Positions 1 to 64,000 of a stretch of 64,000 nt of DNA are shown here, one piece after another. The stretch is from Acidimicrobiia bacterium (GTDB lineage: Bacteria > Acidobacteriota > Terriglobia > Bryobacterales > Bryobacteraceae), in the NCBI GenBank assembly GCA_016871315.1, contig VFZE01000008.1:1-64000 (forward strand), given 5' to 3'. Position 1 is the first letter of the stretch. Each line of letters opens with the position of its first letter. The position numbers and the translations under genes are program-made. The notes below the pieces were generated by a model. That model did no database searches. It saw only the letters and a program-made list of their open reading frames with translations, and had not been told where the DNA came from.

Positions 1-37
1 GCGCCAGGATCAGGGCGATAGCAAATCTCTTCAACAT
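1..37 (-). CDS. Exported protein, N-terminal fragment only (runs off the window)
   Basis: Only the first 12 codons lie inside the window. They read MLKRFAIALILA, a lysine/arginine-flanked hydrophobic start typical of a Sec signal peptide. A good Shine-Dalgarno (AAGGAG on the minus strand, about 9 nt before the ATG) supports this start. It lies 25 nt downstream of the small exported peptide at 63-194 on the same strand, so the two are probably co-transcribed. The mature protein is not visible and no function can be given. Confidence 0.6.
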   Translation of the reverse strand, partial: MLKRFAIALILA

Positions 38-62
38 TTCTGTGTTCTCCTTTTTCCTTTAA

Positions 63-194
63 CTAGCGGACGTCATCCGGGCAGGGCCAGCATTGTGGGA
101 ACGGGATTTCGGCAGTGGCAACGCTGACCGAAACATTGGCGACGGCGGCAAACTGCAAAGCTAGCAGAAAAGCCAGCAGAGTTCTGTGGACCAC
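63..194 (-). CDS. Small exported peptide with a CxxC motif, GTG start
   Basis: This 43-residue reading frame starts with GTG (codons GTG GTC CAC) behind a strong GGGAGG Shine-Dalgarno and ends in TAG. The first 20 or so residues are hydrophobic after a single HR pair (VHRTLLAFLLAL), as in a signal peptide. The short remainder ends with IPFPQCWPCPDDVR, containing a CWPC motif. It is followed at once by another exported product on the same strand (1-37). I do not recognise the family. It could be a secreted peptide or a signalling peptide, but nothing in the sequence proves either. The start is chosen on the ribosome binding site, because no in-frame ATG exists. Confidence 0.5.
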   Translation of the reverse strand: MVHRTLLAFLLALQFAAVANVSVSVATAEIPFPQCWPCPDDVR

Positions 195-295
195 AGGAAC
201 CTCCCTCAAGGTTAAGTTGTGTGTCGGAAGACAGTGCTGAGAGTACTAGATCCTGACCCTGAGCGGGAGATGAGGCGAAAAGTTTTCGAAAATCA

Positions 296-325
296 GAACA
301 AATGTGAGATAAGTCTCAATTGTTC
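296..325. promoter_or_regulatory. Operator-like imperfect palindrome A
   Basis: This 30-bp imperfect palindrome has outer arms GAACAA and TTGTTC that match perfectly; 11 of 15 base pairs are symmetrical overall. Its left half, CAGAACAA then 2 nt then GTGAGATAA, recurs almost exactly (3 nt spacer) on the minus strand at 1730-1749, upstream of the XRE regulator. It sits 80-110 nt before the proposed start of the plus-strand gene at 405, so it is probably its control region. Binding by the neighbouring regulator is inference. Confidence 0.5.
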
Positions 326-404
326 CCGGATGCGATTAGATGGGAATTGTTATCCCCAATCTGTACTACAATTCTTGAGTGCGCTGTGTTTGCGTGCCTC
401 TGTC

Positions 405-851
405 ATGAGAACACGACCTCTGCAACGCGGGTTGCCGGCTGACCTCTGGCGTCAGACGCTGTCGCAGGTTCCGACCATCTTCGGAAGGCTGGTTTACTTG
501 GCCTCTCTGCGGAATTCTAATACCGGACGTTACGAGCACCATGGGCTTGCGCTGATCCATGGCGAGACGGAGTCCGACACCGCGCTGCGGGAATCGCACG
601 AGCGGACTTTCCAGGAGTGGCTGAACTTCGGCATCGAACAGCAAAAGGCCGATCTTGATCTCTACCTCTCGGCATTCTCCAACGACAAGGTGAACCTCGT
701 CGAGACCTGGATCCGGCTGGCCCCCTACCGCAACATGGTGCCGACCTCGGTGCGGCCGCAGGAGCGCGAACTATACCTGGCCGATCTGGAGTCGCTGCTG
801 TGGATGCTCAAGAACGAGTGCCGCGCTGACGGGCCGGTCCCAGGATCATAG
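405..851 (+). CDS. Conserved hypothetical protein (acidobacterial type)
   Basis: This predicted soluble protein of 148 residues begins MRTRPLQRGLPADLW. It carries a well-conserved-looking core (VPTIFGRLVYLASLR, then NTGRYEHHGLA) that I associate with uncharacterised acidobacterial proteins; no domain function is known to me. The frame is open back to 219, but that longer version would run through the palindrome at 296-325, so the ATG at 405 is preferred. A TTG at 375 is an alternative. No signal peptide or membrane segment is visible. Its 3' end overlaps the converging XRE gene by 44 nt. The shared operator suggests that this regulator controls it. Confidence 0.6.
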   Translation: MRTRPLQRGLPADLWRQTLSQVPTIFGRLVYLASLRNSNTGRYEHHGLALIHGETESDTALRESHERTFQEWLNFGIEQQKADLDLYLSAFSNDKVNLVETWIRLAPYRNMVPTSVRPQERELYLADLESLLWMLKNECRADGPVPGS

Positions 852-1590
852 CCACCCCGGTGACCTGGCCAATCACGTCAATTTCGTTGGGGTAGTCGAA
901 GACCATCGGCGCCTCCTGTGCCGACGGATGCGGCTGCAGAATCAGGTTGCCGTCCTGCAGATTGCACCAGGAACAGGCGTAACCATCCCTATGCTCCAGG
1001 AAAAAAATCGGCCGGTCGAATTCGGTCGTCCAGCCGCCAGAGGCAATTTTGCGCTTGCTTTCGTCAATCAGGATTAGCGAACCGGGGTGCATGATCGGAT
1101 ACATCCACCAGTCATCCAGCCCGATGAAGGCGTAGCGGTGGTTTTTCAGATCCAACCCGTTCAGCAGCATCAGCGGCAGGCTGCCCCATTTCTGGATCCA
1201 GCGGCTGAGGAAGGTGGTTTTGGTCAAATTCAGACCCGGGTCGAGAGACAACGGAACTTGCAGGGAACCGTGATCGGGCGTCGTAAGCCCGATCAGGTGC
1301 GTCCGCTCAATCGGGATGGCTGCCGCATCGGCTGCCATCTGCTGGATATGCACTCCATACCACTGCAGCACCTCCGCCATGTCCAGCCGGTAGATCACAC
1401 ACAGAGAATAGAGCCGGTACACGGTCGGAACCGTGCCTTTGTTCTCGATATCCGCGAGCCGGCTTAATGCAATCACGAACTCGTCGCTTTGCTGGCGCTC
1501 GGCGATGATGAGACTGGCTTGCTCCACGTCCCGATATCTGAGTCCCAACCGGTCGCGGACTCGTTTCAGTTTCTGACCGCCATCCTCCAT
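808..1590 (-). CDS. XRE-family transcriptional regulator with C-terminal S24/LexA-like region
   Basis: The N-terminal part (about residues 5-70) reads as a Cro/C1-type helix-turn-helix: GQKLKRVRDRLGLRYRDVE, then LSRLADIENKGTVPTVYRLY. The rest (about 150-255) resembles the beta-rich S24/LexA-type domain: PGSLILIDESKRKI, then a glycine-rich strand pattern and a C-terminal IDVIGQVTGV. No obvious Ser-Lys self-cleavage pair could be assigned, so it may be a non-cleaving sensor. The frame stays open upstream of the ATG but contains no ATG, GTG or TTG. An operator-like sequence upstream matches one before the converging gene at 405, suggesting autoregulation plus control of that neighbour. Confidence 0.72.
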   Translation of the reverse strand: MEDGGQKLKRVRDRLGLRYRDVEQASLIIAERQQSDEFVIALSRLADIENKGTVPTVYRLYSLCVIYRLDMAEVLQWYGVHIQQMAADAAAIPIERTHLIGLTTPDHGSLQVPLSLDPGLNLTKTTFLSRWIQKWGSLPLMLLNGLDLKNHRYAFIGLDDWWMYPIMHPGSLILIDESKRKIASGGWTTEFDRPIFFLEHRDGYACSWCNLQDGNLILQPHPSAQEAPMVFDYPNEIDVIGQVTGVAMILGPARQRGTRS

Positions 1591-1730
1591 GGTATGATCT
1601 CTGCCGGGCGTGAGCTCGGTTCCAGCCGAGTCAGCGCCGGGGATTGGAGCCGTTGTGGTTTTCTTGCGTAGCAGGACGACCTCGCTGACGTTTTCGGCTT
1701 GCTCAACATTGATACTACAGCAGCTTAGAT

Positions 1731-1761
1731 TATCTCACTTTTTGTTCTGAATTCAGAACAA
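1731..1761. promoter_or_regulatory. Operator-like element B between the divergent XRE and ubiX genes
   Basis: Positions 1742-1761 form a perfect 20-bp palindrome (TTGTTCTGAATTCAGAACAA). It overlaps, on the minus strand, the sequence CAGAACAA, 3 nt, GTGAGATAA that is nearly identical to palindrome A at 294-312. It lies 24-43 nt before the ubiX-like start and about 150 nt before the XRE ATG. It could therefore affect both divergent genes. Its role as the binding site of the XRE protein is inferred. Confidence 0.55.
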
Positions 1762-1784
1762 GATTTTCAAAGGGGAGGACAAGT

Positions 1785-2345
1785 TTGCGAATCGTTGTCG
1801 GGATCTCGGGGGCGAGCGGTTCCATTTTTGGAATCCGCCTTCTCTCTAAGCTAAAGAAAATAAAAGACGTAGAGACTCACCTCATCCTCACCCGCAGCGG
1901 TGAGCGCACCGTTTTTCTCGAAACAGGTCTTAAGGGCAATGATCTAAAGGGCTTAGCCGATTTCTCCTACTCTCCTGAAGATATAGGTTGCCGCCTCGCC
2001 AGTGGCTCGTTCCCCATTCATGCCATGGTTGTCGCCCCGTGTTCCATCCATTCCATGTCCGCCATCGCCGCCGGCATCAGCTCCAATCTCCTGGTCCGGG
2101 CCGCCGATGTCACCCTCAAGGAGCGCCGCAGGCTGATCTTGATGGTTCGTGAAACTCCTCTTCACCTGGGGCATCTCCGATCCATGGCCGCAGTGACGGA
2201 AATGGGAGCCATCGTGGCGCCGCCGGTCCCGGCGTTCTACCACAAGCCGCAGACCATTGAGGAATTAGTGGACCATACTCTGGACCGCATTCTCGACCTG
2301 CTAGGCATCCCGTCCCCGGATGCCAGCCGCTGGGATGCGGGTTAA
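1785..2345 (+). CDS. ubiX: UbiX/Pad1-type flavin prenyltransferase
   Basis: The 186-residue protein has the UbiX family pattern: an N-terminal Rossmann-like strand and loop GISGASGSIFGIRLL, a central SFPIHAMVVAPCSIHSMSAIA and a later LKERRRLILMVRETPLH. These residues bind FMN and the dimethylallyl phosphate donor in the family. UbiX makes prenylated FMN for UbiD-type decarboxylases in the cytoplasm. No ubiD is in the window. Translation starts at TTG, placed 6 nt after a strong AGGGGAGG. The stop is 11 nt before pheA, so the two are likely co-transcribed. Element B just upstream may control it. Confidence 0.88.
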   Translation: MRIVVGISGASGSIFGIRLLSKLKKIKDVETHLILTRSGERTVFLETGLKGNDLKGLADFSYSPEDIGCRLASGSFPIHAMVVAPCSIHSMSAIAAGISSNLLVRAADVTLKERRRLILMVRETPLHLGHLRSMAAVTEMGAIVAPPVPAFYHKPQTIEELVDHTLDRILDLLGIPSPDASRWDAG

Positions 2346-2356
2346 GATAGGAATTC

Positions 2357-3214
2357 ATGCCTAGAAGATCAAGCCGTCCCTTCCGTGTTGCGTTTCAAGG
2401 CGAACTCGGCGCCTTTTCCCATATTGCCGCCAACCAGTTGCTTGGCGCTAATGTGGAGGTGCTGCCTTGCCAGCAGTTTGAGCAGGTTTTCCGCAGCGTG
2501 GTGGACAAAAAGGCCCCTGCCGCCATCATTCCCATCGAGAACACGCTGCATGGCTCTGTTCACGAAAACTATGACCATCTGCTGCACTTCAATCTGCCGA
2601 TTATCGGCGAGACCAGCGTGCGTATCGTGCACAATCTCATCACCCTTCCGGGAGTGCGTTCGCGCAACATCCGGCGCGTCTTCTCGCATCCGGTGGCGCT
2701 GAACCAGTGCCTGGACTTTTTCGCCGCTAATCCGCAGATGGAAAAGGTGCCTTACTATGACACGGCGGGAAGCGTGAAGATGTTGAAGGAGGATGAGCTG
2801 ACCTATTCAGCCGCCATTGCCAGCCAGCTTGCCGCCGATCTCTACGGCTGCCGCATTTTGAAACGGTCGATTGAAGACGATCACCGCAACTTTACGCGCT
2901 TCTTCCTGCTCGGCCGCCCAGGCAAGAAGGTGATGCTGAAGCTGCCCGTAAAGCGTGGATATAAGACTTCGCTTGTTTTCACTACGCGCAATGTTCCGGG
3001 AGCGCTGTTCCGGGCGCTGTCGGCATTTGCGTTGCGGGACGTGAGCCTGTCGAAGATCGAATCGCGCCCGCTGCGCGGCAAGCCGTGGGAGTATCTGTTC
3101 TATCTTGACCTGCTGGGGCGCGAAAACGATCCCAACGTGCGTAATGCTCTGACGCATTTGCGCGAACTGGCCGATTTTCATCGCGTGCTCGGTTCCTATC
3201 CGCGCAGCGCCTGA
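2357..3214 (+). CDS. pheA: Prephenate dehydratase
   Basis: This is a stand-alone prephenate dehydratase of 285 residues, converting prephenate to phenylpyruvate in phenylalanine synthesis. The catalytic domain starts with FQGELGAFSH and contains the expected IPIENTLHGSV. The TRF catalytic motif appears in DHRNFTRFFLLG near residue 180. A C-terminal ACT domain (about 200-275) carries ESRPLRGKPWEYLFYLDL, the phenylalanine-sensing signature. There is no fused chorismate mutase. It follows ubiX by 11 nt. Its last 19 nt overlap the converging dnaE2 gene. Confidence 0.95.
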   Translation: MPRRSSRPFRVAFQGELGAFSHIAANQLLGANVEVLPCQQFEQVFRSVVDKKAPAAIIPIENTLHGSVHENYDHLLHFNLPIIGETSVRIVHNLITLPGVRSRNIRRVFSHPVALNQCLDFFAANPQMEKVPYYDTAGSVKMLKEDELTYSAAIASQLAADLYGCRILKRSIEDDHRNFTRFFLLGRPGKKVMLKLPVKRGYKTSLVFTTRNVPGALFRALSAFALRDVSLSKIESRPLRGKPWEYLFYLDLLGRENDPNVRNALTHLRELADFHRVLGSYPRSA

Positions 3215-6195
3215 AGCTTGTGCGGCGCCATGACGCGCGTGGCGTTCAGCACCGCGCCCTTGCGGTTGTCGAACGGGTCCACCTCCGCGCGCACCGCCAC
3301 CACGGGCCGCGTCGTCAGATGGCCGAAGTTGCGGTACGCCTCGGCGAACAGCGCCACCTCGGCGAAGCCGGAATAATCGGCCAGCGTGAGAAATTTCATC
3401 GTCCCGCGGTCGGTGGGATGCTGGCGGTCGCAAACAATCAGCCCGCATACTTCCACCTGTTTGTCCATGTGGTCGGTGATGCGCGCCGCCGGAACGTAAC
3501 GGCTCCAGTCCACTCCGGCGGCGTAGTAATCCAGCGGATGGCAGCTTACCGGAAAGCCCAGCAGCTCATGCTCCCAGCGCTCCACCTGCATTTTGCCGGC
3601 GCCGAGTTCCGGCTCCACCGGCTCCACCAGTCCGCCTGATCCGGCCACCGCCTCCAGACGCGCCAGTCGCCAGAACAGCCTGCTCCGCGGCTCGCCGAGG
3701 GAATCGAGAGCCCCGGCCTTCAGCAGCGACAGCCACTCGGCCGGCTTCGGCTTGCCGCGCCGGAACAGATCGCCGGCATCGGAGAACGGCTGCTCTTCCA
3801 TCAACCGCTTCACCGTCTCCTCGCGCAGCCCCTTGATCTGCGATAGCGGCAGCCGCACCGTGTCACCGCTCACCAGGCAGCGCTCTTCCGACAGATTCAC
3901 GTCCGGCGGCAGAAACCGCGCGCCGTTGCGCAGCGCCTCCAGTACGTAGACGATGGTTGCGTAGAAGCCGCGCTGGTTGGAAATCACCGCCGCCAGGAAC
4001 TCCACCGGGTAGCGCGACTTCAGCCATGCTCCCTGGTAGGCCTCCACCGCATAGGCCGCCGAATGCGCTTTGTTGAACATGTATCCGGCGAAATCCTCAA
4101 CCATTCCCCACACCGCTTCGATCTCCTCCGCCGTGTGGCCGCGCCCGTGCGCGCACTCGCGGAACTCATCGCCGAAGCGCGCAATGCGCTCGCGGTCCTT
4201 GTTCTTCACCAGCGCCCGCCGCAGCATATCGGCGCGGCCCCAGTTCATGCCCGCGAATCCGTTGGCCACCAGGAGAATGTGTTCTTCATACGCCATCAGC
4301 CCGTAGGTGTCGGCCAGCAGCGGCTGCAGCGATGGATGCACGTAACTCACCGGTTCCAGCCCCTGATGCCGCCGTGCGAAGGCGCGCTTCTTGCCCTCGT
4401 TGGCCGCGCCGGGCCGGATGATGGATTCCACCGCCGTCAGGCAGTAAATGTCGCGGCAGTCCGACATTTGCAGCAGTCCGGTCATGGCCGGCGACTCAAT
4501 GTGAAAAACACCGCGCGCGCGCCCGGTGGCGATTTGCTCCCAGGTGTGTGGATCTTCCTCATCGATCCTCTCGACATCGATCGCGATGCCGCGGTTGGCC
4601 TGGATGTTCGCGGCGGCGTCGCGCAGCACGCTCAGGCCCGCCTGGCCCAATAGGTCCATCTTCAGCAGGCCCAGATCTTCCACATCGTCCATCGTGTACT
4701 GCGTGGTGGGAATTCCCTTCGCGCTCACGAACAGCGGCATGCGGTCCTCAATCGCCGTGGCGCTGATCACCAGCCCGCAGGGATGCATCATCCGGTGCCG
4801 CGGCGCCCCTTCCAGCTTCCACGCGGTTTCGAGCACCGTCTTGTACGGCTCCTGCTCGACCGGCAGATGCCGGCATTCCGGCGCCCGCTCCACCACCGCC
4901 GCCGCGTCGCCGTGAAAGTGCGGCAGGTGTTCGGTGAAGCGCCGCACCTCGCGCTCCGGAATCCCGTACACCTTCGCCAGATCCGCCACCGCCGCGCGGC
5001 CCTGAAAAGTGTTCAGCGCGCCGATCATCGCCACGCGCCCCTCGCCGTATTTTTCGAAAACATACTTCACAACGTCATCGCGCTTGTCCCAGGGCAGGTC
5101 GAGGTCAATATCGGCGAGCTTGGCGAATTGCATCCGCTCGCGGTTCAGAAAGCGCTCGAAGCTGAGTCCGAAGCGGAACGGGCAGACGTTGCTGATGCCC
5201 AGCGCGTAGCAGACCAGGCTGCCGGCGGCGCTGCCGCGCGCCAGCGTTGCGATGCCGTTTTCATTGGCCCAGCGCACGATGTCGGCGAAGATCAGGAAGT
5301 AGCCGGCGTAGCCCACCTGCTCGATCATCTCCAACTCCCGTTGCAGACGCTCGCGCTGCTCCGCTTTCGGACGCGCGCCGTAGCGTCTTCGCAATCCCTC
5401 CTCGCTCAGCCGCTGCAGCATCGCCGCGGCATCTTCCTCTCCGCAGGCGAACTCCGGGAAATGGATCTCCCCCAGCGGATAATCGAACCGGCAGCGCTCG
5501 GCGATGCGCAGCGTATTGGCCAGAGCCTGCTTCATCTCACCGAAGTGCCGCTCCATTTCTTCCGGCGTGTGGAAGTGATACTGCCCCTGGCGCGGCAGCT
5601 TTTCCTCATGCTCCTGGTCGAGCAGCGTCAGCGTCCGCATGGCGGCCACCATGTCGTAGAGCCGGCGGTCGGCCGGTGTCAGATAGTGCGTCTCCGCGGT
5701 GGCCGCTACCGGCGTCTTCATCCGCCGCCCGGCCTCCACAAACGACCGCGCCTTTTTCCAGTCCCCTTCATTGTGCGGAGAAATCTCGAGCACGAAGTTC
5801 GCGCCGTAGATCTCACGGTAGGGCGCCATTGCCGCCTGCGCCGCCGCATTACGCGGTCCGTAGAGGCACACCAATCCCTTACGGAGTTCGTTCAACCGCT
5901 CGTGCGTCACGCCTCTTGTGAGCAGCCGGCAGAGGTTGCTGTAGCCGGTTGCGTTTTCCACGAGCAGGCTGAGCCACTCGCCTTCCGGTGTCCGCACCAT
6001 GCTCCCGATTACCGGGTGCACGCCGGCCTCTTTTGCCTTGCGATAGAACTCCACCGCGCCGCTCAGGCCTTCGGTATCGATAAGCCCAACGGCCGGCATG
6101 CGGCAAGCGGCGGCCGCCTCGACGATCTGCGGAACGGGGAGCGTCGAGTCGAGCAGGGAGTGCCAGGAATGGTTATGCAGGGCCACGTAGGGCAT
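3196..6195 (-). CDS. dnaE2: Error-prone DNA polymerase DnaE2
   Basis: This C-family DNA polymerase of 999 residues is shorter than the replicative alpha subunit (about 1160) and close to DnaE2 length. An N-terminal PHP domain opens with ALHNHSWHSLLDS. The palm acidic residues are present in LADIDLDLPWDKRDD (about residue 360) and in LLKMDLLG (about 510), so it should be active. C-terminal HhH and OB-type segments follow. DnaE2 carries out damage-induced mutagenic synthesis together with ImuB. The ImuB-like gene ends 21 nt upstream, and a perfect hairpin/palindrome fills that gap and ends 1 nt before the ATG. Its 3' end overlaps the converging pheA by 19 nt. Confidence 0.93.
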   Translation of the reverse strand: MPYVALHNHSWHSLLDSTLPVPQIVEAAAACRMPAVGLIDTEGLSGAVEFYRKAKEAGVHPVIGSMVRTPEGEWLSLLVENATGYSNLCRLLTRGVTHERLNELRKGLVCLYGPRNAAAQAAMAPYREIYGANFVLEISPHNEGDWKKARSFVEAGRRMKTPVAATAETHYLTPADRRLYDMVAAMRTLTLLDQEHEEKLPRQGQYHFHTPEEMERHFGEMKQALANTLRIAERCRFDYPLGEIHFPEFACGEEDAAAMLQRLSEEGLRRRYGARPKAEQRERLQRELEMIEQVGYAGYFLIFADIVRWANENGIATLARGSAAGSLVCYALGISNVCPFRFGLSFERFLNRERMQFAKLADIDLDLPWDKRDDVVKYVFEKYGEGRVAMIGALNTFQGRAAVADLAKVYGIPEREVRRFTEHLPHFHGDAAAVVERAPECRHLPVEQEPYKTVLETAWKLEGAPRHRMMHPCGLVISATAIEDRMPLFVSAKGIPTTQYTMDDVEDLGLLKMDLLGQAGLSVLRDAAANIQANRGIAIDVERIDEEDPHTWEQIATGRARGVFHIESPAMTGLLQMSDCRDIYCLTAVESIIRPGAANEGKKRAFARRHQGLEPVSYVHPSLQPLLADTYGLMAYEEHILLVANGFAGMNWGRADMLRRALVKNKDRERIARFGDEFRECAHGRGHTAEEIEAVWGMVEDFAGYMFNKAHSAAYAVEAYQGAWLKSRYPVEFLAAVISNQRGFYATIVYVLEALRNGARFLPPDVNLSEERCLVSGDTVRLPLSQIKGLREETVKRLMEEQPFSDAGDLFRRGKPKPAEWLSLLKAGALDSLGEPRSRLFWRLARLEAVAGSGGLVEPVEPELGAGKMQVERWEHELLGFPVSCHPLDYYAAGVDWSRYVPAARITDHMDKQVEVCGLIVCDRQHPTDRGTMKFLTLADYSGFAEVALFAEAYRNFGHLTTRPVVAVRAEVDPFDNRKGAVLNATRVMAPHKLQALRG

Positions 6196-6196
6196 G

Positions 6197-6232
6197 GCAC
6201 CCTATAGTGTACATTTTTACACTATAGGGTGC
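6197..6232. promoter_or_regulatory. Perfect 15-bp inverted repeat before dnaE2 (candidate damage-response operator)
   Basis: The two 15-nt arms (6197-6211 and 6218-6232) are exact inverted copies around a 6-nt loop; the arm is GCACCCTATAGTGTA. The inner 8-6-8 geometry is repeated upstream of the ImuB-like gene at 7410-7431. It lies between the ImuB-like stop codon, which falls inside it, and the dnaE2 start. It does not resemble a rho-independent terminator because no T-run follows. The likely role is an SOS-type operator or promoter; which protein binds is unknown. Confidence 0.6.
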
Positions 6233-7401
6233 ATAAGAAACTCATAGCCCCGCACCACTACCTTTTCCCCGTACTGCCGCCGCAGAGCATCGATGGCCGC
6301 GGCCAGCGCCACGGGCGAGCGCGGCGCGGGTCCGGCGAACAGGTTCATCTGCGGCGACGGCGCATAGACGCGGCTGGCCGCCAGCCGCATCCCGCGCAGG
6401 CGCACGCGGCGCTGCCAGGCCGCGCGGAGCAGGCCGGGAAGCAGGGGGAAGAAATCATTCTCCACCGAGGTCGGCTCGGGTACGGTCACCGATCGCTCCG
6501 ATTCGGCGCGGTCGGTGTAGCGCAGCTCCAGCGTCAGCCGCCGCACTTCGCAGCCGGCCGCGCGGATTTGAGCCATCAGCCGCTCCAGCATCCGCCGCAG
6601 TTCCCGCAGCAGGAGCGGCTCCTCCCAGGCGTCTTCGGCGAAGTCGATCTGTTCGCGCCAGCGGGGCTCTCCCGCCCCGGAGGAGGGAGCGCGCACCGGG
6701 TCAAAGTCGATCCCCTGCGCCAGCCGCTGCAGTTTCAGTGCGCGGCGCCCCAGCACCAGCTCCAGCGCGTCCAGCGGCGCGCGCGCCATTTCTCCGATCC
6801 GCGCCATGCCCGCCACTTGCAGCAGCGCCAGTGTCTCGCCGCCGACACCCGGCAGCCATCCCAGGGGCAGGGAATGGAGGAACGCGGCCTCCTGCCCGGC
6901 GGGCACAACAACCTCGGCGCCGGGCTTCTTGATCCGCGCCGCGATCCGCGCCACCGATTTGCTCGACCCCATGCCGGTGGAAAGCGACACGCGCAGCCAC
7001 TGGCCCACCGTCCGGCGCAGCTGGTGCACGACCGCCGCCGCCTCGCCATGCAGCGAGCCGGTGCCGGTTAGATCAAGGTATGCCGCGCCGACGCTGACCG
7101 GTTCCACCAGCGGCGTCCGTTCCTGGCACAGGCCGAGGATCTGGCTGGAGAACTGCTCATAAAGCTCGAAATGGGCCGGCACGGTCACCAGCGCCGGGCA
7201 CAGCCGCCGTGCGCGCGTTACCGGCAGTCCGGCGCGTACGCCGAAGCGTGCCGCCTCGCGCGAGGCCGACAGCACGACGCCGCGGCCCCGTCCGCCGACG
7301 GCGACAGGACGGTTTCTGAGCTTGCGGTCGGAAGCCTGTTCAATGGAGGCGAAGAAGCCATCGCCGTCCCAATGGACGATGGAGCGGGCAGAGAGGGGCA
7401 T
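6217..7401 (-). CDS. imuB: Catalytically degenerate Y-family polymerase, ImuB-like
   Basis: The 394-residue protein is clearly Y-family: VHWDGDGFFASIEQ at the N-terminus, then GRGRGVVLSASREAARFGV and the HhH-type LPLGWLPGVGGETLALL. The normally invariant SIDEAYLD motif reads SVGAAYLD, so the catalytic Asp and Glu are Gly105 and Ala106. That loss is typical of ImuB, a non-catalytic hub of the ImuA-ImuB-DnaE2 mutasome. A clamp-binding-type motif QMNLF lies at 351-355 near the C-terminus. DnaE2 follows directly, as expected for this cassette, but no imuA or lexA is adjacent. A DinB paralogue that has lost activity is the alternative name. Confidence 0.82.
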   Translation of the reverse strand: MPLSARSIVHWDGDGFFASIEQASDRKLRNRPVAVGGRGRGVVLSASREAARFGVRAGLPVTRARRLCPALVTVPAHFELYEQFSSQILGLCQERTPLVEPVSVGAAYLDLTGTGSLHGEAAAVVHQLRRTVGQWLRVSLSTGMGSSKSVARIAARIKKPGAEVVVPAGQEAAFLHSLPLGWLPGVGGETLALLQVAGMARIGEMARAPLDALELVLGRRALKLQRLAQGIDFDPVRAPSSGAGEPRWREQIDFAEDAWEEPLLLRELRRMLERLMAQIRAAGCEVRRLTLELRYTDRAESERSVTVPEPTSVENDFFPLLPGLLRAAWQRRVRLRGMRLAASRVYAPSPQMNLFAGPAPRSPVALAAAIDALRRQYGEKVVVRGYEFLMHPIV

Positions 7402-7409
7402 GGCAGAGA

Positions 7410-7431
7410 ATAGTGTACATCCTTATACTAT
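7410..7431. promoter_or_regulatory. Second copy of the palindromic box, before the ImuB-like gene
   Basis: ATAGTGTA, 6 nt, TATACTAT is an 8-6-8 inverted repeat with one mismatch. It ends 8 nt before the ATG at 7401. Both arms and the loop (CATCCT versus CATTTT) match the inner part of the palindrome before dnaE2. On the minus strand it contains -10-like hexamers, so a bound repressor would block transcription start. The match between two functionally linked genes supports a shared regulator. Confidence 0.6.
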
Positions 7432-7510
7432 CACGCTGCTCCTGCCATAACGTGAAGTTGTGGACTTGCTTCTGCACGACTTGCTAAGGACACGCGCGGA
7501 ACAATCGGGC

Positions 7511-7990
7511 CTAGTCGAACAGGCCGATCTGCTCTTCGGTCGGGGGCTGCTTCTTGCGGCGGCCGGAGGCGCCGGAAACGGCGAGAACGTGAACCTCTTT
7601 TAATGATGCCTTGGGCAGAAACAGGCTCTGGTTGTTGGAGTTCGGGTCCGGCGGGGAGAGCTGGAAGCCGTAGGGGGAGGCGGCGAGCAGGTCGTTGGGG
7701 AGGATGCCTTCCTGAAAGTCATTGTCGTGGAATTGGGCGCGCACCCACAGGCCCTCGTGCTTGGGTCGTGTCTGGAAACGGCGGCGCTCCTGGAAAGGCG
7801 TGGGACCGTCGAAATTTATAACAAAAGAAACGACTTTTATCTCTTCGTACGGGGTAAACAGGAGTGCGCCGGAAGGGGTGATCATTTCGATCCCGGCCGG
7901 CTGGAGCCAGGACTGGGGGTTGATGAAACCGGTCAGGGCTTCCCGCTGGAAACGGTGAATGACGACCTTCTTGGAGGTGGAGCCGGGCAA
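7511..7990 (-). CDS. Conserved hypothetical protein
   Basis: The product of about 159 residues contains KKVVIHRFQREALTGFINPQ and a later SWLQPAGIEMITPSGALLF. It ends in a lysine/glutamate-rich tail EEQIGLFD. It has no signal peptide or membrane segment. It resembles an uncharacterised acidobacterial family (possibly DUF6982, not verifiable here). I chose the TTG at 7990 because an AAAGGA lies about 10 nt before it. The ATG at 8047 would leave only 7 nt to the divergent xerD start and would place its coding sequence across the AT-rich promoter region 7999-8054. Confidence 0.7.
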   Translation of the reverse strand: MPGSTSKKVVIHRFQREALTGFINPQSWLQPAGIEMITPSGALLFTPYEEIKVVSFVINFDGPTPFQERRRFQTRPKHEGLWVRAQFHDNDFQEGILPNDLLAASPYGFQLSPPDPNSNNQSLFLPKASLKEVHVLAVSGASGRRKKQPPTEEQIGLFD

Positions 7991-8041
7991 GGCGGCGAAA
8001 TCCTTTTTTTGAAAATGTTTAAAACAAATTCGAGGATATTG

Positions 8042-8047
8042 TATCAT
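8042..8047 (+). promoter_or_regulatory. -10-like hexamer TATCAT seven nt before xerD
   Basis: TATCAT lies in an AT-rich stretch (7999-8054) that is unusual in this GC-rich DNA and separates two divergent genes. Its 7-nt distance to the ATG predicts transcription starting at or next to the start codon. No Shine-Dalgarno is visible before xerD, which fits a leaderless message. No good -35 hexamer was seen. Confidence 0.35.
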
Positions 8048-8054
8048 TGGTCCA

Positions 8055-8948
8055 ATGCAGCACGTCGATGCGCTCCATGTGCGAGCTCAGGCCTTCCTGA
8101 GCTTTTGCCGCGTCGAGAAGGGGCTGACGGTGAATACCGTGGCCGCTTACAGCCGGGATCTGGAGCGCTATGCCGAGTTCGCCAGCAAGATGCAAGCCGA
8201 AACAGATCAACTACTTGTGCGGTCATATCTCGATCATTTGTATAAGGAAGGGCTCTCCAGCCGCTCCATCGCGCGCCATTTGACCACCCTCAGGAACTTC
8301 TACCGGTTTCAGCTTCGCGAAGGACTGATCGACAGCGATCCGGTGGGCACGGTACCGCTGCCCAGGCAATGGCGCCAGATTCCCAAGCAGCTTTCCGCCG
8401 AACAGGCCGGAAGCCTGCTCGCCGCCCCCGACGCCGGTACTCCCAAGGGGCTGCGCGACCGCGCCATGCTGGAGCTGCTATATGCCTCTGGACCCCGCGT
8501 ATCGGAACTGTGCGGGATTCAGCTGAAGGACATCAACCTTGAGCTGGGCGTGGTACGGATCACGGGCAAAGGAAGAAAGCAGCGTCTGGTGCCGGCGGGT
8601 AAGTCGGCACTGGAGGCGGTGAGGAGGTACCTGGAGTGCGGCAGAGGGCCGCTGTTGAAGGGAAGGGTAAGCCCTTATCTGTTTGTAACGGCGCGCGGGG
8701 GGCCGCTGACGCGGCAGGCATTCTGGACGACGATCCGCGGTTACGGGCGTCAGGCGGGCATTCGCCAGCCGCTGACGCCTCACTTAGTTCGGCACAGCTT
8801 CGCGACGCACCTTCTGGAAGGCGGCGCCGATTTGCGGAGTGTGCAAACCATGCTGGGCCACGCCGATATTTCGACGACCCAGATTTACACCCATGTCTTG
8901 CGGACACGACTGCGGAAAACAGTTGACGAACATCATCCGCGCGCCTGA
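8055..8948 (+). CDS. xerD: Tyrosine recombinase XerD/XerC type
   Basis: The 297-residue length is that of XerC/XerD. These enzymes act in pairs to resolve chromosome dimers at dif. An N-terminal SAM-like core-binding domain (about 5-95) is followed by the catalytic domain with the full set of residues: Arg148 (SGPRVSEL), Lys172 (TGKGRKQR), His243 and Arg246 (HLVRHSF), His269 (LGHADIS) and the nucleophile Tyr278 (TQIYTH). The housekeeping-like context (CCA-adding-type gene next, no phage genes) argues for a Xer protein over a mobile-element integrase. XerC and XerD cannot be told apart with certainty here. Confidence 0.9.
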   Translation: MQHVDALHVRAQAFLSFCRVEKGLTVNTVAAYSRDLERYAEFASKMQAETDQLLVRSYLDHLYKEGLSSRSIARHLTTLRNFYRFQLREGLIDSDPVGTVPLPRQWRQIPKQLSAEQAGSLLAAPDAGTPKGLRDRAMLELLYASGPRVSELCGIQLKDINLELGVVRITGKGRKQRLVPAGKSALEAVRRYLECGRGPLLKGRVSPYLFVTARGGPLTRQAFWTTIRGYGRQAGIRQPLTPHLVRHSFATHLLEGGADLRSVQTMLGHADISTTQIYTHVLRTRLRKTVDEHHPRA

Positions 8949-8990
8949 GACCATGCGTTCGGCGGCACGGGATGGGTGGAAAGGGACCCG

Positions 8991-10292
8991 ATGAGCGATT
9001 ACATGTTCATGTTGGAGAGCCACCTGAGCCCGGAGCAGAACCAGGTGGTGTCGCAAGTGGCGGCGGCCGCCGAGAAGGCGGGAGTCACCGCATTTGTCAG
9101 CGGTGGCGCGCTGCGCGACATGATGGGGGGCTTTCCGATCCGCGACCTGGATTTCACCGTGGAAGGCAATGCATTGAAGGTCGCCAAGCTGCTGACCGAC
9201 CAGAAGGCGGCCAAGGTGGTGAGCAAGGACGATACGCGCAAAGCCGCCTCGCTCAGGTTCGCCAACGGCGTGGAGTCCGAGATTGCCATGGCGCAGGAGG
9301 CGCGCTACGGCAAGGCCGGGAGCAAGCCGAAGGTGGTGCCGGTGACCATCCACGAGGATCTGCGGAGCCGCGACTTCACCATCAATTCGGTGGCGCTGTC
9401 GCTGAACCCGGGCTCGCGCGGGCTGCTGCTGGATCCGAGCAACGGGCTCGGGGACCTGGAGCGGCGCGAACTGCGGGCCAATTCCAATTACACGCTTTAT
9501 GATGATCCGTCACGCATCTTGCGGCTCTGGCGGCTGGCCGTTCGCATGGATCTCAGCATCGAGGATCGCACGCGCAGCCAGTATGAGAATGTCCGCGAGG
9601 CGGGGCTGGAGAAGAAGATCCCCACCAAGGCGCTGCTGGAGGAACTGCGCAAAATGGCCGACGAGCCCAATCCCGGCGCGCTGCTGGAGGTGCTGGACAG
9701 GGAAGGACTGCTGAGCCTGTTTTCCCCGGCGCTGACGGGAGCCAAGATCAACCAGGCGGGTTTCTCCAAGTTTCAGCAGGCATTGCAGGCGATTCCCTTC
9801 GGGGCGCCGTTTCCACTGGAGCGGCTGGGGCTGTTTCTGTTCTTGCTGACCGAGAAGTTCACCGCAAAGGAGAGGTCGCAGCTGATCTTGCGGCTGAAGA
9901 TGCCGAAGTCGGATGTGACGATTTGGCAGAAGCTGGAGGGACGCGCTAAGAAACTCCAGCAGACGTTGAAGTCGGCGAAGCTCAAGAAGGCGTCGCTCAT
10001 ATACGACCTGCTGCAGAAGACACCTGGGGACGAGATTCTGTTCCTCTACATGCGGTCGCCGCAGCGGCTGGTCCATGACCGGATCAAGACGTACTTGCAG
10101 AAGTCACTTCCGGCCGTCCAGGAGGTGACCGACCGCGACGTGGCGCAGCACAGAGGGGTGGAGCCGGGTGAAAAGAAATTCGCCGAGGCAAAGCGGGACT
10201 ACATCGTGGCGAAGCTCGACGGGCGGATCCGCAAGCCGGCTCCGGTGGAGGAGGCGCCCCCACCCGCGGCATCGGCTTCCGGGCGGCGCTGA
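8991..10292 (+). CDS. CCA-adding / poly(A) polymerase-type tRNA nucleotidyltransferase
   Basis: This class II nucleotidyltransferase of 433 residues shows the nucleotidyltransferase fold with SGGALRDMMGG and the metal-binding DLD of IRDLDFTVEG near residues 35-58. It continues with RDFTINSVALSL and an RNA-binding helical half (SRILRLWRLAVRMD). It should add or repair the CCA end of tRNAs, although both tRNA genes in this window encode CCA. A proline/alanine-rich tail ends the protein. The ATG at 8991 is preferred because AAAGGGA precedes it; a GTG at 8976 would be the longer form. It follows xerD by 42 nt. Confidence 0.85.
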   Translation: MSDYMFMLESHLSPEQNQVVSQVAAAAEKAGVTAFVSGGALRDMMGGFPIRDLDFTVEGNALKVAKLLTDQKAAKVVSKDDTRKAASLRFANGVESEIAMAQEARYGKAGSKPKVVPVTIHEDLRSRDFTINSVALSLNPGSRGLLLDPSNGLGDLERRELRANSNYTLYDDPSRILRLWRLAVRMDLSIEDRTRSQYENVREAGLEKKIPTKALLEELRKMADEPNPGALLEVLDREGLLSLFSPALTGAKINQAGFSKFQQALQAIPFGAPFPLERLGLFLFLLTEKFTAKERSQLILRLKMPKSDVTIWQKLEGRAKKLQQTLKSAKLKKASLIYDLLQKTPGDEILFLYMRSPQRLVHDRIKTYLQKSLPAVQEVTDRDVAQHRGVEPGEKKFAEAKRDYIVAKLDGRIRKPAPVEEAPPPAASASGRR

Positions 10293-10331
10293 GTTTCCGC
10301 CGGGCCCTGAAAAGCGGTACAACAGGGGGAT

Positions 10332-11630
10332 ATGGACCGGCGAACCTTCATCCTCACTTCCGGCGCCACGGCGTTGGCGACGCAACGCGCCGCGGGCGCC
10401 AACGACCGCGTGCAGATCGGCGTGGCCGGGGTGCGCAGCCGCGGGCGCGAACATGTCGATATCTTCGCGCGCCAGACGGGCTCGCGCGTGGTTGCGGTGT
10501 GCGACATCGATACGGCGCAGACGGAGAGGTCGTTGTCGCTGGCCGAAAAGGCGCAGTCGGCGAAGCCGAAGATCTACCAGGACTACCGGCGGATGCTGGA
10601 GGACAAGGACATCGACGCAGTGTCGCTTGCCACCTGCAACCACTGGCATGCGCTCGGCGCAATCTGGGCCTGCCAGGCGGGCAAGGATGTCTATTGCGAG
10701 AAGCCGGCAAGCCACAACATCTGGGAAGGGCGCAAGATGGTGGAGGCGGCGCGCAAGTACAAGCGCATCGTCCAGGTGGGGATGCAGAGCCGCTCCATTG
10801 AGCATAAGCGCCGCGCCATGCAGCTGCTGCGCGACGGCGTCATCGGGAAGCTGTATCTGGCCAAGGGGCTGTGTTTCAAGCGGCGCAAGTCCATTGAAAA
10901 GTCGCCTGACGGGCCGGTTCCGCCGGGCATCGATTACAACACGTGGGTCGGTCCGGCGCCGATGCGCCCGTTCAACCCCAACCGGTTCCACTACAACTGG
11001 CACTGGTTCTGGGACACCGGCAACGGCGATATCGGTAACCAGGGCGTGCACGAGATGGATATCTGCCGCTGGGGATTGGGCAAGACGACGCTGCCGCAGT
11101 CGGTTTATTCCAGCGGCGGCAAGTTTATCTACGACGACGACCAGGAGACGCCGAACACCCAGATGGCGACGTTCGACTACGGCGACTGCCAGATGATGTT
11201 CGAGGTGCGCGGGCTGCTGACCGGCGGCGAGTCCAGCATCCACTACGACGGGTCTAATTTCATCGGTAACCTGTTTTATGGCAGCGATGGCTACATGTCG
11301 ATTGACTCGAACGGGTTTCAGATTTACTTGGGCGAGAAGCGCGAGCTGGCGCAATCGATGAAGCCGGTAGAGGCCAAGATCTGGGACACCAACCCGCACA
11401 TGGAGAATTTCCTCAAGGCGGTGCGCAGCCGGAACGAGAAGGATCTGAACTGCGATGTCGAAGAGGGGCACCTGTCGGCCGCCCTGTGCCACATGGCCAA
11501 CATTAGCTACCGCCTGGGCCGTAAGCTGAGCTTCGACGCGGCGGGCGAGAACTTCCGTGCGGATTACGAGGCCAACCTGCTGGTGGCTCGTGATTACCGG
11601 GTGCCCTTTGTCGTGCCGCCGGTGGTTTAA
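10332..11630 (+). CDS. Tat-exported Gfo/Idh/MocA-family oxidoreductase
   Basis: The 432-residue protein begins MDRRTFILTSGATALA, a twin-arginine signal of the kind seen on many acidobacterial and planctomycete oxidoreductases. The Rossmann domain follows (IGVAGVRSRGREHVDIF, CDIDTAQTE), with the family motif GKDVYCEKPASHN. The C-terminal half is the beta-sheet substrate domain. The likely role is NAD(P)-dependent oxidation of a sugar or cyclitol in the periplasm; the substrate is unknown. The paralogue at 51358 shares RRMLEDKD and the DHWHAL/NHWHAL segments. A TACAAC hexamer 8 nt before the ATG may be the -10 box. Confidence 0.87.
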   Translation: MDRRTFILTSGATALATQRAAGANDRVQIGVAGVRSRGREHVDIFARQTGSRVVAVCDIDTAQTERSLSLAEKAQSAKPKIYQDYRRMLEDKDIDAVSLATCNHWHALGAIWACQAGKDVYCEKPASHNIWEGRKMVEAARKYKRIVQVGMQSRSIEHKRRAMQLLRDGVIGKLYLAKGLCFKRRKSIEKSPDGPVPPGIDYNTWVGPAPMRPFNPNRFHYNWHWFWDTGNGDIGNQGVHEMDICRWGLGKTTLPQSVYSSGGKFIYDDDQETPNTQMATFDYGDCQMMFEVRGLLTGGESSIHYDGSNFIGNLFYGSDGYMSIDSNGFQIYLGEKRELAQSMKPVEAKIWDTNPHMENFLKAVRSRNEKDLNCDVEEGHLSAALCHMANISYRLGRKLSFDAAGENFRADYEANLLVARDYRVPFVVPPVV

Positions 11631-11714
11631 TCCGCCGGGAAAGTTGTTAATTCATACCCGAATAGCTTGCCAATACCGCCGCCGCTCTCGTACCTTGAAC
11701 CCGAGAGGTCATTC

Positions 11715-13766
11715 ATGAAAAAACTCGGTTTTCTGCTGCTCACGTTGACGGTTGCGGGTTGGAGCCAGACGGCGGAGACGCGCGTGTTCCGGGCGATCCT
11801 GTCGCCTGCCAACGAGGTGCCGCCGATCACGGGGCTGAACGCCTCCGGCACGGCCACGGTTTGGGCTCACGTGATCCGGAACGCCGCCGGACAGATCGTG
11901 TCAGGGTCGGTGGACTTCCATGTGAACTACTCGTTCCCCGGAGAAGTGAGTTTCACCGGGCTCCACATTCATAACGGCCCGGCGGGCGTGAACGCCGGCG
12001 TCACGATCAATTCCGGAATTCTGGGAGCGTCTCCGATTGTGGATTCCACCGGGCGCGGCCGGATAGAGCGGCAGGGGCAAGTGCTGGTCAACAACCAAGC
12101 CGGGCTGGATACGCTGAACGGCATGTTCCGGGATCCCAGCCAGTTCTACGTGAATCTCCACACGACCGTGAACACGGCAGGAGCGATCCGGGGGCAGTTG
12201 GTTGCCGCCGAGTCGGTGGTGGTCATGGGGATGATGAGCCCGGCGAACGAGGTGCCGCCGATCCAGGGACTGAACGCCAGCGGCGTGGGAACGGTGGTTG
12301 GCGTGGTGACGCGGGGTGACGACGGGGCGATCACCTCCGGCGAGGTCGTCTTTGACGTCAACTACAGTTTCCCGGCGCAGGTGACCTTCACGGGGCTGCA
12401 CGTGCACAGCGGCCCGGCGGGAGTGAACGCGGGCGTAACGCTGAATTCGGCGCTGGCCCGGACAACATCGGCCGAGAACGGCCGCGGAAGGGTCAACATC
12501 GCGGCGGAAATCGCGCTGAACGCGGCATCGATCGACGCTTTGGAGGGACTGTTCCGCAATCCGGCGAGCTACTACATCAACCTGCACACGACCGATAATA
12601 CCGGCGGCGCCATCCGTTCCCAGCTTCGGCCCACCGACATGACGCGGCTGACGGTGAACCAGACTCCCGCCAATGAGGTGCCGCCGATTGCCGGGCTGGA
12701 TGCCAGCGCGGCTTCCGCGGTTCAGGTTCACACGCTCCGCAACGAGGATGGTTCCGTGCTGGCCGCGCATGTCGTGTTCGACGTGAATCACCGCTTCCCC
12801 GGCGAGACGGAGTTCACCGGACTCCATGTTCACAACGGCGTCGCCGGAGAGAACGGGCCCGTGCGGATCGATAGCGGCATCGCGGCTGGTTCGACGATCA
12901 CCTCGGCGACGGGGTTCGGCAACATTTTCCTGAGAACGACAGTGAGTGACGACGCGGGCCTTGCGACCGTGAATTCGATGCTCGCGAATCCCGAACGGCA
13001 TTACCTCAACCTGCACACGGCGGTGAATCGAGGCGGCGCGGTGCGTGCGCAGACGGGCACGGCGCTGGGTCGTCCGGTGTTAGGCGCGGCGGTGGCGGCG
13101 ACCAATGATCCGGCGGGCACCACGGGCGCGCCCGGTGGACTGGTGTCGATTTACGGCATCAACCTGGCCTCCGTTGCGGCGGGCTTAAGCGCATGGCAAG
13201 GCGCCGTGATCCCTTCCAGCCTGAACGGCGTGAGCGTCACCGTTGGCGGCCGCCCTGCGCCGCTGTTGTTTGTCTCCAGCGGCCAGATCAATCTCCAGGT
13301 TCCACTGGACGTGGTTTCCGGAATGCGGCCGATCGTGGTCACGGCGGGCGGTCAGGCCAGCGCGCCTTTCAACATGCAGATCGCCGCCAACGCTCCTTCG
13401 ATCTTCTTTCATCCGGGCGGCGGCATTGTGGTGAAGAACGCCGACTTCTCGCTGGTGACGGCGGATAACGCGGCATCAGCGGGTGAGATTCTGGTGATCT
13501 ACATGACCGGCATGGGCCAGACCGCGCCGCCGATTTTCACAGGCAGGCTGGTGGGCCCCGCGACGCCGCTGCCGGTGACGGCGCAACCGGCGGTGACCAT
13601 CGGCGGCGCCACCGCGGAGGTGATCTACTCCATCGCGTCGCCGGGTTTTGTCGGATTGAACCAGGTGGCGGTGCGAATGCCGGCAGGTATCGCGGCGGGA
13701 ACGGCGCCCGTGATTGTGCGCATCGGGCCGGCGGTGTCGAATACGGTGAATATCGCGGTGCGGTAG
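11715..13766 (+). CDS. Exported protein with three CHRD repeats and a TIGR03437-like C-terminal domain
   Basis: The 683-residue product has a signal peptide (MKKLGFLLLTLTVAG). Three repeats of about 140 residues each start with PANEVPPI-GL-AS near residues 28, 174 and 314. Each carries the CHRD marks: FTGLHIHNGPAGVNAG-like and a closing YYINLHTTDNTGGAIR-like segment. Residues about 455-683 form the TIGR03437 / IPT-like domain common in Solibacter relatives: AGTTGAPGGLVSIYG, and later VGLNQVAVRMPAGI. The CHRD fold is named for chordin; its bacterial role is unknown. The ATG at 11715 follows a GAGAGGT ribosome binding site. Probably a surface or secreted binding protein. Confidence 0.85.
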   Translation: MKKLGFLLLTLTVAGWSQTAETRVFRAILSPANEVPPITGLNASGTATVWAHVIRNAAGQIVSGSVDFHVNYSFPGEVSFTGLHIHNGPAGVNAGVTINSGILGASPIVDSTGRGRIERQGQVLVNNQAGLDTLNGMFRDPSQFYVNLHTTVNTAGAIRGQLVAAESVVVMGMMSPANEVPPIQGLNASGVGTVVGVVTRGDDGAITSGEVVFDVNYSFPAQVTFTGLHVHSGPAGVNAGVTLNSALARTTSAENGRGRVNIAAEIALNAASIDALEGLFRNPASYYINLHTTDNTGGAIRSQLRPTDMTRLTVNQTPANEVPPIAGLDASAASAVQVHTLRNEDGSVLAAHVVFDVNHRFPGETEFTGLHVHNGVAGENGPVRIDSGIAAGSTITSATGFGNIFLRTTVSDDAGLATVNSMLANPERHYLNLHTAVNRGGAVRAQTGTALGRPVLGAAVAATNDPAGTTGAPGGLVSIYGINLASVAAGLSAWQGAVIPSSLNGVSVTVGGRPAPLLFVSSGQINLQVPLDVVSGMRPIVVTAGGQASAPFNMQIAANAPSIFFHPGGGIVVKNADFSLVTADNAASAGEILVIYMTGMGQTAPPIFTGRLVGPATPLPVTAQPAVTIGGATAEVIYSIASPGFVGLNQVAVRMPAGIAAGTAPVIVRIGPAVSNTVNIAVR

Positions 13767-13769
13767 CCG

Positions 13770-14117
13770 GTGGCAGAAGAACTTCGCGCCGAAACTGAGC
13801 CAGATGTTGGGGATTACAGCGCTCCGGCGAAGTGGGAAACTACCGTAGAACGGACGGTGCAGCTCGATCATCACGTCCGCGAGGTGTGCGGGCGCTGCCT
13901 GTTTACCTGCTCCGTCCGGATCGCTTGACTGGAAAGCGGCCGTGCATTCTGGCGCTGCGTGGCCACGGACCTTACGGGCATGACCCAGTGGCACGGAGGG
14001 CCGGCTTGGAAGGCGTACGCGGTGCAGGAGCGGCTGGAGATCGAGTAATTTGACGGCGGCCACTCGTGGAACGGAGTGCGTGCGTATGCGTTGCTGGAGG
14101 AATCGCTCGGTGTTTAG
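13770..14117 (+). pseudogene. Remnant of an alpha/beta hydrolase (dienelactone-hydrolase-like)
   Basis: Three coding scraps of one gene lie in different frames. The first is about 13770-13880 (WETTVERTVQLDHH). The second is about 13885-13970 (LPVYLLRPDRLTGKRP, then LRGHGPYGHDPVA, the oxyanion-loop region). The third is 13985-14117 (AYAVQERLEIE, stop, FDGGHSWNGVRAYALLEESL), which looks like the C-terminal catalytic His region. The middle of the hydrolase, including the nucleophile, is gone and one in-frame TAA interrupts the last piece. It is therefore a decayed gene. The family assignment rests on these short matches only. Confidence 0.5.
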
Positions 14118-14154
14118 CGAGGCTGATGGGTGTGTTAAAATCGAGTGATTCCAA

Positions 14155-14231
14155 GGGCCCGTAGCTCAGTTGGTTAGAGCGCTACCTTGACACGGTAGAG
14201 GTCACAGATTCGAGTTCTGTCGGGCCCACCA
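14155..14231 (+). tRNA. tRNA-Val (GAC), CCA encoded
   Basis: The acceptor stem GGGCCCG pairs with CGGGCCC and is followed by A-CCA. The D arm is GCTCAGTTGGTTAGAGC. The anticodon stem CTACC/GGTAG encloses the loop TTGACAC, giving anticodon GAC. The T arm contains GATTCGAGTTC. All cloverleaf features are intact. A TAAAAT at 14136-14141 could be its -10 box. No terminator with a T-run was seen in the next 130 nt, which hold nothing else that I can identify apart from a short CCTCGC/GCGAGG hairpin. Confidence 0.96.
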
Positions 14232-14368
14232 CTATTCCGAGAAGGTATAGCTGTCCATTGTGCGGCGTAAACGGAGTCGTCCTCGCTTGCGGCGAGGCAG
14301 CGATAGCGCGGAGGAAAATGGCTATGACGACATACACTTCTTCTTTTATTATCGCGCATCACAGCGTT

Positions 14369-14938
14369 TCAACGCGCTTCCATCAACACGCGATACTTGC
14401 GTAGCAGCTCATAAATCACCACGCCGCCAGCCGTCGCCACGTTGAGTGAATGCTTCTGCCCGAGCATCGGGATCCGCACAAACGTGTCGGCCATCTCCAG
14501 CAGCCCTGCCTGTATGCCATCCACCTCGTGCCCGAACACCACGCAAACCGGAAATCGCGGCCGCCAGTCATAGAGATCCACCGACCGCGGATTCGTTTCA
14601 ATCGCCGCGATCTCGTACTGGTGCTCGCGTAGCTCGCGCAGCAAACCGGCCGGCTCCCAGCTGTGCTTCCATCCCACCCGCTCCTCAGCCCCCAGCCCCG
14701 TCTTGCTGATCTGATGCTTGGGTGGCTGTGCCGTAATCCCGCCGAGCAGCAGCTTTTCCACTCCCGCCGCATCCGCGGTCCGGAAAAACGCCCCCACGTT
14801 GTACATGCTGCGGACATTGTCGAGCAGAATCGTCACCGGCAATGTCCGAATCGCTTCATAAGGCTTCGCCGCATGCGTGGCAAGAAAAGGCGTCCGCTCC
14901 ATACGCTTCAGCCAGCGTAGCAACTCTGCGAAACTCAA
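14369..14938 (-). CDS. SpoU/TrmH-family RNA 2'-O-methyltransferase
   Basis: This SPOUT methyltransferase of about 190 residues acts on tRNA or rRNA ribose using SAM. Motif 1 is visible as ILLDNVRSMYNVGAFFRTADA. Motif 2 is CVVFGHEVDGIQAGLLEMAD and motif 3 is IPMLGQKHSLNVATAGGVV, which forms the SAM-binding knot. The frame is open further upstream, but that part is antisense to hutH and not conserved-looking. The TTG at 14938 gives LSFAELLRWLKRMERTP as N-terminus; the ATG at 14902 is the cautious alternative. With the TTG, only 3 nt separate it from the divergent hutH ATG. Confidence 0.83.
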   Translation of the reverse strand: MSFAELLRWLKRMERTPFLATHAAKPYEAIRTLPVTILLDNVRSMYNVGAFFRTADAAGVEKLLLGGITAQPPKHQISKTGLGAEERVGWKHSWEPAGLLRELREHQYEIAAIETNPRSVDLYDWRPRFPVCVVFGHEVDGIQAGLLEMADTFVRIPMLGQKHSLNVATAGGVVIYELLRKYRVLMEAR

Positions 14939-14941
14939 GAC

Positions 14942-16423
14942 ATGGTGCTTGATGGCGCTACGCTTACGCTCGATGCTTTGGAACGCATCGCCGCCGGTGA
15001 GCCGGTGGAACTCTCCCCCGCTTCCCGCGAGAGGATCGCCGCCTCCCGCAACGTCGTCGAGCGCATGGCCTCCGGCGACGAGCCTGTCTACGCCGTCAAC
15101 ACCGGCGTCGGCCTTCTCGCCGATGTCAGAATCAAGCCCGAACAGATCGCCCTCATGCAGCGGAACCTCATCCGCTCCCACAGCTGCGGTGTCGGCGAAC
15201 CGCTCAAGCGCCAACAGGTCCGCGCCATGATGGCCGCTCGAGTCAACCTCTTTGCGCTAGGCCTCTCCGGCGTCCGGCCCCTCATCGCGGAAACGCTCTG
15301 CCAGCTGCTCAACCGCGCTGTCACCCCGCTGGTCCCCTCCCGTGGCAGCGTCGGCGCCAGTGGCGATCTCGCGCCGCTATCTCACATGGCCGCCGTTCTG
15401 ATCGGCGAAGGTGAAGCCGAATTCGATGGCCCCATCCTGCCCGGAGCAGAAGCCCTGCGCCGCGCCGGCATCGCTCCCGTTGTCCTGGTAGCTAAGGAAG
15501 CCGTCTCCCTCATCAATGGCACGCAGGCGATGGTATCTGTCGGCGGCCTGGCGATCGCGCAGGCGCAGCGCCTGGCCCGCTGGGCCGATCTCCTCTGCGC
15601 CATGACCGTTGATGCGCTCAAGGGAACCCCGGAAGCCTTCGACCCGCGCATTCACGATGCCCGTCCGCAGCCAGGACAGCGCGAGAGCGCCGCGCGAATC
15701 CTCGCCGCCCTTGAGGGCAGCGAAATCCGCGAGTCGCACCGCGACTGCCCGCGCGTGCAAGATGCCTACTCTCTCCGCTGCGCCCCGCAGGTTCACGGCG
15801 CCATCGCCACAGCCCTGGACCGCGCCACCCGCATCTTCGACACCGAACTCAACTCCGCCACCGACAACCCTCTCGTCTTTGGAAACGAAATCCTTTCCGG
15901 CGGCAACTTCCACGGCCAGCCAATCGCACTGGAGATGGACTACCTTGCCATCGCCCTCGCCGCCCTGGCCGGTATCAGCGAACGCCGTATTGACCGCGTG
16001 CTGAACCCCGCTCTCAACGAGGATCTCCCCCCATTCCTCGCCGCCGATCCAGGTCTCGAATCCGGCTACATGATGGCGCAGATCACTGCCGCCGCCCTGG
16101 TAGCCGAGCTGCGCGTCCTCGCCACCCCTGCCACGCCCGGCTCCATCACCACAGACGGCAACAAAGAGGACTTCGTCAGCATGGGCATGACCGCCGCCTT
16201 GAAGCTCGAGGACTCCGTCGAACACACCGCCCGCGTACTGGCCATCGAAGCCCTCTCCGCCGAACGCGCCCTCGAACTCCGCGCCCCCTTGCGAAGCAGC
16301 CCCGTCATCGAAGCAGCGCGCTCCACCATCCGCCGCGCCGCCGAAACCGGCGCCGGCGACCGCACTCTGACGCCTGAAATTGAGCGCCTTGCCGCGCACC
16401 TCCGCCACCACAATCCCGCCTGA
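14942..16423 (+). CDS. hutH: Histidine ammonia-lyase
   Basis: The 493-residue protein is an aromatic amino acid lyase. The Ala139-Ser140-Gly141 triad of GSVGASGDLAPLSHM forms the MIO cofactor. Other family marks are VYAVNTGVGLLADVRI (catalytic Tyr loop), GTQAMVSVGGLA and QDAYSLRCAPQVHGA, the last favouring histidine over phenylalanine as substrate. It converts L-histidine to urocanate in the cytoplasm. No other hut genes are nearby, so it may act alone or with genes elsewhere. Its start lies within or next to the start region of the divergent methyltransferase. Confidence 0.92.
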   Translation: MVLDGATLTLDALERIAAGEPVELSPASRERIAASRNVVERMASGDEPVYAVNTGVGLLADVRIKPEQIALMQRNLIRSHSCGVGEPLKRQQVRAMMAARVNLFALGLSGVRPLIAETLCQLLNRAVTPLVPSRGSVGASGDLAPLSHMAAVLIGEGEAEFDGPILPGAEALRRAGIAPVVLVAKEAVSLINGTQAMVSVGGLAIAQAQRLARWADLLCAMTVDALKGTPEAFDPRIHDARPQPGQRESAARILAALEGSEIRESHRDCPRVQDAYSLRCAPQVHGAIATALDRATRIFDTELNSATDNPLVFGNEILSGGNFHGQPIALEMDYLAIALAALAGISERRIDRVLNPALNEDLPPFLAADPGLESGYMMAQITAAALVAELRVLATPATPGSITTDGNKEDFVSMGMTAALKLEDSVEHTARVLAIEALSAERALELRAPLRSSPVIEAARSTIRRAAETGAGDRTLTPEIERLAAHLRHHNPA

Positions 16424-16427
16424 AAAT

Positions 16428-16457
16428 TTGACACTGATGCACCGGATTTGTTCTATT
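16428..16457 (+). promoter_or_regulatory. Sigma70-like promoter of tRNA-Asn
   Basis: A consensus -35 box TTGACA (16428-16433) is followed after 17-18 nt by TTCTAT or TCTATT as the -10 box. The expected start point is about 15-20 nt before the mature tRNA 5' end. It lies in the 59-nt gap after hutH. Confidence 0.5.
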
Positions 16458-16482
16458 AGATGAAGAGTCTTTACCCGCCTGC

Positions 16483-16558
<76 letters not shown>

Positions 16559-16607
16559 TTCTTCAACAACTTAGCGATCCCCACTCGAGCCCGTTTCAGC
16601 ACTTTGC

Positions 16608-17878
16608 CTATTTCTTGCCTATTCCATGCATCGGCTGCCCCGGTTGGCCGGCATTGACCGGCTGTTGGTTCTGTGCCGACCGACGACGTCCCTTCTGGGG
16701 CGCGCTGCCGTCGGATGTAGCCGGGTCGGTCGTGGCCGCGGTGCTCGCCAACTCCCCACGCGTCTGCTCCTCGTCGGCTTTCCTCGACGAACCGGCGTCC
16801 TTCTTCAGCTCTCGCTGAATGGCGTCCAGAGCCTTGACCTCGTCAGCAAGGTAACGAGGGCTGAGGTGAGCGTAGCGAAGCGTCATTTTTATGGATGCGT
16901 GGCCCGCAAGCTTTTGGATTGCAGGGAGGGGTACGCCGCGGATCGCGAGCCAGGAGCAGAACGTGTGCCGGAGATCGTGGAACCGGAAGTTCTTGATCTT
17001 CGCGCGATCGACGGCCGCATTGAACGCGTTCTTGATGTCGGTGATGGGTTGGCCCTCGAATTTTCCATCCAGGTGCACGAAGGCGTACGGGTGCGACGAC
17101 GTCTTCAGATGGACTTCGTTGAGCTTCTGAAAGGCAGTGTCATTCAACGGCAAGTTGTGGGGGCGCCCACTCTTCGTGCGGCTCTCGATGCGAATGATCC
17201 GGCGCTTGAAATCGACCTGATCCCAGCGCAGGCCGAGGATGTTCCGACGCCTCAGACCCGTGTTCACATCGATCACGATGATAGGTTCGAGGTACCACGG
17301 GCCGTTCCGGGCCTGTTCCAGTAGCTTCGGGTACTCTGTGTCAGGATCGAGAAACCGGACCCGCTCATTGTCCTCGTGAAAGAGCTTGACCTTCTTCACA
17401 GGATTCGCCTTCGTCAAGCCCTGATGGATGCACCAATTGAAGAACGACTTCGCTACCGCGACGTTCTTGTCCACGGTTGACTTGGCGACCTTGTCTTTCT
17501 CGAGGCGCTGCAACTTCAGACGTTCGATGTCCGCGGCCGTGACGTTCTTCAGCGCGGTTCCCGTACCGAGTGCCTGTTCGAGAACCGTCAGACCGTTCTC
17601 GACGTAGGTTGAGAAGGACCGATGATGCGCCTTGGAGTGCTCCCGGTATTGCTTTAGGGCATCGCCTAACGAGGATCGAGTCGGCTTGGTGACCGCCTCC
17701 CAGGAACCGTCCTCGATTGCCTTCTGATGGGCCGCCCACCAGATCTGTGCGTCCCGCTGACGGCGGAATCGTCGCCGCCCCGCGTCTGGTCTGGGTATAC
17801 GACCTCCGCGACCCATCTCTTGAGCTTCTCGTCCCAGACGGGGCCCTCAGAGTAGTCTTTTTTCGGACTGCGCGCCAT
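16608..17878 (-). CDS. Tyrosine-recombinase integrase, apparently frameshifted near the N-terminus
   Basis: The main frame carries the core-binding and catalytic domains of a phage/island integrase: Arg in NTGLRRRNILGLRWDQV, His/Arg in FHDLRHTFCSWLA, LAGHASIKMT, and the nucleophile in LRYAHLSPRYLA. A charged, low-complexity C-terminal tail follows. The N-terminal arm-binding segment (MARSPKKDYSEGPVW, then KRWVAEVVYPDQTR) lies in another frame starting at 17878. Joining it to GRRRFRRQRDAQIWW needs one extra G in the GGGG run near 17775-17785. The gene is therefore either broken or mis-sequenced there. A shorter in-frame ATG at 17816 exists but would replace the natural N-terminus. Confidence 0.82.
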
Positions 17879-17910
17879 ACAGGCCTCGGTTCATGAGTTA
17901 GCTCGTTTCC

Positions 17911-18156
17911 TCAGTTCGCAGTTGCGCTGGGCCTGGCCACCGCCGTCGCGCCGCTGCCGTTGCGCTCGTCGGTCTTTCCGTGCAGGTTCTGGGTCACGAA
18001 ACGCTCCATATCCTTGCGTCGGAATCGAACGCTTCGTCCGAGCCTCACGTAGGGAATTTTCTTCTGGCAGACCCAATGCCGGATCGTCCAGGGTCCAAGC
18101 CGCAAGTATGCGGCGGTTTCTTCTACCGTCATTAGGACGTTGCTGTCGTCAGGCAT
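17911..18156 (-). CDS. Excisionase-like helix-turn-helix protein
   Basis: The 81-residue protein has a MerR/excisionase-type winged helix: VEETAAYLRLGPWTIRHWV then KIPYVRLGRSVRFRRKDMERFV. It ends in a short disordered tail. Such proteins bend DNA at attachment sites to direct integrase towards excision. It lies 32 nt upstream of the integrase on the same strand, consistent with an int-xis pair. The ATG is supported by an AGGAGGT-type sequence just upstream (minus strand). Confidence 0.78.
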   Translation of the reverse strand: MPDDSNVLMTVEETAAYLRLGPWTIRHWVCQKKIPYVRLGRSVRFRRKDMERFVTQNLHGKTDERNGSGATAVARPSATAN

Positions 18157-18565
18157 ACCTGACCTCCTGTTGGTTCTTTAGCTCCCGTTCGTAAGCGATC
18201 TGGAGCCCGGAGCGTCGCCGCGGGCGTTCACGGAAAGCCGGTCCGACACGTCCGACACCGGAAGTTGCTTGGTGAGACGGGGGAGGCGTTCGCGCATGTT
18301 CTTTTTGTAAGGCTTGATCGGAAATCCGCAAAATGAGTTGATCAAAACGGCAGCCGTCATTGGAGCGACCACGAGTTCGCTGAGTGGAAGTAAATGAAAA
18401 ATCGCGAGTTCGCGTTCGATGGCGGCTTGGCGAGAGCCACCTGATTACGTTGAGAATTTTCGCGACTGCCCGCCGAACCAACTGCAGTCGCTGGAACCCT
18501 TCGGAGCGCCAGCAGCCGTGGCACGGTAGTCCACCCTGAGGAACGCTGACAACTGGCGATGACAC
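18149..18565 (-). CDS. Doubtful open frame upstream of the excisionase gene
   Basis: This 138-codon frame ends with GLQIAYERELKNQQEVRYA, and its stop codon overlaps the first codons of the excisionase-like gene, as coupled genes often do. The upstream two thirds have an arginine/proline-rich composition more like a chance GC-rich frame. A second short frame (18178-18372, minus) covers the same DNA. I do not recognise either. Between 18157 and 18751 I see no other feature except the possible attachment-site copy near 18530. Confidence 0.22.
   Translation of the reverse strand: MSSPVVSVPQGGLPCHGCWRSEGFQRLQLVRRAVAKILNVIRWLSPSRHRTRTRDFSFTSTQRTRGRSNDGCRFDQLILRISDQALQKEHARTPPPSHQATSGVGRVGPAFRERPRRRSGLQIAYERELKNQQEVRYA
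18528..18545 (+). other. Possible attR: partial copy of the tRNA-Asn 3' end
   Basis: GTCCACCCTGAGGA (within 18529-18542) matches GTCCTACCTGAGGA in the tRNA-Asn T arm and acceptor stem at 12 of 14 bases. If it is a diverged att copy, the element would be about 2 kb and contain only the integrase, the excisionase-like gene and little else. The match is short and could be chance. Confidence 0.2.
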
Positions 18566-18751
18566 CGCTGAGGTCGGTCGGACGTGATCTTGTGCAAGCA
18601 GATCAACACCTTACCGGCATAGAATGGAGAATCTTGGCAGGTGTGATCGGCGAAAGCCGATTGCCATCGGCCGGCCCAGTCCTGCGATCACCCAGACCAG
18701 TGATATTGCGGGGTGGCAAGGGTTCTGGTACGTCTGCGGAAGTGAAGAGGA

Positions 18752-18874
18752 ATGGCCGTCGAGTCAGCAGTCCACAACAAGACGCCGCGGGTCGGCATGC
18801 TAGCGAAGGTCCGCAATCGACGGGGCGTGATCGCCTCGGTGGAACCGTTCGATGGCGCTGCCGAGGGGCTGTAG
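18752..18874 (+). pseudogene. N-terminal scrap of a helicase-like protein
   Basis: A 40-codon frame starting ATG and ending TAG reads, from residue 13, PRVGMLAKVRNRRGVIASVE and then PFDGAAEGL. That pattern (short lead, VRNRRGV-I-VEPFD, acidic stretch) resembles the N-terminus of large SNF2-type helicases such as DrmD of DISARM defence systems. The rest of the protein is absent: the next 70 nt lead straight into a transposase remnant. The identification rests on about 25 residues and is tentative. Confidence 0.33.
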
Positions 18875-18943
18875 TCCGCAAAAACGTCGACCGAGCCGAA
18901 ATCGCACACTGGAAAAGTTCGTAACGTGCGATCCTGAGCGCTC

Positions 18944-19460
18944 ATGCTGCATTCAAAGCTCGTCTCCGCCGTCGCCCGCTGTCTGCGAACCGTCATTCGC
19001 GTCTCGCTCGACTTGGCCTGCGCCCCCGTCCTGGCCGTGCGCTCGCATAGTGCCTTGGTCGCTGAGAACCTCTTTGTTCGCAAAACAACTGGCGCTGTTT
19101 CAGGAGTGGAAGACCAAGCCCCACCGCGCTGACGACTCCACCCGCTGGCTGATGGCCACCTTGAGCCGGTTCTTCCCACGGCGCGGTGCGCTGGTGGCTG
19201 TGAAGCCCGAAACGCTGACCCGTTGGCACCGCAAGAGGTTTCGTCTCTTTTGGCGCTGGAAGTCCAACCCCGCGGGAAGACCACCGCTGCCGAAGGACCT
19301 TCGTCGGCTGATCCGCGAGATGGCCGTCGAAAATGCCACCTGGGGCGAGGAACGCATTGCCGACGAACTGCAGCTGAAACTTGGCATCCGGGTTTCGCCG
19401 CGGACCGTGGGGAAGTACCTGCAGGCAAGGCTGCCGGCGAGGTCGGCGCTGACCGCGTAG
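18944..19460 (+). pseudogene. Truncated, frameshifted transposase (IS3/IS481-like N-terminal half)
   Basis: The first frame ends ...SHSALVAENLFVRK and continues in another frame as [16 protein letters not shown]. One A too many in the AAAA run near 19083 explains the shift. The second frame carries the helix-turn-helix and linker of a familiar integrase-core transposase: [17 protein letters not shown], then [17 protein letters not shown] and SPRTVGKYL. The protein stops soon after KYL, so the DDE catalytic domain is missing. No inverted repeats were found at its ends. From 19461 to 19624 nothing further is recognisable except the likely gltX upstream region. Confidence 0.6.
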
Positions 19461-19624
19461 ACCGTATCGTCATCTCGTGGCGCCGATTCGATCAGATCGC
19501 GAACAACCGCAGCCACACTGCGCCCACTCTCGTGGTCCAGCTCCCGCCAGCATTGCCGCGAGGCCAAATCGGTCCCGTTCTTCGGCAACTTCCCTCCACT
19601 ACGCTATCCTTTAAGTTTCTAATC

Positions 19625-21052
19625 ATGACGCGCGTCCGCTTTGCGCCCTCCCCGACTGGCTACCTTCACATCGGGGGCGCCCGAACATTCATCTTCAATT
19701 GGCTCTACGCCCGCCGCCGCGGCGGAACAATGATTCTCCGCATCGACGACACCGACGTCGTGCGCAACACCCAGGCCTCGCTCGACTCCATCTACGAAGG
19801 TCTCCGGTGGCTCGAACTCGGCTGGGACGAATTCTACCGCCAGTCAGAACGCCTCGAGCTGCATCGCAAGGCCGCTTGGGCCATCTTCGAAAAGGGCCAC
19901 GCCTACCGCGACTTCACCCCCGCCTCCGAGGCCGTCGAGAATCCAACGGGACCATGGTTGTTTAATCCGGGCATGCGCGAGCTCACCCGCGCGGAGAGCG
20001 ATCGCCGGGCCGGCGCCGGCGAACCCTTCGTCCTGCGTTTCCGGGTACCGCGCGAGTCGCGGCAAGAGGTCGTTGTCCAGGATCACGTCTACGGGACGGT
20101 GAGCAAGGCAACCGGCGACATCGAGGATTTCGCCCTGCTGCGCTCCAATGGAATGCCTACCTATCACATGGCATCCTGCGCCGACGACGCCGACCTGCGC
20201 ATCACCGAAATCCTGCGCGGCCAGGAACATTTGGCCAACACCTTCAAGCACGTCCTCATCTTCGAATCGCTCGGCGTCGAGACGCCGCGCACCGCCCACC
20301 TGCCGCTGCTCATGGCGCCCGACGGCGCGAAACTCTCCAAGCGCATTCATGGCCCTGTCGTCAGCGTCACCACCTATCGCGACGCCGGCTTCCTGCCCCA
20401 TGCCTTCGTGAATTTCCTCTCCCTGCTCGGCTGGTCGCCGAAAAATGACCGCGAGAAGATGTCGCGCGAGGAACTGGTCGAGCTCTTCTCACTCGATGGC
20501 ATCAACCGCAGCAACGCCATCATCAATTTCACCGCTGAGGAGCCGTTCGATCCCAAAGCCCTCTGGCTGAACGCCGAGCATCTCCGCTCCCTCCATCACG
20601 CTGAACTCTCGCAACGCCTGATGCCCTATGCCGAAAAGGCCGGCTTCGCCGGCGCCACACCGGACAAACTCCGCGCCATCGCTCCGCTGATCCAGGAGCG
20701 CATGCGCCTGCTCGGCGAAGTTGCCACCGTCGCCGATTTCTTCTTTCTCGAGCCGCGCTCCTACGATCCCGGCGAATTGATCCCCCAGAAAGGCGACGCC
20801 GCCATGGCCGCCGGCGCGCTCCGCAAATCCAAGGAAATTCTATCGGACCTGCCCGCCTTCGATCACGCCACCTTGGAATCGGCCCTCCGCGCCGCTGCCG
20901 CGGACGTCAAACTGAAAACCGGACAAATGTTCCAACCCGTCCGCGTCGCCGTCTGCGGGCGCAAGAACGCGCCGCCGCTGTTTGAAACGCTGGAAGCGCT
21001 CGGGCGCGACACCGTCCTTGCCCGCATCGACTTCGCCTTAGGACTCCTGTAA
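19625..21052 (+). CDS. gltX: Glutamyl-tRNA synthetase
   Basis: The 475-residue class I synthetase charges tRNA-Glu. The HIGH signature is [16 protein letters not shown] at the N-terminus, followed by MILRIDDTD. The KMSKS equivalent is GAKLSKRIH near residue 235. The C-terminal anticodon-binding half ends [19 protein letters not shown], the usual family ending. The frame stays open far upstream, but conserved sequence begins at the ATG at 19625. Its TAA overlaps the glnS ATG by 1 nt (TAATG), so the two synthetases are translationally coupled. Confidence 0.95.
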
Positions 21053-22728
21053 TGAACGATACCGATTCACGACCTTCTCATTTCATCCGCGACATCATTC
21101 TCGAAGACAATGCCAGCGGCAAGCATGGCGGCCGCGTCCACACACGCTTTCCTCCCGAACCCAACGGCTATCTCCACGTCGGCCACGCCAAGAGCATCAC
21201 GCTCAACTTCGGGCTCGCCGAGGAATTTGGCGGCAAGTGCAACCTCCGCTTTGACGACACCAACCCCACCAAGGAAGAGACCGAGTACGTCGAGTCGATC
21301 ATTGAAGACGTCCGGTGGCTCGGCGGCGATTTCGGCGGCCGCGTCTTCTACGCATCCGACTATTTTCAACAGCTCTACGATTGGGCCGTCGTGCTCATCA
21401 ACAAGGGTGTAGCCTACGTCTGCGATCTGAGCAGCGACCAGGTTCGCGAAACACGCGGCACCCTCACCGAGCCCGGAAAAAACAGCCCCTACCGCGATCG
21501 CAGCGTCGAGGAGAACCTCGACCTTTTCGCGCGCATGAAAGCCGGTGAATTTCCCGACGGCTCGCGAACCCTGCGCGCCAAAGTCGACATGGCCTCGCCC
21601 AATCTCAACATGCGCGACCCCGTCATGTACCGCATCCTGCACGCCGAGCATCACCGCACCGGCGACCAGTGGTGCATCTATCCCATGTACGACTGGGCCC
21701 ACGGCCAATGCGATTCCATCGAAGGCATTACCCATTCCATTTGCACGCTCGAGTTCGAAGACCATCGCCCGCTTTATGACTGGTATCTTGACCAACTCGG
21801 CGTCTTCCACCCGCAGCAGATCGAATTCGACCGCCTCAACCTCACCTACACTCTGATGAGCAAGCGCAAACTGCTTCAGCTGGTGCAGCAAGGCATCGTC
21901 GATGGCTGGGATGATCCCCGGATCCCCACCCTCAGTGGCATGCGCCGCCGCGGTTATTCGCCCGAAGGTCTGCGCAATTTCGCGCGCAATCTCGGCGTCT
22001 CGAAAACCAACGGAATCACGGAATTCGAGAAACTCGAATACTACGTTCGCGAGGATCTCAACAGGACCGCCCTGCGCGTGATGACCGTCTTGCGCCCGCT
22101 CAAGCTCGTCCTCACCAACTATCCCGAAGGCCAGACCGAAATGCTGGAAGCCGTCAACAACCCCGAGGATGCAAATGCCGGCACGCGCCAGGTCCCCTTC
22201 AGCCGCGAACTCTGGATTGAGCAGGACGACTTCCGCGAGGAGCCGCCCAAAGGCTACCACCGCCTCTATCCCGGCAATGAAGTACGCCTCCGCTACGGTT
22301 ACATCATCAAGTGCCAAAACGCCCTGAAGGACCCGGCAACAGGCCGGATCACCGAAATCCACTGCACCTACGATCCCGACACGCGCAGCGGCCAGCAGAC
22401 GCGCAAAGTGAAGTCAACCATCCACTGGGTCGCCGCCGCCACCGCCATCCCGCTCGAAGTCCGGCTCTACGACAAGCTCTTCACCGTCGAGAATCCCAAT
22501 GACGTGCCCGAGGGCCAGGACTTCACCACCCACATCAACCCGAACTCCCTCGAAACCGTGCCCGCGAAAGCGGAACCATCGCTCGCTAATGCCCAGCCCG
22601 GCAGCCGCTTTCAATTCGAACGGCTCGGCTATTTCTGCGCCGACAAATCCTCAACCGCCGGGCGGCTCCTGTTCAACCGCACCGTGGAGCTGCGCGACAC
22701 TTGGGCAAAGCTCCAAAAGAAATCATAG
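21052..22728 (+). CDS. glnS: Glutaminyl-tRNA synthetase
   Basis: The 558-residue protein has the GlnRS signatures [30 protein letters not shown] and the KMSKS-type LMSKRKL. The two C-terminal beta-barrel domains contain [17 protein letters not shown]. It attaches glutamine directly to tRNA-Gln. GlnRS is patchy among bacteria and is generally considered acquired from eukaryotes. Here it overlaps gltX, so the pair is probably one transcript. Its last 6 nt overlap a minus-strand gene remnant. Confidence 0.96.
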
Positions 22729-22869
22729 GACCTTCAACCGGTACGTCTTCAGCGCGTTCTCCCACGTCAGCTTCCCGAACACCGCGGCCAAACTACTCTG
22801 AATGTGAGATACATGCTGCGCCTGACTGGCATAGCCCTCCGGCGATTGCTTGCGTGAATCCTCGTCGGG
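22723..22869 (-). pseudogene. C-terminal remnant of an unidentified protein
   Basis: Forty-eight codons, opened by an in-frame stop on the upstream side, read like genuine protein: SPEGYASQAQHVSHIQSSL then AAVFGKLTWENALKTYRLK, ending in TGA. No start codon or upstream part remains. It ends a few bases inside the glnS 3' end, as if a complete gene once converged here. The sulfatase gene now ends 36 nt upstream of it. I cannot name the parent family. Confidence 0.35.
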
Positions 22870-22905
22870 TCATCATTGCGGAGCTGGAGGCGCCTTCCTC
22901 GGGCG

Positions 22906-24489
22906 CTACTCAGGCTTGTGCGCGCCACCCCCGCCTGCTTTTTGTCTATCCTGTTCCGGAAGGGAGCGGTTGAACACCGCGCCAAAACCGCTGGTTTGCC
23001 GGTAGACATAACCTTGCCACGGATCGCGTCCTTCGATCCTCGGATCGCCGGTCTGTTTCAATCTTGCCTCCAGCCGCTCGCGGTGCGCGCGCTTGACCTC
23101 CTGAAAGGCGGCTGCACCAGCAAGGTTATTCACCTGGTCCGGATCGGAGGCCAACTCGTACAGTTCCTCGGCCGGACGCTTCCCGAAGCACATCTCGAAT
23201 TGGCGGGGAAATCTTTTCCGATTCCCAGTGTCCAGCAGGAAATCCTTGGTCGGACAGCCGTCCACGTCGCCGTGGAGTGTCTTATTGGAGGAAACGAAAT
23301 CGGGCCCTCCTGTCGGCCAGCGGTCCGGCTCGAAATTGCAGATGTAGAGAAATTGCCGTGTCCGGATGGCCCGCATCGGGTACGTCGCGCCGTCCGGCCT
23401 GCACCAGGTGTGACGCTCCAGGGCCGTGATGACGTAATCAAACTCCGGGATCACCGGCCCCGCTCTGGAGGCGGTAAGCATCGGAAGAAGGCTGCGGCCC
23501 GTGGTCATCTCCTGTTTCGCGATGCCGGCCGCCTCCAAAAAGGTTGGGGCGAAATCGGCGTGGCTGACCATCTCCTCCACAACGCGCCCTCCCGGAACGG
23601 CTGCCGGCCAGCGGATCGCCAGCGGCATGCGCACGCCGCCGTCATAGAGGTTCACCTTGGCCCGCGGGAACGGCATGCCGTTGTCGCTGGTCACCACGAT
23701 CAGCGTGTCATCTAGCTCGCCCGTCTTCTCCAGCCGCGCCATCATCCGGCCCAGATGTGAGTCGAACCACTCGATCTCCTGGTAATAGTCGAGAATGTCG
23801 GCACGGATCTCCGGCGTGTCCGGCCAATACTCCGGCACACGAACCGCCTCCAGCCGCTTTCCGGCCTGCAATCCGGAGTTCTTTCCATAGATCCGATGCG
23901 GCTCGGTTCCGCCATACCAGAAACAGAAGGGCTGGCCGGGGCGGCGGCCGGCGAGAAAATCCTCGAAGTTGCCCGCGTAATCGCGTGTATCGATTCCCGG
24001 CGGCGCCGCCAGAAGGCGGCTGTTATACTCGGCGCCCGTTGGGTTGCGGGTGAGACCGCCGGCGCGCCAGTCTCCAGGTCCCCACCCCTTGCCCGTGTAG
24101 CCCGTATGGTAGCCGGCATCCTCCAGTTGATGCGTGAAGAGAGGATAGCTGGACGGCAGCGTGCCATAGAGCAATCCGCCTTCTCCCACCTCCCACAGTG
24201 GACGCCCTGTCAATACCGTGCTGCGCGATGGCGTGCATGATGGCGCGCAGCAGAACGAATTCCGGAACAGCACCCCCTCGCGCGCGACGCGGTCAAAGGC
24301 CGGCGTCTTCACCACCGGATCACCGTACGCTCCGGCATGCGGCCACGAATGATCATCGGCGATGGCAAACAAGATGTTCGGACTCCTGCGCCGCGGCTGA
24401 CGGCGGCATCCCGCCAACACCACCGCTCCGAGAAACCCGCGCCTGCTCCAGCTGGTTATACCCTCACCGTCCTGGTTCGGTAACCACAT
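22906..24489 (-). CDS. Exported sulfatase
   Basis: The protein of about 527 residues has SRRGFLGAVVLAGC near the N-terminus, a combined twin-arginine and lipobox-like export signal. The sulfatase fold opens with SPNILFAIADDHSW (metal-binding Asp pair). The signature C-T-P-S-R at Cys85-Arg89 (CAPSCTPSRSTVLTGR) supplies the formylglycine, which needs a separate maturase not seen here. Later metal ligands lie in VVTSDNGMPF. The likely role is to remove sulfate from a polysaccharide in the periplasm. A TATAAT at 24502-24507 (minus strand) sits 12 nt before the ATG used here; a GTG at 24498 would be too close to it. Confidence 0.88.
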   Translation of the reverse strand: MWLPNQDGEGITSWSRRGFLGAVVLAGCRRQPRRRSPNILFAIADDHSWPHAGAYGDPVVKTPAFDRVAREGVLFRNSFCCAPSCTPSRSTVLTGRPLWEVGEGGLLYGTLPSSYPLFTHQLEDAGYHTGYTGKGWGPGDWRAGGLTRNPTGAEYNSRLLAAPPGIDTRDYAGNFEDFLAGRRPGQPFCFWYGGTEPHRIYGKNSGLQAGKRLEAVRVPEYWPDTPEIRADILDYYQEIEWFDSHLGRMMARLEKTGELDDTLIVVTSDNGMPFPRAKVNLYDGGVRMPLAIRWPAAVPGGRVVEEMVSHADFAPTFLEAAGIAKQEMTTGRSLLPMLTASRAGPVIPEFDYVITALERHTWCRPDGATYPMRAIRTRQFLYICNFEPDRWPTGGPDFVSSNKTLHGDVDGCPTKDFLLDTGNRKRFPRQFEMCFGKRPAEELYELASDPDQVNNLAGAAAFQEVKRAHRERLEARLKQTGDPRIEGRDPWQGYVYRQTSGFGAVFNRSLPEQDRQKAGGGGAHKPE

Positions 24490-24580
24490 CTCATGCACGT
24501 AATTATATTCGCCCCTCCTGTTGCCCTTGCCACGCCCGAACGGCTAAGATCACATTGTTCCCCAGGGGAGGTCTATAAAC

Positions 24581-27500
24581 ATGTTGAGGAAGTCTCTGTT
24601 CGCCTTCGCTGTCATTCTGCTGCCCGCGGCCGTCCACGCGCAGGTCAAGGTGCTTCGCCACCCCACCTACAGCAAGGGCAGAGTCGCCTTCAGCTACCTT
24701 GGCGACATCTGGAGCGCCAAGGAGAACGGCACCGGTGTCGAACGGCTCACCGTCCACCGCTCGCGCGACATCTATCCGCGCTTTTCCCCCGACGGCGCTT
24801 CCATCGCCTTCAGCTCCAACCGCGACGGCAACTATGACGTCTACGTCATGCCCGCCGCCGGAGGTAAGCCTACGCAGCTCACCTTCCACTCTGCCGACGA
24901 CAACGTCCTCGGCTGGACCCCTGACGGCAAGAAAATCCTCTTCCAAAGTGGCCGTGCCAAGGGAGCCTTCCCCACCGTCGCCACCTTGTTTCTCGTCTCT
25001 GTCGACGGCGGCCTGGAAGAGCCCGTCCCCACCGACTGGGGCTCCGGCGGCAGCTATTCCGCCGATGGCGCGCGCCTCGCCCTCACCCGCCATCCCGCCT
25101 CCTGGTCCCGCAAACATTACCGCGGCAGCTACAACGCCGACCTCTGGCTGATGGACGTCGCCGCCAAAAAATTCACCCGGCTCGGCGACAACGATTACAA
25201 GGGCAACTACCTCTGGCCCATGTACGCCCGGGGCGGGGAAGTCTACTTCGTCTCCGACCGCCTCCCCAATGAGAAGAACATTAAGTTCGGCGGCCCCGAG
25301 GTCATGAAGAGCGTCAACAACATCTGGAAAATCTCCGAGCGCGGCGGCGCCCCCTCACAGGTCACCCGCCACACCAGCGGCAATCTCTTCTTCCCTTCCA
25401 TCTCCGCCGACGGCAAGACCATCGTCTATGAAGAAAACTTCGGCCTCTGGAAACTCGACACCTCCTCCGGCAAGTCCTCCGAAATCCGCATCGAGATCAG
25501 CTCCGACTTAAAGGAAAACGAACTCGAGCTGCGCACCATCCAAAGCGAAGCCGAAGGATATCATCTCTCTCCCTCCACCCGCCGCGCCGCCATCTCCACC
25601 CACGGCGAGATCTTCACCATCGCCACCGAGCGCGGCGAAGTGCAGCGCGTCACCGACTCCTTCTGGCGCGACCAGAACCCCTCCTGGTCCCCCGATGGCA
25701 AATGGATCGCCTTTATCTCGGACCGCTCCGGCCGCGAAGAAGTCTGGATCGCCGATGAGCGCGGCCGCGGCCTCAAACAATTGAGCGATGCCGACTGCAC
25801 CAAGGGTGCTCTTGTCTGGGCGCCCGATTCCAAATCCCTCCTCTGGTCCGGCTCGGACCGCAAGCTGCGCCGCGTTGACATCGGCAACGCCACCACCACC
25901 GAGATCGCCTCGAGCGAGCACGGCCAGATTTCCGGCGTCCAGTTCTCCCCCGACGCCAACTACATCTCCTATTCCAAGCCCGACCGCCTCCTCCGCTCCC
26001 ACGTCCACATCAAGGAACTCGCCACCGGTACCGAACGAATGCTCGAATCCGACCGCTTCCTCACCTCCACCGGAGCCAAGTGGACCCCCGACGGCAAGAA
26101 GCTGCTCGTCATCGGCGGCGTCGGTGCCCCCGCCATGGCCGCTCTCAACCGCACCTCCACGCAGCTCTACAGCATCGCCCTCACTCCCGTAGAAACCCGC
26201 CCCGATTCCCGTGACATCGACACCGAGGAGCAGGCCCAGTCATCCTCCTCCGATGGCGCCCGCCGCGGTCCCGGCGGCCCCGCCGCCCAAGCCCCGAAGG
26301 TCGAAGTCAAGATCGACTGGAACGGCATGGAGCGCCGCTTCCAGCAGATCAGCCGCAGTTCCGATTCCGTCATCGCCATCGTGCCCTCCCCCGACAGCCG
26401 CACCTACGCCTTCGTCACCATCGGCGGCGGCGAGGAAGGTTTCTCCGGCCCCGCCCTCTACATCATCGGCGAGGATGGCTCCAGACTCACCCGCATCTCG
26501 ACCGATGCCGGCCGTGAATCCTCCGAAGGCCCGCGCGGCCGCGGCGGTTTCGGTGGCGGCGGCCTCGATCCGCAATGGTCCCGCGACGGACGCAACATCT
26601 ACTACATGCAGGGCGGCGGCCTCTACTCCGTTGCCGTCCCCGCCGCGCCAGCCGCCGACAGCGGACCTTCCGCCGCATCCACCCCTCGGGGTGGTGGCGG
26701 ACGTTTCCCCGGCGCCCCCGCCGCACCTTCCGCGGCCCCCGCCTCCTCCACTCCCCGCCGTGTCGCCTTCACCATCCGCATGGAGATCGATCATGCCTCC
26801 CAGCGCCGTCAGGTCTTCGAAGAGGCATGGCGCGTCATGAAGTACCGCTTCTACGATCCCGCCATGCACGGCGTCAACTGGGCCGCCATGAAGGACACCT
26901 ACCAGCCTCTGCTCGCCCACGTCGGCGATTCCGATGAACTCCGCTCAGTCATCATGCAGATGATCGGCGAACTCAACGCATCCCACACCGGCGTCACCGG
27001 CCCCGGCGGCCCCGGCGGCGGCGGCGCGCAGACCCGCTATCCCGGCTTCACCCTCGATCCCGACCCTTCCGGCTACTTCCGCGTCGGCCACATCTACAAG
27101 CGCGGTCCCGCCGATCACGACTACGTCAAGATCGAGCCCGGCCACTACATCCTCTCCCTGAACGGCAAGCCCCTCAAGACTACCGAAAACTACTGGCGCC
27201 ACTTCAATCTCCTGACCGGCCGCAAATTCGAGTTCCAGGTCAATTCCAAGCCCCACCAGGAAGGCAGCTGGACCGTCAGTCTCGAACCACTCAGCGGCTC
27301 CGCACACGCCGACCTCGAATACGAGCGCTGGGTCGAAAGCCGCAAGCAGATGGTCGACAAACTCTCCGGCGGCAAGATCGGCTATCTCCACATCCGCGCC
27401 ATGGACTCCCCCTCGCTCCGCCGCTTCCAGCGCGACCTGCTCGACAACCAGTACAAAAAAGCCCTCGTCATCGATCAGCGCTTCAACGGCGGCGGCGGCA

Positions 27501-27928
27501 TCGATCAGGAGCTGCTCCAGATCCTCGGCCAACGCACCGCCTATCAAACCTACCGCGGCCGCGATTCAGTCGAGCTGCCCAGGCCCGTCCAGGCCTTCTA
27601 CGGCCCCATGGTCGTCATGCAAAATGAGCGCTCCGCCAGCAACGCCGAGATGTTCCCCGACGGTTTCCGCCGCCTCGGCCTAGGCAAGGTGATCGGCGTT
27701 CCCACCAGCGGCGCCGTCATCGGAACCGGCTCCTACCGTCTGCTCGACGGCTCCAGCATCCGCACCCCCGGCGTCGGTGTCTACACCTCCAAGGGCGAAA
27801 ACATGGAAAACTACGGTGTCCCGCCCGACGTCTACATCGACAACACCCCGGCAGACTTCCTCGCCGGCCACGATCGCCAAATCGAAAAAGCAGTAGAAGT
27901 ACTAACCGCCGAACTCGGTACCAAGTAA
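24581..27928 (+). CDS. Exported tricorn-like protease (beta-propeller plus S41 domain)
   Basis: The 1115-residue product has a clear signal peptide (MLRKSLFAFAVILLPAAVHA). WD40/TolB-like propeller blades occupy about 25-690, with repeated FSPDG, WTPDG, WSPDGKWIAFISDRSG and SPD motifs. A glycine/proline/alanine-rich linker (about 680-730) leads to the tricorn core and C1 region, a PDZ-like region (about 830-900) and the S41 catalytic domain. His in NASHTGV (about 801) and Ser in NERSASNAEMF (about 1019) are likely active-site residues. It should degrade peptides in the periplasm. A strong AGGGGAGG lies before the ATG. Codon third positions are strikingly C-rich. Confidence 0.9.
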   Translation: MLRKSLFAFAVILLPAAVHAQVKVLRHPTYSKGRVAFSYLGDIWSAKENGTGVERLTVHRSRDIYPRFSPDGASIAFSSNRDGNYDVYVMPAAGGKPTQLTFHSADDNVLGWTPDGKKILFQSGRAKGAFPTVATLFLVSVDGGLEEPVPTDWGSGGSYSADGARLALTRHPASWSRKHYRGSYNADLWLMDVAAKKFTRLGDNDYKGNYLWPMYARGGEVYFVSDRLPNEKNIKFGGPEVMKSVNNIWKISERGGAPSQVTRHTSGNLFFPSISADGKTIVYEENFGLWKLDTSSGKSSEIRIEISSDLKENELELRTIQSEAEGYHLSPSTRRAAISTHGEIFTIATERGEVQRVTDSFWRDQNPSWSPDGKWIAFISDRSGREEVWIADERGRGLKQLSDADCTKGALVWAPDSKSLLWSGSDRKLRRVDIGNATTTEIASSEHGQISGVQFSPDANYISYSKPDRLLRSHVHIKELATGTERMLESDRFLTSTGAKWTPDGKKLLVIGGVGAPAMAALNRTSTQLYSIALTPVETRPDSRDIDTEEQAQSSSSDGARRGPGGPAAQAPKVEVKIDWNGMERRFQQISRSSDSVIAIVPSPDSRTYAFVTIGGGEEGFSGPALYIIGEDGSRLTRISTDAGRESSEGPRGRGGFGGGGLDPQWSRDGRNIYYMQGGGLYSVAVPAAPAADSGPSAASTPRGGGGRFPGAPAAPSAAPASSTPRRVAFTIRMEIDHASQRRQVFEEAWRVMKYRFYDPAMHGVNWAAMKDTYQPLLAHVGDSDELRSVIMQMIGELNASHTGVTGPGGPGGGGAQTRYPGFTLDPDPSGYFRVGHIYKRGPADHDYVKIEPGHYILSLNGKPLKTTENYWRHFNLLTGRKFEFQVNSKPHQEGSWTVSLEPLSGSAHADLEYERWVESRKQMVDKLSGGKIGYLHIRAMDSPSLRRFQRDLLDNQYKKALVIDQRFNGGGGIDQELLQILGQRTAYQTYRGRDSVELPRPVQAFYGPMVVMQNERSASNAEMFPDGFRRLGLGKVIGVPTSGAVIGTGSYRLLDGSSIRTPGVGVYTSKGENMENYGVPPDVYIDNTPADFLAGHDRQIEKAVEVLTAELGTK

Positions 27929-27954
27929 CTCACCCTGTGGGGCGAGCTTCAGTG

Positions 27955-28353
27955 TCAGCCTGCGCGAGGCTTCAGCCTCGCCTTCCCCGCCCAATAAAGG
28001 CTCAACTCATGCCCGTCTGGATCCTTCAGATAAGCATGCTTCCATCCCCACCGCATCAGCTTCGGCAGCTGCATAAACTTCACTCCCGCCGAAGCTAACT
28101 TCGCGCAAAACCTATCCAAATTCCTCACCTCAAAGTAAAGCCGCAGCCCTCCGTCGCCCATTGTTTGCCCGCGCTCCAGCGCGTGCAGCGCGATCGTCGA
28201 TTCCCCAACCGGAGCACGCAGCCGCGCATAGACCGCCTTTCCCCCATGCTCGTAAGTCTCAATCAGCCGGAACCCCAGCAGGTCAACGTAAAACCACAGC
28301 GCCTTCGCCACGTCGCGCGAATAGATCATCGCGTGATTGAAGCTCAGTGCCAT
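27955..28353 (-). CDS. VOC (glyoxalase/bleomycin-resistance) family protein
   Basis: The 132-residue protein has a paired beta-alpha-beta-beta-beta fold: FNHAMIYSRDVAKALWFYVD...GFRLIETYEHGG in the first half and LRLYFEVRNLDRFCAKLASAG...AYLKDPDGHELSLYW in the second. Metal ligands typical of the family (N-terminal His, C-terminal Glu in DPDGHELSLY) are present. The substrate is unknown. It starts 1 nt after the stop of the DapA-like gene (TGAGATG), so the two are translationally coupled and may act on the same compound. Confidence 0.85.
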   Translation of the reverse strand: MALSFNHAMIYSRDVAKALWFYVDLLGFRLIETYEHGGKAVYARLRAPVGESTIALHALERGQTMGDGGLRLYFEVRNLDRFCAKLASAGVKFMQLPKLMRWGWKHAYLKDPDGHELSLYWAGKARLKPRAG

Positions 28354-28354
28354 C

Positions 28355-29287
28355 TCAGTGCCCTAGCTGCGCCCGCAGCGAACTCTTCTGCGCCTCCGTC
28401 AACGAAAGAAGCGGCGGCCGGTACCCGCTCTCCCGCAGCCCTTTCAAACTCAGTGCGAACTTCATCGCCGGTACCCCTGCATAACCACGGAAAGCTCGCG
28501 CCGCTTCATCGAACCGCCGCTGCGCCCCCGCCACGTCACCGCCCTTGGCGTGCGCCGCGAAAACAGCGCTTGTCTCCCCCAGCAGCACACTGCCGTTGCC
28601 CGTGATCGCCCCCGCTCCGCCCGCCGCAAGGTTCGCCGCCATGTTGCCCGGCACACCCGTCAGCACCCGCATCTTCGGGAATCTCCGGATAAACTCCGTC
28701 ATCTCCGGAATCTTCGAAAAGGAATCCTTCATCCCCGCCAGATTCTCAAACGTCGAAAGCCGCGTAATCAGCTCCGGCGTGATCGCCGCCCCGCTCAGTT
28801 GCGGGATGTTGTAGAGCAGCACCGGCACTCGCGCCCCGCGCAGCACCGGTTCATAGAAGGCCGCCAGTCCGTCAATCGTCGGGTTCTTGAAATAATAAGG
28901 CGGCAGAACCAGTGCCGAACCCGCCCCCGCCTTCGCCGCGTGCTCGATCAACTCCAGCGTCTCCGGGAGATTCGACGTCCCCACGTGCGCCATGATCTCC
29001 AGCTTCCCCTTGTGTTTGATCGAACTCTCCAGCACCTGCTTCCGCTCGCGGATTGAAAACGACGGAAACTCGCCCGTCGTCCCCAGGATCAGCGCCCCAT
29101 CAGCGCCCCCTTTTTGCAGATGCGCCAAATAGTCGCGCTGCAGTCCCTCGTCGAACTGCCCGCGCTTGTCGATCATCGTCAGCGCCGCAACCAGAAACCG
29201 TGGTCCGGCATCGGGCAATTTGTTGGCAGCGGTCGCGGCCGCTGCTCCCAGAGAAGCGGCGAGGAAGTCACGGCGGGGATGCGGCAT
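28355..29287 (-). CDS. DapA/N-acetylneuraminate-lyase family protein with a Tat signal
   Basis: The 310-residue protein begins MPHPRRDFLAASLGAAAA, a twin-arginine export signal, unusual for this normally cytoplasmic TIM-barrel family. The active-site motifs are intact: GTTGEFPSFS, VLLYNIPQLSG (catalytic Tyr) and LAGMKDSFSK (Schiff-base Lys). It probably cleaves or forms a 2-oxo acid by aldol chemistry, outside the cytoplasm; lysine synthesis is unlikely. The ATG at 29287 follows a TACAAT by 6 nt. A TTG at 29302 is possible but would lie inside the promoter. It is coupled to the VOC gene downstream. Confidence 0.85.
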   Translation of the reverse strand: MPHPRRDFLAASLGAAAATAANKLPDAGPRFLVAALTMIDKRGQFDEGLQRDYLAHLQKGGADGALILGTTGEFPSFSIRERKQVLESSIKHKGKLEIMAHVGTSNLPETLELIEHAAKAGAGSALVLPPYYFKNPTIDGLAAFYEPVLRGARVPVLLYNIPQLSGAAITPELITRLSTFENLAGMKDSFSKIPEMTEFIRRFPKMRVLTGVPGNMAANLAAGGAGAITGNGSVLLGETSAVFAAHAKGGDVAGAQRRFDEAARAFRGYAGVPAMKFALSLKGLRESGYRPPLLSLTEAQKSSLRAQLGH

Positions 29288-29293
29288 GCCGCT

Positions 29294-29303
29294 ATTGTAC
29301 AAT
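29294..29303. promoter_or_regulatory. Palindromic ATTGTACAAT serving as -10 box in both directions
   Basis: The perfect 10-bp palindrome contains TACAAT on each strand. On the plus strand TACAAT ends 7 nt before the cyclase ATG at 29311. On the minus strand it ends 6 nt before the DapA-like ATG at 29287. Both genes would then start transcription at or within a few bases of their start codons. The 23-bp gap between the two genes leaves no room for ordinary separate promoters upstream of both. Confidence 0.5.
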
Positions 29304-29310
29304 TCTCCTC

Positions 29311-30306
29311 ATGGTCAGACTCCTGCTCGCACTCTGCTTATTGACGCCCCTGCCGGCGCAAACCCCTAAGGGCTGGACCAAGGGCAAGGGCTTCGGCTGG
29401 GTCTACGGACCCGAGGATGAAGTCGGCGCTCTCAACGCCGTCAAGGACCCCGCCCAGGTGCTCGCCGCCCTCAAAACCGTCAAGACCGGAAAAGTCTATG
29501 ACCTCGGAGTTCCCCTTGACGCCACCTCCTACAAATGGCCCGGCCACTCGCCCACCTCCGTCATCAGCTTCCGCACCCCCTTCGGCGTCAAAACCCAGAA
29601 AGACGTCGCCCCCTTCGCCAATCATCCCTCCGCCATGGCCTGGCACAGCTGCGCCCTGTTCATCTCCGACAACCTCGGCACCCAAATCGACGGCCTCGGC
29701 CACATCACCGTCGGCGCCGACGATCACTGGTACAATGGCTTTAAGGAAAAGGACCACGGCGGCAACTTCGGCATCCGCAAAGCCGACGCCGACAAGATCC
29801 CGCCTATCATCGCCCGCGCCGTCCTCATCGACGTGGCCGCGCTCATGGGCGTCGACGCCCTCCCTTCCAATTTCCCCATCACCTCCAAGGAACTCCAGGA
29901 CGCCCTCGCCCGCCAAAAGGTCGACGTCGAACCCGGCGACATCGTCATGATCCGCACCGGAACCCTCCGCTACTGGGGCGCCTCAGGAGCCGACCACGCC
30001 AAGATCGCCGAGCATGATTCCGCCGGCCTCACCCTCGAGGGCGCCAAGTGGCTCGTCGAGCAAAAGGGCGCCGTCCTCATCGGCGCCGACACCAGCGGTG
30101 TCGAGGTCGGCAACGACCCCAAGGTCGGCTATCCCAATCCCGTCCACCAATACCTGCTCGTTGAACAAGGCGTCCATATCGGCGAGTTCCACAATCTCGA
30201 AGCGCTCGCCCGCGACAAGGTCTACCGCTTCCTCTACATGGCCGTCACCAACCGCATCCGCGGCGCCGTCGCAGGCACCGCCATGCGCCCCATCGCTATC
30301 CACTAG
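29311..30306 (+). CDS. Exported cyclase-family (kynurenine-formamidase-like) hydrolase
   Basis: The 331-residue protein has a signal peptide (MVRLLLALCLLTPLPAQ). The cyclase fold shows GPEDEVGALN near the start, the metal-site region LGTQIDGLGHI (in place of the more usual HxGTHxDxxxH) and the late VEPGDIVMIRTG and GADTSGVEV segments. Family members hydrolyse formamides or cyclise small molecules; the substrate is unknown. The altered first metal motif makes the exact activity uncertain. The divergent DapA-like gene shares its promoter. Its 3' end faces the amidase gene 37 nt away. Confidence 0.85.
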   Translation: MVRLLLALCLLTPLPAQTPKGWTKGKGFGWVYGPEDEVGALNAVKDPAQVLAALKTVKTGKVYDLGVPLDATSYKWPGHSPTSVISFRTPFGVKTQKDVAPFANHPSAMAWHSCALFISDNLGTQIDGLGHITVGADDHWYNGFKEKDHGGNFGIRKADADKIPPIIARAVLIDVAALMGVDALPSNFPITSKELQDALARQKVDVEPGDIVMIRTGTLRYWGASGADHAKIAEHDSAGLTLEGAKWLVEQKGAVLIGADTSGVEVGNDPKVGYPNPVHQYLLVEQGVHIGEFHNLEALARDKVYRFLYMAVTNRIRGAVAGTAMRPIAIH

Positions 30307-30343
30307 CCGCTCAGCTCACCATAAGCCCTATTCTCTGTACCTA

Positions 30344-31198
30344 TCAACGTCCGGAGCCGGCGCCACTGCGCGGGTTCGGAAGCAGCAGCTCTCTATAAAT
30401 CTCCGGCTTCCGGCTCCTGATCGCCGACCGTCCCGCGCCTTCGCTCAGATCGATTCGCGCTGACACGATCTGATCCCGCTCCCCCTCACTCTGTGCCAGG
30501 ATCCTCCCGCCCGGCGAAATAATCAAAGCCCGCTTGGGATGCACAAACGCCACGTAAACACCGTTCTCGTATGCGCGCGTGCGCATCATCACATCGTTCA
30601 TCTCCCCGTAGTTGCCCCATGCCGGCACCAGGATCAGTTGCGCCCCCTTGATCGCAAGAATACGCGAGGTCTCCGGCAGTTGCCGGTCGTAGCAGATCAG
30701 CGCGCCCCATCGCCCTAACGGTGTCTCTTTCACCGGGAACTCCGTTCCCGTCGTGTTGTACGGCTCATCGTCGGCATTGTGTGCTTTCGAGAATTGCAGC
30801 GCGATGCCTCCTTCGGGTGAGAAAATCACTGCGGAGTTGTACATTCTCTCCCCGCGCCGCTCCGCGAACCCCACCAGCAAATAAATCTTCAATTCACGAG
30901 CCAGATTCCGCGCCCGCGTCATCAGTGGTCCGTCGATCTTCTCTCCAATCGCGAAGTACTTCTCCCGCGTCAAATCCTTGTTCGCTTTATCATTGCCGAC
31001 GTAGCCTTCCAGGAACCCTTCCGGCGTCACCACCAGTTGCGCGCCCTGTGCCGCCGCTTGCCGCGCATAGCGGTCCAGCTTCGCGAAGTTGGCCTCCTTA
31101 TTCCACCGATCCGGCGTCAGACTCAGCCCCGCGATATGCAGCGTGAGTTCTCCCGCCATCACCACCGCCGCCGCCAGGATTCCCAGTACCAGCTTCAT
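30344..31198 (-). CDS. Exported carbon-nitrogen hydrolase (nitrilase superfamily)
   Basis: The 284-residue protein has a hydrophobic N-terminal export signal (MKLVLGILAAAVVMAG). The catalytic triad is complete: Glu60 in VVTPEGFLEGY, Lys138 in QFSKAHN and Cys169 in GALICYDRQLPE. An Asn in PAWGNYGEMND supports amidase-type substrate binding. It should hydrolyse an amide or carbamoyl compound. No co-directional partner is close. Its start is 1 nt from a plus-strand TTTTACTCC stretch, in a region with no clear -35 box. Confidence 0.87.
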   Translation of the reverse strand: MKLVLGILAAAVVMAGELTLHIAGLSLTPDRWNKEANFAKLDRYARQAAAQGAQLVVTPEGFLEGYVGNDKANKDLTREKYFAIGEKIDGPLMTRARNLARELKIYLLVGFAERRGERMYNSAVIFSPEGGIALQFSKAHNADDEPYNTTGTEFPVKETPLGRWGALICYDRQLPETSRILAIKGAQLILVPAWGNYGEMNDVMMRTRAYENGVYVAFVHPKRALIISPGGRILAQSEGERDQIVSARIDLSEGAGRSAIRSRKPEIYRELLLPNPRSGAGSGR

Positions 31199-31294
31199 GG
31201 CGAATATTTTACTCCAGTTACCTCACCTGCGAACGCTCGCAACGCCGCGTTCAACAACTCCCACGATCAAATCCCATCTCCCTCTCCATCCTCT

Positions 31295-31538
31295 ACCGCC
31301 GCAACCCCAACTCATTCAAAAACTTCCGCCGAAGGGGCTGTTTGGTTGCACCGCTCATCCGTAAGCTTGCCGCAAGCCCTTTGTCGGACCCGCTGGCCAG
31401 GTAGCTCGTCGAAGTGGCTGCGATGACGGCTGTTATGGAAAGCGAGCGCTGGCTCGGGTATTCTCCCGCGACGTGATCGAAACGAACCCGACACCACCAC
31501 AACCTCAACCCGCTCAAGAACTTCCTGCGGAATCGGCG
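31295..31538 (+). repeat. Two imperfect 46-bp direct repeats in a non-coding stretch
   Basis: Copies at 31295-31340 and 31493-31538 agree at roughly three quarters of positions (for example CTCATTCAAAAACTTCC versus CCGCTCAAGAACTTCC). Read on the minus strand both give an RRKFL-x-x-L peptide-like phrase, and the second abuts a GTTCATCCGCGTTCATC repeat, a phrase seen in dispersed bacterial repeats. The 199-655 nt region between the amidase and GWxTD genes (31199-31854) otherwise holds only the small lipoprotein. Confidence 0.35.
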
Positions 31539-31581
31539 TTCATCCGCGTTCATCAGTGGCCGATAATCGGCTCCCCTCAAA

Positions 31582-31707
31582 CTACCGCTGCGGCCTCGGC
31601 GCCGGTGGCGGCACGGGCGTCTTCACCACATGCGGTCCATCCCCGCACCCCGCGAGCCACAACGCCGCAAAAAACGGCAAACTCCACAGCCACTCTCTTC
31701 GACTCAT
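31582..31707 (-). CDS. Tiny predicted lipoprotein
   Basis: The 41-codon gene starts MSRREWLWSLPFFAALWLAG and has Cys21 in the lipobox LAGC, followed by GDGPHVVKTPVPPPAPRPQR and a TAG stop. The arginine pair, hydrophobic core and lipobox in the right order make a chance frame unlikely. The mature part is a 20-residue proline-rich peptide that could reach across the envelope. No strong ribosome binding site is visible. It stands alone between convergent and divergent neighbours. Confidence 0.5.
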   Translation of the reverse strand: MSRREWLWSLPFFAALWLAGCGDGPHVVKTPVPPPAPRPQR

Positions 31708-31854
31708 GCAATCAGTGTACCCCGCCCGCCAACGTAACCGCCTTAACCGCCCGAGCATCTAAATGAAGGATCGAATGTTGGGGTACCGCAATCCAGGCTT
31801 GACCCGCCCGGGACATGCCATTAAAATTAGGATAGCTCATAGTGTAGCCAGACC

Positions 31855-33543
31855 ATGGTGAAAACGATGAATCTAAAAGCAGTTCTTGCCTGCGCCCTAG
31901 CCGGCCTGCTTGCCACCACCCTGCCTCTCACGCAGGCCGCCGACAAGAAGGCTCAACAGAACAACCAGCAGCGGGAGACCGTTGCCAAGCCCCTTAGCGA
32001 AAAGGAAAAGCGCCGCCGCGAGGAGCGCCTCCGCAAGGAGCTGGAAACTCCTTTCCGCAAGTGGCTCAATGAGGACGTCGCCTACATCATCACCGATGAG
32101 GAACGCGCCGCTTTCAAGCGCCTTGGCACCGACGACGAGCGCGAGCAGTTCATCGAACAGTTTTGGCTCCGCCGCGACCCCACCCCTGACTCCCAGGAAA
32201 ATGAGTTCCGCGAAGAACACTATCGCCGCATTGCTTACGCCAATGAGCGCTTCGCCTCCGGTATCCCCGGCTGGAAGTCTGACCGCGGCCGCATCTACAT
32301 CGCCTTCGGTCCCGCCGATGAAATTGAATCGCGTCCCTCCGGCGGTACCTATGAGCGCCCCATTGAAGAGGGCGGCGGCACCACCTCCACCTATCCTTTC
32401 GAGAAGTGGCGCTACCGCTGGATCGAGGGCATCGGCACCGACATCATCATCGAATTCGTTGACCCCACCATGACCGGCGAATACCGCATGACCATGGACC
32501 CTTCGGAAAAAGACGCCCTCCTCTACGTCCCCAACGCCGGCCTCACCCTGTTTGAGCAGCTCGGCATGGCCGACAAGGCCGACCGCTTCTCCCGCACCGA
32601 CGGCACCCGCCTCGGCACCGGCAACCAGCCGCTGCCCGCGCGCATGAATCAATTCGAGCGTCTCCAGCAGTTCGCGCTCCTCCAGAAGCCGCCGTCCATC
32701 AAGTTCAAGGATCTGGAAGCCGCCGTCTCCTCCTCCATCAAGTACAACCTCATTCCACTGGATGTCCGCGCCGACTACCTCCGCATCACCAACTCCACCG
32801 TGATGACCAACATCACCGCCCAGATGCAGAAGAAGGACCTCCAGTTCCAGGACAAGGAAGGCATCTCCAAGGCCATCGTCAACATCTATGGCCGCATCAC
32901 CACGATGACCCGCCGCGTCGCCAACGTCTTCGAGGAAGTGGTCACCATGGAGCAGCCCACCGAGCTGCTAGCCGAAGCCGTCAAGGGTGCCTCCATCTTC
33001 CAGAAATCCATTCCGCTCGCCCCCGGCACCTATCGCCTCAACCTCGTCGTCAAGGATGTCGTCGGCGGCAATATGACCAACTACGAGATGGCCCTTACCG
33101 TTCCGCGCTACGACGAGGAAGCCCTCGCCATGAGCAGCCTCATCCTCGCCGACCTCATTGAAAAGGTCCCCACCCGCTCACTCGGCACCGGCCAGTTCGT
33201 CATCGGAGCCTCCAAAGTCCGCCCGCGCGTCACCGGAACATTCCGCAAAGACGAAAAGATGGGCATCTATGTGCAGTTTTACAACTTTGAAGCCGACGAG
33301 AAGTCTCAAAAACCCGATGCCGTGGTAGAGTACGAAGTGACCAGGAACGGCACCAATGAGAAGATCTTCGAGTTCAGCGAGGAGGTCGCCAAGATCGAAG
33401 GCGCTTCCGCGCAACAGTACACCGTCGAGAAGATTCTCCCGCTCGCCAATTTCTCGTCCGGTGAGTATACTCTCAAGATGAAGGTCACCGATCGCAGCAA
33501 CAATAACGTGCTCACGCCTTCGGCCACCTTCAAGGTGATGTAG
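31855..33543 (+). CDS. GWxTD-domain exported protein
   Basis: The 562-residue product has a signal peptide (about residues 5-28, ending LTQAADKK) and then a lysine/glutamate-rich helical linker. The GWxTD-type region reads WLNEDVAYIITDEERAAFKRL and then EREQFIEQFWLRRDP. It continues with KSDRGRIYIAFGPADEIESR, characteristic of this acidobacterial family. The C-terminal half is beta-rich (APGTYRLNLVVKDVV; SSGEYTLKMKVTDRS). The function is unknown. The next gene starts 5 nt after the stop, so it is co-expressed with the beta-barrel protein. Confidence 0.83.
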   Translation: MVKTMNLKAVLACALAGLLATTLPLTQAADKKAQQNNQQRETVAKPLSEKEKRRREERLRKELETPFRKWLNEDVAYIITDEERAAFKRLGTDDEREQFIEQFWLRRDPTPDSQENEFREEHYRRIAYANERFASGIPGWKSDRGRIYIAFGPADEIESRPSGGTYERPIEEGGGTTSTYPFEKWRYRWIEGIGTDIIIEFVDPTMTGEYRMTMDPSEKDALLYVPNAGLTLFEQLGMADKADRFSRTDGTRLGTGNQPLPARMNQFERLQQFALLQKPPSIKFKDLEAAVSSSIKYNLIPLDVRADYLRITNSTVMTNITAQMQKKDLQFQDKEGISKAIVNIYGRITTMTRRVANVFEEVVTMEQPTELLAEAVKGASIFQKSIPLAPGTYRLNLVVKDVVGGNMTNYEMALTVPRYDEEALAMSSLILADLIEKVPTRSLGTGQFVIGASKVRPRVTGTFRKDEKMGIYVQFYNFEADEKSQKPDAVVEYEVTRNGTNEKIFEFSEEVAKIEGASAQQYTVEKILPLANFSSGEYTLKMKVTDRSNNNVLTPSATFKVM

Positions 33544-33548
33544 ATGGG

Positions 33549-35339
33549 GTGAAAACCGCCGCGTCCAGTTCCGCCGCGCTGTGCATAGCACTCGTGATGT
33601 TCCCAGCCGCTTCCCCGGCCATCGAGCCGGCCAAGCTCACAGGAGCCATTGTCGGCCGCGTCACCGACGCCGCCGGTGTCCCGCAAATGGGAGCCACCGT
33701 TATGCTCTTCAATCGCTTCGAGCGGCTCCTGGACCGCGTCATTACCAACGAGCGCGGCGCTTTTCTCTTCGATTCCCTGCTGCCGGAAACCTATTCTGTC
33801 CGCGTCAATCTGCAAAGCTTTGTTCCCGCCCTTAAGCGCAACATCGCCATCCTCCCCGGTGCACGCAGCTTCCTCGCCATCAACCTCACTTCCATGTTCA
33901 GCTCCGTCGAGCTCGTCTACATGACGCCCGGCGAGACCCCGCTCATGAGCGAGGAGTGGAAATGGGTCCTGCGCTCGGCCGGCGCCACTCGACCCATCTT
34001 GCGCATCATGCCCGGCATCGATATCTCGGATCCGGCCTTCTCGCGCCGCCGCCGCGCCGCTCTCTTCACCGACACGCGCGGCCTGCTCCGCGTCTCGGCC
34101 GGCGACGGCGGCTCGCTTTCCTCCGTCGGCAGTCAGGCCGATCTCGGCACCGCCTTTGCTCTCGCCACCTCCCTGTTCGGCTCGCATGAACTCGAGTTCA
34201 GCGGCAATCTCGGCTACGGCTCCGCCGCCGGCATCCCTACCGCCGGCTTCCGCACCAGCTTTTCCCGCGATGCCGCCCGCGACGGACATGGCCCGGAAGT
34301 CAACCTCACCATGCGGCAGATCTTCCTGCCCGCCCGCGTCGGCTCCGCCCTTTCCACCGGCTCCAACACCGGAACGCCCGCCTTGCAGAGCATGGCGCTC
34401 TCCTTTGCCGACCGCCGCCAGTTGGGTGACTTCCTCGAAATCGAGTATGGCTCCTCGATGGAATCGGTCTCCTTTCTCAACCGCTTGAACTACATCAGCC
34501 CCTTTGCGCGGGTCAAAGTCGGCACGCTCGAAACAGGAGCCTTCGAAATCGCCTTCTCCTCCGGCGCGCCCGCCACCGAGCTGCTCTCTCCAGGCGCACT
34601 CTCCGGAACCGAACTCCAGCATCAGCTCTCCACTCTCGCCATCTTCCCCCGCGTCTCGTTACGCCGCGGCGAGGTCCAGGTTCAGCGCACCGAGAACTTC
34701 GAACTTGGCTACCGCCGCTCCTTCGGCGACAACACCTTCGCCGCGGCCGCCTGGCGCGAATCGGTCTCTAATGCCGCCATGACCATGGCTGCCCCCGCCG
34801 GCTTCTACAGCGGCCGCGAGCTGATGCCCGATCTTGCCTCCATCGGCAGCTTCCGCCGCACCGGCTACTCCGCCGCTCTTTCCCGTAAGCTCTCCGATTC
34901 TCTTACCGCCGGCCTCACCTACGGCATCTCCGGCGTCCTCGCCGCCGGAGCCCCCAACCTCTTCTCCAACAACCCCACCGAGCTGCGCAACCTCCTTCGC
35001 CGCGCCAGCCGTTCCTCCATCACCATGCGGCTTGCCGGTACCGCCCCGGGCGCCGGCACGCGCTACATCGCCACCTATCAATTCACCGACTACGACGTCC
35101 TACAGCCCGTCCATCTCTCCCTCACCCAGCGTTCTACTCTCGATCCCGGTCTGAACCTCAGCCTCCGCCAGCCCGTCCCCGGCTTAAACGGCGTCTTCTC
35201 CGGACGCCTGGAAGCAACCGCCGAGCTTCGAAACCTCCTCGCACAGGGCTATCTCCCCATCACTACCGCCGATGGCCGCAGCCTCTATCTCATCCAGTCC
35301 CCCCGCGCCATCCGCGGTGGCCTGAGTTTCATCTTCTAA
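33549..35339 (+). CDS. Outer-membrane beta-barrel protein with N-terminal CarboxypepD_reg domain, no plug
   Basis: The 596-residue protein starts at GTG, 5 nt after the GWxTD gene stop. A signal peptide is followed by a carboxypeptidase-regulatory-like domain (about 30-110): GAIVGRVTDAAGVPQMGATV, GAFLFDSLLPETYSVRV. The rest alternates polar and hydrophobic residues as in TonB-receptor-type barrels and ends GGLSFIF, a barrel-type C-terminal aromatic. A TonB box and the plug domain are not evident, so it may be an anchor or channel and not a classical receptor. The FG-GAP gene follows 2 nt later. Confidence 0.75.
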   Translation: MKTAASSSAALCIALVMFPAASPAIEPAKLTGAIVGRVTDAAGVPQMGATVMLFNRFERLLDRVITNERGAFLFDSLLPETYSVRVNLQSFVPALKRNIAILPGARSFLAINLTSMFSSVELVYMTPGETPLMSEEWKWVLRSAGATRPILRIMPGIDISDPAFSRRRRAALFTDTRGLLRVSAGDGGSLSSVGSQADLGTAFALATSLFGSHELEFSGNLGYGSAAGIPTAGFRTSFSRDAARDGHGPEVNLTMRQIFLPARVGSALSTGSNTGTPALQSMALSFADRRQLGDFLEIEYGSSMESVSFLNRLNYISPFARVKVGTLETGAFEIAFSSGAPATELLSPGALSGTELQHQLSTLAIFPRVSLRRGEVQVQRTENFELGYRRSFGDNTFAAAAWRESVSNAAMTMAAPAGFYSGRELMPDLASIGSFRRTGYSAALSRKLSDSLTAGLTYGISGVLAAGAPNLFSNNPTELRNLLRRASRSSITMRLAGTAPGAGTRYIATYQFTDYDVLQPVHLSLTQRSTLDPGLNLSLRQPVPGLNGVFSGRLEATAELRNLLAQGYLPITTADGRSLYLIQSPRAIRGGLSFIF

Positions 35340-35341
35340 GC

Positions 35342-36448
35342 TTGCTCCTCCCCCTCTGCTTGCTATTGGCCGCCGCGCCATGGCAACGCCACGTGATTGA
35401 CAACACCTCCCGCGGCGCCGACGGCGTCCGCCTCATGGACGTTAACGGTGATGACAAGCACGACATTGTCACCGGCTGGGAGGAAGGCGGCGTCATCCGC
35501 GCCTACCTGAACCCGTCGCGCGTCGGCGCGCGCCTGCCATGGCGCACCGTTACGGTGGGCCGCCTACGCTCGCCCGAAGACGCCGTCTTCGTCGACCTCG
35601 ATGCCGACGGCCGCATCGATATCGTCAGCTCCTGCGAAGGCGAGCAGCGCGCCATGTTCGTGCACTGGGCGCCGAAGAACCTTGATCATTACTGGGATGA
35701 TTCAGCCTGGCAAACCGAGCTCATTCCCGCCACAAGTGGCATCCGATGGATGTTCACCGTTCCGATGCAAGTCGACGGCAAGCACGGCGTCGATTTGATC
35801 GCCGGCGGCAAGGACGAAGGCGCCGCCATCGGCTGGCTTGAGGCGCCCGCCAACCCGCGCGACCTCGCTGCCTGGAAATGGCATCCGATCCGCCCAGTTG
35901 GCTGGACCATGTCGATCTACACCGCCGACATGGACGGCGATGGCGACCTCGATATTCTCGCCAGTGACCGGAAAGGCGCCGCAACCGGCATCTTCTGGCT
36001 GGAGAACCCCTCCTGGAGAGAGCACAAGGTCGGCGCCCAGGGCCAGGAGGTCATGTTCATCGACCATGCCGACTTTGATGGCGACGGCATCCGCGACATC
36101 GTCGCCGCCGCCCGCCCGCGCTCGATCCAGATCTTCTCACGTGGGGCCACCCGGACCATCGATCTTCCGGAATGGTCGGCAACAGCCAAGGCCGTCCGCG
36201 TCGGCGACATCGACAACGACGGCAAGCCTGATATCGTTCTCAGCTGCGAGAATGCCACTGGCAAGCTCAGCGGTCTGCTTTGGTATTCCGGAGCCACGGG
36301 TCAATGGACCGATATCTCCGGCCCCGAGGGCGTCAAGTACGATCTGATCGAGCTGGTCGATCTTGACCTCGACGGTGACCTCGACATCATCACCTGCGAG
36401 GAGACCGCCAACCTCGGCGTCATCTGGTACGAAAATCCGCTGAAGTAA
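35342..36448 (+). CDS. Exported FG-GAP/VCBS-repeat protein
   Basis: The 368-residue protein begins at TTG, 2 nt after the previous stop, with a short hydrophobic signal (LLLPLCLLLAAAP). Calcium-binding FG-GAP loops recur: DVNGDDKHDIV, DLDADGRIDIV, DMDGDGDLDIL, DFDGDGIRDIV, DIDNDGKPDIV and DLDLDGDLDII. These build a beta-propeller. Such proteins bind surfaces or polysaccharides, or act as lyases. Tight spacing to the GWxTD and barrel genes suggests the three act together in the envelope. Confidence 0.86.
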   Translation: MLLPLCLLLAAAPWQRHVIDNTSRGADGVRLMDVNGDDKHDIVTGWEEGGVIRAYLNPSRVGARLPWRTVTVGRLRSPEDAVFVDLDADGRIDIVSSCEGEQRAMFVHWAPKNLDHYWDDSAWQTELIPATSGIRWMFTVPMQVDGKHGVDLIAGGKDEGAAIGWLEAPANPRDLAAWKWHPIRPVGWTMSIYTADMDGDGDLDILASDRKGAATGIFWLENPSWREHKVGAQGQEVMFIDHADFDGDGIRDIVAAARPRSIQIFSRGATRTIDLPEWSATAKAVRVGDIDNDGKPDIVLSCENATGKLSGLLWYSGATGQWTDISGPEGVKYDLIELVDLDLDGDLDIITCEETANLGVIWYENPLK

Positions 36449-36452
36449 GCAG

Positions 36453-36701
36453 TCATTCGATGAAGTTTCTCTTGCTGGCGGAGTTGACGGCTCCACCCGG
36501 ATCGACATGCGGATCCGCTTCGGCGCCGGTCTCACTTTGCGTGACCGTGAATGTAATGCCCGCGATGAGCATGGTGCCTACCCGCTGCGCCGGGTTCGGA
36601 TTGACCGCAACGGAGTAGCTGACGCTGCCATTGCCCGATCCGCTCAACCCGGCGGTAATCGTGATCCAAGTCACGTTGCTCCTCGCCGTCCATTCCCGCA
36701 A
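36453..36701 (-). pseudogene. Orphan BACON-type repeat fragment
   Basis: About 60 residues ([19 protein letters not shown] then [20 protein letters not shown] and TFTVTQ) match one BACON-like repeat, normally part of long exported acidobacterial proteins. Here it lacks a signal peptide, has only a TTG as possible start and no partner repeats. A short tail unrelated to the repeat follows. It is probably the last piece of a larger gene cut off by a rearrangement. Confidence 0.5.
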
Positions 36702-36744
36702 TTGTCATCTCGCTAAGTGATACGACTTTCGCGGGAAAAAGCGA

Positions 36745-37044
36745 TCAGGGACGGATTACTTCCAGCAGCAGCCGCTCGGTCTGCCGGGTCAGACGGTGAT
36801 CCTTCCCAAGCCCTGCGCGGCGAATCTCCAGCGCGCGCCGTAGGCTTTTCTCCGCTTCCGGCATGCGTCCCTGAAGCCGATGCGCTTCCGCTAGATTCTC
36901 CAAAGCCTCGGCCACCCGTTGGTGGCTGCGGCCCATCTCCTGCTCGGCGGTCTTGACGGCATCTTCGAGCGTCGCTGGAGAGGTGCGCGGAAGAGCCGGC
37001 GCGGCGGCCAGCAGAACAAGGAGAATCGCAAACCTGTGCGCCAT
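36745..37044 (-). CDS. Small exported TPR protein
   Basis: The 99-residue product has a signal peptide (MAHRFAILLVLLAAAPALP). About two tetratricopeptide-type helical hairpins follow: VAEALENLAEAHRLQGRMPEAEKSLRRALEI, which can be read in the mature part as A-L-E-N-L-A and A-E-K-S-L-R-R-A. TPR units mediate protein contacts. It ends LLLEVIRP. The divergent SRP RNA gene starts about 75 nt away. The short length suggests an adaptor or a fragment of a longer Kinesin-light-chain-type TPR family. Confidence 0.68.
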   Translation of the reverse strand: MAHRFAILLVLLAAAPALPRTSPATLEDAVKTAEQEMGRSHQRVAEALENLAEAHRLQGRMPEAEKSLRRALEIRRAGLGKDHRLTRQTERLLLEVIRP

Positions 37045-37119
37045 ACCCTCTTAGTGCGCATCGCGCCCGGAAATTCGCACGGAAACCTCACTCCAGGCGC
37101 GCATGTTAAGCTGGTCAAT

Positions 37120-37228
37120 TGTCAGGCTCCGGGCTCCGTGCAATGGAGAGCCGCAAACCCCGCCAGGTCCGGAAGGAAGCAACGGTAGTGGTCAACTCTG
37201 TGTGCCGCGGATCACCCGGGGTCTGGCA
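37120..37228 (+). ncRNA. ffs: Signal recognition particle RNA (small bacterial 4.5S type)
   Basis: The hallmark apical hairpin is present: CGCCAGGTCCGGAAGGAAGC followed by AACGG. The 5' strand TGTCAGGCTCCGGG pairs, with G-U wobbles, with CCCGGGGTCTGGCA at the 3' end, giving one long hairpin of about 109 nt. It binds Ffh and targets nascent membrane and exported proteins. dnaX begins 25 nt downstream, a linkage also known in Firmicutes. Ends are estimated from pairing and may differ by a few bases. Confidence 0.9.
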
Positions 37229-37253
37229 AGCTCACACGCGCTAACCGCCCGCC

Positions 37254-38846
37254 ATGTACCAGGTCATCGCCAGAAAATACCGTCCGCAGACCTTCGCCGG
37301 GCTGATCGGCCAGGAACACGTGCGGACCACGCTCGGCAACGCCATCTCGCAGGGACGCATCGCCCACGGCTACATTTTTTCCGGCCAGCGCGGCACGGGC
37401 AAAACGACGGTGGCCCGTATTCTGGCGCGCTGCCTCAACTGTGAAAAAGGACCGGCTGCCGAGCCCTGCACGGAATGCGTTGCGTGCCGTGAAATCGCTT
37501 CCGGCGGATGCGTCGACGTGATCGAAATCGACGCGGCCTCCAACCGCGGCATCAACGAGATGAGAGAGCTGCGGGAGAACGTGCGCTACCGCCCGGCGCG
37601 CGACCGCTACAAAGTGTTCATCATCGACGAAGCCCACCAGATCACCAGCGAGGCCTTCAACGCCCTGCTGAAGACGCTGGAGGAGCCGCCGGAATGGGTG
37701 GTCTTTGTCCTCTGCACCACCGAGGCGCACAAGATCCCGCACACCATCAGCTCGCGCTGCCAGCAGTTCAGTTTTCGCTCCGTCGATTTCACCGAAGTGG
37801 TCTCGCGCATGGAGTGGATTTGCGGCGAGGAAGGGATTAAGGCGGACGCCGAGACGCTGGCCGTGCTGGCCCAGGCCGGCGATGGCAGCGTGCGCGATTC
37901 GCTCTCGGCGCTGGACCAGGCCATCGCCTGCTGCGGCGCCGAACTCGACGCCGGGGAAGTGCGGCGGCTGCTGGGACTTTTCTCGCTCGATACGCTCGGC
38001 GAGGTGACGCGCGCGCTGGAGGCCGCCGATTCGCGGCGGCTGCTCGAGATCGTGCAGGAGCTGGAGTCCAACGGCCACAACCTGCAACATTTTTGCCGGG
38101 AACTGGCGCGCTTCTTCCGGAATCTGCTGGTCACGAAGATCGCCGGAAGCGGCAGCAGGCTCGTGGCGGCATCGGCCGGCGAGTTGGTGCGGCTGGCGGA
38201 TACGGCGGGGAAGTTTTCCGAGCCCGACCTGACGCGTTACCTTCAGCTCACGCTGGAGCTGTACCGTGAGCTGCAGTATTCCCTTCAGCCGCGTCTGCAC
38301 ATGGAATTGGGATTGCTGCGGCTTTTGCACGCGGGACGGATCCGCTCGATTGAGGATCTGCTGGCGGGACTGCCGTCCGGCCAACCGCCACCGCCTGCGC
38401 CTCCCTCATCGCGCGGGACCCCGCCGAAACCGGCGCCGGTAGTGGAATCCAAGCCTGCCTCGGCCGGTCAGCCTGGAAGCTTGAAGCAGCGCCTGCAGGC
38501 GAGTTTGGCGGAAACGGGATTGACCTTTGTCGCCGACGCGGTGGAGCACGCCGAAGTCACCGAGTCGCCTTCGCAGATCACCTTCACGGCGCCGAAGGAG
38601 TTCCTCATGGCGTTGCGCTCGGCCGATCTGCGGACGGCAGTCACCAAGACGGCCGGACGTGCGGTGAAGATCGTGGTGCAGGCCGGGGAAGCGGCGGCGG
38701 CCGCGGCGGCGCCCAAGCCAGCGGCGGCGGCGATGGCGGAAGATGAGGAGCTGTCCCGGCGCGCGCTGTCCCACCCGGAGGTGCTGCACTTTCAGGAGAT
38801 GTTTCCCGGCAGCCAGGTGCGCACGGTCAGGAATTTGAAACAATAA
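37254..38846 (+). CDS. dnaX: DNA polymerase III gamma/tau subunit
   Basis: The 530-residue clamp-loader ATPase starts MYQVIARKYRPQTFAGLIGQEHV. It has Walker A GQRGTGKTT (about 44-52), four zinc-binding cysteines in CLNCEKG...CTECVAC, Walker B FIIDEAHQI and the sensor region CTTEAHKIPHTISSRC. Domain III follows, then an alanine/proline-rich linker and a C-terminal tau-like part. It loads the sliding clamp during replication. It follows the SRP RNA and precedes ybaB and recR, a conserved bacterial order. Confidence 0.96.
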   Translation: MYQVIARKYRPQTFAGLIGQEHVRTTLGNAISQGRIAHGYIFSGQRGTGKTTVARILARCLNCEKGPAAEPCTECVACREIASGGCVDVIEIDAASNRGINEMRELRENVRYRPARDRYKVFIIDEAHQITSEAFNALLKTLEEPPEWVVFVLCTTEAHKIPHTISSRCQQFSFRSVDFTEVVSRMEWICGEEGIKADAETLAVLAQAGDGSVRDSLSALDQAIACCGAELDAGEVRRLLGLFSLDTLGEVTRALEAADSRRLLEIVQELESNGHNLQHFCRELARFFRNLLVTKIAGSGSRLVAASAGELVRLADTAGKFSEPDLTRYLQLTLELYRELQYSLQPRLHMELGLLRLLHAGRIRSIEDLLAGLPSGQPPPPAPPSSRGTPPKPAPVVESKPASAGQPGSLKQRLQASLAETGLTFVADAVEHAEVTESPSQITFTAPKEFLMALRSADLRTAVTKTAGRAVKIVVQAGEAAAAAAAPKPAAAAMAEDEELSRRALSHPEVLHFQEMFPGSQVRTVRNLKQ

Positions 38847-38857
38847 GGATCAGTACT

Positions 38858-39166
38858 ATGAAAATGCCCGGCAACATGCAGAACATGATGAAGCAGGCGC
38901 AGCAGATGCAACAGCGCTTACAAGAGGAGATCGCGCTGATTCGCGTCGAGGCCTCCACCGGCGGCGGCATGGTCAGCGTGAAGATGGACGGCCAGAAGAA
39001 CGTGATCGGGGTGAAGATCGAGCCCGAGGTGACCTCCGACGTGGAGATGCTGCAGGACATGGTGATGGGCGCCTTCAACGAGGCCTCCCGCAAGGTGGAT
39101 GAAGAGGCGAAGGGGAAGATGGCGGGCATGCTCGGCGGAATGGGTTTGCCTCCCGGTTTGTTCTAA
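38858..39166 (+). CDS. ybaB: YbaB/EbfC-family nucleoid-associated protein
   Basis: The 102-residue protein begins with a methionine/glutamine-rich helix (NMQNMMKQAQQMQQRLQEE) and continues with the beta-strands VEASTGGGMVSVKMDGQ and a C-terminal helix ending MAGMLGGMGLPPGLF. This matches YbaB in order and length. The dimer binds DNA. It lies 11 nt after dnaX and 6 nt before recR, the usual triad. Confidence 0.93.
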   Translation: MKMPGNMQNMMKQAQQMQQRLQEEIALIRVEASTGGGMVSVKMDGQKNVIGVKIEPEVTSDVEMLQDMVMGAFNEASRKVDEEAKGKMAGMLGGMGLPPGLF

Positions 39167-39172
39167 ACCGCA

Positions 39173-39772
39173 ATGCCGGACTTTGCCGAACCGCTGGCGC
39201 GGCTGATCCAGGAATTCAAACGGCTCCCCGGGATCGGGCAGAAGTCGGCGCAGCGGCTCGCCTTCCATGTGCTGCGCGCCTCGCGCGAAGATGCCGTTCG
39301 GCTATCGGAGGCAATCGTCGATGTAAAGGACAACCTCGGGCTCTGCTCGATTTGCAACAACATCAGTGAAGGCGAGTTTTGCCCGTACTGCAAGGACTCC
39401 CACCGCGACGCGGGCGTGATCTGCGTGGTGGAGGAGCCGCACAACATCCTGCCGATTGAGACGACGCGGAGCTTTGAGGGCCACTACCACGTGCTGCAAG
39501 GCTCGCTTTCGCCGTTGCGCGGGATCGGTCCGGAGCAGTTGAAGATTCAGCCGCTACTGGAGAGGATCGCCGGGGGCAACGTGCGGGAAGTGATCCTGGC
39601 GACGAATCCGAACGTGGAAGGAGAGGCGACGGCGGTCTATCTGGCGCGCCTGCTGAAGCCGCTGGGTCTGAAGGTCACGCGGATCGCGATGGGTATCCCG
39701 GTGGGCAGTGAACTGGATTACGCCGATGAGGTGACGATGTCGAAGTCGCTCGAGAACCGGCGGGAGATGTAG
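39173..39772 (+). CDS. recR: Recombination mediator protein RecR
   Basis: The 199-residue protein has all RecR parts: helix-hairpin-helix [15 protein letters not shown], a Cys4 zinc finger ([16 protein letters not shown]), the Toprim region ([33 protein letters not shown]) and the Walker-B-like end. It helps load RecA at gaps with RecO/RecF. It is the last gene of the dnaX-ybaB-recR set; the LacI-type gene follows after 27 nt with its own -10 box. Confidence 0.95.
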
Positions 39773-39787
39773 AGCGGGGAAAATCAA

Positions 39788-39793
39788 TATAAT
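39788..39793 (+). promoter_or_regulatory. Consensus TATAAT six nt before the lacI-type GTG
   Basis: A perfect -10 hexamer lies in the 27-nt gap after recR. It ends 6 nt before the GTG start, so transcription should begin at the start codon. No Shine-Dalgarno is present. No clear -35 box was found inside the recR end. This predicts a leaderless message for the regulator. Confidence 0.5.
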
Positions 39794-39799
39794 CGAACG

Positions 39800-40780
39800 G
39801 TGGCCACGATCTACGACGTCGCCAAGCGGGCGCGCGTCTCCACATATACGGTTTCCGCGGTATTGAACCAGTCGGCGTTCGTCAGCCCGGAATTGACCGA
39901 GCGGGTCAAGCGCGCGGTGGAGGAACTGGACTATTCCATTAATGAAGTGGCGCGGAGCTTGCAAACTCGCAAGACGCGCACCGTGGGAATGCTGATCCCG
40001 GACATCGCGAGCCCCTTCTACTCGAAAGTGGTTCGCGGTGTCGAGGACCGGCTGAAACAGGACGGGTACTCTTTGTTCTTAGGCAACACCTATAACCAAG
40101 CCGGTGAGCAGTCGCGATATCTGAGCTTGTTCCGCGCGAAGATGGCCGACGGAATCCTGCTGTTCGTCGCGCCCGGCGGCGAAGAAGAAGTGCAACGGCT
40201 GGTGGAGGCGCGCAAACCGGTGGTCTTTGTCGGCCGTGCGCCGAAAAGTCTTGAAGCCGATACGGTCACCGCCGACAACATGGAAGGAACGCGGCAGGCC
40301 GTCGCTCACCTGATTCAAAAGGGACACAAGCGCATCGCGATTGTGACGGGGCATCTGGATCTGAGCACCAGCACGGACCGCGTGGAAGGCTGGCGGCGCG
40401 AGTTGGAAGCCCACGGGCTGGAGGCGCCCGAGCGCTACGTATTAGAAGGGGACTGGACGACCGTGTCCGGCCACGAAGCAGGCGTGAAGCTGCTGCGCAT
40501 GAAGAACCGGCCAACCGCTGCCTTCGCGGCGAACTTCTTGATGATGGCCGGCGTGCTGCGGGCTCTCAAGGAACGGGGCGTCGCCGTTCCGGGGGAGATG
40601 GAAGTGATGAGCTCGGACGATTCCGAGTTGCTGGACTCTTTCGACCCGCCGGTCTCCACCGTCGTCCAGCCAAGTTATGAGATGGGACAGGAGGCGGCGA
40701 GGCTGATTCTGGAGCGGGTCAAGAATCCGAAGCTGCCGTTTCAAAAAATCACGCTGCAAGCGAGTTTGAGGATCCGATGA
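39800..40780 (+). CDS. LacI-family transcriptional regulator
   Basis: The 326-residue protein begins at GTG with the LacI helix-turn-helix: ATIYDVAKRARVSTYTVSAVL, then the hinge helix region VARSLQTRKT. A periplasmic-binding-protein-like sugar domain follows (GMLIPDIASPFYSKVVRG; a late DDSELLDSFDPPVSTVVQPSY). It should sense a sugar and repress nearby genes. The DUF1080 gene overlaps its stop by 4 nt, so the two are one unit and the DUF1080 enzyme is the probable target pathway. Confidence 0.92.
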   Translation: MATIYDVAKRARVSTYTVSAVLNQSAFVSPELTERVKRAVEELDYSINEVARSLQTRKTRTVGMLIPDIASPFYSKVVRGVEDRLKQDGYSLFLGNTYNQAGEQSRYLSLFRAKMADGILLFVAPGGEEEVQRLVEARKPVVFVGRAPKSLEADTVTADNMEGTRQAVAHLIQKGHKRIAIVTGHLDLSTSTDRVEGWRRELEAHGLEAPERYVLEGDWTTVSGHEAGVKLLRMKNRPTAAFAANFLMMAGVLRALKERGVAVPGEMEVMSSDDSELLDSFDPPVSTVVQPSYEMGQEAARLILERVKNPKLPFQKITLQASLRIR

Positions 40781-41610
40781 TGAGAATCATGCTGCTTTTT
40801 CTATGTTGCCTGATGGCTTACGGCCAGACTTCGCAAGACTGGATCCAGTTGTTCAATGGAAAGAACTTGGACGGCTGGGACGTGAAGATCAGGGGTCACG
40901 AGTGGAACGAGAACTACGCGAACACGTTTCGCGTGGAGAACGGTGTGTTGAAGGTTTCCTACGACGGTTACCAGGATTTCGGGAACCGCTTCGGTCATCT
41001 CTACTCCAAGCAGAAATTCTCCCATTACATCCTGGTCGTGGAGTACCGGTTCACGGGCGAGCAGGCGCCGGGCGGGCCGGCCTGGGCGATCCGCAACAGC
41101 GGGGCGATGCTGCACAGCCAGGCGGCCGCCGATATCGGCAAGGATCAGGATTTTCCGGCTTCCATTGAGGCGCAGTTTCTGGGCGGCAACGGGACGGCGG
41201 ATCGAACGACGCTGAACCTCTGCACGCCGGGGACGCATGTCGAGATGCATGGGAAGCTGGTGACGCGCCATTGCGTGAATTCGACATCAGCTACCTACCA
41301 CGGCGAGCAATGGGTGCGAGCCGAGCTCGTCGTGTTGGGCGCCAGGAGTTTTGAGCACAAGATCGACGAGCGTACCGTGCTGAAGTACGAGAAACCGCAA
41401 TACGGCGGTGGCAACGTGAGCGGTTTGAAGGCGCCGTTGCCGGCGGAAGGGACACCGCTGGGGGAAGGCCATATCGCGATGCAGAGTGAGAGCCATCCGG
41501 TGGAGTTCCGCAAGGTGGAGCTGCTCAACCTGAAAGGCTGCATGGATCCGAAGGCGTCCAACTTCAAGAAGTGGTACGTCGAGCCGGACAACAGCCAGTG
41601 CAAACGCTAG
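40777..41610 (+). CDS. DUF1080 (3-keto-disaccharide-hydrolase-type) exported protein
   Basis: The 277-residue protein has a signal peptide (MMRIMLLFLCCLMAYG). The jelly-roll family opens with WIQLFNGKNLDGWDVKI and continues with FSHYILVVEYRFTGE, AWAIRNSGAMLHSQ and a late HIAMQSESHPVEFRKVELL. Family members cleave 3-keto-glycosides. It overlaps the LacI-type gene (ATGA), and Gfo/Idh-type oxidoreductases that could make keto sugars occur elsewhere in the window. A short Cys-containing tail (CMDPKASNFKKWYV) is an add-on. Confidence 0.86.
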   Translation: MMRIMLLFLCCLMAYGQTSQDWIQLFNGKNLDGWDVKIRGHEWNENYANTFRVENGVLKVSYDGYQDFGNRFGHLYSKQKFSHYILVVEYRFTGEQAPGGPAWAIRNSGAMLHSQAAADIGKDQDFPASIEAQFLGGNGTADRTTLNLCTPGTHVEMHGKLVTRHCVNSTSATYHGEQWVRAELVVLGARSFEHKIDERTVLKYEKPQYGGGNVSGLKAPLPAEGTPLGEGHIAMQSESHPVEFRKVELLNLKGCMDPKASNFKKWYVEPDNSQCKR

Positions 41611-41614
41611 ACTG

Positions 41615-42286
41615 ATGTGGCCGTCGATTTCCATCATCGTTCCGGTGCTGAACGAAGAGGCGGAGATCGCCGGGCTGTTGGAACATCTGATGGCGCTGCG
41701 GCCTCACGAGGTGATCATCGCCGATGGCGGTTCCACCGATGCGACACTGAGCAGGGCCTCGCGCGCCCGGGTCGTGGAGGGCGCATCAGGCCGTGGCCCT
41801 CAGCTCAACGCCGGCGCGGCGGCGGCTTGCGGGGATGTGCTGCTGTTCCTGCACGCGGATGTGCGTCTGGCGCCAACCGCCTTGAAAGAGATTCAGCGGG
41901 CCATGTTGGAGTATGGTGTCGCCGGCGGCAATCTCGACATCATTTACCTAGGCGGCTGGGAGGCGGGCTTGTTCACTCGCATCAACCGGCTGCGGCGGCG
42001 GTTTCACGTCTTCTATGGCGACTCGGGCATCTTTTGCCGGCGTGAGGTGTTTGAACGGCTGGGCGGATATCGCGACTGGCCGCTGCTGGAAGATTACGAA
42101 TTCGCCCGCAGACTTTCGCGGGCCGGGCGGCTCGCGCTGCTGGAATCACCCATTCAGGTTTCGGCCAGGCGCTGGCAACGCGGCGGGTTGTTCACCACTC
42201 TCTGGTCATGGTTCTGGATTCAAGCGCTCTACTTGGCGGGCGTGTCGCCACACAAGCTGGCATCGATGTACCGTCACGTGCGGTGA
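41615..42286 (+). CDS. Family 2 glycosyltransferase (TIGR04283 type)
   Basis: The 223-residue GT-A enzyme has SIIVPVLNEEAEIAGLLEHL, the nucleotide-binding DGGSTD, GRGPQLNAGAAAACGDVLLFLHAD (metal-binding end of the first domain) and a later LLEDYEFARRL. The short length and pattern fit the TIGR04283 group, whose acceptors are unknown. No membrane helices are evident apart from a C-terminal aromatic hydrophobic stretch. It begins 4 nt after the DUF1080 stop and is probably co-transcribed. Confidence 0.88.
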   Translation: MWPSISIIVPVLNEEAEIAGLLEHLMALRPHEVIIADGGSTDATLSRASRARVVEGASGRGPQLNAGAAAACGDVLLFLHADVRLAPTALKEIQRAMLEYGVAGGNLDIIYLGGWEAGLFTRINRLRRRFHVFYGDSGIFCRREVFERLGGYRDWPLLEDYEFARRLSRAGRLALLESPIQVSARRWQRGGLFTTLWSWFWIQALYLAGVSPHKLASMYRHVR

Positions 42287-42314
42287 GCCATAATAGAGGC
42301 GAAACTGTGTCCCT

Positions 42315-43589
42315 ATGACAACAATCACCGATGTTTCCATGGAAACGGAACTGAATCCTTGGTTGGCGGCCGAAACCAGATTCAATCGCGCGGCGACGCT
42401 GTTGAACATGGATGAGGGTCTGCAGAAGGTTCTGCGGACGCCTTCGCGTGAGATCACCGTTTATATCCCCGTGCTGCTTGATGACGGGCGCCTGGAGGTG
42501 TTTACCGGCTACCGCGTGCAGCATTCCATCGCGCGAGGACCGGGCAAGGGAGGCATCCGCTTTGCGCCCGATGTTTCGCTGGAAGAGGTGCGGGCGCTGG
42601 CGAGTTGGATGACGTGGAAATGCGCGGTGGTGAATATTCCGTTCGGCGGTGCCAAGGGTGGCGTGATCTGCGACCCCTCCGTGCTCTCGCAAGGCGAATT
42701 GGAGCGCATCACACGCCGCTACACCGCCGACATCATCGAATTCCTCGGCCCGGAAAAAGACGTGCCCGCTCCGGACATGAACACCAATGAGCAGGTGATG
42801 GCCTGGTTGATGGACACCTACTCGATGCACACGCGGCAGACGACCACGGCGGTGGTGACGGGCAAGCCGCTCGATTTGGGAGGCTCGCGCGGGAGGCGGG
42901 AAGCGACCGGGCGAGGCTGCATGATCGTAGCGCTGCAGGCCCTGAAACGGTTTGACATGACACCGGAGAACACGCGCGTGGTGGTTCAGGGTTTCGGCAA
43001 TGTCGGCGGCATGGCGGCGAACCTGATGTCGAAGGCCGGCTTCAAGATCATCTCGGTGATCGAGCATGATGGCGCGGTTTACAACCCCAACGGCCTCGAC
43101 ATCGAGGCGTTGATGAAGCATGCGCGGGAAAGCGGATCGGTAGTGGATTTTGCCGAGGCGGAGAATATGGGCCGCGACGAGGCGCTGTTGCTGGAATGCG
43201 AGATCCTGCTGCCCGCGGCCAAGGAAAATGTAATTACCTCCGTCACGGCGCCGAAGCTGCGATGCAAAATCGTCTGCGAAGGAGCCAACGGTCCGACTAC
43301 GGCGGTCGCTGACGACATTCTGAAGGACAAGGGAATCTTCGTGATTCCCGACATTCTCGCCAACGCGGGCGGAGTGACCGTTTCCTATTTTGAGTGGGTG
43401 CAGGACCGGCAGGGCTTTTTCTGGAACGAGGAGCTGGTGAACACACGGCTGGAAGAGATCATGGTGAACGCGTTTCACGACCTGATGGCCTACCGGGAAA
43501 AGCACAAGGTGATCAATCGTACGGCCGCCTACATGCTGGCGCTGGATCGAGTCTACTTCGCCATCAAGCTGCGCGGACTGTACGCATGA
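42315..43589 (+). CDS. Glu/Leu/Phe/Val dehydrogenase (glutamate dehydrogenase)
   Basis: The 424-residue enzyme has [19 protein letters not shown], the catalytic-lysine motif [13 protein letters not shown] and [12 protein letters not shown]. The NAD(P)-binding motif is [14 protein letters not shown]. It deaminates glutamate (or makes it) in the cytoplasm. A CATAAT hexamer about 20 nt before the ATG may be its -10 box. Its stop overlaps the mutS ATG by 4 nt, beginning a five-gene run of overlapping genes. Confidence 0.92.
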
Positions 43590-46162
43590 AGGGCGGCGAG
43601 CCTGCGACGCCGCTGATGCGGCAATACCACGCCATCAAACAACAGGTCCCGGGCGCGCTGCTGATGTTCCGCCTCGGCGATTTCTACGAGTTGTTCTACC
43701 AGGACGCCGTAGTGGCGGCGCGCGAGCTGGAAATCACGCTCACCTCGCGCAACAAGGAAAAGGGCGAGCCAATCCCGATGTGCGGCGTTCCGCATCACGC
43801 GGTGGAAGGCTATCTCGCCAAGCTGGTGCAGAAGGGCCACCGCGTGGCGATGTGCGAGCAGATGGAGGACCCGCGCTTCACCAAGAAGCTGGTGAAGCGG
43901 GACATTACGCGCATCGTGACGCCCGGCACTGCCACCGAGTCGAACCTGCTGCGCTCTGGCGAAAACAACTTCCTCGCCGCCGTGCACGTCGACGGCGAGC
44001 AGGCGGGTGTGGCTTACGTGGATGTTTCCACAGGCGAGTTCCGGGCGACGCAGCTGCCGGCGGCGGAAGTGGAGGCGACGATCGAGAACCTCGGCGCACG
44101 CGAGGCTCTGGTTGTCTCCGACATGCCGGCCGCTTCGGCGCTGAAGACCAAGTTGGAGCCCTGGATCTTTGCCCGCGATTATGCGGAACGCATCCTCAAG
44201 GAACACTTTCAATTACTGAGCCTGGACGGCTGTGGTTTGGAGGATAAGCCGCTGGCCTGCGGGGCGGCTGGCGCGGTGCTGCATTATTTGCGCGACACGC
44301 AGCGCGCGGCGCTGGATCATCTGGACCGCCCGTCCTACTTCGAGCGGGCCGAGGCGATGATGCTCGACGCGGTGACGGTGCGCAACCTGGAGCTGGTCGA
44401 GCCGCTGTTTGCCGGAGAAAGCCGTGAGGTGACGCTGCTGCACGTGATCAACGCGACTTGTACGGGGATGGGGGCGCGTCTGTTGCGCTCGCGCCTGATG
44501 CGGCCGTCGATTCATCTTGCCGAAATGGAGTCGAGGCTGGACGCGGTGGCGGAGCTGCACGGCGCGCTGATAGTGCGCGGCAACCTGCGCAAGACATTGA
44601 GCGCGGTTCTGGACCTGGAGCGGCTGCTGGCGAAGGTGACGCTGGGCTCGGCCAATCCCCGCGAACTGTTGGCGCTGGCGCGGTCGCTCGAGAAGGTCCC
44701 GGAGTTGAAAAAGACGCTAGCCGGCGCCTCATGCGCCCTACTCACGCATGCCGCCGCAAACCTGGATGAAGTGGCCGAGGTTCGCGATGCACTGCTCGGG
44801 GCGCTGGCCGATGAACCTCCGGTGCACCTGAGCGATGGAGGCGCGATCCGCGACGGCTTTGATGTGGCGCTGGATGAGTGGCGCGGCATCAGCAGGAACT
44901 CGCGGCAGTACATCGCCGGGATTGAGGCGCGCGAAAAGGCGCGGACTTCGATCGGTTCGCTCAAAATCAGGTTCAACAATGTGTTCGGTTATTACATCGA
45001 GGTGTCGAAAGCCAACCTGCACCTGGTGCCATCCGATTATGACCGCAAGCAGACGCTGGTGAACGCGGAGCGGTTCACCACGCCGGAGCTGAAGGAGCTG
45101 GAGAGCAAGATACTCGATGCCGAGGAGAAGATCCTCACGCTCGAGAAGGAGATCTTCACGCGGCTGCGCGTGCAGGCCGCCGGAGTGGGAGGACGGATTC
45201 GTTCTACCGCGGCTGCGGTGGCGGAGATAGACGTGGCGGCGTCGCTGGCGGAAGTGGCCGCGGCCAACGGATACGTACGGCCGCGATTCTCGAATACCGG
45301 CGAGATGCGGGTGGTGGCGGGACGTCACCCGGTGATCGAGAAGCTGGCGCGGCGTGAGGCGTCGCGCTTCATCCCGAACGATGTTTTTCTCGACCCGAAG
45401 AGAAACTTCATGGCGATCATCACCGGGCCGAACATGGGCGGGAAATCCACCTACCTGCGGCAGGCCGCACTGATGCTGATTCTGGCGCAAATGGGTTCGT
45501 TTGTAGCGGCGGAGGAGGCCGTGCTGCCGATCGCCGACCGCGTCTTCACGAGAATCGGAGCGGCTGACAACCTGGCGCGAGGCCGGTCCACCTTCATGGT
45601 GGAAATGACGGAGACGGCGGCCATCCTCAACACTGCCACCTCGGAGAGCTTCATTGTGCTCGACGAAATCGGCCGTGGCACGGCTACTTACGACGGCCTC
45701 GCGCTGGCATGGGCCGTTGTGGAGCACATCCATGCGCGGATACGCGCCAAGACATTGTTCGCCACGCATTATCACGAGTTGACCGAGCTGGAGACGCAGT
45801 TGGAAGGGGTGACCAACCTGCACGTATCGGTAAAAGAGGCCGGCGATCAGATCATTTTCCTGCGCAAGGTTTCGCCCGGCGCGGCCGACCGCAGTTATGG
45901 AATCGAGGTGGCGCGGCTGGCGGCTTTGCCGGCGGCGGTGATCGAGCGCGCGCGGCAGGTGCTGGAACTGCACGAGAGGTCCGAGCACGAGGTGACCGAG
46001 GAGCTTTCCCCGAAAGCGCCGCGCGGGCCGATGCAGATTCAGCTGTTTGAGCCGGTGAACTATGAGATCGCCGGACGGATACGGGACTTGAAACTGGATG
46101 AACTGCGCCCGATCGAGGCGTTGAATCTGCTGGCCGAGCTGCAAAAGGAGCTGAAACGATGA
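43586..46162 (+). CDS. mutS: DNA mismatch repair protein MutS
   Basis: The 858-residue MutS has the mismatch-reading N-terminus with [14 protein letters not shown] (Phe-x-Glu), the connector and lever domains, the clamp segment and the ATPase with Walker [10 protein letters not shown] near 614. [25 protein letters not shown] (Walker B) and LFATHYHEL complete it. The start is the ATG overlapping the dehydrogenase stop; the frame is open further upstream but without MutS homology. No mutL is in the window. Confidence 0.96.
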
Positions 46163-47250
46163 TCGTCGCCGGGATCATGAGCGGGACTTCACTCGATGGA
46201 ATCGATGTCGCGGTGGTCGATATCGGCAAGGGCATTCGCCCCATCGCACACAAAACAGTTCCTTATCCGAAGCCGCTGAAGGAGGCGATTCTGGCGGTCT
46301 CCAACAACCAGTGCCACACCTCGCAGATCAGCCGGCTCAATTTTCAGCTGGCCGAGTTATACGCGAAGGCTCTCGGGGATTGGGTAAGGCGCTACAAGGT
46401 GAAGTTAATCGGTTGCCACGGGCAGACGGTTTATCACGAAGGTTCGGGCCCCAAGGCTTCCACCATGCAACTGGGCGACGGGAGCGTGCTGGCACAGAGG
46501 GCCGGTGTTCCCGTGGTGAGCGATTTCCGGCCACGCGACATGGCGGCAGGCGGAAAGGGCGCCCCGCTGGTTCCGTTCCTGGATTACAAGCTGTTTCGCG
46601 ACCGGCGCCGGGGGCGTGTCGCGCTCAACATCGGCGGTATCGCGAACCTCACCGCGATTCCGCCTGCCGCGAAGCCCGAAGATGTGCTGGCTTTTGACAC
46701 CGGTCCGGGCAACATGCTGATCGACGGCCTGGTGCGGCACTTCACGCAAGGCAGGAGGCAGTTTGATCCCGACGGGCGCATTGCCTCTCGCGGGCACCTG
46801 ATGCGGTACCTCCACGACCAACTGATCGAGGCTCCGTTCTATAAGGCAAAGCCGCCGAAGACGGCGGGGCGCGAGCAGTACGGCAAGGAGTTCATAACGC
46901 GGCTTCTGGAGACGAAGTTCTCCTTCGCGAACCTCGTGGCCACGGCGACGGTGCTCACCGCTTCCACCATTGTGCTGGCGATCGAGCGCTTCGTGCGCCC
47001 GCGAATGCCCGTCCATGATCTGATCATCTCCGGAGGCGGGATACATAATCAGCAGATTCTGTTTCACCTGGCGGCGCTGCTGCCGAAGGTGAACATACAA
47101 AGCTCCGCCGCCTACGGTGTCGATCCCGATGCCAAGGAAGCGGTCGCGTTCGCGCTGCTGGCGTATGAGAGTTTCCGCAAGCGGCCGTCGAACCTGCCCT
47201 CGGCTACCGGTGCGCGGAAGCCGGTGATTCTCGGTAAGCTGTCCCTATGA
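46159..47250 (+). CDS. anmK: Anhydro-N-acetylmuramic acid kinase
   Basis: The 363-residue sugar kinase has the ATP-binding MSGTSLDGIDVAVVD, GCHGQTVYHEG, the conserved VSDFRPRDMAAGGKGAPLVP, LNIGGIANLT and AFDTGPGNMLIDGL. It phosphorylates anhydro-MurNAc released by lytic transglycosylases, returning it to wall synthesis. It overlaps mutS by 4 nt and the next gene by 4 nt. A murQ etherase is not adjacent. Confidence 0.95.
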   Translation: MIVAGIMSGTSLDGIDVAVVDIGKGIRPIAHKTVPYPKPLKEAILAVSNNQCHTSQISRLNFQLAELYAKALGDWVRRYKVKLIGCHGQTVYHEGSGPKASTMQLGDGSVLAQRAGVPVVSDFRPRDMAAGGKGAPLVPFLDYKLFRDRRRGRVALNIGGIANLTAIPPAAKPEDVLAFDTGPGNMLIDGLVRHFTQGRRQFDPDGRIASRGHLMRYLHDQLIEAPFYKAKPPKTAGREQYGKEFITRLLETKFSFANLVATATVLTASTIVLAIERFVRPRMPVHDLIISGGGIHNQQILFHLAALLPKVNIQSSAAYGVDPDAKEAVAFALLAYESFRKRPSNLPSATGARKPVILGKLSL

Positions 47251-48476
47251 AATCCGGGCCCGCCGTCATGGACAGAAGAAGGTTCTTGTCAATCGCGGCG
47301 GCTCTTCCGGCGCTTGGCGGGGAGATGCCCCTCTGCCGGCGGATCACGCCGAAAACGAAGTTTCACTGGTTTGGCTACTACGACAAGCTGCAGTTCGATC
47401 CCAGCTCGCGGTATGCGCTGGGGATGCAAGTCGCCTTCGAGCACCGCTCACCCACGCCCGAGGACAAGATCCGCATCGGCATGGTGGATCTCAAGGACAA
47501 CGACCGGTGGACTGAGCTTGGCGAGAGCGGCGCCTGGTGCTGGCAACAGGGCTGCATGCTGCAATGGCTGCCGCGCTCGCGCGATGAGGTGATCTATAAC
47601 GACCGCGAGAAGGGCGAGCTGGTTTCCCGCATCCTGAACGTCCGGAGCGGAAAGCGGAGGACACTGCCCGGTCCCGTCTATTGCGTAAGTCCCGATGCCC
47701 GCTTCGCGCTGGTTTGCGATTTCCCGCGCCTCAATCATCAGCGGCCCGGATACGGCTACGCGTTTCCCGATCCCTACAAGGAGATTCCTGCGCCGAAGGA
47801 GTCCGGCATTTGGCGCATGGACCTCCGCACGGGCAAGCGCGAAATGATCATCAGCCTGGCGCAGGCGGCGGCGTTTCCCTACAAGATCGGCGATTGGGGG
47901 CCGGGCTCGATCCACCGCTTCAATCATCTGCTCTATTCGCCCTCCGGCCACCGCTTCATCTTTCTGCACCGCCGCAACGGCGGATCCAATCCCGAAGCCG
48001 GCCGCACCCGCATGTTCACGGCAAAGCCGGACGGGAGCGATCTCTACGTGCTCGATCCCTACGGCGACACGTCGCATTTTATCTGGAGGCGCGACACGCA
48101 CGTGATGGCTTGGGCGCGTCATCCATCGCACGGCGCGAAATTCTACATCTACCAGGACAAGACCGAGAACGTCGACGTGATCGCGCCCGATGTAATGCCG
48201 GTGAACGGCCACAACACCTATCTGCCGGGATGGCGCTGGATTCTGAACGACACCTATCCGGACAAGGAGCGGTTGCAGCATCCGTATCTCTACGACACGG
48301 AGACGAAGCGTCGGCATCCACTAGGGCGCTTTCTTTCTCCGAAGGAGTACACGGGAGAGTGGCGTTGCGATACGCATCCGCGGTCAAGCCCGGACGGGAA
48401 GCTTGTATGCATCGATTCGCCGCATGAGGGCGGGCGGCAGATGTATTTGTTCGATATCCGTGAGATCGTAGGCTGA
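47247..48476 (+). CDS. Tat-exported beta-propeller protein, oligogalacturonate-lyase-like
   Basis: The 409-residue protein has MDRRRFLSIAAALPALGG near the N-terminus (twin-arginine signal; the internal ATG at 47268 is an alternative start). Propeller-type repeats follow: FHWFGYYDKLQFDPSSRY, VSPDARFALVCDFPRL, YSPSGHRFIFLHRRNG, and HNTYLPGWRWILNDTYP with THPRSSPDGKLVCIDS. The last two resemble the His-rich face of oligogalacturonate lyases, but activity is not certain. It is joined to anmK by a 4-nt overlap and to the next hydrolase by 1 nt. Confidence 0.72.
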   Translation: MKSGPAVMDRRRFLSIAAALPALGGEMPLCRRITPKTKFHWFGYYDKLQFDPSSRYALGMQVAFEHRSPTPEDKIRIGMVDLKDNDRWTELGESGAWCWQQGCMLQWLPRSRDEVIYNDREKGELVSRILNVRSGKRRTLPGPVYCVSPDARFALVCDFPRLNHQRPGYGYAFPDPYKEIPAPKESGIWRMDLRTGKREMIISLAQAAAFPYKIGDWGPGSIHRFNHLLYSPSGHRFIFLHRRNGGSNPEAGRTRMFTAKPDGSDLYVLDPYGDTSHFIWRRDTHVMAWARHPSHGAKFYIYQDKTENVDVIAPDVMPVNGHNTYLPGWRWILNDTYPDKERLQHPYLYDTETKRRHPLGRFLSPKEYTGEWRCDTHPRSSPDGKLVCIDSPHEGGRQMYLFDIREIVG

Positions 48477-50275
48477 TGAGATTTCTTCTTCTGCTGGCCG
48501 TCGTGACCGCCTACGCGCAATTGCTTGATCCCAACCAGGCGAAGCTGGAAGTGCAGGTATACACCGCTTCGAAGGTGCCGGTGCTGCCGCAATTCCGCTA
48601 TCAGGGCGAATTCGAGCAATACGCCGCGCAGCTGCGGAAGCGGATCCTTGATGAGGTGGTGTTCCGGGGCGAGGCGGCGAAATGGCGCGCGGCGAAGACG
48701 GGCGTCGAGTATGTCGAGACTATCGAGGCGCCCGGCTACCGGTTGAAGAAGCTGCGCTATGAGGCGATACCGGGGTTGTGGCTGCCGGGCTTGATTTATG
48801 AGCCGGCGAATTTGACCACCAAGGTTCCCGTCGTGCTGAACGTGAACGGACACGAACGGACCGGAATCTCGACGCCCTACATTCAGGAGCGCTGCATCAA
48901 TCTGGCCAGGAAAGGCGTGATCGCCGTAAACATGGAGTGGCTGGGGCGCGGCCAGATGGACACGCCGGGCTTCAACCATTACCGGATGCCGCAGATCGAT
49001 CTCACCGGCGCCAGTGGTCTGGCCGTCTTTTATCTGGCGATGCAGCGGGCGCTCGATATCGCCGCTTCGCATCCCCACGCCGACCCGGCGCGGCTGGCGG
49101 TCACAGGGCTCTCCGGTGGTGGCTGGCAGACGATTCTGTTGAGCGCGCTGGACTCGCGGGTGGCATTGGCCAATCCCGTTGCCGGCTACTCCAGCTTCGT
49201 AACACGCGCTCAGTGGCCTGATCTGGATTTAGGCGATTCCGAACAGACGCCCATGGATCTGGCCTCGATCGCCGACTATACGCACCTGACGGCGTTGGTG
49301 GCCCCGCGCGGCCTTCAGCTCGCCTACAACGCCAAGGACACCTGTTGCTTCCGCGCCGACTACGCCATCGGTCCGCTGATGCAAGCCGCCGAGCCCGTGT
49401 GGCGGCTCTTCCACGCCTCCGCCAAGCTGCGCTACTACATCAACCACGGCGCCGGGCATAACTACGATCAGGACAACCGCGAAGCTTTCTACCGCCTGCT
49501 GCGCGATCAATTCTTCCAGGGCAAGTTTGATGCGGCTGAGCAGCCCGTCGATAAGGAGGTTCGCACGGCGGAGCAGCTCCACGTGCCGCTTCCCGCGGAG
49601 AATCTTGACCTGCACAAAATCGCGCTGGCGCTGAGCAAACCGCTGCCGAACGACAAGCGCCCGACGGCGGCCAGGCTGAACTATCTTGTGCGGGCGAAGC
49701 GCTACGCGGTGGAGGCGTTTCCCGCCGGAGATAGCGCATGGAAGCTCGTGATGGACCGCGCATGGACCGTGCCGGCAGTGGAAACCAAGCCTCCTGCCTC
49801 GCCGAAATCCACCGTCCTGGTGATCGCCGATGGCGGACGCAAGGCGGCGCCGGTGGAGCGCCTTGCCGCGGCCGGACACCGCGTCGTGGCGATCGATCCT
49901 TTCTATTTTGGCGAATCCCAACTCGGCAAGCGCGATTTTCTCTTCGCGCTCCTGATGGCGAGCCTCGGAGAGCGGCCACTTGGCGTGCAGGCAAGCCAGG
50001 TCATGGCTGCCGCGCGCTGGCTGGGTAAGGCGGAACTTCACGCGGTGGGCCCGCGATCGAGCCTGATCGCGCTGGTAGCGGCGGCGCTGGAGGACAAGGC
50101 CATCACCAGCGTGACGCTGGAGCAGCCCTTCGGTTCCTTGAAAGAGATTCTCGAAAAGGACCTTTCCGCGCAGCAGACGCCGGAACTGTTCTGTTTCGGC
50201 CTGCTCGAATCCTTCGACGTGCCGCAACTGAAGGCGCTGATCGCGCCGCGCAAAGTGACTACTGCAGCGCCTTAG
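48476..50275 (+). CDS. Exported two-part alpha/beta hydrolase
   Basis: The 599-residue product has a short signal peptide (MRFLLLLAVVTAYAQ). An alpha/beta-hydrolase domain of the acetyl-xylan-esterase type follows: VPVVLNVNGHERTG (oxyanion loop), VTGLSGGGWQTILL (nucleophile Ser in G-L-S-G-G) and YYINHGAGHNYDQDN (catalytic His). A second, smaller alpha/beta region (about 440-590: STVLVIADGGRKAAPVERLA) lacks a clear triad. The likely role is deacetylation or ester cleavage of plant or microbial polysaccharides. It overlaps the previous gene (TGATG). Its 3' end overlaps the converging GlcG-type gene by 17 nt. Confidence 0.82.
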   Translation: MRFLLLLAVVTAYAQLLDPNQAKLEVQVYTASKVPVLPQFRYQGEFEQYAAQLRKRILDEVVFRGEAAKWRAAKTGVEYVETIEAPGYRLKKLRYEAIPGLWLPGLIYEPANLTTKVPVVLNVNGHERTGISTPYIQERCINLARKGVIAVNMEWLGRGQMDTPGFNHYRMPQIDLTGASGLAVFYLAMQRALDIAASHPHADPARLAVTGLSGGGWQTILLSALDSRVALANPVAGYSSFVTRAQWPDLDLGDSEQTPMDLASIADYTHLTALVAPRGLQLAYNAKDTCCFRADYAIGPLMQAAEPVWRLFHASAKLRYYINHGAGHNYDQDNREAFYRLLRDQFFQGKFDAAEQPVDKEVRTAEQLHVPLPAENLDLHKIALALSKPLPNDKRPTAARLNYLVRAKRYAVEAFPAGDSAWKLVMDRAWTVPAVETKPPASPKSTVLVIADGGRKAAPVERLAAAGHRVVAIDPFYFGESQLGKRDFLFALLMASLGERPLGVQASQVMAAARWLGKAELHAVGPRSSLIALVAAALEDKAITSVTLEQPFGSLKEILEKDLSAQQTPELFCFGLLESFDVPQLKALIAPRKVTTAAP

Positions 50276-50726
50276 CGCCCGCGGCGCCGATCTGGCCGTC
50301 CTGCTGCGAGGTGACGCCGCTGACCCCGATGGCGCCGATCACTTTTCCGTCGACGATCAGCGGAACACCGCCTTCCACGGGCATCGCGCCGGGCAGGCTC
50401 AGGATAGCCTGGCGGCCACCTTCAAGAGCCTCTTCAAACGCTTTCGTGGGCCGGCGGAACTTCACGGCGCTTTTCGCTTTTGCGATGGCGACATCGACGC
50501 TGCCGGTTTGCACGTCGTCCATTCGCTGGAGGTAAAGGAGGTTCGCGCCGTCGTCGAGAATCGCAATCACCACGTTCCACTTGTTCGCCTTGGCCTCGGC
50601 TTCGGCGGCCGCGGCGACGGCTTTGACGGCGGAGAGCGTGAGGGCCTTCTTGGTGGCCAGCTCAGCGGCGGGCGCGGCGGCGAGAAGGCCATGCAGGCAG
50701 GCGGTGGAAAGAAGTCTCTTGATCAT
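50259..50726 (-). CDS. Exported GlcG/HbpS-type protein
   Basis: The 155-residue protein has a signal peptide (MIKRLLSTACLHGLLAAAP) and the GlcG/HbpS fold: ALTLSAVKAVAAAAEAEAKA, VVIAILDDGANLLYLQRMD, and GGVPLIVDGKVIGAIGVSG. Relatives bind haem or small ligands and are often exported. A TAAAAT on the minus strand lies 9 nt before the ATG. The divergent Uma2-type gene is 39 nt away. Confidence 0.87.
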   Translation of the reverse strand: MIKRLLSTACLHGLLAAAPAAELATKKALTLSAVKAVAAAAEAEAKANKWNVVIAILDDGANLLYLQRMDDVQTGSVDVAIAKAKSAVKFRRPTKAFEEALEGGRQAILSLPGAMPVEGGVPLIVDGKVIGAIGVSGVTSQQDGQIGAAGAKALQ

Positions 50727-50753
50727 GATTCAGGAATTTTATCATTGCCGGGG

Positions 50754-50759
50754 TACAAT
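50754..50759 (+). promoter_or_regulatory. TACAAT six nt before the Uma2-type gene
   Basis: The hexamer sits in the 39-nt gap between two divergent genes. With 6 nt to the ATG at 50766, the transcript would begin at the start codon. No Shine-Dalgarno is present between it and the ATG. Confidence 0.4.
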
Positions 50760-50765
50760 GCGGAC

Positions 50766-51320
50766 ATGGGGACAAGAGCTCTGCTCACGGCTGAAGATTT
50801 CCTCAAACTTGCTCCGCAGGAAGGCAAGCGTTTTGAGCTCGACGAAGGGGAGTTGATTGAGCTGACGTTTCCCAGCTTCCGTCACAACGAAATCGTCGGG
50901 AATATCTACAGCGCTTTACGGTCCTTCCTGGAAGAGCATCCTTGCGGAATGGTTTTCCCATCCGATTCCGGTTTCAAACTTTCGGCGGGAACGGTTCGAG
51001 GACCCGATGTCAGTTTCTTGAGGGCCGAGCGCGGCGGCAAGCTCGATTTGGACAGCAACTTTTTTCCCGGAGCGCCGGATCTGGCGGTGGAAGTTGCTTC
51101 TGCCTCGGACACCGCCACGGGGCTTCAGCGCAAAGTGGTTCAGTATTTACGCGCTGGAGCGGATACCGTGTGGATTGTTTACCCGGATACGCAGGAGTTG
51201 CATGTGTTTCGTCAGGATGGGTCGGCGCTCCGTCTCACTGCCGAAGATGACGTTACCTCGGAGCTACTGCCCGGGTTCTCGGCCAAGGTGTACAACTTCT
51301 TCCGCGTTCCCCGGACGTAG
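50766..51320 (+). CDS. Uma2-family (PD-(D/E)xK-like) protein
   Basis: The 184-residue protein fits DUF820/Uma2: LTAEDFLKLAPQEGKRFELDEGEL, then FPSFRHNEIVGNIYSALRSFL, GTVRGPDVSFLRAE (catalytic-type Asp) and PDLAVEVASASDTA (Glu). It ends LLPGFSAKVYNF. The fold is that of restriction-type nucleases, but the cellular role is unknown. The family is often present in many copies in cyanobacteria and acidobacteria. It stands alone, without an antitoxin or partner. Confidence 0.87.
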   Translation: MGTRALLTAEDFLKLAPQEGKRFELDEGELIELTFPSFRHNEIVGNIYSALRSFLEEHPCGMVFPSDSGFKLSAGTVRGPDVSFLRAERGGKLDLDSNFFPGAPDLAVEVASASDTATGLQRKVVQYLRAGADTVWIVYPDTQELHVFRQDGSALRLTAEDDVTSELLPGFSAKVYNFFRVPRT

Positions 51321-51345
51321 ATTGCCCCGCCGCGCGGCGGTGTTC

Positions 51346-51351
51346 TACAAT
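51346..51351 (+). promoter_or_regulatory. TACAAT six nt before the oxidoreductase gene
   Basis: The -10-like hexamer is in the 37-nt gap after the Uma2-type gene. With 6 nt to the ATG at 51358 it again predicts a leaderless transcript, and no ribosome binding site is visible. Confidence 0.4.
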
Positions 51352-51357
51352 CCACCC

Positions 51358-52698
51358 ATGCAAAGCTCACGGCGCGCCTTCGCCACGTCACTCACCGCGG
51401 CGGCTTACAGCCGCGTGCATGGGGCCAATGACCGCGTGGGAGTCGGCTTCATCGGCTACGGCCTGATCGGTGCGCAGCATGTCTTCGATTTCAAGAACCA
51501 GAAGGACGTGGACATGGTCGCCATGAGCGAGGTCTACCAGCCGAGGCTGGATCAGGGAGTCAGCGAGTGCGGCGGCCGCGCGAAAAGCTATCGCGACTTC
51601 CGGCGCATGCTCGAGGACAAGGACGTTCAGGCGGTGGTCGTTTCCACACCCGATCACTGGCATGCGCTGATGACGATGATGGCCTGCGCGGCGGGCAAGG
51701 ACGTCTACGTGGAGAAGCCGCTCACGCTGTTCGTGCGCGAAGGCCAGTGGATGATCAAGGTGGCGCGCAAGCACGGCCGCGTCGTGCAGACGGGGACGCA
51801 GCAGCGGTCCGGGAAGCATTACCAGAAGGCGCGCGACCTCCTCCGTGGCGGCCATCTCGGCAAGGTGCTGAGCGTTCGCATGACCTCCTACCGCAACATC
51901 ATGCCCGGCTTCGGCGCCCCGCCCGACGCCGCTCCACCCGCCGATTTCGATTACGAGATGTGGCTGGGGCCCGCGCCGAAGCGGCCCTTCAATCCGCACC
52001 GCGGCATTTATCATTTCCGCTGGTTCTGGCATTATTCCGGCGGGCAGATGACCAACCTCGGCGCGCACCACATCGACATCTTGCAGTGGTACCTCAACGT
52101 GAAAGGCCCGAAGGCGGTCTCGGCTTCCGGCGGCCGCTTCGCGCTGGAGGACAACGGCGAGACGCCCGACACGATGGACGCCCTGTACGAATATGACGGC
52201 TTCACGTCCATCTACTCCTGCCGCGAGGCCAGCCAAGGCCGCCGCGAAGGCGGAGGCGGTCTGGAGTTTTTCGGCACTAAAGGCAGCATGACCGTCTCCC
52301 GCGGCGGCTTTGAAGTTTTTCCCGATATGAAGATCAATCCGGAGAACGCGATTCCCCGTTTCCGCGGCCATCCCGGCGGCGGGCCCCAGGCCAACCAGGC
52401 CAAGCCCGAGCCCTGGACCCAAGCGATCAAGGAACCCGGTTCCTCACCCGAGCAGTTTGACCTGCACGTCCGCAATTTCCTGGATTGCGTGAAGAGCCGG
52501 CAGCGGCCCATCGCCGATGTCGAGGATGGCCACCAGGTCACCACCGCCTGCCATCTGGGAAACATCAGCCTCCGCATCGGGCGCAAGCTCCGCTGGGATC
52601 CGGAGAAAGAGGAGATCATCGGCGACCGCGAAGCCGCGGTCATGCTGGAGCGGCCATACCGGAAGCCGTGGGACCAGGTGTTAAGGAGCCTTCTATGA
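51358..52698 (+). CDS. Exported Gfo/Idh/MocA-family oxidoreductase
   Basis: The 446-residue protein begins MQSSRRAFATSLTAAAYS, a twin-arginine-type signal. The Rossmann domain has VGVGFIGYGLIGAQHVFDF. The family motif is GKDVYVEKPLTLFVREGQ and the substrate domain contains YEMWLGPAPKRPFNPHR, HYSGGQMTNLGAHHIDI and DVEDGHQV. It probably oxidises a sugar in the periplasm. It overlaps the isomerase-like gene by 4 nt (ATGA), so the two act in one pathway. It is a paralogue of the protein at 10332. Confidence 0.88.
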   Translation: MQSSRRAFATSLTAAAYSRVHGANDRVGVGFIGYGLIGAQHVFDFKNQKDVDMVAMSEVYQPRLDQGVSECGGRAKSYRDFRRMLEDKDVQAVVVSTPDHWHALMTMMACAAGKDVYVEKPLTLFVREGQWMIKVARKHGRVVQTGTQQRSGKHYQKARDLLRGGHLGKVLSVRMTSYRNIMPGFGAPPDAAPPADFDYEMWLGPAPKRPFNPHRGIYHFRWFWHYSGGQMTNLGAHHIDILQWYLNVKGPKAVSASGGRFALEDNGETPDTMDALYEYDGFTSIYSCREASQGRREGGGGLEFFGTKGSMTVSRGGFEVFPDMKINPENAIPRFRGHPGGGPQANQAKPEPWTQAIKEPGSSPEQFDLHVRNFLDCVKSRQRPIADVEDGHQVTTACHLGNISLRIGRKLRWDPEKEEIIGDREAAVMLERPYRKPWDQVLRSLL

Positions 52699-53693
52699 CA
52701 AGACGAGAAATGATGGCCGCAATGGCAGCCGCTCTGCCGTTGGCCGCCGCCCCGCGATCCAAGATGGGTATCGCGACCACATCCTACATGACGGTGTGGC
52801 GGCCGCGCGACACCTACGAGTTCCTGGAGCATTGCCATTCCATCGGCGCCGGCGGCATACAGTCTTCGCTCACCTCCATGGAGCCGGCCTACATCAGCAA
52901 GGTGCGCTCCCGTGCTGAACAGCTCGGCATGTACATCGAGCTGATGGGGCCCCTGCCGCGCGCCGGAACCGAGCAGTTTGAAGCCGTGCTGCGGGCGTCC
53001 AAGGAAGTGGGCGCCATTTGCGTGCGCTCGGCGTGCCTGGGCGGGCGGCGTTATGAAACGTTCAACTCGCTTGCCGATTGGAAGAAATTCGTCGCCGATT
53101 CCCACGCCGCCATCGAGCGTGCGCTGCCGCTGCTCGAAAAGCACAAAGTGAAGATGGCGCTTGAAAATCACAAGGACTGGACCACGGAGGAGTTCTTGAA
53201 GCTCCTTGCCAAGTTCAAGAGCGAGTATCTCGGCGTCTGCCTGGATACAGGCAACAACGTCGCGCTGCTCGACGATCCGCTGGAGATGACCGAGGCGCTG
53301 GCGCCCTACACCTTTTCCACTCACATCAAGGACATGGGCGTCGCCTTATATAAGGACGGTTTCCTGTTGTCGGAGGTGCCGCTGGGAGAAGGCTTCCTGG
53401 ACCTGAAGAAGATCGTCGCGGTGGTGCAGAAGGCCCAGCCGCAGGTGAAGATGTCGCTCGAGATGATCACCCGCAACCCGCTACAGGTACCCTGCCTCAC
53501 CGAAAAGTACTGGCTCACATTCGAGGGCAGGGAAGGCAAGCACCTGGCGCGCACGTTGGCGATGGTACGTGAGAAGGAAAAGTCCCAGCCACTGCCGAGC
53601 ATCGACGGGCTCGACAAAGAGGCGCAGCAGCGTTGGGAAGCCGACAACGTCAAGCAATGCCTCAACTACGCGCGCCAACATCTGGGGCTGTAG
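52695..53693 (+). CDS. Sugar phosphate isomerase/epimerase-like TIM-barrel protein
   Basis: The 332-residue protein starts MTRREMMAAMAAALPLAAAP, a Tat-like signal. The xylose-isomerase-like barrel shows KMGIATTSYMTVW, KVKMALENHKDWTTEEF, GVCLDTGNNVALLDDP and FSTHIKDMGV, the metal-binding Glu, Asp and His positions. It likely isomerises or cleaves the keto product of the coupled oxidoreductase. It overlaps that gene by 4 nt. The 82 nt after it hold no recognisable gene. Confidence 0.85.
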   Translation: MTRREMMAAMAAALPLAAAPRSKMGIATTSYMTVWRPRDTYEFLEHCHSIGAGGIQSSLTSMEPAYISKVRSRAEQLGMYIELMGPLPRAGTEQFEAVLRASKEVGAICVRSACLGGRRYETFNSLADWKKFVADSHAAIERALPLLEKHKVKMALENHKDWTTEEFLKLLAKFKSEYLGVCLDTGNNVALLDDPLEMTEALAPYTFSTHIKDMGVALYKDGFLLSEVPLGEGFLDLKKIVAVVQKAQPQVKMSLEMITRNPLQVPCLTEKYWLTFEGREGKHLARTLAMVREKEKSQPLPSIDGLDKEAQQRWEADNVKQCLNYARQHLGL

Positions 53694-53775
53694 CCGGGTA
53701 GGGCGGTTCAAAGCGCCACCTCAGCAAATCCACTTATCTCTGGTTCGCGGAATTCGGTCGAACACCACGATAACT

Positions 53776-56262
53776 ATGCGTGCGCATGTTTCGTGGTTGC
53801 TCATGTTGACGGTTCCGGCATTGGCCCAAGAGGTCCCCGGAGCATTTCACGCCGGTGAGGCCAGAGCCCGCACCGGCAGTTCTGCGGCCGCTGCTTTGGT
53901 TGGGCTGCCGGATGCTCCCCTTTACGAGCTCGGCGGAATCAACGTGCCGCAAACCGCCGGTGGACAATCCTTCCGGTCGCGCGTTGTGGGCAGCGTGCGG
54001 CAACTGGGCGAGGCCGTGATGACGTCCGGGGAATGGCGCCGGCTGCCCGATGAGCAGTGGGTGTGGCGTGTCGCGGTTCGCTCGCCTGATGCCAAGGAGA
54101 TCCGGCTTCACGTCACCGGATTGGATATCGGCGAAGGGAAACTGGTTGTCTATCCCTTGGGCCAGCCGGACTCTTCACGCGCGCAGGAATTCACCGGCCT
54201 GGGTCTGTTTGGTGACGGCGAATTCTGGACCGCATCGGTTCCAGGGGATGCGATGGAGGTCGGCTATTTTCCCCACTCGGGAAGGGATGGCTTGACGTTC
54301 CGCCTCGCATCGGTCGGGCACAGTTGGGAGGACACGCTCGCCAGTACGCCGGCTCCGGCGCAGCCTTCGCCGGAGACCACGGGCAAGGCAGCCTCCGCTC
54401 CCTCCTTGAGCGCGGCCAAGGACCGCGAAGTGCTGGCATGCCATCTGGACGTCAACTGCTACCAGGACTGGCGCAGCGCCAGCAGCGGAGTGGCGCGGAT
54501 CCTGTTCGTGAGCGGACAATTCATGGCTTCCTGCTCGGGCGCCTTGATCAACTCTCGCAGCAACACCGGCACGCCGCTTTTTCTCACCGCCGACCATTGC
54601 ATCGCCAACCAGGCCGAGGCGCGCAGCGTCCAGGCGAACTTCTTTTTCGAGACCGGCTCCTGCGGGGCCACCTCGCCTGACACCAACCGGGTTGAGACCG
54701 TGCTCGGCGCCGAATACCTCACCAGCGGAAGCTTTCCCCGGGGAGACTTCAGTCTCATTCAACTCACTCGCGCCCCGGCGGGTGCGTTCTTCTTCGGCTG
54801 GTCGCTGCGGGAGCCGCAGCTTTGGGACAAATTGGTCGGCATTCATCATCCGGCAGGTTCCTTCAAGCGAATCAGCTTTGGCGATCGTGCTCCGGACGAA
54901 ACAGCTTTCATCGGCGGAGGTCCCGGAACCTACGCGCCCGCCGATCATTATTACCAGGTGGATCTGCGCCAGGGGCGCGCGGAGGGCGGATCATCTGGCT
55001 CGCCGCTGCTCAACCTCGACAAACAAATCATCGGCATGCTCTCCTACGGCCCGGTTTTTTCGCCGGATCCCGCGGAGAACGACATCCTCCTTTGTAAGCG
55101 CTACGACGTGATCGTCGGTTACGGCCGCCTCACCAAAGCGTTCGATGCCCTTCGCCCGTTTCTGGAAGACTTGCGCCCAGCCCGCATTGCTGTTCCGCAG
55201 GATAACGAAAAACTTACCGGTCCTAGCGTCACCTTCCACTGGACCCCTGGGGTCGGCGCCAGCGAGTACCGTCTGGAGATCGGCACACGGCCGGGCGCAT
55301 CCGACATCTTTCAGCGGTCGGCGGGCCTGGCTCGCAGTATGCATGTGACCAACCTGCCCGTGACCGGTGCGGCCATCTACGTCCGGCTTTCCACCTTACT
55401 CCAGGGCAACTGGCAGGCGGTGGATCATACCTACGTGACGGCGTCAGGGCCCGTGTCGCGGCCGGCGTCGATCATTGCACCGGAGACGGGAACTTCCCTC
55501 AGCGGTAGCTCGGTGCGCTTCGTGTGGGAGCGTGGCGTGCAGGTGTCGGAATACCTGCTCCAAGTGGGCACGACAGCGGGTGGCGCCGAGATCCTCTCAC
55601 GTAACATGGGCACGGAGACCAACGCCACCGTCACCGATCTTCCCGTCGACGGCCGCTTCATCTATGTGCGGCTGCACTCCAGGATCGGTCCGGAGTGGCG
55701 CGCCACCGACGCTGCCTACCGCGCCGCGGATCAGCGCCCAGGGAAGGTGCTGGCCCGGTTCACCAACCGCTTGCGCTATCCAGTGGTGATCAAGCTCAAC
55801 GGCAATGTTCTGCTCAGCGTGCAAGGCGGAGCCGAAGCGCAGCGGGAGATCTCCGCCGACGGAACCGTCACCATCGCCTACGAGATGGTGCGGCCGCTCG
55901 CCCCGGGCACCAACGTTCCTCTTGGGGAAGCGGTGCAGGGCTCTTTTGCTCCCGTAGAGCGCCCATCCGGCATATTGGACTACATCATCGCCAATGATCT
56001 GGGAGGCCGCACGATATTCACGCCCGTCGTCTCCAACCCTTCCTCGCGCACTTACCTGCTGTCGGTGAATGGCGTGCCGTGCAATTGCAGCCTGGCCCCG
56101 CGCGGGGCGCCGATCGAACTCGGCTACTACACGCTCTCGGGCCCCAGCAACGTACGCGGCTTCTTCGATGTTCTTGGCTACAGCGGGCAGTTCACCGAAC
56201 TCAGGAACTTTGCGCAGGCCGTGGAAGCGCCGTCTGGCGTCGTGCGGCTGGAACTGCGCTAA
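53776..56262 (+). CDS. Secreted trypsin-like (lysyl-endopeptidase-type) serine peptidase
   Basis: The 828-residue product has a signal peptide (MRAHVSWLLMLTVPALAQ). A pro-region (about 20-210) precedes the catalytic domain with CHLDVNCYQDW, His in FLTADHCIANQ (about 274), Asp in RGDFSLIQL (about 324) and Ser in EGGSSGSPLLNL (about 408). Cysteines are placed as in lysyl endopeptidases. Two tandem repeats of about 95 residues (470-655; GASEYRLEIGT and VSEYLLQVGTT) look Ig-like. A final beta-rich domain follows (about 665-828). It should digest proteins outside the cell. The repeats may bind the substrate or cell surface. Confidence 0.85.
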   Translation: MRAHVSWLLMLTVPALAQEVPGAFHAGEARARTGSSAAAALVGLPDAPLYELGGINVPQTAGGQSFRSRVVGSVRQLGEAVMTSGEWRRLPDEQWVWRVAVRSPDAKEIRLHVTGLDIGEGKLVVYPLGQPDSSRAQEFTGLGLFGDGEFWTASVPGDAMEVGYFPHSGRDGLTFRLASVGHSWEDTLASTPAPAQPSPETTGKAASAPSLSAAKDREVLACHLDVNCYQDWRSASSGVARILFVSGQFMASCSGALINSRSNTGTPLFLTADHCIANQAEARSVQANFFFETGSCGATSPDTNRVETVLGAEYLTSGSFPRGDFSLIQLTRAPAGAFFFGWSLREPQLWDKLVGIHHPAGSFKRISFGDRAPDETAFIGGGPGTYAPADHYYQVDLRQGRAEGGSSGSPLLNLDKQIIGMLSYGPVFSPDPAENDILLCKRYDVIVGYGRLTKAFDALRPFLEDLRPARIAVPQDNEKLTGPSVTFHWTPGVGASEYRLEIGTRPGASDIFQRSAGLARSMHVTNLPVTGAAIYVRLSTLLQGNWQAVDHTYVTASGPVSRPASIIAPETGTSLSGSSVRFVWERGVQVSEYLLQVGTTAGGAEILSRNMGTETNATVTDLPVDGRFIYVRLHSRIGPEWRATDAAYRAADQRPGKVLARFTNRLRYPVVIKLNGNVLLSVQGGAEAQREISADGTVTIAYEMVRPLAPGTNVPLGEAVQGSFAPVERPSGILDYIIANDLGGRTIFTPVVSNPSSRTYLLSVNGVPCNCSLAPRGAPIELGYYTLSGPSNVRGFFDVLGYSGQFTELRNFAQAVEAPSGVVRLELR

Positions 56263-56265
56263 GGC

Positions 56266-57183
56266 TCAGTACTCGTCGCCGTTGTACAGATCGGTCACCC
56301 ACTTTTCGTAGCCGTTGTACATCAGCGTCGGACGGAGCTGCATCGTCGGGATCACCTTCTCGTGAGCTTGCGACCACCGCGGGTGCGGCTGGGAAGGGTT
56401 CACGTTCGAGTAGAAACCGTACTCCCGCGGCTGCGAATCATTCCAGAACGTCTTCGGCTGCTTGGAAGCGAACTCGATGGTCACAATCGACTTCGGACTC
56501 TTGTAGCCATATTTCCACGGAACGATCACGCGGAACGGCGCGCCGTTCTGCTTCGGCACCTGCTTGCCGTACATCCCGGTGACGAACATCGCCAGCGGAT
56601 TCATCGCCTCCGCGATCGTCAGCCCTTCGTAGTAAGGCCACTTGTACCAGGGCGCCATCTTCACGCCGGGCATCTCCTCCGGACGCAGGGCGGTCACAAA
56701 CCGCAGGTACTTGGCCTCCTCCTTCGGTTGCACCTTCTTGATCAGCTCCGACATCGGAAAGCCGGTCCAAGGCACGGCCATCGACCAAGCTTCGACGCAC
56801 CGGAACCGGTAGAGGCGCTCCTCCATCGGCATCGTTTTCAGCAGATCATCCAAGTCTAAAGTCTGTGGCTTGTTCACCAGCCCCTTCACTTCGATCTTCC
56901 ACGGCGAGATCTTGAACTTGCCCACCAGGTCCTTCACCGCTTGCTTGTCCGTGGGGTGAAATTCGTAGAAGTTGTTGTAGCCGGTGGCCGCCCACTCGGG
57001 CGTAATCGGCCGGTCCAGCGTGAACTCGGGATTGCGCTTGGCCGCATGAGGATCGGCAAACAAGCTGCCGGACGCCGCCAACAATCCAGCCGCGCGCAGC
57101 AATTGCCGGCGGTTCAGGTAGACATGCTCCGGCGTGGCCTCGCGCTCAGGAATCTCCCAGCCTTTCCGAATGCGAATCAACAT
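56266..57183 (-). CDS. msrP: Periplasmic methionine sulfoxide reductase catalytic subunit
   Basis: The 305-residue molybdopterin enzyme has NRRQLLRAAGLLAASGSLF (twin-arginine signal) after a short lead. The core contains YRFRCVEAWSMAVPWTGFP, where the Cys binds molybdenum, and later MYGKQVPKQNGAPFRVIVPWKYG and a late WSQAHEK. It reduces methionine sulfoxide in oxidised envelope proteins. The membrane haem subunit MsrQ is normally adjacent but is absent here. Its 3' end lies 3 nt from the peptidase stop. Confidence 0.92.
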   Translation of the reverse strand: MLIRIRKGWEIPEREATPEHVYLNRRQLLRAAGLLAASGSLFADPHAAKRNPEFTLDRPITPEWAATGYNNFYEFHPTDKQAVKDLVGKFKISPWKIEVKGLVNKPQTLDLDDLLKTMPMEERLYRFRCVEAWSMAVPWTGFPMSELIKKVQPKEEAKYLRFVTALRPEEMPGVKMAPWYKWPYYEGLTIAEAMNPLAMFVTGMYGKQVPKQNGAPFRVIVPWKYGYKSPKSIVTIEFASKQPKTFWNDSQPREYGFYSNVNPSQPHPRWSQAHEKVIPTMQLRPTLMYNGYEKWVTDLYNGDEY

Positions 57184-57218
57184 TGTGTTCCTATCCTAAC
57201 AAAGACGCATGGTCGTGA

Positions 57219-57224
57219 TATAAT
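57219..57224 (+). promoter_or_regulatory. TATAAT of the DUF1549/DUF1553 gene
   Basis: A consensus -10 hexamer 34 nt before the ATG would give a 5' leader of about 28 nt containing GGGAGG at a normal distance. Unlike several other genes here, this one therefore seems to have an ordinary leader. No matching -35 box was identified. Confidence 0.45.
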
Positions 57225-57258
57225 TCCCGCAAATTGGCATAACTCGTTGGGAGGGTGG

Positions 57259-59457
57259 ATGCAACGCAACCTCGCCGCCGCTGGGCTCTTCACTTTCGCC
57301 GTTTGCAGCTTTACGCTGCTCGCCGGCGGAGCTTCTGAATCCAAGACTTCAAAGGCTTTCACCACCCAGCAGAAGCGTTGGTGGGCCTTCCAGCCGGTTA
57401 CCCAGCCGCCCGTTCCGGCGGTCAACAACCGCGCTTGGGTACGCAGTGACATCGACGCCTTCGTGCTCGCCAAGCTGGAAGAGAAAGGCCTGAAGCCCAA
57501 CGCCGCTGCCGATAAGGCCACCCTGCTTCGCCGCGCCAGCCTGGATCTCACCGGTCTTCCCCCGTCGCCGGAAGATCTGCAGGATTTCCTCAACGACTCC
57601 TCTCCGAAACCGTTTGAGAAGGTTGTGGACCGGCTGCTCGCCAGCCCGCATTACGGAGAACGCTGGGCGCGCCACTGGCTGGACGTCGCCCGCTACGCCG
57701 ATAGCGAAGGCTTCAAGAGCGACGAAACGCGCCCCAACATTTGGCGCTATCGCGACTACGTCATCGGCTCCCTCAACCAGGACAAGCCGTACGACCGCTT
57801 CGTCAAAGAGCAGATCGCCGGCGACGAGCTTTTCCCTGGCGACCCCGCCGCGCTGGTGGCCACAGGTTTCAACCGCCACTTCCCCGATGAGAGCAACGCC
57901 CGCAACATTGCCCAGCGCCGGCAGGAACTGCTCAACGATATTACCGATACCGTCGGTGTATCCATGCTGGCGATGACCGTCGGTTGCGCGCGCTGCCACG
58001 ATCACAAGTTCGATCCGATTTTGCACAAAGATTACTACCGCCTCCAGGCCTTCTTTGCCAACACCCGCATCGAGGACAACCTGCTTCTCACAACCGCCGA
58101 GCGCCGCAAGGAGTGGGAAACGCGCAATGCCTTGTGGGAAGAGAAAACCGCCGCAATTCGCGACGAGATGAACAGGCTGATCGAGCCTAAGCGCCAAGCC
58201 ATGTTCCAGGAGAGCTTCGAAAAGTTTCCGGTGGAGATCCGGGAAGCCGTGACCACCGATGCCGGCAAGCGGACGCCGTTCCAGTGGCACATGTACTACA
58301 AGGTGCGTCCGCAGCTCGAGTATGGCGATTCCCAAGCCGCAGCCAAACTTCGCGGCGCCGAGCAGAAACGCTACAACGAACTAAAGACTCAGCTCGCCGC
58401 GTTCGACCACATCAAGCCCGAGCCGATGCCGATCGCCCAGGGGATGATCGACAACGGAACCGCGTCGCCGAAGACGCACGTGCTGGCCGTGGGCGTCTAC
58501 GCTTCGCCTCAGGAAGAGGTGAATCCAGGCTTCCTGTCGATCCTGGATCCCTCCGATGCGAAGTTAGCCGCGCCGGCGGGACTGGACAGTTCCGGGCGCC
58601 GTTCGGCGCTGGCGAAATGGATTGCCGATCCCGCCCATCCGCTCACCGCCCGCGTCATGGTCAACCGCGTCTGGCACCACCATTTCGGCCGCGGCATCGT
58701 CGGAACGCCGAACGACTTCGGCGTCATGGGCGAAAGACCTTCGCACCGCGAGCTGCTGGACTGGCTGTCGGCGCAGTTCATCCGCGATGGCTGGAGCTTG
58801 AAGAAGCTCCACCGCCGCATTCTGCTTTCCGCCGCCTGGCAGCAATCCTCGCTCTATCGCGAACAGGCCGCCGCGGTGGATCCCGACAACAAGCTGATCT
58901 GGCGCTTCAACCGCCGCAGGCTGGAAGGCGAGACGATTCGTGATTCCATGCTCGCCGTTTCCGGCCTGCTCAACACAAAGATGGGTGGCCCCGGTGTGTT
59001 TCCTCCGCTTCCCGAAGGCCTGGTGACTCGCGGCGGCTGGAAGAAGATCGAGGATCAGCCGGAAACGGTCCGGCGCAGCGTCTACACCTTCGTCCGGCGC
59101 AACACCCGCTATCCGATGTTTGAAGCCTTCGACATGCCCGACACCCACGAGAGCTGCGGCCGGCGCAGCAATACTGTCTCCTCATCCCAGGCCCTCCAGC
59201 TGATGAACAATGAGCAGGTGCTCGACTGGGCGCGCGGTCTGGCCGCCCGCGTCAGCAATGATCAGGGCCTCACCACGGCGTCGAAAGTGGAGCGCGCCTA
59301 TCGTTTCGCTTATTCGCGTCCGCCGTTGGCCGAAGAGGTTGACGCGTCGCTGCGTTTTCTCGACCGGCAGTCCTCGCTGGCCGGCTCGCCGGAGGCCGCC
59401 TTCGTCGACCTCTGTCACATGCTCTTGAACGCCAATGAATTTCTCTACCTGAACTAG
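57259..59457 (+). CDS. Exported DUF1549/DUF1553 (PSCyt2-PSD1-type) protein
   Basis: The 732-residue protein has an N-terminal signal ([22 protein letters not shown]). DUF1549 follows: [39 protein letters not shown] and a [11 protein letters not shown] motif near 243 that could bind haem c. After a helical middle comes DUF1553 ([46 protein letters not shown]). The family is typical of planctomycetes and Solibacter relatives; the function is unknown. The DUF1501 gene follows 1 nt later. Confidence 0.9.
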
Positions 59458-59458
59458 C

Positions 59459-60880
59459 ATGGCGATGATCGGCAAACTCAACCATCACTGGCGCGTGAGC
59501 TCGCGCAGGGAGTTTTTCACCCGCGCCGGCTCCGGCCTCGCCGGGCTGGCCTTGGGCGCGATGGTGGGCGAAGCGGCCACGCGGCGCGACCCGCTGGCTC
59601 TGAAGCCGTCGCATCACGCGCCGAAGGCGAAGTCAGTGATCTGGCTGTTCATGGAAGGCGGCCCCAGCCACATCGATCTGTTCGACCCGAAACCCAAGCT
59701 CAACGAGATGCACGGCAAGCCGATGCCGGTATCCTTCGGCCGCCCGATTACAGCCATGGGCACGGCGGGCAACTCGCTGATGGGCTCGCCGCGGACCTGG
59801 AAGCACTACGGGCAAAGCGGCCTCTGGGTCTCCGATTGGTATCCGCACATCGCACAGCACGTCGATGATCTCGCCGTGATCCGCTCCTGCTGGGCCAACG
59901 GGCTCAACCATGTCGGCTCGGTCTGTCAGATGAACACCGGCGATATTCTCGCCGGACGGCCGTCGCTCGGCGCCTGGGTCACCTATGGCCTCGGCTCAGC
60001 CAACCGCAACCTGCCAACCTTCGTCGTCTTGATGGACGACAAGGAAGTGCTGGGCGGCCCCAAAAACTGGAGCGCCGGTTTTCTCCCGGCATCCTATCAG
60101 GGCACGCAGTTCCGCCAGGGCAATGAGCCGATCCTGCATTTGAAATCCCCGGAAGGCGTCACCAGGGAGCGGCAACGCAGCAAGCTCGATTTCCTGCGCC
60201 AATTAAATGAGCGCTACGCCGACGACAAGCAGGAGGACACGGAGTTGGAGGCGCGCATCGAAAGCTACGAGCTGGCCTACAAGATGCAAGCCGAAGCCCC
60301 CGAGGTGGTGGACCTGACGCGGGAATCCGAGGCCACCAAAAAGCTATACGGACTGGATGATCCCGACACCGCCGCCTTCGGCACCAACTGCCTGCTGGCG
60401 CGCCGTCTGGTCGAGCGCGGTGTCCGGTTTGTCGAACTCTACTGCGGGTCCGGCAGCGGCTGGGATGCCCACTCCAATATCGAAGCCAATCACGGCAAAT
60501 GGTGCCGCGTCTCCGATAAGCCCGTCGCCGGCCTCCTCGCCGATCTGAAGGCCCGCGGCCTGTTGCAGGACACGCTCGTCGTCTGGGGCGGGGAATTCGG
60601 CCGCACGCCGTTCAACGAAAAAGGCGACGGCCGCGATCACAATCCCTGGGGCTTTACCACCTTCATGGCCGGAGGCGGAGTGAAAGGCGGCCAGACAATT
60701 GGCGCCACCGATGAGATCGGCCTGCGGGCAGTCGAGCGGCCGGCACACGTGCACGATATTCACGCTTCCATGCTCCACTTGCTGGGCCTGGATCATATAC
60801 GCCTCACCTACATGCACAACGGCCGCGCCGAGCGCCCGACCATTGTCGGCGGCGAACTGATTCACGAGCTCTGGTCTTAA
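59459..60880 (+). CDS. Tat-exported DUF1501 protein
   Basis: The 473-residue protein carries VSSRREFFTRAGSGLAGLA, a twin-arginine signal. The sulfatase-like fold of DUF1501 shows VIWLFMEGGPSHIDLFDPKP, LPTFVVLMD, GTNCLLARRLVERGVRFVEL, TLVVWGGEFGRTPF and DHNPWGFTTFMAGGG. It nearly always follows a DUF1549/1553 gene, as here (1-nt gap), and the pair presumably works together on an unknown substrate in the periplasm. Its last bases overlap the converging queA end by 4 nt. Confidence 0.9.
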   Translation: MAMIGKLNHHWRVSSRREFFTRAGSGLAGLALGAMVGEAATRRDPLALKPSHHAPKAKSVIWLFMEGGPSHIDLFDPKPKLNEMHGKPMPVSFGRPITAMGTAGNSLMGSPRTWKHYGQSGLWVSDWYPHIAQHVDDLAVIRSCWANGLNHVGSVCQMNTGDILAGRPSLGAWVTYGLGSANRNLPTFVVLMDDKEVLGGPKNWSAGFLPASYQGTQFRQGNEPILHLKSPEGVTRERQRSKLDFLRQLNERYADDKQEDTELEARIESYELAYKMQAEAPEVVDLTRESEATKKLYGLDDPDTAAFGTNCLLARRLVERGVRFVELYCGSGSGWDAHSNIEANHGKWCRVSDKPVAGLLADLKARGLLQDTLVVWGGEFGRTPFNEKGDGRDHNPWGFTTFMAGGGVKGGQTIGATDEIGLRAVERPAHVHDIHASMLHLLGLDHIRLTYMHNGRAERPTIVGGELIHELWS

Positions 60881-61896
60881 ACGATCAACATACAGTCACC
60901 GTAAGAAAAAAACCGGTACCTCTCCGCCACCGCGTGTTGGTACGCTTCCAGCACCAATTCACACCCTGCCAGCGCACAAACCAGGATCAACAAACTCGAC
61001 TGCGGTAAGTGAAAGTTGGTCAGCATCGCGCCCGTTGCCTCAAATCGGAATCCGGGGTAAATGAACAGATCGGTCTCCCCGCCCATTCGCTGAAGCCCGC
61101 CGCGCAGCATCGCCGTCTCGATGGTTCGCACGGCTGTGGTTCCCACCGCGATCAGCCGCTCCGCCGCTCGCATCTTCTCCGCCTCGGGGGCGGCAATGGA
61201 AAACCATTCCTCATGCAGCTTCGCCTGCTCCACCACCTCCGTATGAAGCGGCTGGAAGGTGCCCAGTCCCACATGCAGCGTGACGCACGCCGTCGCGGCG
61301 CCGGCCCGTCGGCACGCCTCCAGCACTTCCCGCGTAAAATGCAAACCGGCCGTGGGCGCAGCAACGGAGCCCCTCTTCATTGCATAGACCGTCTGGTACC
61401 GCTCGCGGTCCGCAGGCTCATCCTCCCGCCGGATGTACGGCGGTAGCGGCACATGGCCCACTCGGTTCAAAGTCTCGTAGACATCTCCTTGGCAATCCAG
61501 CCTCACCATACGCTCGCCGAATTCGTTGCGCCCCAGGATCTCCGCCTCCAGCCCTTCCCCCAGCACCACACGCTCCCGGCTCCGCATCTTCCGCCCCGGC
61601 CGCACCAGCGCCAGCCACGTGCGCTCCCCGGCGTCGAGCTCCCTCACCAGGAAAACCTCCACTTTGCCGCGAAATCCTTTGCGATGCCCTAGCAGCCGGG
61701 CAGGGAAGACGCGCGTGTCGTTCAGCACCAGGCAGTCACCCTGCCGCAGGTATTCCGGCAAGTCGCGGAACATGCGGTCACGCCAGGTTCCGGACTTCCG
61801 GTCAACCACCAGCATGCGGGAGCCGGCGCGATCTTCCAGTGACTGCTGCGCAATTAACTCCGGCGGCAAGGGGTAGTCGAAATCGGAGGTCCGCAT
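60877..61896 (-). CDS. queA: tRNA queuosine synthesis protein QueA
   Basis: The 339-residue protein opens MRTSDFDYPLPPELIAQ and has DCLVLNDTRVFPARLLGHR, KRGSVAAPTAGLHFT, HVGLGTFQPLHTEVVE and a late NFHLPQSSLLILVCALAG, all typical of QueA. It transfers and isomerises ribose from SAM onto preQ1 in tRNA to form epoxyqueuosine. The ATG at 61896 matches the usual N-terminus although the frame continues upstream through tsaD. The divergent tsaD starts 22 nt away. Confidence 0.95.
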   Translation of the reverse strand: MRTSDFDYPLPPELIAQQSLEDRAGSRMLVVDRKSGTWRDRMFRDLPEYLRQGDCLVLNDTRVFPARLLGHRKGFRGKVEVFLVRELDAGERTWLALVRPGRKMRSRERVVLGEGLEAEILGRNEFGERMVRLDCQGDVYETLNRVGHVPLPPYIRREDEPADRERYQTVYAMKRGSVAAPTAGLHFTREVLEACRRAGAATACVTLHVGLGTFQPLHTEVVEQAKLHEEWFSIAAPEAEKMRAAERLIAVGTTAVRTIETAMLRGGLQRMGGETDLFIYPGFRFEATGAMLTNFHLPQSSLLILVCALAGCELVLEAYQHAVAERYRFFSYGDCMLIV

Positions 61897-61918
61897 GGGC
61901 AAACGGTAGAATAGCAAT

Positions 61919-62998
61919 TTGCGCATTCTGGGCATTGAAACCTCGTGCGACGAGACCGCCGCGGCGGTGGTGGAAGATGCGCGCGCGATCCTGTCAAACG
62001 TCGTCGCGTCGCAGATGACAACGCACGGCAAGTACGGCGGCGTGGTGCCCGAGCTTGCCTCGCGCGAACATCTGCGCGCGATCGTGCCCGTCGTTCGGGA
62101 CGCATTAGAACAGGCCGGCTGCTCGCTAGCGGATTTGTCCGCGGTGGCCGTGACCGAAGGCCCCGGGCTGGTCGGTTCGCTGCTGGTCGGCATTACCTAC
62201 GCCAAGTCGCTCTGCTTTGCAAAGTCCCTCCCGTTGATCGGAGTAAATCACATGGAAGGCCACATCCACGCGGTCTTGCTGGAAGCCGCCGCCGACGGCA
62301 GGCAGGTATTGTTTCCGGTACTCGCGCTGGTGGCAAGCGGCGGACACACGCACCTGTTCGAAGTGCGAGAGCCTGGCCAGTACCGCCTGCTCGGCCGCAC
62401 GCGCGATGACGCGGCGGGCGAAGCGTTCGATAAAGTCGCCAAGCTCCTTGGCTTCCCCTATCCCGGGGGCCCGATCATTGACCGGCTGGCGCCGCATGGC
62501 GATCCTCACGGTGTCCGTTTCACGCTTGCCAAGATGAAGGGTAATCCGCTCGACTTCAGCTTCAGCGGCCTGAAGACCGCTGTTGTCCGCTGGGTGGAGC
62601 AGCGCGACCTGGCCGCCGAAATCGAAACCCGCCGCGCATTGGTTCGTCACAACCCGGCGCCGGCGCGGGAAGATTGGCTCGCCGTCACTCCAAAATCGAC
62701 CTTGGACCTGTTGGCCTCGTTTCAGCAGACCGTCGTCGATGAGCTGCTGCGCCGCGCGCTGGCCGCGGCCGAAGTGATGGACGCCGAGACGGTGATCATT
62801 TCCGGCGGCGTGGCCTGCAATGCCGGCTTGCGCAAGGCTGCCGCATCGGCCCGCTTCGGCTGCCCGGTCTTGTTCCCCACGCCTGCGCTCTCCACCGACA
62901 ACGCCGTCATGATCGCCGCCGCCGCTTTTCCCAAACTGGAGAGGAAACAGTTCGCCGGCTGGGACCTGCGCGCCCGCGCCCATTTGACTCTTGCCTGA
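61919..62998 (+). CDS. tsaD: tRNA threonylcarbamoyladenosine synthase subunit TsaD
   Basis: The 359-residue ASKHA-fold protein starts at TTG with [18 protein letters not shown]. It has the metal-binding [41 protein letters not shown] and [13 protein letters not shown]. With TsaB/TsaE it makes t6A at position 37 of ANN-decoding tRNAs. It is divergent from queA with only 22 nt between, so the two tRNA-modification genes share a control region. A downstream exported hydrolase begins 12 nt after the stop. Confidence 0.95.
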
Positions 62999-63010
62999 GG
63001 AATCAATCTA

Positions 63011-64000
63011 ATGTTCTCCATGTCCCTGCGTTTCTGTCTCTACCTGCTCGCCTGTTGCTGGCTCGCCTTCCCGGCGGTCAAAAGCATCCACGTTACCGAG
63101 CGAAGCGATGTCTTGAAGGGTGCTCCCATGGGCTCGGCCGGCCCCTATGAGCGAATCGTTGCCCGCATGCTTTTCACTATCGACCCGAAGCTGGCTCCCA
63201 ACGCCATCATCACGGACCTGGCGCTGGCCCCTCGTAACGCCGAGGGCATGGTCGAGTTCGCCGCGGACCTTTATGTCCTGAAGCCCCGCGATCCCGCCAA
63301 AGGCAATGGCACGGTGCTCTTTGAGGTCTCCAACCGTGGGCGAAAAGGGATCGTATCCATGTTCAGCCGCGGCTCCTCCTCCCTCGACCCGCGAACCGAG
63401 CAGGACTTCGGCGACAAGTTTCTCATGGAGCGCGGCTACATGCTGGCCTGGGTCGGCTGGCAGTTCGATGTGCCTGACCAGCCGGAGTTGATGCGGCTGT
63501 TCACGCCGGTGGTGAGCGGCGCTGCGGTACAGGGTGTGGCGCGCGCCGAATTCGTACCGAATTCAAAAATCTTCGAGCATTCCCTCGCCGACCGTGACCA
63601 TATCGCCTACCGCGCCGTGACCACCGCCGAGGCGCAACTTACGGTGCGCGACCGCTGCGACGCTCAACGGCAAACCATTCCGCGCGCCGCCTGGAAATTC
63701 ACAGAAGACGCCACGGCCGTGCGCTACGAAACAGGTTTTGAGCCCGGCAAGGTCTACGAAGTGGTCTACACGACCAAGGACCCGGTGCTGGTCGGCCTTG
63801 GCCCCGCCGCTGTCCGCGACTTCATCTCGTACCTGAAATACGGCACTCGCACCGCTGGGATCAACGTGCTCGGCGATCAGCGCCGTTTTATCAAGCGCGC
63901 CATCGGCTTCGGCACATCGCAGAGCGGACGCTTTCTGCGGACGTTTCTCTACCACGGCTTCAATCAGGATGAACAGAACCGCAAGGTGTTCGACGGCGTT
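63011..64000 (+). CDS. Exported alpha/beta-hydrolase-domain protein (3' end outside the window)
   Basis: At least 330 residues are visible. The start MFSMSLRFCLYLLACCWLAFP is a signal peptide behind a GAGGA ribosome binding site. The sequence matches the large acidobacterial/proteobacterial alpha/beta hydrolase domain family: APMGSAGPYERIVARMLFTI, GTVLFEVSNRGRKG, YMLAWVGWQFDVP and a nucleophile elbow FGTSQSGRFLRTFLYHG near 305-320. The natural substrate is unknown. The catalytic His region lies beyond the window. Confidence 0.85.
   Translation, partial: MFSMSLRFCLYLLACCWLAFPAVKSIHVTERSDVLKGAPMGSAGPYERIVARMLFTIDPKLAPNAIITDLALAPRNAEGMVEFAADLYVLKPRDPAKGNGTVLFEVSNRGRKGIVSMFSRGSSSLDPRTEQDFGDKFLMERGYMLAWVGWQFDVPDQPELMRLFTPVVSGAAVQGVARAEFVPNSKIFEHSLADRDHIAYRAVTTAEAQLTVRDRCDAQRQTIPRAAWKFTEDATAVRYETGFEPGKVYEVVYTTKDPVLVGLGPAAVRDFISYLKYGTRTAGINVLGDQRRFIKRAIGFGTSQSGRFLRTFLYHGFNQDEQNRKVFDGV

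What the first reader, a model, noticed from the sequence alone, without database searches (positions are those of the whole stretch)
6197..7431. Same palindromic box precedes both mutasome genes
The box before the ImuB-like gene (8-6-8, ATAGTGTA ... TATACTAT) matches the core of a perfect 15-6-15 inverted repeat before dnaE2. Each ends 1-8 nt from the start codon and overlaps -10-like sequence. It does not look like the well-known GAAC/GTTC or CTGT-type LexA boxes, so it may be a lineage-specific damage-response operator. dnaE2 having its own box suggests independent as well as operonic induction.
Basis: partly seen in the sequence, partly recalled or inferred. Interest (0 to 1): 0.62.

Follow-up and report, generated by a model that had tools for sequence, protein, structure and literature searches.

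The report
LexA2 operator before mutasome genes
The matching palindromes in front of two error-prone DNA-copying genes are almost certainly docking sites for a second LexA repressor found in part of one soil-bacterial family (Bryobacteraceae, Acidobacteriota), so these bacteria probably switch on mutagenic repair through their own slightly altered SOS-response switch.

Summary
Window 6197-6232 is a perfect 15-6-15 inverted repeat one base before dnaE2. Window 7410-7431 is the same 22-bp box with one mismatch, 8 bases before an imuB-like gene. Shuffles of the window gave no such matches.

The genome has two lexA genes. lexA1 has a different, direct-repeat-like box. lexA2 carries a variant of the window's box at its own start codon. 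In the 6.2-Mb genome the box also precedes a DinB-superfamily gene.

In relatives the box sits at the start of lexA2 (40 of 45 loci), of imuB-like orthologs (28 of 28 examined) and, in individual genomes, of dnaE2, recA, imuA-imuB-dnaE2 and dinB. Among 37 family genomes the imuB-like gene occurs only in lexA2-positive ones (p about 3.5e-6). This is a LexA2/SOS operator.

One correction: the box is a close variant of the E. coli type. TAGTGTA-N6-TACACTA has the geometry of TACTGTA-N6-TACAGTA with one base changed per half; some relatives keep CTGT halves.

recA in this genome lacks the box. Binding and damage induction are inferred, not shown. I found no published Acidobacteriota LexA motif in the held library, but a key 2006 paper was not available.

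The parts
6197..6232 (.). Perfect 15-6-15 inverted repeat before dnaE2; the 22-bp operator core ATAGTGTA-N6-TACACTAT is 6204-6225
7410..7431 (.). Operator before the imuB-like gene, ATAGTGTACATCCTTATACTAT, one mismatched pair
6217..7401 (-). imuB-like gene: inactive Y-family polymerase homolog, 394 aa. The catalytic D-E pair is replaced (SVGAAYLD); C-tail has a clamp-like QMNLF and a RecA-N-terminus-like stretch; its stop codon lies inside the dnaE2 box
3196..6195 (-). dnaE2: PolIII alpha homolog, 999 aa

Best explanation
The boxes are operators of LexA2, a second, cleavable LexA present in part of the Bryobacteraceae. In undamaged cells a LexA2 dimer sits on TA(G/C)TGTA-N6-TA(C/T)A(G/C)TA at the start of the imuB-like gene, dnaE2, a DinB-superfamily gene and lexA2 itself and blocks transcription. 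RecA filaments on damaged DNA trigger LexA2 self-cleavage, which releases the imuB-like/DnaE2 mutasome for error-prone bypass. The site at dnaE2 would allow dnaE2 to be controlled separately from, as well as with, the imuB-like gene. Shown here by sequence: the sites, their conservation, their link to lexA2, and the presence of the LexA cleavage and catalytic residues. Inferred: binding, repression, cleavage, induction, and promoter activity at the dnaE2 box.
For: Own genome: sites within 1 mismatch of TAGTGTA-N6-TAYACTA are only those at the imuB-like gene, dnaE2 and the DinB-superfamily gene. A looser pattern adds the lexA2 start and one site inside an unrelated coding frame. lexA2 starts carry the box next to the start codon, usually behind TTGACA: all 9 in the first set, one or two of them weakly, and 40 of 45 in named Acidobacteriota loci at 11 or more of 14 positions. 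All 28 imuB-like orthologs whose start was located carry it, 11-14 of 14. It precedes dnaE2 in two genomes where dnaE2 is on another contig, recA in two, canonical imuA-imuB-dnaE2 in one (two overlapping boxes), dinB in one and the DinB-superfamily gene in two. Co-occurrence: 7 of 7 imuB-like-positive genomes fall among the 9 lexA2-positive of 37 (p about 3.5e-6). Of 28 lexA2-negative genomes, 4 have a site within 1 mismatch; the two I examined are not at SOS genes. LexA2 keeps an Ala-Gly at the cleavage position, Ser and Lys, and aligns to E. coli LexA over its full length. It forms a clade separate from LexA1 (100/100). The four LexA2 proteins with Ser rather than Gly at the E. coli Glu45 position have CTGT in both half-sites.
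Against: No binding, cleavage or expression data. The genome's own recA genes and lexA1 lack the box. The own lexA2 site is degenerate in one half (ATAGTATAAAAATTTACATAG). G013, which has lexA2, shows no good box at its imuA. Five lexA2 loci have weak or no boxes. No clear sigma-70 promoter is seen at the two window sites. Genomes are related, so site counts are not independent; the Ser45/CTGT link rests on four close relatives.
Confidence: 0.9

Rival explanations
1. The box is read by LexA1 (the family-wide LexA), and lexA2 is only another target.
For: LexA1 is present in nearly all genomes and is a LexA with DNA-binding and S24 domains.
Against: lexA1 promoters carry a different conserved element, roughly TTC-N8-TTCGCC, and not this box. 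The box is nearly absent from lexA1-only genomes. LexA2 has an E. coli-like recognition helix SPNG(V/I)AGHL, while LexA1 has SLATVHKHI.
Confidence: 0.04
2. The dnaE2 repeat acts as an RNA hairpin that hides the dnaE2 ribosome site or ends imuB-like transcripts, rather than as an operator.
For: The minus-strand RNA folds at -37.4 kcal/mol (z -6.3) with the dnaE2 ribosome-site region inside the stem. The outer six base pairs (GCACCC/GGGTGC) are not part of the operator consensus.
Against: The core is shared with the imuB-like box, whose RNA fold is ordinary (z -0.65), and with lexA2, recA and other genes. Dyads in relatives do not extend this far. No T-run follows. It could be an added function in this genome.
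Confidence: 0.04
3. Operator of a different stress regulator, unrelated to LexA, that happens to include lexA2 among its targets.
For: Binding has not been tested, so a third regulator is not formally excluded.
Against: The box is most regularly at lexA2 itself, goes with lexA2, shares the geometry of the E. coli LexA box, and its targets are the core SOS set.
Confidence: 0.02

Closest known systems
E. coli/gammaproteobacterial LexA box CTGT-N8-ACAG (TACTGTATATATATACAGTA)
   Same: 20-bp dyad with the same spacing; TGTA/TACA core; outer TA; several relatives keep one or both CTGT halves; LexA2 recognition helix begins SPN as in E. coli
   Different: First base of each half is mostly G (111 G against 50 C in 166 half-sites); the E. 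coli Glu44 and Glu45 positions are mostly Ala and Gly in LexA2
Two-lexA systems with separate operators (Geobacter sulfurreducens, reference title cited in PMC6511836; Pseudomonas putida lexA2 mutasome cassette, from memory)
   Same: A second autoregulated LexA with its own motif, tied to translesion polymerases; recA not always under it
   Different: lexA2 is unlinked to the mutasome genes here; different motif and phylum
ImuA-less Y-family/DnaE2 mutasomes, for example Streptomyces coelicolor DinB2-DnaE2 (PMC6511836)
   Same: Inactive Y-family protein with a RecA-N-terminus-like tail coupled to DnaE2, with no imuA found
   Different: Acidobacteriota lineage; dnaE2 has its own operator in this genome
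Alphaproteobacterial LexA direct repeat GTTC-N7-GTTC
   Same: Resembles the element at lexA1 in these genomes, not the window's box
   Different: Not a palindrome; a different LexA

Membership tests
LexA operator (SOS box) | Present at the promoter of a lexA gene (autoregulation) | tested here: met
   Own lexA2 has a variant box; 40 of 45 lexA2 loci have it
LexA operator (SOS box) | Present at recA | tested here: inconclusive
   At recA in G006 and G008; not at either recA of the window's genome
LexA operator (SOS box) | Present at translesion polymerase genes | tested here: met
   imuB-like 28 of 28 examined, dnaE2, canonical imuA operon, dinB
LexA operator (SOS box) | Cognate LexA with DNA-binding and S24 self-cleavage domains and catalytic residues | tested here: met
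   PF01726 and PF00717; Ala-Gly, Ser and Lys columns invariant
LexA operator (SOS box) | Bound by LexA and derepressed after damage | not testable with these tools
   Needs gel shift and RNA measurements
E. coli-type CTGT-N8-ACAG box | CTGT half-sites spaced by 8 | tested here: not met
   Window boxes are GTGT-N8-ACAC and GTGT-N8-ATAC: same spacing, first base changed
ImuB | Y-family fold without catalytic acidic residues | tested here: met
   PF00817 and PF11799; SVGAAYLD in place of SIDEAYLD
ImuB | C-terminal ImuB-C domain and an imuA partner | tested here: not met
   394 aa, about 42 residues after the last Pfam domain; no imuA-like hit in own genome with a RecA query that finds imuA in G008 and G013

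The most novel reading that the evidence does not exclude
Some Bryobacteraceae run two separate SOS circuits: LexA1, with a direct-repeat box, on lexA1 and in some genomes recA; and LexA2, with a GTGT-N8-ACAC box, reserved mainly for the mutagenic polymerases. Mutagenesis could then be switched on with its own threshold and timing. The LexA2 box also documents a transition between CTGT and GTGT operators tracked by recognition-helix residue 45.
Probability: 0.5. Interest if true: 0.62.

Novelty: new variant of a known kind. Interest (0 to 1): 0.5.

Why it matters
LexA operators change unusually often in evolution; PMC8565304 counts 17 reported motifs and links new ones to lexA duplications. 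This gives a motif and regulon for a second LexA in Acidobacteriota, one base per half-site from the E. coli operator, with a matching change in the recognition helix. That makes the motif-drift model directly testable. It also predicts which Acidobacteriota can induce mutagenesis apart from the rest of the SOS response.

Tried and rejected
RNA hairpin as the main role: kept only as a possible extra in this genome. The G000:C14 match: inside a coding frame, taken as chance. The G014 hits beyond lexA2, imuB-like, dnaE2 and dinB: this genome's control counts are as high, so they were not used. Distant LexA relatives in Planctomycetota: no box. Genome-wide control counts for loose patterns (2-3 mismatches) are as high as the real ones, so only strict matches and gene positions were used as evidence. 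Papers on the cassette's dispersal (PMC1326238), the Verrucomicrobia motif (PMC4951493) and Geobacter lexA (PMC152628) are not held, so prior description of this motif cannot be excluded.

Full report
What is there. The dnaE2 start (6195, minus strand) is preceded after one base by a perfect 15-6-15 inverted repeat, 6197-6232. The imuB-like gene (start 7401, minus strand) is preceded after 8 bases by the same 22-bp core with one mismatch, 7410-7431. Shuffled windows give no such matches. The stop codon of the imuB-like gene (6217-6219) lies inside the dnaE2 box, so the two genes are nearly contiguous.

The genes. The imuB-like protein has Y-family domains, but the catalytic Asp-Glu pair is replaced (SVGAAYLD). 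It ends with a clamp-like QMNLF and a stretch resembling the N terminus of RecA, features also seen across its orthologs. It lacks the long ImuB C-terminal region, and no imuA was detected in the genome by a RecA query that does find imuA in G008 and G013. This matches the ImuA-less, inactive Y-family plus DnaE2 systems described in PMC6511836.

The regulator. The genome holds two lexA genes. lexA1 (C12) belongs to a set present in nearly all relatives, whose promoters share an element close to TTC-N8-TTCGCC, resembling the alphaproteobacterial direct repeat. lexA2 (C75) has close orthologs in only 9 of the 37 family genomes first sampled. The two form separate, fully supported clades. lexA2 carries ATAGTATAAAAATTTACATAG directly before its ATG. 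In relatives the form is TTGACA, 10-14 bases, then a box such as AAGTGTAAATACTTATACTA ending at the start codon.

Regulon by footprinting. In the own genome, sites within one mismatch of TAGTGTA-N6-TAYACTA are those at the imuB-like gene, dnaE2 and a DinB-superfamily gene; a looser pattern adds lexA2 and one intragenic match. In relatives the box precedes lexA2 (40 of 45 loci), imuB-like orthologs (28 of 28 with a located start), dnaE2 where it stands apart from the imuB-like gene (G014, G026), recA (G006, G008), a canonical imuA-imuB-dnaE2 operon with two overlapping boxes (G008), dinB (G014) and the DinB-superfamily gene again (G001). Where dnaE2 directly follows the imuB-like gene in relatives (G001, G006, G016) it has no box of its own; the window's genome is an exception with both.

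Specificity. All seven genomes with an imuB-like ortholog among the 37 are lexA2-positive (p about 3.5e-6). Of 28 lexA2-negative genomes four have a site within one mismatch; the two looked at are not at SOS genes. In a wider search 37 of 237 family genomes have the imuB-like gene; their lexA2 status was not tested.

Relation to known boxes. From 83 sites the half-site is TA(G/C)TGTAAAT, with G 111 and C 50 at position 3. The E. coli half-site is TACTGTATAT. The geometry is the same; one base differs in the conserved part. Four Bryobacter-type LexA2 proteins with Ser at the position of E. coli Glu45 have CTGT in both halves; those with Gly mostly have GTGT in at least one. PMC3091678 lists Glu45 among E. 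coli LexA's DNA-contacting residues.

Limits. No binding or expression data exist here. Own recA genes lack the box; in G014 and G016 the recA upstream region contains GGCGAAC, which resembles the lexA1 element, a visual lead only. Related genomes are not independent samples. Literature search found no Acidobacteriota LexA motif, but key papers were not held.

Noticed in passing
window 6197-6232: The dnaE2 palindrome extends six base pairs beyond the operator (GCACCC/GGGTGC) and would form a very stable RNA hairpin over the dnaE2 ribosome-site region (z -6.3). This extension is not seen at the other boxes.
   Followed up: partly
L008, L009 (G000:C11:118594-120987): Two recA genes in near-tandem, neither with the LexA2 box; several relatives also have two recA genes.
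   Followed up: partly
L007 and L021-L039, upstream of lexA1: Conserved element near TTC-N8-TTCGCC at lexA1, like the alphaproteobacterial GTTC-N7-GTTC direct repeat; similar GGCGAAC stretches lie before recA in G014 and G016.
   Followed up: partly
L006 500-1480: A DUF72 gene is divergent from lexA2, with the lexA2 box in the roughly 20-bp gap, so one box may control both.
   Followed up: no
L003 1571-2095; L065: A DinB-superfamily (PF05163) gene under the LexA2 box in two genomes of the genus.
   Followed up: no
L226: A record titled Arcobacter (DYJN01000006.1) encodes a Bryobacteraceae-type LexA2 with the box, so it is probably mislabelled.
   Followed up: no
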